Assembly: GCA_013152945.1 (NCBI GenBank)
Contig: JAADFL010000130.1
Location: forward strand, 1-19,521
Origin: Deltaproteobacteria bacterium
GTDB taxonomy: Bacteria > Myxococcota_A > JAADFL01
DNA: 19,521 nt
Reading direction: 5' to 3'
The translations under genes were made by a program, and so were the position numbers. The notes beneath the pieces were generated by a model, which searched no databases, had not been told where the DNA came from, and saw only the letters and a program-made list of their open reading frames with translations. Positions within the stretch are counted from its first letter, which is position 1. The number at the start of each line of letters is the position of its first letter. This document shows, in pieces, positions 1 through 19,521 of the stretch.

Positions 1-114
1 GACACGGACACGGACGCAGATACAGATGCCGACACGGATACTGACACAGACACCGACACGGACACGGACGCAGATACAGATACCGACACTGATACTGACA
101 CTGACACTGATACC
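1..114 (+). repeat. nested tandem repeat encoding (Asp-Thr/Ala)n
   Basis: The basic unit is 6 bases (GAY-ACN, occasionally GAY-GCN), giving 19 dipeptides in the window. A higher-order period of 54 bases is visible: bases 1-54 and 55-108 match except for four single-base differences, and Ala codons recur at the same place (codons 6 and 24). The array is cut by the window start, so its full length is unknown. It lies in the coding frame and is not an intergenic element. Confidence 0.9.
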
Positions 115-984
115 CATGGAATTGCTTGCCCTGAAAAGGTGAAGGAACCACCGTGTGAAGTGATGCCGCCTGCTTGTCCCTGGGGCACGTACCCGGAATC
201 GGGAGGCTCATGTTGGACAGGCAGGTGCCTTTCCTGTGAGCAGACTTGCCCGGAAAAGATTGGAAGTCCGAATTGCAAGGCATTACCGCCTGATTGCGAA
301 CCCGGTGAATATCCAACTCATGACGGTGATTGTTGGACCGGGGAATGCCTTGCATGCAAGCCCACCTGCCCGGACAAGATAGACTGGCCCCTTTGCGAGA
401 GCCTCCCGCCTGATTGCAGGACAGGAGAATATCCGGGTGCCGACAATATGTGCTGGAACCAATGTCTTTCCTGCAAACAGAGTTGTCCTGATGAGATCGG
501 TGAATATACATGCTTTATGGTTGCTCCTGATTGCCCGAGCGGCATGCACCCGACTACGGACGGAACATGTTTTGACGGCGGATGTGAGCCTTGCAAGGAT
601 TGGTGCGAAGGGGATGTAGACAAGGCGCCATGGGCTTGCTGGGACAAGCCCGGGTGCCGGTGGGAGCATTACAAGGTTTGGCAGTGGAAGGACCCGAATT
701 GTACTGATCTTGGCAATCCTGATTGCAAGCTCGAATGTGTGGCTGCAGAATCCTGTGAGCCTGTTCCATACAAGCCTGCCTGTTTGGGCCTGGAAAAGCC
801 GGAATGCGAAAAGAACCCTGGTTGCAAAATGATAAAGACTCCATACCATAGATGCGTGCCGGCGTGTACGTTCTTACAGGAATATGATTGCAAGGCGCGC
901 GATGATTGTGAACCTTTTTATTCAGGCCTTGTCGGGCCCGGCGATCGTTGTGATGACAGCTTCGTGTTTTGCAGGGACAAGTAG
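1..984 (+). CDS. Cys-rich surface protein with Asp-Thr repeat, 5' end outside window
   Basis: The reading frame is open from base 1 and ends at TAG 982-984, so the true start lies upstream. The GTG at 139 sits inside the frame and is probably not a start. The visible protein begins with 19 Asp-Thr or Asp-Ala dipeptides (bases 1-114), then a Cys-rich region. Counting from the 139 codon, residues 6 to about 164 form four repeats of about 40 residues with the spacing C-x6-C-x11-C-x4(3)-C-x2-C-x3-C. A further Cys-rich tail without clear repeats runs to the end. Such low-complexity Asp-Thr linkers joined to Cys-rich domains are common in exported or lipid-anchored proteins of Myxococcota and Bradymonadota; the linker probably spaces the domain from the membrane. 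No enzyme motif was seen. A metalloprotease gene follows after 33 bases, so the two may be co-transcribed. The function is unknown. Confidence 0.85.
   Translation, partial: DTDTDADTDADTDTDTDTDTDTDADTDTDTDTDTDTDTHGIACPEKVKEPPCEVMPPACPWGTYPESGGSCWTGRCLSCEQTCPEKIGSPNCKALPPDCEPGEYPTHDGDCWTGECLACKPTCPDKIDWPLCESLPPDCRTGEYPGADNMCWNQCLSCKQSCPDEIGEYTCFMVAPDCPSGMHPTTDGTCFDGGCEPCKDWCEGDVDKAPWACWDKPGCRWEHYKVWQWKDPNCTDLGNPDCKLECVAAESCEPVPYKPACLGLEKPECEKNPGCKMIKTPYHRCVPACTFLQEYDCKARDDCEPFYSGLVGPGDRCDDSFVFCRDK
154..630 (+). repeat. four tandem Cys-rich protein repeats of about 40 residues
   Basis: Repeats start at about bases 154, 274, 394 and 511. Shared features are a Pro-rich PPDC or PPAC box, GxYP or GMHP, CW or CF, a CxxC pair, and CP followed by an acidic or Lys residue. 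The third copy is one residue shorter and the fourth is the most diverged, ending in a Trp-rich segment. Six Cys per unit suggests three disulfides per repeat, which fits an extracytoplasmic location. Confidence 0.8.
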
Positions 985-1017
985 GCTCTTACACTATGCT
1001 GTCTCGATGGTGGATGG

Positions 1018-2739
1018 ATGTTGTTTTATGCAAGGGCCGGTGAAACCTTGAACCGTTTATTGGTTGCAGCAGTCATGACCATAGTGGTTTTACCCGGGCG
1101 TGCTTTTGCCTACAAGATAGCCACGGATGCAAATGGACACGAGGCGCATTGGCCGGGGGAACAAATGCCCTTGCCCATGCGAGTGGACCCGGACGGAACC
1201 ACGGGCCTGAATGGTGATGACTGTATAGATATTGCGAGAAAATCAATGCAGGCATGGAACAATGTGAAGGGCAGTTTCGCTGGTTTCGTATATTCGGGCT
1301 TCAAGGCTTCCGGGCACGACAATGGTTCCATATTGTTTGCGAGGAAGGACGTGCCCCCGGAAATAAACGGAGCACTTGCCGTAACATTACTTACATTCAA
1401 CCAGGAAAACGGAATGATTTATACAGCCCAGATCGTGGTGGATGCAGTCAGGAAAAAATGGGCCGTGAGGGACGACCAGCTTGGATCCAATGTATATGAT
1501 CTACAATCCGTGTTAACGCATGAACTCGGCCACGTGTTCGGCCTGGACCATACCCCGGACCCGACTGCTACGATGTATGCAATAGTCGCGCCCGGTGAGA
1601 CCAAGAAACGCACCCTTGCACAGGATGACATGGACGGATTAAAGCACTTGTACCCGGACAATTCGGGAATGAACGGCTCACACTGCACCGGAGATGAAGA
1701 CTGTAAATATGGAATCTGTGTGCAGACCAGGAACTCGGGAAATATATGTGCGAGAGAATGTGATTCTGAAGCTGGTCGTGATACCTGCATGCTGGGCGCC
1801 GGCTGTGAAACCGGTACCGATAACAGGTCCGGCTGCATCGGCGGTACAGAGTGTTGCAGGAACTGTGGAGCCGACAGGGAATGCATGTCAGGCCTGTGTG
1901 CAAATATTTCAGGAAGAAACTATTGTGTAGGAATATGCGATCCTGTCCGGCCCGGCGCATGCCCGCAGGGAAGCACTTGCAGAGCCGTTGGAGATTACGG
2001 ATGGATCTGCCTACCTACAAAGGATGTTTGTCCTGATGCTGCAGATCCCGAGCCGTTGTTGATAATAAAAAAAGGAGCCGGGAGTCCCGGGGCCGGGAGT
2101 GTAACGCTTGGCGCCGGTAGTGTTACAATACTGGAATCTGCGCTGGTAAATGTGTCATACAAAGAGAATGTTGTGGCAAAGGGCGTGAAAATCAAGCTGT
2201 TGTCCAGTCGTGGGACAGGTACATCGGTTTCAAGACTGTCAGTGTACCTGGACGCAAATAAAGACGGCAAAATAGATTCAGGCGATACATTGGCAGGTGA
2301 TTTTTCAGACATTGCCGAAAAACAACAGGTGGAGCTTAAAGGATTGGACCAGCCCCTGGCTCCCGGACAGGAAATCGAGTTGTTGTTTACCGTTGATCCG
2401 GAACCAAGAGAAACTTCGGCAGGAGGTATAGTGGTTGGCCCGGATTCGTCCTGGTTATTGTTATTTGTTTCTGCCTGCATCGTAATGTTTTTTATTATGG
2501 GCCGTGTATCCAAGCCCAAGAAGTGGATGACCCTGTTTTATTATTCGTCTCTTTTGCTGGTACTCAATATGAACCTGTCTTGTATCGGCGGAGGTGGTGG
2601 CTCGGAATTCGAGAAAGAGTATGTTCGTATCCAACTGGATGTTCCTGACAAAGGAGCCGGTGAGTGTGTAGATGGAGGACCGGTGGAAACGGCCGGATTC
2701 CCGTTGGAGAGCGAAACCTTGACTATTATTCTCAAGTGA
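1018..2739 (+). CDS. secreted matrixin-type zinc metalloprotease with Cys-rich region and two C-terminal hydrophobic segments
   Basis: Protein of 573 residues. Residues 11-31 form a signal peptide (LLVAAVMTIVVLPGRAFA), with likely cleavage after Ala31. The catalytic domain spans about 32-215. HELGHVFGLDH at 168-178 is the full HExxHxxGxxH zinc site of metzincins, and Met186 is a candidate Met-turn, so this should be an active endopeptidase. Residues 223-340 are Cys-rich (about 20 Cys), resembling the CxxDxDC modules of deltaproteobacterial surface proteins. LDANKDGKIDSGD (411-423) looks like a calcium-binding loop. A membrane segment at about 479-494 is followed by a basic stretch (KPKK). A second hydrophobic run, 504-521, ends at Cys522 and looks exactly like a lipoprotein signal peptide. 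ATG 1018 has no strong Shine-Dalgarno, and the start could be slightly downstream. The gene lies 33 bases after the Cys-rich gene and may share its transcript. The substrate is unknown. Confidence 0.88.
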   Translation: MLFYARAGETLNRLLVAAVMTIVVLPGRAFAYKIATDANGHEAHWPGEQMPLPMRVDPDGTTGLNGDDCIDIARKSMQAWNNVKGSFAGFVYSGFKASGHDNGSILFARKDVPPEINGALAVTLLTFNQENGMIYTAQIVVDAVRKKWAVRDDQLGSNVYDLQSVLTHELGHVFGLDHTPDPTATMYAIVAPGETKKRTLAQDDMDGLKHLYPDNSGMNGSHCTGDEDCKYGICVQTRNSGNICARECDSEAGRDTCMLGAGCETGTDNRSGCIGGTECCRNCGADRECMSGLCANISGRNYCVGICDPVRPGACPQGSTCRAVGDYGWICLPTKDVCPDAADPEPLLIIKKGAGSPGAGSVTLGAGSVTILESALVNVSYKENVVAKGVKIKLLSSRGTGTSVSRLSVYLDANKDGKIDSGDTLAGDFSDIAEKQQVELKGLDQPLAPGQEIELLFTVDPEPRETSAGGIVVGPDSSWLLLFVSACIVMFFIMGRVSKPKKWMTLFYYSSLLLVLNMNLSCIGGGGGSEFEKEYVRIQLDVPDKGAGECVDGGPVETAGFPLESETLTIILK

Positions 2740-2831
2740 TCGAGAAGCCGCTCTAACTTTTACTTGCCATGAGTAGGGACACCTGACTATTATTGGGCGA
2801 CTTTAGATGGCTGGGAGTGCAGGGTGGGGTT

Positions 2832-3641
2832 ATGCATAGGAAGAAAAGAAAGGCAGCCGCACTGGTAGGGGTATGTGTGGGTCTTTTCTGTTTGGGGGCT
2901 TTGGGCCAGACCGGCCTGCCGGATGGTTACGGTCAATTAGCCTGGGGGGTTTCACCCAACCAGGCAACAAAGATCATCGATAAGGAAGTCAATGCTCCAG
3001 GTTTCCTGGCTGTTGCCATGAAGAACCATATCAAGGAAATCATCGAGCAGTACAAGCAGGATCACCCGGATTTGAAGCCCCCGAGTGCGGAAGAATTCGA
3101 TGATCAATTTGATCCCGATGATTTCAAGAAAGATATTTTTTACGACGAGTTGTCTGTATATGGAGAGAGACCGCAGTACTACAAGGATCTCTTGGGTCCT
3201 GAAATAGAGTTGAATGCAGGTGAGGGCGTAATAGCAGTAGAAGATAAACCAACCATTTTATACTTGTTTGCAGGAAAGAAACTTTGGAAAGTCGTTGTGA
3301 TCCATAGCGAGGCCGAATCCGCAAAGTTGTCCTTCAAGGCATTCATCGACAAGCTTACTGAAAAATATGGCCCGCCTGCCAAGGTCGAGTCTACTTCAGG
3401 CAACCAGGCAGGAGAAAAGCCTGCCAAAGCTTTGGAGACCAGTGAAAAGAAAAAAGCCGGTGAGCAAAAAGGAGAACTTTCGAAAGAACGAGTTTTGAAA
3501 GCCATATGGGAAAATAGCACAACAAGGCTCGAGGCCAGGGCCGAGAAAAATGGTTATAGGGAAATTTATGTGTCAAAAGCCATTCTTTCGAATATAGATG
3601 CAATTCGGAAACAAGGCAGGAAAAAATTCAAGGGGCTGTAG
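2832..3641 (+). CDS. exported protein of unknown function
   Basis: Protein of 269 residues from ATG 2832. The frame is open further upstream to a TTG at 2793, but the ATG is followed directly by a classical signal peptide: MHRKKRKAAALVGVCVGLFC has basic residues then a hydrophobic core, with cleavage probably near Gly-Gln at residues 25-26. The mature protein starts with LPDGYGQLAWGVSPNQA, a phrase reminiscent of small periplasmic proteins whose mature region opens with a (L/I)xWG(M/V)SP-type motif. The rest is highly charged and Lys/Glu-rich, with a low-complexity Lys/Glu/Ala stretch around residues 195-225 that may be coiled or disordered. No catalytic motif was recognised. It stands alone, 92 bases after the protease gene, and a weak hairpin plus T-run follows the stop. 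Confidence 0.8.
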   Translation: MHRKKRKAAALVGVCVGLFCLGALGQTGLPDGYGQLAWGVSPNQATKIIDKEVNAPGFLAVAMKNHIKEIIEQYKQDHPDLKPPSAEEFDDQFDPDDFKKDIFYDELSVYGERPQYYKDLLGPEIELNAGEGVIAVEDKPTILYLFAGKKLWKVVVIHSEAESAKLSFKAFIDKLTEKYGPPAKVESTSGNQAGEKPAKALETSEKKKAGEQKGELSKERVLKAIWENSTTRLEARAEKNGYREIYVSKAILSNIDAIRKQGRKKFKGL

Positions 3642-3651
3642 GCCGGGGTGC

Positions 3652-3671
3652 ATGCCGACTGTGGCATTTTT
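3652..3671 (+). terminator. weak intrinsic terminator after the exported-protein gene
   Basis: A short stem ATGCC (3652-3656) pairs with GGCAT (3663-3667) around a six-base loop, and the run TTTTT (3667-3671) follows, overlapping the end of the stem. It begins 11 bases after the TAG stop at 3639-3641. The stem is only 5 base pairs, so efficiency is uncertain. Confidence 0.45.
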
Positions 3672-3683
3672 CTTGTGTCGAAG

Positions 3684-3738
3684 CCGAGTCAGGCCCTCCC
3701 CACCCCGAGTCAGGCCCTACCCACCGGCCCTCCCCACC
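3684..3738. repeat. 21-base tandem repeat, about 2.6 copies
   Basis: Bases 3684-3704 and 3705-3725 are the same 21-mer (CCGAGTCAGGCCCTCCCCACC) apart from one base (T to A at the thirteenth base after CCGAGTCAGGCC). Bases 3726-3738 repeat only its last 13 bases. It is C-rich and non-coding, and lies between convergent genes. Confidence 0.8.
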
Positions 3739-3930
3739 CAGGTTGATTTTCAGGGTACCTAAAATATACCGTTATTTCATGAACTAGGGGCGGTTCGCGA
3801 ACCACCCCTACGCGATCCAATCCCAATAATTTGTATTTTTGTCTCCTGGACCAGGCCGGCTTTCCACCGCACTCACCCCCTTTTGTCTCCCTCTCCCGCA
3901 GGGCGGCCGAGGGGGGATTGTTTGGTACCG
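3739..3930. other. non-coding stretch with REP-like sequence
   Basis: This is part of the gene-free interval 3642-3961. No convincing reading frame was found. At 3872-3904 the text CTCACCCCCTTTTGTC followed by TCCCTCTCCCGCAGGG resembles dispersed extragenic elements (CTCACCCC...CTCTCCC type) seen in many proteobacterial genomes. A short palindrome CCTGGACCAGG lies near 3845-3855. A near-perfect palindrome at 3785-3810 is listed separately. These look like remnants of dispersed repeats rather than genes. Confidence 0.4.
3785..3810. repeat. REP-like near-perfect palindrome
   Basis: TAGGGGCGGTTCG (3785-3797) is followed without a gap by CGAACCACCCCTA (3798-3810). These are inverted copies with one mismatch (C versus T). 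The core GGGGCGGTTCGCGAACC is the kind of palindrome often dispersed in intergenic regions. It could fold into a strong hairpin in RNA from either strand. Confidence 0.65.
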
Positions 3931-3961
3931 ACGATTCCATGGGCAACGCCCCTGGAATCGT
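3931..3961 (-). terminator. strong hairpin directly after the pepT stop codon
   Basis: The arms are ACGATTCCATGGGC (3931-3944) and GCCCCTGGAATCGT (3948-3961), complementary at 13 of 14 positions around the loop AAC. On the minus strand it starts immediately after the pepT TGA (3962-3964). No T-run follows, so it may act as an RNA 3' end stabiliser or a factor-dependent terminator. The symmetry means it could act on transcripts from both directions between these convergent genes. Confidence 0.6.
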
Positions 3962-5230
3962 TCAAATCCTGGCGCCCCATAACTGGACCAGGTTCACTAT
4001 GACACATACCGCCTTGCCCATTGCCCTCGTGCTTATCCATTCCTTGGGACCGTGGAAGTTTACACCGCCGGTGAACAGGTTTGGTGTCGGTAGGCCGCGC
4101 TGTGTCAATTGCGAGCCGTCCGTGCCGCCCCTAATAGGTCTGTGATTGGGCTCGATGCCTGCTTTTCTTATTGCTTCCATGGCTTTTTCCAGGATTTCCG
4201 GTTGCTTTGTAAGCCAACGCGCCATGTTCCGGTATTGCTCGGTGATTTTTAATTCCACCTTCAGCCTTGGTTCTTCGGAACGTATCCGGTCTATGATCTG
4301 CTCGAGCCGTTTCCCCCGTTCGGCAAGTTTCCGGTCGTCGAAATCCCGCAGGATAAGATTTACGGTAACCTTGGCCGCATCACCCGTCATGTCCGTGGGA
4401 TGGAAGAACCCCTCCCTTCCTTCTGTCTGCTGGGGTGTTTCCTCCTGGGGCAACCTGGTCAGGAAAACTCCGGCCCAGTCCATGGCGTTGACCATCTTTC
4501 CCTTGGCAGTGCCTGGGTGCACGGAAACCCCTTCGAAGACAACGGTTCCCTTGTCTGCACTGAAAGTTTCGGAGTTGACCTCGCCGATGAAATCTCCGTC
4601 TATGGTAAAGGCGGCTTTTGCACCGAATTTTTCGATATCGAACTTGTCGGCGCCTCGTCCTATCTCCTCGTCCGGGGTGAAACCTATGCGCAATGTAGGC
4701 CTTGGAAGCTCGGGATGGGCCTTGAAAAGCTCCAGGGCAGCCATGATTTCCGCAATTCCGGCCTTGTCGTCCGAACCCAGCAGGGTGGTTCCGTCGGAAG
4801 TGATGATGGTGTCTTTGATGCACTGTTTTAATTCAGGGGTGTCTTTTGGATCGATGACCACAGAGTCCTCGAGTTCGATCACGCCTCCGTCATAGTTTTC
4901 GTGTAAAATCGGTTTTACATTGGTGCCGGAAAATGCAGGAGCAGTATCCATGTGTGCCAGCAGCCCGATAACCGGGGAACCTTCCACGTTTCCCTTGAAT
5001 GTTGCGAACAGGTACCCGTTTTCATCGACCTGCGCATCTTCGAGCCCGAGTTCCTTCAATTCCCGGGCCAGGATTTCGGCAAGGTCCAGTTGCTTGGCGG
5101 TTGACGGGCAGGATTCACTCTCCTCGTCGGACTGCGTGTCCACCTTCACGTACCTCAGGAATCTTTCGACAACTGTAGTTTTGTCCAGCACTTCGCGTTC
5201 ATCTGTAAACCAGTGTGTTTGCTCTCCCAA
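3962..5230 (-). CDS. pepT: peptidase T (tripeptide aminopeptidase, M20 family)
   Basis: A 422-residue protein, close to the usual length of about 410. PepT is a cytoplasmic di-zinc exopeptidase that removes the N-terminal residue of tripeptides. Diagnostic motifs are GLLAHMDTAP (His93 and Asp95), LLGSDDKAG (about 151-158), FTPDEEIGRG with Glu188-Glu189, FTIDGD (Asp211), and the C-terminal RGGTDGSQLTQRGLPTPNLF and FHGPKEW (His393). These give the expected metal ligands and catalytic Glu. The central part (about 216-330) would be the lid/dimerisation domain and includes the SVHPGTAKGKM segment typical of PepT. The start is TTG 5230, supported by a GGAGG five bases upstream. A strong hairpin follows the stop. 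It is the 3' neighbour of an unknown minus-strand gene 61 bases upstream. Confidence 0.96.
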   Translation of the reverse strand: MGEQTHWFTDEREVLDKTTVVERFLRYVKVDTQSDEESESCPSTAKQLDLAEILARELKELGLEDAQVDENGYLFATFKGNVEGSPVIGLLAHMDTAPAFSGTNVKPILHENYDGGVIELEDSVVIDPKDTPELKQCIKDTIITSDGTTLLGSDDKAGIAEIMAALELFKAHPELPRPTLRIGFTPDEEIGRGADKFDIEKFGAKAAFTIDGDFIGEVNSETFSADKGTVVFEGVSVHPGTAKGKMVNAMDWAGVFLTRLPQEETPQQTEGREGFFHPTDMTGDAAKVTVNLILRDFDDRKLAERGKRLEQIIDRIRSEEPRLKVELKITEQYRNMARWLTKQPEILEKAMEAIRKAGIEPNHRPIRGGTDGSQLTQRGLPTPNLFTGGVNFHGPKEWISTRAMGKAVCVIVNLVQLWGARI

Positions 5231-5235
5231 TTTGT

Positions 5236-5240
5236 CCTCC
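5236..5240 (-). promoter_or_regulatory. Shine-Dalgarno that fixes the pepT TTG start
   Basis: GGAGG on the minus strand is separated by five bases (ACAAA) from TTG at 5230-5228. No ATG or GTG in the right position has comparable support, so the rare TTG start is preferred. Confidence 0.75.
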
Positions 5241-5291
5241 GTTCCGGGTTGTTATTACCGTTTAAATGATGCCGTATAAATGATGACAGTT

Positions 5292-5927
5292 TCATCCGCT
5301 ATTAAGCTGAAAAACGTGTTCGGTCGCCGAACTGCCGCCCGGCCAAAGGTATACGTCTATTTTGTATGGCTGATCGTTTTCCCCGGGTTGTTCCATTAGG
5401 AAAAGGAGATAATTGTCGGCCTTGCCCGAGTAGTTGGTGACCAGCCGCCTGAAGGACGACACGCTCTCGAAAGAACCGTCCTTGCCGGATTCGGTGGACT
5501 TGGGCGTTGAAGCGAAGAACAGCTTGAGCGGTGCCCTTACGTGGACGAGTTTCAGAAAATCCTCGACCTGGTTCTCCCATTTCTTGCCCAACTCGCAGTG
5601 TGCCGCGACAAGGAGATTCGTTGGATATCCCGTGTTGTCCTTGTCTGTACCGATGACTGCGTCGACCAGAAAGTGTTTCGGTCTGTTGGCTGTCCAGCAC
5701 TTGAGGGAGCGGCTCTCCGAGTAGTCGTGGAGCAGGCTCAGAAGGACTACCTTCCATCCCCTGGGTGATCTCGACCAAAAGGGAAAGCGTTGAACGAGGA
5801 CCTCTCCAAGAAAGCGTGCCAGCTCTCTGGGCTCGACACCCTTGAAATTTGAATTCATGGCCACGACCCCCAAATATTTTTCATGCACCAGACCTACCAG
5901 GGCAGGCATCCGGATGTCAACATGCAT
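5292..5927 (-). CDS. conserved-looking protein of unknown function
   Basis: The frame is open from 5999 (TTG) to TGA at 5292-5294. The first ATG is at 5927, giving about 211 residues; another in-frame ATG is at 5906. None has a clear Shine-Dalgarno, so the start is uncertain. There is no signal peptide or membrane segment, so it is probably cytoplasmic. The central part reads LVDAVIGTDKDNTGYPTNLL, then VAAHCELGKKWENQVEDFLK and LVHVRAPLKLFFAST. The order of acidic residue, beta-strand with Glu, then a helix with Lys before a hydrophobic strand vaguely recalls PD-(D/E)xK nuclease-fold proteins, but this is a weak guess. It lies divergently next to the envelope protein gene at 6064 and upstream of pepT. 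Confidence 0.65.
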   Translation of the reverse strand: MHVDIRMPALVGLVHEKYLGVVAMNSNFKGVEPRELARFLGEVLVQRFPFWSRSPRGWKVVLLSLLHDYSESRSLKCWTANRPKHFLVDAVIGTDKDNTGYPTNLLVAAHCELGKKWENQVEDFLKLVHVRAPLKLFFASTPKSTESGKDGSFESVSSFRRLVTNYSGKADNYLLFLMEQPGENDQPYKIDVYLWPGGSSATEHVFQLNSG

Positions 5928-6063
5928 GTCCTGTTCGGGTTGTTTTTCTAGTGACTTTCGTCCTGAAACTGATATTCTGCGAACATTATGCAGCACCAAG
6001 CTGCAGTTATAAGCTGTGCATGATATATGGTAGTCAAGGTATAAACGGAACGGGGTTAGCAGT

Positions 6064-7296
6064 ATGGTAAGGTTTAACTCTTATTCAAATATCAAGGTAT
6101 TAGCTTTATCCCTTGTGTTATCTGTATTTCTTTTCAACACCGGCGTTTTTGCAGGGAAAAAGGAGCGGGAGAAAATCGCTGTAATGGAACTTGCCGCAAA
6201 GAGCGGTATCAAGCAGGCCCAACTGGATGTGCTGGGTGACATGTTGGCGACCGAGCTAAGAAATATCGGCAAATACGAAGTAATTACCAAAGACGATATC
6301 AAGGCCATGTTGGGCCTTGAAAAGGCAAAGGAGTTTCTTGGCTGTGACGATGCCTCTTGCATGGCGGATGTAGGCGGCGCACTGGGCGTGGACAAGGTCA
6401 TTTCAGGCAATGTTGCCAAGTTCGGCACAGTTTACGCCGTAAATCTCAAGCTGATAGATATACACGAAACAAGGGTGAAAAACAGTGTGTTCCAAAAGGT
6501 CCCCGGCGGCGAACAGGCATTGCTCGACTGTTTCAGCAACCTTGTTCACAAGCTCATGGGAACCAGGCATATCTCGGGTGCAGCCTTTAAGGAAACAGTA
6601 ACTCCAGGGAATGTTGCAATCGGGTCCACGTCCGATCTTGCGGACCTGGGTTTCACGGACGAAATGTTCAGTAGAATTCAACAGGCCGGCCTGGCAATGA
6701 ACTCGAGGGCTGTCGCAGTGGTCAGGAGATTGCTCGGCCGGGGGTTTTCGCCAGAGGAAATAACCGGATTAATCGTTGACCGGAATATCCTTTCGTACAA
6801 TCCGAGGGAAGCCGAAACATTTGCAATATACTACCTCGTGGGCATGAATCCAAGGCGGTTCCAGGGATTCATCAAGAAGGGGCTTCATTTGACCGCTTAT
6901 TACAACAAGCAGCAGGAGAGTACAGGCCTGGAGGTTACCAAGTGGGTGACATTCGGCACTGGTCTGCTCATGGGGCTTTTCGGCGGGATGTTTTATGGCT
7001 TGTATGCCGCTTCGAGCAGCGACTCGGGGCTTTATGCAGGCCATGTTTCCATGGGTATCGGAGTTGCATTGCTCCTTGTGTCCATAACAACCATGATTAT
7101 CGATGGTATTAATATCGGTTACTTGCCTGATGGCTTCCTGGAAAATGCCAAGAAGGACGAAATAGTCAAAAAGCTGGGAAAGGCTGCAAGGAGGTTGTCA
7201 TGGGGATTTGCGCCGGGTACTGGCAAAATGGCCGGTGTTATGGATAATGGGAATGGGTCGAGGTTTTTCGGGTTGAGCTTGAGTTTCAGCTTCTGA
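6064..7296 (+). CDS. TolB/CsgG-like envelope protein with two C-terminal hydrophobic segments
   Basis: Protein of 410 residues. A signal peptide covers 1-30 (core ALSLVLSVFLFNTG, cleavage after Ala30). Residues 36-168 match the pattern of the TolB N-terminal/CsgG-type domain: KIAVMELAAKSGI, then LATELRNIGKYEVITKDDI, MLGLEKAKEFLGCDDASC (Cys94 and Cys99), ADVGGALGVDKVISGNVAKF and LKLIDIHE. This exact motif series recurs in exported proteins of deltaproteobacteria, where it is usually joined to PEGA or other domains. Here a region of about 130 residues of unknown type follows, then two hydrophobic segments (about 294-315 and 326-347), and the protein ends in FFGLSLSFSF, an amphipathic beta-like stretch with terminal Phe. 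A TATAAA at 6040-6045 is a possible -10 element. The next gene starts 36 bases after the stop, so it may be co-transcribed with the biosynthetic operon. The role is unknown. Confidence 0.8.
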   Translation: MVRFNSYSNIKVLALSLVLSVFLFNTGVFAGKKEREKIAVMELAAKSGIKQAQLDVLGDMLATELRNIGKYEVITKDDIKAMLGLEKAKEFLGCDDASCMADVGGALGVDKVISGNVAKFGTVYAVNLKLIDIHETRVKNSVFQKVPGGEQALLDCFSNLVHKLMGTRHISGAAFKETVTPGNVAIGSTSDLADLGFTDEMFSRIQQAGLAMNSRAVAVVRRLLGRGFSPEEITGLIVDRNILSYNPREAETFAIYYLVGMNPRRFQGFIKKGLHLTAYYNKQQESTGLEVTKWVTFGTGLLMGLFGGMFYGLYAASSSDSGLYAGHVSMGIGVALLLVSITTMIIDGINIGYLPDGFLENAKKDEIVKKLGKAARRLSWGFAPGTGKMAGVMDNGNGSRFFGLSLSFSF

Positions 7297-7332
7297 CACT
7301 TGATTTTTGTCGGAATTTTCCCGGATTAAGCA

Positions 7333-8649
7333 ATGAAGGTAGTGTTTGTATATCCACGCTTTAAAAAGTATTTGAGCGACTTTACAAGAGAAGAACAGGA
7401 GATTCTCGTGCCTATCGTCGGCGGTTTCACCACGCCCCCGTCTTTGGGTATTCCACTATTGGCCGCGATGACGAACAGAGAACATCAAGTCGAGGTGATT
7501 GATGACAACCGTGGAGACAAAGTCGATTTCGATATGGATGCCGATCTTGTTGCGATAAATTGTTTCACTCCACAGGCCACAAGGGCCATGGAATTGGCCG
7601 ATGGCTTTGGTAAGGCGGGGAAAAAGGTGATCATGGGCGGCATTTTTCCGTCTTTCATGCCGGACCAGGTGCTCGAGCACGCGGACTCGGTGAACATCGG
7701 CGAGGGTGAGCCCACCTGGGAGACGATCCTGGAAGATGCAGGAAGGGGAGAGTTGAAAAGGGTGTACAAGGGCGGCAACAGGTTCGACCTCGCAAAGCTT
7801 CCCGTACCCAGAAGGGACGTCTTGTATGGCAAGGCGGGTTACGATTGGCATGCCGCATTGGTGCAAACGGCCCGGGGGTGTAATTTCAATTGCGCCATGT
7901 GTGTTCTTCCTGCTCATTTTGGTTACAGGGTGAGAACCAGGCCTGTGCATGCAATCATGGAAGAGATCGAGAAAACACCTTATGATCAAATCTATCTTGC
8001 TGATGACACGATTTTCATCGAAAAACCCGGGATCGAGGCATGGGCCAGGGATTTACTGGAAAAACTGGCGCACCTGGACAAGAGGCTGTTCGTTTCCGGC
8101 ACATTGGCCTTGAACACCAAGCAGGATTTTTTCAAACTTCTGGCAAGGGCGGGGACAAAGACATTCTATTGCACCCTGAACGTGGACCCGTTTTCCATGC
8201 GGGCTTTGCAGGGAAATGACAGGAGGGCCGAGCTCAAAGTCAAGGACCTGGTTTCCATGGTCAATGATTTGGGAATGGAATTTTTTGCATCATTCGGCAT
8301 GGGCAGGGACTGGGACGATGAAGGTGTTGCCGACCGGATATTGGAGTTGTGCGGGAAGACGGGAATCAAGACTGCGGAGTTCTTTCTCTTCACTCCTTTT
8401 CCGGGATCACCCCATTATTCCAGGATGGAATCCCAGGGCAGGCTTTTGCACAAGGTCTGGGAGAAGTACAATGGCGCTAACGTAGTGTTCAAGCCAATGA
8501 AGATGAAGCCCGGACGCCTGCACGAATTGTATAGCTATGTCTGGCGACAGATGTACAAAGGTGCCATGGAGGACCAGGTATTAAAGAAACTGGGCAAGCA
8601 GACCGGCGCCAGCCCACATCCGGATGCAGGCAAAAGGAGCAGGAGCTAG
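7333..8649 (+). CDS. radical SAM protein with N-terminal cobalamin-binding-like domain
   Basis: Protein of 438 residues. Residues 1-140 form a Rossmann-like B12-binding domain as in BchE-type enzymes: VVFVYPRF, TTPPSLGIPLLAAM, VEVIDDN, DADLVAINCFTPQA, KVIMGGIFPSFMP and NIGEGEPTW. No DxHxxG motif is present, which is usual for this group. The radical SAM domain starts at VQTARGCNFNCAMC, with the CxxxCxxC cluster ligands Cys183, Cys187 and Cys190. The GGE-equivalent and later strands follow (YLADDTIF at 221-228, FFASFGMGRDW, FFLFTPFPGSP). Enzymes of this class methylate, cyclise or rearrange unactivated carbons using S-adenosylmethionine. The short C-terminal tail is basic and Ser-rich. The ATG at 7333 has only a weak GGA upstream. 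The next gene begins 3 bases after the stop. Its position at the head of a ketosynthase operon suggests the substrate is an acyl chain made by these enzymes; the actual reaction is unknown. Confidence 0.93.
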   Translation: MKVVFVYPRFKKYLSDFTREEQEILVPIVGGFTTPPSLGIPLLAAMTNREHQVEVIDDNRGDKVDFDMDADLVAINCFTPQATRAMELADGFGKAGKKVIMGGIFPSFMPDQVLEHADSVNIGEGEPTWETILEDAGRGELKRVYKGGNRFDLAKLPVPRRDVLYGKAGYDWHAALVQTARGCNFNCAMCVLPAHFGYRVRTRPVHAIMEEIEKTPYDQIYLADDTIFIEKPGIEAWARDLLEKLAHLDKRLFVSGTLALNTKQDFFKLLARAGTKTFYCTLNVDPFSMRALQGNDRRAELKVKDLVSMVNDLGMEFFASFGMGRDWDDEGVADRILELCGKTGIKTAEFFLFTPFPGSPHYSRMESQGRLLHKVWEKYNGANVVFKPMKMKPGRLHELYSYVWRQMYKGAMEDQVLKKLGKQTGASPHPDAGKRSRS

Positions 8650-8652
8650 AAA

Positions 8653-11055
8653 GTGGCCAAGGCACAGAGGGCTGTTGTGACCGGCATGGGCGTTGTAAGT
8701 CCCATAGGCTCGGGACCCGAAGAATTCACGGAATCCCTGCTTAACGGTATTTCCGGGATACGCGATGTCACCCAGTTCGATACCATCGGCCTTCCAAACC
8801 GCCGGGCGGCTCAGGTAGCGGATTCCATTGTCGAGAGGAACCTCGATAGGGATGATATCCTGCGGTACGGGGACAGGTACTTGCAGCTTGCCCTTGTAGC
8901 AGCCGGGCAAGCGCTTGAATCGGCCGGTTTGGGAGCAAACCTGGGATGGAGCACGTCGGCTGCAGTTTGCGTTGGTACATGCAACGGAGGTTTGAGGACA
9001 GCGGAAAAGCTGTACAGGATGCTGCATCACAGGGAAGAGGGAGACCTGGACGAGAGGATGAACCTGTTGTTCAGGTATTTCGCATTGCCAAGGGCATTGG
9101 CAACGAAATTCAGGATAGGCGGTCCCAACATGGTTGTAACCACTGCCTGTTCTTCGTCCACAGGCGCACTGGGCCTGGCTCTGGACCTGGTCTTGTCCGG
9201 GAGAGCCGAGCTGGTTCTTTCAGGGGGAAGTGACGCACTTTGTTACACGACTTTTGCAGGTTTTTCCGCGCTGGGCGCAATGGCTGAAAAGGCATGCACG
9301 CCTTTTTCCAATGAACCCGGCCTTACCTTGGGAGAAGGAGCCGCGTTTTGGGTTGTCGAGAGCCTGGAGCTTGCCCGCGCCAGGGGAGTTAAAATACGCG
9401 GTGAGCTGCTGGGTTACGGCTTGACTGCCGACGCATATCACCCCACTGCTCCCGAACCCCGGGGCATGATGGCTTGCAAGGCGATGAGAAAGGCGATTTC
9501 CTGCATAGGCCCGGAAAATGACAACGAGCCTGGTTATATAAACGCCCATGGCACGGGCACGGATGCCAATGATATGTCTGAAGCAAGGGCCATAAAGAGA
9601 TTGCTCGGGCCAAGAGCAAAGAATGTGCCGGTAAGCTCGACCAAGTCCATGATAGGGCATTGCCTTGGAGCCGGAGGGGCATTGGAGGCAACTGCATCCC
9701 TCTTGTGCATGGAACAAGGCAAGGTGCCGCCCACAATTGGTTTCGACGAGCCGAGGCCAGGCCTTTTCGGCCTTGATTATGTCGGCGGGAACAGGGCCAG
9801 AAAACACGATTTTACGAATTTTATTTCCAATAGTTTCGCCTTCGGCGGAAACAACGCAGTGCTTTTTGCCGGGGCATATGAGAAAGAAAGACAGGTAAGT
9901 ACAGGCGCAAAGGGCAGGGTGGTAATAACCGGAGCCGGTGTCACTACTCCTTTTGGCCGTGGATTGGAAATATTAGCGAATGGAATTGCGCGCGAACATG
10001 GGGCTGTAAGAATAATCGACCGCTTCGATACATCCGAATCAAGGTACAAGGCTGCGGGATTGGTTCCACGCTTGGATGAACGAAGACTGGCCAAGAGGGT
10101 GAATATGAAAGGATTTCACCCGATGAGCAAATACCTAGCCCTGTCTTGCCTCGAGGCAATGCAAGATGCCGGTATCAGGCCGTCCCCGAGTGCGTGTGCC
10201 GACATCGGGCTCGTGTTGGGCTCCCTGGTGGGACCGAGCGAGGAACGCCTGATGAACAGCGTATGGAAACAAACGGCATCCTCTGTTGATATCGGGGGAT
10301 TCGCATCCATTGTCGCAAACTCGGTCAGTGGAGAGGTGTCGAGGGCCCTTTACCTGACCGGGTACAATACTGTTCTCTCCACAGGCCACCACTCTGGGTT
10401 GTCGGCGCTCATAGTAGCGGCGCAGGCCATTATCCAGGGGAGGGCCGGAACATTGCTGGCAGGTGGAGGAGACGAATTATTTGCGAGGTACATGGCAAAT
10501 TACGACAAGGTCGGGTACCTGCCCGAACCCGGCTTCGATCCTGGCGAATATGGGAAGATCCCCTTGCCCGGAAAGAAGCGCATCCTGGCTGAAGGCGCTG
10601 CTGCCTTCATGCTCGAGCAAGAGGCGGATGCTTTGAAAAGGCATGTCCGGCCGATTGCCGTAATTGCAGGCTTCGGCCATACTTTTGAACAAGGTGACTT
10701 TTTAAGCGGAACAACGCAATATCAGGGCATTATTACAGCCATATCCAAGGCCTTGGATATGGCCGGGCTCAAAGCAAGAGATATCGACTTGATATTGACG
10801 GCAAGGCAGTACAATGAAACGGATGAACGGGAAAAGGAGGCGATACGGCAGGTCTTCGGCCATAGTTTTCCTGTTTTGGACATAGTGCGGAAGACGGGTT
10901 ACTCGGAGAGTGTGTCGGTCCTTTGGAGTCTTTCCGCTTGGTTCGAAAAGGCGGAGCGTTTCAATGAACCCGGCAGGGATGAAAAGAGAGCCCTTGTACT
11001 CGGCACTTCCTATTATGGAAACAACTTGGTACTCGTGGTCGAGAGATTCGGATGA
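8653..11055 (+). CDS. fused ketosynthase-chain length factor didomain protein (pair 1)
   Basis: Protein of 800 residues made of two thiolase-fold ketosynthase domains. Domain 1 (about 5-411) is FabF-like with an intact triad: Cys166 in TTACSSSTG, His299 in NAHGTGT, Lys331 and His336 in STKSMIGHCLGAGG. It should condense malonyl-ACP with an acyl chain. Domain 2 (about 421-800, starting GRVVITGAGVTTPFG) keeps the fold signature but reads VLSTGHHSGLS at the Cys site, so Thr577 replaces Cys. It has ARQYNET in place of HGTGT and lacks the second His (KTGYSES). It is therefore expected to be non-catalytic, like the chain-length factor of type II polyketide and PUFA synthases. GTG 8653 is supported by AGGAG at 8641-8645, seven bases upstream, and lies 3 bases after the radical SAM stop. 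The KS half is most like that of the next gene. Confidence 0.92.
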   Translation: MAKAQRAVVTGMGVVSPIGSGPEEFTESLLNGISGIRDVTQFDTIGLPNRRAAQVADSIVERNLDRDDILRYGDRYLQLALVAAGQALESAGLGANLGWSTSAAVCVGTCNGGLRTAEKLYRMLHHREEGDLDERMNLLFRYFALPRALATKFRIGGPNMVVTTACSSSTGALGLALDLVLSGRAELVLSGGSDALCYTTFAGFSALGAMAEKACTPFSNEPGLTLGEGAAFWVVESLELARARGVKIRGELLGYGLTADAYHPTAPEPRGMMACKAMRKAISCIGPENDNEPGYINAHGTGTDANDMSEARAIKRLLGPRAKNVPVSSTKSMIGHCLGAGGALEATASLLCMEQGKVPPTIGFDEPRPGLFGLDYVGGNRARKHDFTNFISNSFAFGGNNAVLFAGAYEKERQVSTGAKGRVVITGAGVTTPFGRGLEILANGIAREHGAVRIIDRFDTSESRYKAAGLVPRLDERRLAKRVNMKGFHPMSKYLALSCLEAMQDAGIRPSPSACADIGLVLGSLVGPSEERLMNSVWKQTASSVDIGGFASIVANSVSGEVSRALYLTGYNTVLSTGHHSGLSALIVAAQAIIQGRAGTLLAGGGDELFARYMANYDKVGYLPEPGFDPGEYGKIPLPGKKRILAEGAAAFMLEQEADALKRHVRPIAVIAGFGHTFEQGDFLSGTTQYQGIITAISKALDMAGLKARDIDLILTARQYNETDEREKEAIRQVFGHSFPVLDIVRKTGYSESVSVLWSLSAWFEKAERFNEPGRDEKRALVLGTSYYGNNLVLVVERFG

Positions 11056-11070
11056 CAGGATAGCCGGAGC

Positions 11071-13410
11071 ATGGATAGTTCTGTTGAAAACAACATGGTG
11101 GTGATTACCGGAATCGGAGTAATTTCACCCATAGGCTCGAACAAGGGTGAGATGCTCGATTCCCTGATCCATGGACGCTCTGCAATTGCTTCAAGTCCAA
11201 GGTTCGAGGGAAAGGGCTTTAGGACTTCGTTTGTGGCAGAGGTCCCGGATCTCGAAGACTTATCGATCGAGGAATCCAAAGAGCCGTATACTGATCGCTG
11301 TTCCTTGTTATCCATAATCGCGGCAAAGCAGGCTCTTGTGGACTCTGGCCTGGAGCCGTCAGGTGAAGATCTGTTGCCTGGGGCCGGCCTGGTGCTCGGG
11401 ACCTGTAACGGCGGCATGCTCAGCATAGAGAAGCACTACCGGATGAGACTGGGCATGGAAAAGGGCGGGTTCGGCGAGGACCTTTTCCTACAGAAAAGGT
11501 ATTTCGGCCCTGCACTCTGTACTGCCGGAAGACTGGGTATCAGCGGACCATGCTCCACGGTCGTAACTGCATGCTCGGCAAGTCTGAATGCAATCGGTGT
11601 TGCCATGGACTGGTTGAAAAACAAGGATGCGGACATCGTGCTTGCCGGAGGAGCGGACGCATTGAGCGGGACCACACTTGCAGGCTTTGATGGTCTTAAG
11701 ACGACGTGCCCGGCGCAGTGCGCGCCGTTTTCTTTTCCTCTCGGCCTGAATCTCGGCGAAGGAGCAGCGTACTGGGTCCTTGAGAACCAGGACCATGCGA
11801 CAAGGAGAGGCGCCAAGATCTATGGATGCCTGCTGGGATATGGGCTCAGTACCGACGCATATCATCCTACCTCACCGGATCCAAGAGGGCGTGGACTGTA
11901 CCTTGCTCTCAAGAGGGCTGTAACGGATTCGGGCATCGACCTTAAAGAAATAGAATATGTCAATGCACACGGCACGGGCACCGAGGCAAATGACAAGGCG
12001 GAAAGCAATACGCTCCGGACTTTCTTTAACGGCAAGGTGCCTCCCGTGAGTTCATTGAAATCCTATTTCGGTCATACCCTTGGAGCCGCCGGTATCCTGG
12101 AGGCGACCGGCGCCCTGCTTTGCTTGTCCAAGGGCTTTGTGCCGGCCACGTTGAATTTCAACAGGCCCAGGCCCGGATGCAATCTCGATTATGTTCCCAA
12201 CGAGCCGAGGCCCGCCAGGGCCAAGTTATTCTTGTCCGAAAAGTTGGCTTTTGGCGGCCACAATTGTGCCATGTTGTTGTCTGCTGCAAAGGTCGAGCCG
12301 AAAAGGCGCACCAGGCGGACGAAACAGGACAGGGTCTTCATAACGGGAACGGGTTTGGTTTCAGGGTTGGGATTCGGCTCGGCTGACCATGTGGCTGCAT
12401 ATAGGAACGGCTCGACTTGTATCGGCGAGGTTTCGAGATATGATGTGGATGGATGCGCCTTGAAGGTGGCGGGTTTGGCGGATAATCGCATCGATAGTGG
12501 AATTATCCGGAGACTCGGGTTGAAATCCGCTGATTTAAGCTCAAAGTTTGCCGGTATGGCGGTGTTGAATGCCTTGGATGATGCCGGCCTGAAGCCGGCG
12601 AGAAGACTCGGCAGGGATTTGGGGTTGGTCCTGGGCCTGACAATCGGGCCGACAAGGGGGGAGTCGGAGTACCTGAAAGGGATATACAGCGGCAAGGGCC
12701 CGAGCCTCCTCCATTTTCCGTTCATTGTCCCGAACTCGATAGCAGGGAATATATCCAGGGCATTGTCGATAACCGGAACGGGTACGACCCTTTGTACAGG
12801 TCCCGGGAGTGGCCTGATGGGCGTGATCAATGCCGTTACGAGTATACACATGGGCCGGGCCGATATCGTGCTTGCAGGCGGAGTGGACGAGGTCAGCGAG
12901 GTGGTTCACCGGGATTTCGATGAACTCGGGTTGTTGGGCAGTAGTCAGAATCCAAGGCCTTTGGGGGAAGGCGCGGCCATGGTTGTGCTTGAAAGCGAAT
13001 CCTCTGTAAGGACCGGGGGAAGCGGCAGGATCAAGGCCGAGGTGTTGAAGGCAAGGTCTTTTCTTTCCCTGCCTGTTATGAGGGGAGAATCGGATATTGA
13101 TAGCGCTGCAAAGGATTTTCTGCAGAATTTTTTCGATGATGACGATCCTGGTGAAGTCGGCACAATATGTGTCGGCTCTTTTACAGGAGATATGGAGAAC
13201 GATCCCCGGTTTTTAAAAACCTTGTTCGGGCCTGAAGTGGATGTAGTAAGATTCGATCGGTTGACCGGTTCAATGCTCTCTGCCGGTCCTCTTGTTTCCC
13301 TTGGGTGTGCGCTTCATTCTCATCATGGGCGAATATTATGTCTGTCTTGTTCGAGGTACGGTGAATTGAATGCCGTGTTGCTGGAGGTGCCGGGGAATGG
13401 CTGGCAATAG
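11071..13410 (+). CDS. fused ketosynthase-chain length factor didomain protein (pair 2)
   Basis: Protein of 779 residues, paralogous to the preceding gene. KS domain (about 8-405): Cys168 in VVTACSASLN, His300 in NAHGTGT, Lys330 and His335 in SLKSYFGHTLGAAG, so catalytically intact. A basic linker (KRRTRRTK, 411-418) joins the second domain (about 421-779). That domain has TTLCTGPGSGLMG at the Cys site (Thr576 in the aligned position, with a Cys one residue earlier). It has no HGTGT and no second His (LTGSMLSAGP), so it is chain-length-factor-like. Shared phrases with pair 1 (GTCNGG, EKxYRM, LGYGL, TDAYHPT or TADAYHPT, FGGxN) point to duplication of a didomain gene. The start ATG 11071 is 15 bases after the previous stop. 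The 3' end overlaps the ACP start by 14 bases. Confidence 0.92.
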   Translation: MDSSVENNMVVITGIGVISPIGSNKGEMLDSLIHGRSAIASSPRFEGKGFRTSFVAEVPDLEDLSIEESKEPYTDRCSLLSIIAAKQALVDSGLEPSGEDLLPGAGLVLGTCNGGMLSIEKHYRMRLGMEKGGFGEDLFLQKRYFGPALCTAGRLGISGPCSTVVTACSASLNAIGVAMDWLKNKDADIVLAGGADALSGTTLAGFDGLKTTCPAQCAPFSFPLGLNLGEGAAYWVLENQDHATRRGAKIYGCLLGYGLSTDAYHPTSPDPRGRGLYLALKRAVTDSGIDLKEIEYVNAHGTGTEANDKAESNTLRTFFNGKVPPVSSLKSYFGHTLGAAGILEATGALLCLSKGFVPATLNFNRPRPGCNLDYVPNEPRPARAKLFLSEKLAFGGHNCAMLLSAAKVEPKRRTRRTKQDRVFITGTGLVSGLGFGSADHVAAYRNGSTCIGEVSRYDVDGCALKVAGLADNRIDSGIIRRLGLKSADLSSKFAGMAVLNALDDAGLKPARRLGRDLGLVLGLTIGPTRGESEYLKGIYSGKGPSLLHFPFIVPNSIAGNISRALSITGTGTTLCTGPGSGLMGVINAVTSIHMGRADIVLAGGVDEVSEVVHRDFDELGLLGSSQNPRPLGEGAAMVVLESESSVRTGGSGRIKAEVLKARSFLSLPVMRGESDIDSAAKDFLQNFFDDDDPGEVGTICVGSFTGDMENDPRFLKTLFGPEVDVVRFDRLTGSMLSAGPLVSLGCALHSHHGRILCLSCSRYGELNAVLLEVPGNGWQ

Positions 13411-13669
13411 TCTGCTGGAAAGAATTAAGCGTCTTGTCGTGGATGCCCTGGAATTGGGTGTCCAACCTGATGGGCTTCCCGATGACCTCGACCTGACTAC
13501 TGGCGGGACAGTGGAAATCGATTCAATAGAAGTCGTGGCATTAGTGCTCGCATTGGAACATGAATTCAGGATCAAGCTCCAGGATGAAGATCTCGACTTG
13601 TCGAATTTTTCGACTTTGTCCGCCATGGCAGCCCTTGTTCAAAAGAAACTTGGCGAAAAGGACCGATGA
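13397..13669 (+). CDS. acyl carrier protein
   Basis: Protein of 90 residues. The phosphopantetheine site is Ser in EIDSIEVVAL, in the usual place before helix II; the common DSL is DSI here. VVALVLALEHEFRIKLQDED matches the helix II region that partners recognise, and the protein is acidic as expected. ACPs carry the growing acyl chain as a thioester and need a phosphopantetheinyl transferase, not seen here. ATG 13397 was chosen because GGAGG at 13383-13387 lies nine bases upstream; the frame is also open from 13370, but that would add unrelated residues. It overlaps the previous gene by 14 bases and the next by 4 (ATGA). It is the only ACP in the operon, so all three KS/CLF pairs presumably share it. 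Confidence 0.93.
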   Translation: MAGNSLLERIKRLVVDALELGVQPDGLPDDLDLTTGGTVEIDSIEVVALVLALEHEFRIKLQDEDLDLSNFSTLSAMAALVQKKLGEKDR

Positions 13670-14925
13670 CAACGAGTGAAAATAACGGTAACCGGGTTGT
13701 CGTGACCGGGCTTGGTGTTGTCTGTTCTTTGGGAAGAGGGGCGGAATATGTCTTTGACCGTTTGTACAACGGATTTTCAGGCATCCGGGTTCAGGATAGG
13801 AGAATCAGGGGGACAATGGAATCATGGGCCTTGGCCCTGTTGCCCCGCCGCTTGAACATGGACGGCTTTTTTTCAGGATGGCGCCATTCGCCCGGTGCGT
13901 TGGCGGACAGATTGCTTCTCATGGGATTACATGACGCACTGGAGCATGCAGGACTTTGGCCTCTGCTACATGAGTCGGCCGGGAGAACGGGCTTGGTTAC
14001 CGTCAGCGGTTCCGGCAAAGTCATTGCTTTAGAATCCGGGTTGAAAGATATTTCCGGCCGGGCCGGAGACAGGGGCGGCATGGACTCGTCATTTGGTGAA
14101 TTGTTTGAATCCGTTGCGGATTGGGGGGCCTGGCGTTACGGAATATCCGGTCCCAGGCTGAACCTGGTGTCAGCCTGTTCTTCGGGTATCGTGGCATTGG
14201 CGAGGGCTTACGAAATGATAAGGCACGGCCGTGCGGACATCGTGGCAGCAGGAGCATCCGATGTGGTTTCAGATTTGTGTTTCCAGGGTTTCAGGTCTTT
14301 GAGGGCAATGGACCCAAAGCCTTGCAAGCCGTTTGACAGAGATAGGGATGGAATGAATCTCGGCGATGGTTGCGGCGTGCTGGTACTGGAAGAATATGGA
14401 CATGCGTTGAAAAGAGGCGCCGGCTTGCTTGCAGAGATATCAGGATATGGAATCACCCAGGATGCCAGGCATATTGCCTCTCCGGATCCCACCGGCCGGG
14501 ACTGGGCCGAACCAATACGGCAGGCGATCGACATGGCCAAAATAAGGCCTGGAGAACTTTCCTACATCAATGCCCATGGCACGGGAACAAGGCTTAACGA
14601 CAAGGCAGAGACCCTGGCTATAAAGCATGCTCTTGGCAAAGATGCTTACGATGTGCCTGTAAGTTCTTTCAAGGCGGCCCTGGGGCATTGCCAGTTCGCG
14701 GCAGGAGCAATTGAAGCAGCCATGACCGTAATGGCGATAAAAGAGAACAGGGTGCCTCCCATATTGGGATTGAATTCACCTGATCCCGATTGTGATCTTG
14801 ATTATGTTAAAGGCACCGGGATAGAGAGACACCTGGAAACATCCCTATCTCTTTCTTTTGGTTTCGGCGGCACCAGCACGGCAATGCTTTTCAGTTCAGT
14901 ACGAGCCGGGAGGCCCGGCTCATGA
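13666..14925 (+). CDS. beta-ketoacyl-ACP synthase, FabF-like (KS of pair 3)
   Basis: Protein of 419 residues, the length of a single FabF-type enzyme. Catalytic residues are Cys171 in VSACSSGIVA, His304 in NAHGTGT, Lys336 and His341 in SSFKAALGHCQFAAG; GFGGTSTAML is the C-terminal glycine-rich loop. It catalyses decarboxylative Claisen condensation on ACP-bound chains in the cytoplasm. The region between about 40 and 160 differs most from the KS halves of the two fusions, including a Gly/Arg-rich segment (SGRAGDRGG), so it may have a different substrate pocket. ATG 13666 overlaps the ACP stop (ATGA), with AAGGA three bases upstream. It overlaps the next gene by 4 bases. Confidence 0.95.
   Translation: MTTSENNGNRVVVTGLGVVCSLGRGAEYVFDRLYNGFSGIRVQDRRIRGTMESWALALLPRRLNMDGFFSGWRHSPGALADRLLLMGLHDALEHAGLWPLLHESAGRTGLVTVSGSGKVIALESGLKDISGRAGDRGGMDSSFGELFESVADWGAWRYGISGPRLNLVSACSSGIVALARAYEMIRHGRADIVAAGASDVVSDLCFQGFRSLRAMDPKPCKPFDRDRDGMNLGDGCGVLVLEEYGHALKRGAGLLAEISGYGITQDARHIASPDPTGRDWAEPIRQAIDMAKIRPGELSYINAHGTGTRLNDKAETLAIKHALGKDAYDVPVSSFKAALGHCQFAAGAIEAAMTVMAIKENRVPPILGLNSPDPDCDLDYVKGTGIERHLETSLSLSFGFGGTSTAMLFSSVRAGRPGS
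14903..14921 (+). promoter_or_regulatory. hairpin covering the Shine-Dalgarno of the CLF-like gene
   Basis: GAGCCGGG (14903-14910) and CCCGGCTC (14914-14921) are perfect inverted copies around the loop AGG. The likely ribosome-binding sequence GGGAGG (14908-14913) is split between stem and loop. The hairpin ends directly before ATG 14922, inside the last codons of the upstream KS. Ribosomes finishing the KS would melt it, which would couple the two products. Confidence 0.55.
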
Positions 14926-15947
14926 TTGCGCGTGTCCTGGGGTTGGGGATCTTATGCCCGGAGGGGCGGGGGCCTTCAGTGGTCATGGATGATTCCTTGA
15001 CTCTATCGGCCGGTAGGGGCGCCAGAGTGGTTCCGGCCCCGGATTTGGATCCGATCGGCATGCGAAGGATGGACAGGCTGGCCCGGATGGTCTATCTAGC
15101 AGGCCGGGATGCATGCATGGACTCGGGCCTGGATGAGGATCTTTTACAGGAAACAGGGGTGATTCTCGGAACCGTTACAGGAGGCCTGGAATCATCACAC
15201 AGGTTTCTCAAAAGAGCTTTGGACAAAGAGGCTCCGCCTCCGTCCCCTGTCGCTTTCACAAATTCGGTCAGGAATGCTGCTTCCGGCCACCTGGCCATCG
15301 CCCTGGGGGCAAAGGGGCCTTGTTTCACCGTGACAATCGGGGAATCATCGGGCCTTGGCGCCTTGTACGAAGCTTGCATGTTGCTGGACGAGAAAAACAC
15401 GCTTTACATGATTGCAGGTGGAGCAGAGGAATTGCCGTCCTGGCTGGAATCTGAAAGCGCTGTCGAATCGGGATATCTGCCGTGGTCCGAAGGCGCCTTT
15501 TTGTTGGCCCTTGGAGCGGAAAGGATTTCAGGCGGCAATCACCTCGCCGATATTCTGGATATTTGCATGGTGAACATTCCATCACTTCCCTTTGAAGAGC
15601 CGGGAGATGCCACGGCGTGTCGTACGTCTATGCGTAGCTGCCTCGAAAGGCAGGGAATAAATTTTTCAGATGTGGGATTGATTCTTGCATCTTCTCCTGC
15701 ATTGGAAACAAGGGCGCGACTTGCCGAAGACGAGGCTATCCGGGATCTTTTCGACATGGAAAGGATAAGAGTGGAAAGGCCCATTTTGAACGGTCGATCG
15801 TGGATGGGGCATGGAGCAGGGCGTGCAGTCGCAGCTTGTATTGCAGTAAATAATGGGATTTCAGGGAAAAAGGGCGGAGGTGGGCTCGTATTGGTGAACA
15901 GCTTTTCTCCAGGCGGTACCTATATCAGTATGTTGTTCGGAAAATAA
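14922..15947 (+). CDS. degenerate ketosynthase, chain-length-factor-like (partner of pair 3)
   Basis: Protein of 341 residues, about 80 shorter than an active KS and close to the size of the second domains of the two fusions. It has the thiolase-fold start (RVLGLGILCPEGRG) and the FTNSVRNAASGHLAIALGAKGP segment typical of chain-length factors and aryl-polyene-type KS-like proteins. The Cys site reads TVTIGESSGLGA, so the nucleophile is missing (Gly140 at that position). HGTGT is replaced by LASSPALET. Unlike the fused CLF domains, it keeps a GRSWMGHGAG segment in which His297 aligns with the second catalytic His. It is probably a heterodimer partner of the upstream KS. ATG 14922 overlaps the KS stop by 4 bases, and GGGAGG lies eight bases upstream within a hairpin. 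No strong terminator was seen in the 37 bases before the convergent sdhB. Confidence 0.88.
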   Translation: MIARVLGLGILCPEGRGPSVVMDDSLTLSAGRGARVVPAPDLDPIGMRRMDRLARMVYLAGRDACMDSGLDEDLLQETGVILGTVTGGLESSHRFLKRALDKEAPPPSPVAFTNSVRNAASGHLAIALGAKGPCFTVTIGESSGLGALYEACMLLDEKNTLYMIAGGAEELPSWLESESAVESGYLPWSEGAFLLALGAERISGGNHLADILDICMVNIPSLPFEEPGDATACRTSMRSCLERQGINFSDVGLILASSPALETRARLAEDEAIRDLFDMERIRVERPILNGRSWMGHGAGRAVAACIAVNNGISGKKGGGGLVLVNSFSPGGTYISMLFGK

Positions 15948-15984
15948 ACCGATGTTGTGAAAAAAACACAGCGCACGGAAAATT

Positions 15985-16731
15985 CTACTTGGATTTAAGT
16001 GCGGCCCTCAGGAAATCCCTGTGCATCCTGGCGATGTTGATCATATCGATTTCCTTGGGGCATGCCTTTGAGCATTCACCTTCATTTGTGCAATTGCCGA
16101 AACCCTCACGGTCCATGGCTTCCACCATGTTTAGGGCCCTGCGCTCACGCTCGGGTTGTCCCTGGGGTAAGAGGCTCAAGTGTGAAATCTTTGCACCAAT
16201 GAAGAGCATGGCCGATGCATTCTTGCAGGCGGCAACGCAGGCCCCGCACCCGATGCATGCCGCTGCATCGAATGCCTCGTCCGCCTTGGCCTTCTCGACC
16301 AGTACGGTGGCGGCATCCGGGGCCGAGCCTGTCCTTACAGAGATGTAACCCCCTGCCTGTTGAATCCGGTCGAATGCACTTCGGTCGACCATGATGTCCC
16401 TGATAATGGGAAATGCTTTTGCACGCCATGGTTCCACGTAGATATGATCGCCATCTTTGAAGTTACGCATGTGCAACTGGCACAAGGTTGTTCCCTTCTG
16501 ACCCCCATGGGCCCTGCCGTTTACCATGGCTCCGCACGTTCCACAGATGCCTTCCCTGCAATCGCTGTCGAAAACGATTGGATCCTTTTGTTTGAGTATG
16601 AGATCCTCATTCACCTGATCCAGCATTTCCAGGAAGCTCTGGTCAGGAGAAATATCCTTGGCCTCGATGATTTCCATGTGCCCCTTCTCATCGGGGCCTT
16701 TTTGCCGCCAAACGTGAAGAGTCAAGTTCAT
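15985..16731 (-). CDS. sdhB: succinate dehydrogenase / fumarate reductase iron-sulfur subunit
   Basis: Protein of 248 residues, the usual length. The [2Fe-2S] ligands are Cys58, Cys63, Cys66 and Cys84 in [10 protein letters not shown] and TTLC. The [4Fe-4S] and [3Fe-4S] ligands are in [11 protein letters not shown] (159, 162, 165, 169) and [12 protein letters not shown] (214, 220, 224). The subunit passes electrons between the flavin of SdhA and the quinone site of SdhC at the inner membrane. ATG 16731 overlaps the sdhA stop by 4 bases and has GAGGT (minus strand, 16739-16743) seven bases upstream. It is the last gene of the sdhCAB operon and converges on the ketosynthase operon. Confidence 0.96.
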
Positions 16732-18641
16732 TTGTACGACCTCTGCGTTGGTTTCACGTACTCGAAAGTGAGCTCTTCCTTGTGACGCACAGGCTCGTTG
16801 TCAGCACCCGTGTATTCCCATACCGCCACATGGGAGAAATTCTCGTCATCCCTTTTTGCTTCATTGTCCTCTGTCTGGCTTTCTTCCCTGAAATGGCCCC
16901 CGCAGGATTCTCGCCGTTCCAGGGCATCTCTTACCATGAGTTCTCCGAACTCGAGAAAGTCTGCTACCCGCCACGCTTTTTCGAGTTCCTGGTTCAAGTC
17001 GTTGCTGTTACCGGGAATGAGCAGGTTCTCCCAGAATTCCTGCCTGACTTGTGGAATTTCCTGCAATGCCTTTTTCAGTCCCGCTTCGTTCCTGGACATA
17101 CCGCAGTTTTCCCAGAGTAGCGCACCCAGATCCTTGTGAAACCTGTCTGCTATCTTGTTGCCTTTTATCGAGAATAATTTTTCCAGTCTTTCCTGGACAC
17201 GGCTCTGGGCCTGTTCAAAGGCCTCGTTCGATTCTTGAATTGGTGGAAGTTCTGTATTGGCGATGTAAGCGCCGATGGTATAGGGTATTATGAAATATCC
17301 GTCAGCCAGCCCCTGCATCAGTGCGCTTGCTCCGAGGCGGTTGGCGCCGTGGTCCGAGAAGTTCGTTTCTCCCAGGGCGAAAAGGCCGGGAATAGTGCTC
17401 ATCAATTCGTAATCGACCCACAGTCCTCCCATGGTGTAGTGGAGTGCAGGGTAGATCCTCATGGGGACTTGGTACGGATCTTCGGCGGTAATTTTTTCGT
17501 ACATCTGGAACAAGTTGCCGTACTTGGCCCTGATGGTTTCTATACCGTCCTTTTTTATTGCATCCCGAAAGTCAAGGTACACCGCCAGGCCGGTATCGCC
17601 CACGCCCAAACCATTGTCACATACAGCTTTGGCGGCCCTGGATGCGACATCTCTCGGCACAAGGTTGCCGAAGGCAGGATAACGCTCTTCGAGGTAATAA
17701 TAACGGTCCGATTCCGGGATGTCTTTGGGTTTTCTTTTGTCCCCCTTGTTCTTAGGCACCCAAATCCTTCCGTCGTTCCTGAGGCTTTCACTCATGAGGG
17801 TGAGCTTGGATTGCTTTTCTCCATGCACAGGGATACACGTGGGGTGTATCTGCACAAAACTTGGATTCGCAAAACCCGCTCCTCTTTTATAACACGCCCA
17901 TGCAGCGGATACATTACAATTCATGGCATTTGTGGAAAGGAAGAATGCCCTGGAATAGCCGCCAGTAGCAAGGACGACTGCATCGGCCGGTATCCTCTTC
18001 AGGTCACCATTCAACAGGTTTCTGGCCAGCACTCCGCGGGCCTTGCCGTCGATTACGATAAGGTCCAGCATCTCGTGGCGTGTGAGCAACTCGATGTTGC
18101 CCCGGTGAACCTCCTTCATCAGTGCGCCGTATGCTCCAAGCAGGAGCTGTTGTCCTGTCTGGCCCCTTGCATAGAAAGTCCTTGATACCTGTGCGCCTCC
18201 GAATGACCGCAAGGCGAATAGGCCGCCGTATTCGCGTGCGAACGGCACTCCCTGTGCAACGCACTGGTCGATTATATTGTTCGAAATCTGGGCAAGGCGG
18301 TACACGTTGGCTTCCCTTGCCCTGTAATCACCGCCCTTGACGGTATCGTAGAACAGCCGCCATATGCTGTCGCTGTCGTTGGTATAATTTTTGGCAGCGT
18401 TTATTCCTCCTTGCGCGGCAATGCTGTGGGCCCTTCGCGGGCTGTCTTGTATACACATGTTGATGACCTTGTATCCCAGCTCCGACAAGGTGGCGGCGGC
18501 GGATGCGCCGGCAAGGCCTGTTCCTACGACCAAGATAGTGTGTTTTTTCTTGTTGGCAGGGCTTACCAGCTTCATTTCGAATTTTTTACGATCCCATTTC
18601 TCTTGTATGGGTCCCGAGGGGACCTTGGAATCCAGTTTCAT
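16728..18641 (-). CDS. sdhA: succinate dehydrogenase / fumarate reductase flavoprotein subunit
   Basis: Protein of 637 residues. The FAD-binding motif is [12 protein letters not shown] (38-49). His72 in AHSIAAQGG is the covalent FAD attachment site. His266 in IHPTCIP, Arg330 in [10 protein letters not shown] and His401 in [12 protein letters not shown] are the expected active-site residues for succinate/fumarate interconversion. The start ATG 18641 was chosen although the frame is open to 18845, because the extra residues overlap sdhC and carry no flavoprotein sequence. ATG 18641 also overlaps the sdhC stop by 4 bases, with GGGGGTG upstream. The long [18 protein letters not shown] region resembles B-type enzymes of Bacteroidetes, epsilon- and deltaproteobacteria. 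The direction in vivo (oxidation or reduction) cannot be told from sequence. Confidence 0.96.
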
Positions 18642-19342
18642 CCCGCACCCCCGGAAGAAGTAAGTATCAAAACAGGAACCAGCGCAAAGCCCAGGGGAAT
18701 GAGAACCGCAAACAAGAGCCCAAAGGCCTTGATGTACCGCGTATACCTGGGATGGTTGATTCCAAGGCTTTGAAAGGCGCTTTGAAATCCGTGGCTCAAG
18801 TGTACTCCCAACCCAAGCAAGGCTGTCAGGTAGATGGCAACCCACAGAATTTGGCTGAATCTGCTACGTACCAAATCGTACAGGCCTTGTACGCCATCGT
18901 GTGTCGTGAACCTGAAGTTGAGCAGGTGGATGACGAGAAAAGCGAAGATGAAGAAAAGTCCCGTGTATATCATTGTGCCGGAGCCCAAGGTCCTTCCGCC
19001 CTCGTTTTTCTGCAACACGTACCTGGCCGGACCTCTTGCCGCCCTGTTTTGCAGCCACAAGGTGATACCCAGCAAGATATGGGTGCCGAAGAGCAAAAGC
19101 AGAAAGATCTCACCAGTATAGAATATCAGGGGCACTGCTTCATAGTGATGAGCCACCCATTTGAAAAATTCACCCGTGGACTGAGTCGCAGGATAAAGGG
19201 TGAGACTTCCACTGTCTTTGAGCAGCAAGGTGATGTTCCCAAGGAGGTGAACCGAGAGGAACAGGCACAATGTCAGGCCGGTAAGGGCCATTATTGCTTT
19301 CTTGGCTACTGATTTCCTAATTAGACCGCTCGAGCCATTCAT
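18638..19342 (-). CDS. sdhC: succinate dehydrogenase cytochrome b subunit (B-type, five helices)
   Basis: Protein of 234 residues from ATG 19342. Five hydrophobic helices lie at about 15-40, 70-97, 126-146, 165-186 and 205-227. Histidines within or near helices (His32, His88, His139, His181) are candidate ligands of two hemes, as in the B. subtilis and Wolinella di-heme cytochromes b. It anchors SdhAB and reacts with the quinone. No sdhD is present, consistent with B-type enzymes that have a single large anchor. An ATG 21 bases further upstream (19363) is in frame but lacks a ribosome-binding site. ATG 19342 has GGGGG eight bases upstream. It is the first gene of sdhCAB. Confidence 0.93.
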
Positions 19343-19521
19343 TTCATCTACCCCCGGCGGCATTTGCGAAACAATCCATAAAACTTTGTTTGTTGATATG
19401 CAAGTAATAAAATCATCTACCCTGAAATATTGAATAACTTGTTATTTTATTTATCCGGTAACATGGTTGTACACGGCCCGGGATCCATACCCGGGGCAGT
19501 AGTGACGCCAACCGGAAATTC
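19343..19521 (-). promoter_or_regulatory. upstream region of sdhCAB
   Basis: This non-coding stretch, AT-rich from about 19381 to 19455, should contain the sdhCAB promoter, but I could not fix -35 and -10 boxes. Two symmetric elements are visible. AATAAC-TT-GTTATT at 19433-19446 is a candidate operator. CCCGGG at 19477-19482 and 19490-19495, separated by seven bases, could form a hairpin belonging to a neighbouring transcript. No gene was seen in it. Confidence 0.4.

Follow-up and report, generated by a model that had tools for sequence, protein, structure and literature searches.

A radical SAM protein encoded with duplicated fused KS-CLF proteins: a conserved chain-building set in Myxococcota, Fibrobacterota and Verrucomicrobiota

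Introduction

What might a bacterium build with three KS/CLF pairs, a single ACP and a radical SAM enzyme? This question is raised by an operon at positions 7333-15947 (plus strand) of a 19,521-nucleotide stretch of DNA, hereafter the window (contig JAADFL010000130.1 of the Myxococcota_A assembly GCA_013152945.1). The operon codes for a radical SAM protein of the B12 type, two proteins in which KS and CLF are fused, one ACP, and a KS and a CLF as separate chains. A first-pass annotation had read it as possibly an undescribed pathway for an unusual lipid or polyene, in which different pairs act at different chain lengths. The suspicion that radical SAM enzymes assemble exotic lipids such as ladderanes on carrier-bound chains is an old one, and their link with chain elongation has not been established (PMC2649909, PMC9821293).

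Results

Architecture and catalytic residues of the operon

The open reading frames proposed for this run were found to be real at their positions, the genes either overlapping or lying 3-15 bp apart. The cassette, all on the plus strand, begins with P0002 (7333-8649, 438 aa), which carries the Pfam domains of a B12-binding-domain/radical SAM protein, and continues with two proteins of two KS-fold domains each, namely P0003 (8653-11055, 800 aa, GTG start), composed of KS1 (8662-9870) and CLF1 (9913-11052), and P0004 (11071-13410, 779 aa), composed of KS2 (11089-12282) and CLF2 (12316-13407). These are followed by the ACP P0005 (13397-13669, 90 aa), whose likely start, the ATG at 13397, overlaps the end of the KS2-CLF2 gene, and by the stand-alone KS3 (P0006, 13666-14925) and CLF3 (P0007, 14922-15947). 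The downstream neighbour is a convergent SdhB gene ending at 15985.

Alignment to E. coli FabF (C163/H303/K335/H340) revealed an intact C-H-K-H set in KS1, KS2 and KS3, and His, Pro and Glu in place of the Cys in CLF1 (STGHHSG), CLF2 (CTGPGSG) and CLF3, respectively. The six KS-fold domains of the first-pass annotation, three with Cys-His-His and three Cys-less, were thus confirmed at the residue level, as was the association of three KS/CLF pairs with one ACP and a radical SAM protein, the first two pairs being fused and the third separate. P0005 matched the PP-binding model PF00550 with 24.3 bits (cut-off 20.8), and its phosphopantetheine Ser lies in an EIDSIE motif (Ser43, codon 13523-13525), so that a Cys-His-His KS, a Cys-less CLF and an ACP with its Ser, i.e. 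the components of a minimal type II PKS, are all present in the operon. The KS/CLF match scores (65-450 bits), together with a gene order that recurs in other phyla, are far beyond chance.

Both domains of P0002 scored above their Pfam cut-offs (B12-binding PF02310, 40.5 bits against 32.1; Radical_SAM PF04055, 33.1 bits against 29.5), in agreement with its initial description as a radical SAM protein with a B12-type domain. The CxxxCxxC motif consists of C183, C187 and C190, all invariant in 17 relatives, and this motif together with the N-terminal B12-binding domain is that of a class B cobalamin-dependent radical SAM methyltransferase; the label "B12-type" derives from the domain, and the use of cobalamin is putative. 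Homologues of P0002 elsewhere adjoin an ACP, an AMP-ligase and acyl-CoA dehydrogenase, or a KR-DH-KS-CLF-ACP set.

Origin of the KS/CLF pairs

In the phylogenetic tree, KS1 and KS2 formed one clade (support 100/99), as did CLF1 and CLF2 (100/100); KS1/KS2 and CLF1/CLF2 are thus ancient duplicates. KS3-CLF3 fell outside this clade and looks aryl-polyene-like, with CLF3 grouping with the aryl-polyene-like CLFs of the relatives. Since KS1-CLF1 and KS2-CLF2 are old duplicates that have been maintained separately, the earlier suggestion that different pairs act at different stages or chain lengths is plausible. Among the structural matches of KS1, the ishigamide KS was one of the top hits (Z 45.4). 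A scan of viral contigs with KS2-CLF2 found no relative, and hits in "phage" records probably stem from FabF of bacterial origin carried over into records that lack annotation.

Conservation of the radical SAM/KS-CLF unit

Relatives' loci were gathered with an alignment of the radical SAM protein, the CLF1 alignment being too divergent for a contig scan, and genes in the GC-rich relatives were recovered by codon-position-trained calls and tblastn. Because the radical SAM scan used two short peptide patterns, the 28 loci obtained undercount the family. A phylum search with CLF1 found full-length relatives in nine genomes, which belong to two families, at scores of 124-215 bits, followed by a gap down to 84 bits.

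Four Myxococcota loci (L054, L055, L057 and L059) share with the window the order radical SAM, KS1-CLF1, KS2-CLF2. In the Fibrobacterota/Verrucomicrobiota relatives, the radical SAM protein and KS1-CLF1 form one protein of ~1250 aa (ten loci, L060-L068 and L070), and downstream of it there often lie genes for KS2-CLF2, an ACP, a GcvT-like protein, a thioesterase (TE), a ketoreductase (KR) and a malonyltransferase (MCAT). With the window counted, the radical SAM gene precedes, or is fused to, KS1 or KS1-CLF1 in 17 of the 18 testable loci, and KS2-CLF2 follows in 9 of 12. L053 (= G153) has the radical SAM protein, KS1-CLF1 and KS2-CLF2 on three different contigs, and in the Opitutales/Puniceicoccaceae KS2-CLF2 does not adjoin the fusion; the locus of Puniceicoccaceae Marseille-Q1082 combines the fusion with KR, TE, GcvT, ACPs, an acyltransferase and an exporter. 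The neighbouring radical SAM protein of family f9 is of another type, TIGR04072, and shares 21-24% identity with P0002. The conserved unit is therefore the radical SAM protein with KS1-CLF1 and KS2-CLF2 and not the six ketosynthase domains, and the expectation that all six would be kept together failed, as the third pair is absent after the first two in the other loci.

Tailoring genes in the same genome and in sister genomes

The first-pass annotation had noted no tailoring domains besides the radical SAM protein, which holds inside the operon and fails for the genome, as tailoring genes lie on other contigs. The binned genome encodes, outside the window's contig, KR, an ApeI-type dehydratase (DH), a glycosyltransferase-acyltransferase, LolA, MMPL, ACP/ACPS and a fourth KS/CLF. 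Specifically, contig C108, separate from that of the operon, carries KS, CLF (PF13723), ApeI (44.4 bits, cut-off 28.5), LolA, MMPL, DUF3261 and an ApeP-like match that stays below its cut-off (23.1 bits against 27); on C209 the ketoreductase adjoins a GT2-acyltransferase, and on C31 an ACP adjoins ACPS. These three contigs are tied to the window through MAG binning. The GcvT-like protein of the other loci had no match in this genome, and C70 holds a separate type I KS-AT PKS.

Sister loci L026, L032, L044 and L045 join KS1-CLF1 with GT2, acyltransferase, TE, LolA and MMPL, and ketoreductase and dehydratase genes likewise lie next to KS1-CLF1 in sister genomes; the APE-like genes are thus dispersed in the window's own genome and together in the sister loci. 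In the two sister loci tested for TIGR04072, a radical SAM protein exceeded the cut-off of 360 (L044, 382 bits; L026, 370 bits). Given these tailoring and export genes in the own and sister genomes, the pathway is akin to the aryl-polyene (APE) and ladderane-type clusters.

Discussion

We propose, with a probability of about 65%, that the window encodes the elongation core of a type II polyketide/lipid pathway that is highly reducing and belongs to the aryl-polyene/ladderane-type sphere, the radical SAM protein acting on the ACP-bound chain. The fused proteins would operate as cis KS-CLF heterodimers extending an ACP-bound starter with malonyl units, with KS1-CLF1 taking the early steps and KS2-CLF2 taking over once the chain is longer or modified, and the KR of C209 and the ApeI-type DH of C108 would lead to a polyene or polyunsaturated chain; the 800-aa KS1-CLF1 model (pLDDT 74, 8 sequences) was too weak to argue for a cis heterodimer. 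At the KS1-CLF1 stage, the radical SAM protein may modify the ACP-bound chain by C-methylation, radical dehydration/deoxygenation or C-C bond formation. The GT2-acyltransferase of C209 would transfer the product to a lipid or sugar carrier, and LolA and MMPL of C108 may move it to the outer membrane. Telling against this proposal are the reliance on MAG binning for C108, C209 and C31, the missing GcvT-like match, the scattered genes of L053, the distance of KS2-CLF2 from the fusion in the Opitutales/Puniceicoccaceae and the other type of radical SAM protein in family f9. More tentatively, and at less than even odds, the radical SAM protein joined to KS-CLF might perform radical chemistry of one of the above kinds on the growing chain between two KS-CLF stages and thereby yield membrane lipids or polyenes of a new class in Myxococcota/Fibrobacterota/Verrucomicrobiota-type bacteria, a system without a described member.

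In the open-access literature, no description of a tandem KS-CLF plus radical SAM system was found, searches for stand-alone fused KS-CLF gave PUFA synthase papers only, and the combination of radical SAM, ketosynthase and the host phyla returned one metagenome survey only. The conserved chain-building set of duplicated elongation enzymes and a radical SAM protein is apparently undescribed, and an unusual lipid or polyene is thus a probable product of some uncultured bacteria. The initial claim of an undescribed pathway accordingly stands as to the open-access literature and needs narrowing in that the pathway is related to aryl-polyene/ladderane-type clusters and is not wholly separate from them.

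The radical SAM step itself could be the removal of a hydroxyl from the ACP-bound chain by an AprD4-like radical dehydratase that replaces a hotdog-fold dehydratase, rather than the action of a cobalamin methyltransferase. AprD4, which is not known to require cobalamin, led the fold matches of the P0002 model (pLDDT 87.6) by a clear margin (Z 31.5, rmsd 2.7, 377 aligned residues, against MgmA at Z 26.5, CysS at 25.3 and OxsB at 23.4), and the L061 cluster contains KR and MCAT without an adjacent FabZ-type gene. However, a common fold does not show function, the identity is only 17%, and the AprD4 family model NF033070 was absent among the families matching P0002 at E<=1e-3; moreover, a FabZ-type DH adjoins the radical SAM homologue in L071, L086 and L088, and the L065 contig has a FabZ-like gene ~1 kb past MCAT. 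We regard such a dehydratase as a doubtful but serious candidate; as a sub-hypothesis on one step, it is compatible with the elongation-core pathway proposed above.

An ordinary pathway with redundant ketosynthases, yielding a normal aryl polyene with the radical SAM protein peripheral, appears rather unlikely. The system does resemble APE clusters in having KS/CLF with an extra KS, ACPs, KR, hotdog dehydratases, thioesterase, GT2/acyltransferase, LolA and MMPL; APE-type accessory genes are present in the own and sister genomes, and known APE clusters carry the extra KS ApeR beside ApeO-ApeC (PMC8358021). It departs from them, however, in its two fused, duplicated KS-CLF proteins, whose KS1/KS2 clade is apart from the aryl-polyene-type KS, and in the radical SAM protein, which is fused to KS1-CLF1 in those ten loci and is there even without adjacent APE export genes. 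No aryl starter genes were seen near the cassette, neither an AMP-ligase nor an ammonia lyase for an aryl starter being recognised among the genes inspected in the window and in the C108, C209 and C31 loci, and the genes of the own genome are not in one cluster.

Quite improbable is a ladderane-like or other ring-containing lipid, for which the radical SAM protein would cyclise a polyunsaturated ACP-bound chain. The likeness to the ladderane/PUHC candidates of anammox bacteria and Desulfotalea (Kuste2802-2805) lies in a B12-domain radical SAM protein near a KS and a Cys-less paralogue, as with Kuste2803 and Kuste2805 in the anammox candidate locus (PMC2649909). In addition, TIGR04072, the NCBI "lipid biosynthesis/ladder" radical SAM family, itself occurs above its cut-off in sister loci, and the Phe163/Lys328/Glu333 pattern of Kuste2805 recurs in the CLFs of Fibrobacterota rSAM-KR-DH-KS-CLF-ACP clusters. 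Against this, P0002 is not a member of TIGR04072 (49.3 bits, curated cut-off 360), the best match in its own genome reached 109 bits, and the window has no phytoene-desaturase-like gene; the ladder-building enzymes are themselves unidentified (PMC9821293). The tandem fused KS-CLF proteins and the APE-type export genes are further differences from those candidates. That the cassette has taken the place of housekeeping fatty-acid synthesis in this lineage, with KS1/KS2 as FabF, is very improbable: in the 94% complete genome a stand-alone FabD is lacking and no KS that stands alone scores above 117 bits, and a ~200-bit FabF is found in most of ten cassette-bearing relatives, but these relatives retain both FabF and the cassette, the gap would be accounted for if one contig bearing the fab operon were missing, and the radical SAM and CLF partners are foreign to FAS II.

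The single rSAM-KS-CLF polypeptide, found across several phyla, places the link between radical SAM chemistry and chain elongation at the gene level, and the retention of two duplicate KS-CLF fusions next to each other offers a natural test case for a division of labour between elongation stages. As Marseille-Q1082 is a named-strain assembly with the fusion, the question is testable if the strain can be obtained.

As regards other known systems, the elongation core shares the minimal KS/CLF plus ACP composition of highly reducing type II PKSs for polyenes such as ishigamide Iga11-Iga12, from which it differs in the fusion and duplication of KS-CLF, the radical SAM partner and the host phyla. 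In cispentacin biosynthesis, a KS heterodimer with a Cys-less partner acts on an ACP (PMC10698177), and KS1-3 and the ACP of the window are matched by the models for AmcF and AmcB, respectively; membership was rejected, as KS1, KS2 and KS3 (259.6, 248.2 and 223.3 bits) fall below the curated AmcF cut-off of 325 and the ACP (35.9 bits) below the AmcB cut-off of 80, and the tandem fused pairs with a radical SAM protein also set the window operon apart. A PUFA synthase (Pfa) was likewise rejected, given that P0003 and P0004 hold KS and CLF only, without the AT, ACP repeats and DH of the megasynthase. The plasmid cluster of Priestia megaterium (NZ_CP120620, L081) resembles the system in its fused KS-CLF with ACP, MCAT, FabG, TE and a GcvT-like protein, and differs in its single KS-CLF, in the presence of FabZ, in having no radical SAM protein, and in its KS and CLF, which lie outside the KS1/KS2 and CLF1/CLF2 clades. 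Its accessory set is the same as that in the Fibrobacterota/Verrucomicrobiota loci.

Organization of the operon

The region 7333-15947 (+) was found to be a compact operon with inter-gene gaps of 3-15 bp, or overlaps, encoding in this order a radical SAM protein (438 aa), the fused polypeptides KS1-CLF1 (800 aa) and KS2-CLF2 (779 aa), an ACP (90 aa from ATG 13397), KS3 (419 aa), and CLF3 (341 aa), all on the (+) strand. Pfam and NCBIfam upheld these domain assignments, and alignment with E. coli FabF revealed that Cys, His, Lys, and His are kept in KS1, KS2, and KS3, and that CLF1, CLF2, and CLF3 carry His, Pro, and Glu, respectively, at the position of the Cys. The six KS-fold domains, three with and three without Cys, were therefore correctly counted in the first-pass annotation; its number of KS/CLF pairs, three, was also right, although its wording obscured that pairs 1 and 2 are fused polypeptides. 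Convergent genes for succinate dehydrogenase/fumarate reductase border the operon downstream, and approximately 36 bp upstream lies the gene of a protein whose sole match, to DUF3280, is below threshold. Elsewhere in the window, a secreted Cys-rich protein with an Asp-Thr repeat (1-984) is followed by a matrixin-like metalloprotease (HELGHVFGLDH; 1018-2739), which has Cys-rich repeats and, at its C-terminus, an anchor.

Conservation and evolution of the cassette

A scan of the genome collection, with the radical SAM alignment as query, detected relatives of 46-57% identity in Myxococcota/Deltaproteobacteria, Fibrobacterota (Fibrobacter, Chitinispirillaceae), Verrucomicrobiota, Kiritimatiellae, Lentisphaerae, and Opitutales. 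Three separate genes in the same order as in the window (radical SAM, KS1-CLF1, KS2-CLF2; the cassette) were observed in the Myxococcota loci L054, L055, L057, and L059, while radical SAM, KS1, and CLF1 form a single polypeptide of ~1250 aa in ten loci (L060-L068 and L070; two truncated by a contig end). KS2CLF2 and ACP follow this fusion in L060, L061, L065, and L070, and the most complete fusion loci continue with a GcvT-like protein, a thioesterase, a ketoreductase, and a malonyltransferase; in Puniceicoccaceae Marseille-Q1082 (L067), ~15 kb hold the fusion, KR, TE, GcvT, ACP, GT2, MMPL, an acyltransferase, a second ACP, a further KS-CLF, and a LolA-like gene. With the window included, KS1 adjoins or is fused to the radical SAM protein in 17 of the 18 testable loci, the exception being L053 (genome G153), where all three cassette genes are present on different contigs; KS2-CLF2 comes next in 9 of the 12 loci testable for it.

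Within the phylum, a CLF1 search of 377 genomes found full-length relatives in nine (124-215 bits; next score 84 bits), which belong to two families, f9 and f41. The f41 locus L050 has the order radical SAM (52% identical), KS1CLF1, KS2CLF2; DTDTDT lipoproteins of the kind encoded at 1-984 of the window also adjoin the cassette there. In the f9 loci L026, L027, L032, L044, and L045, a KS and a radical SAM gene precede KS1-CLF1, and aryl polyene (APE)-type genes follow (GT2, acyltransferase, thioesterase, LolA, MMPL, and DUF3261, not all called in each locus). L032 and L045 additionally encode a hotdog dehydratase, and L049 carries KS1CLF1, KS2CLF2, and export genes of the f9 kind. The f9 radical SAM proteins belong to another family, TIGR04072 ('lipid biosynthesis/ladder'; 382 and 370 bits in the two loci tested, cut-off 360), membership in which was rejected for the window protein (P0002) at 49 bits.

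Careful maximum-likelihood analysis of 96 KS and CLF domains placed all cassette KS1 and KS2 together (clade support 100/99) and united all CLF1 and CLF2 in a second clade (100/100), both separate from E. coli FabF, the Priestia and Streptomyces plasmid KS-CLFs, and aryl-polyene-type KS. Since the KS1 and CLF1 subclades also match each other (100/99 and 99/97), the tree indicated that KS1-CLF1 and KS2-CLF2 are duplicates of one fused gene, and that the duplication predates the spread over these phyla. The window KS3 and CLF3 lie outside both clades, CLF3 grouping with aryl-polyene-like CLFs of the relatives (99/93), but on a long branch; the conserved unit is therefore one of two pairs, with KS3/CLF3 as a local addition. 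The six KS-fold domains are thus not conserved as one set: the radical SAM gene and the two fused pairs are kept together, and the third pair is not part of the unit.

Accessory genes in the genome

Genes for reduction and export are absent from the window, but its own genome (G000, a MAG of 4.84 Mb, 94% complete) has them on contigs C108 and C209. C108 encodes a fourth KS/CLF pair, LolA, MMPL, DUF3261, an ApeI-type dehydratase (44.4 bits, cut-off 28.5), and an ApeP-like protein scoring below cut-off; on C209 a FabG-type reductase immediately precedes a GT2-acyltransferase fusion, and on C31 an ACP adjoins ACPS. The assignment of these contigs depends on MAG binning, with concordant GC contents (0.50-0.53). 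No GcvT-like gene, stand-alone malonyl-CoA:ACP transacylase (FabD), or ketosynthase of FabF strength was found in G000; its fab operon is either absent from the assembly or replaced. Separately, C70 (L040) encodes a type I PKS, a 1700-aa KS-AT-(second KS-like domain) protein ended by the contig edge, and C217 (L109) a 927-aa KR-dehydratase protein and an Sfp-type PPTase, which look like pieces of one PUFA-synthase-like cluster.

The radical SAM enzyme

The AlphaFold model of P0002 (17 sequences, pLDDT 87.6) best matched AprD4, a radical SAM 1,2-diol dehydratase (Z 31.5, rmsd 2.7, 377 residues), followed by MgmA (26.5), CysS (25.3), OxsB (23.4), and TsrM (22.7). These matches indicated that the modeled P0002 is a complete B12-domain/radical SAM protein, the predicted fold of which does not tell methyl transfer from dehydration or from formation of a C-C bond. 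Homologues of ~36-40% identity occur in two further settings: a second conserved operon of AMP-ligase, NAD-dependent epimerase, ACP (where called), acyl-CoA dehydrogenase, and radical SAM in other Myxococcota (L121, L127, L129; akin to L072 with AMP-ligase, ACP, radical SAM, and an acyl-CoA dehydrogenase-like gene), and radical SAM, KR, DH, KS, CLF, and ACP in Fibrobacterota. Because ACP-dependent pathways are common to these settings and the enzyme is fused to KS1-CLF1 elsewhere, the best inference is that P0002 works on an ACP-bound chain. ACP-pathway neighbors were not found for homologues of equal rank at L115-L119, and the wider family is therefore not exclusively bound to such pathways. 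The L072 contig (DYIT01000192.1), labelled Kuenenia stuttgartiensis, has 62% GC, atypical of Kuenenia, and is probably mis-binned. More than 20 B12-domain/radical SAM proteins are encoded in G000 itself, and on C78, C74, and C111 several of their genes lie in tandem, 2-4 per array.

Proposed pathway and relation to known systems

Alongside the observed gene content, catalytic residues, operon, conservation, fusion, and duplication, we propose a scheme in which the fused proteins would form cis KS-CLF heterodimers, KS1-CLF1 acting early and KS2-CLF2 late in chain building, with the C209 KR and the C108 DH supplied in trans. Radical modification of the chain may occur at the KS1-CLF1 stage, and GT2-acyltransferase, LolA, and MMPL could carry out transfer and export. 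In its mode of action the system would resemble a highly reducing type II PKS. It has accessory genes in common with aryl polyene clusters, in which a KS-CLF is itself accompanied by an additional KS (PMC8358021). A further resemblance is to the anammox ladderane candidates, which combine a B12 radical SAM protein with a Cys-less KS, Kuste2803 and Kuste2805 having been singled out there (PMC2649909). Kuste2805 has Phe/Asn/Lys/Glu where Cys/His/Lys/His are expected, and this Phe/Lys/Glu pattern recurs in the CLF of Fibrobacterota single-pair clusters.

The cassette is real and conserved, and apparently undescribed, as the first-pass annotation had considered possible: no account of a radical SAM protein combined with stand-alone fused KS-CLF pairs was found in the open-access literature. 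The novelty lies in the arrangement, not in a new kind of system. A plasmid of the laboratory species Priestia megaterium (L081; NZ_CP120620, 3797-11427) carries a compact cluster of SDR, TE, PPTase, MCAT, FabG, ACP, FabZ, a GcvT-like protein that recurs in the Fibrobacterota/Verrucomicrobiota clusters, and a fused KS-CLF. Apparent bacterial FabF genes in OR846916 and similar unannotated 'Listeria/Enterococcus phage' records are probably host DNA contamination.
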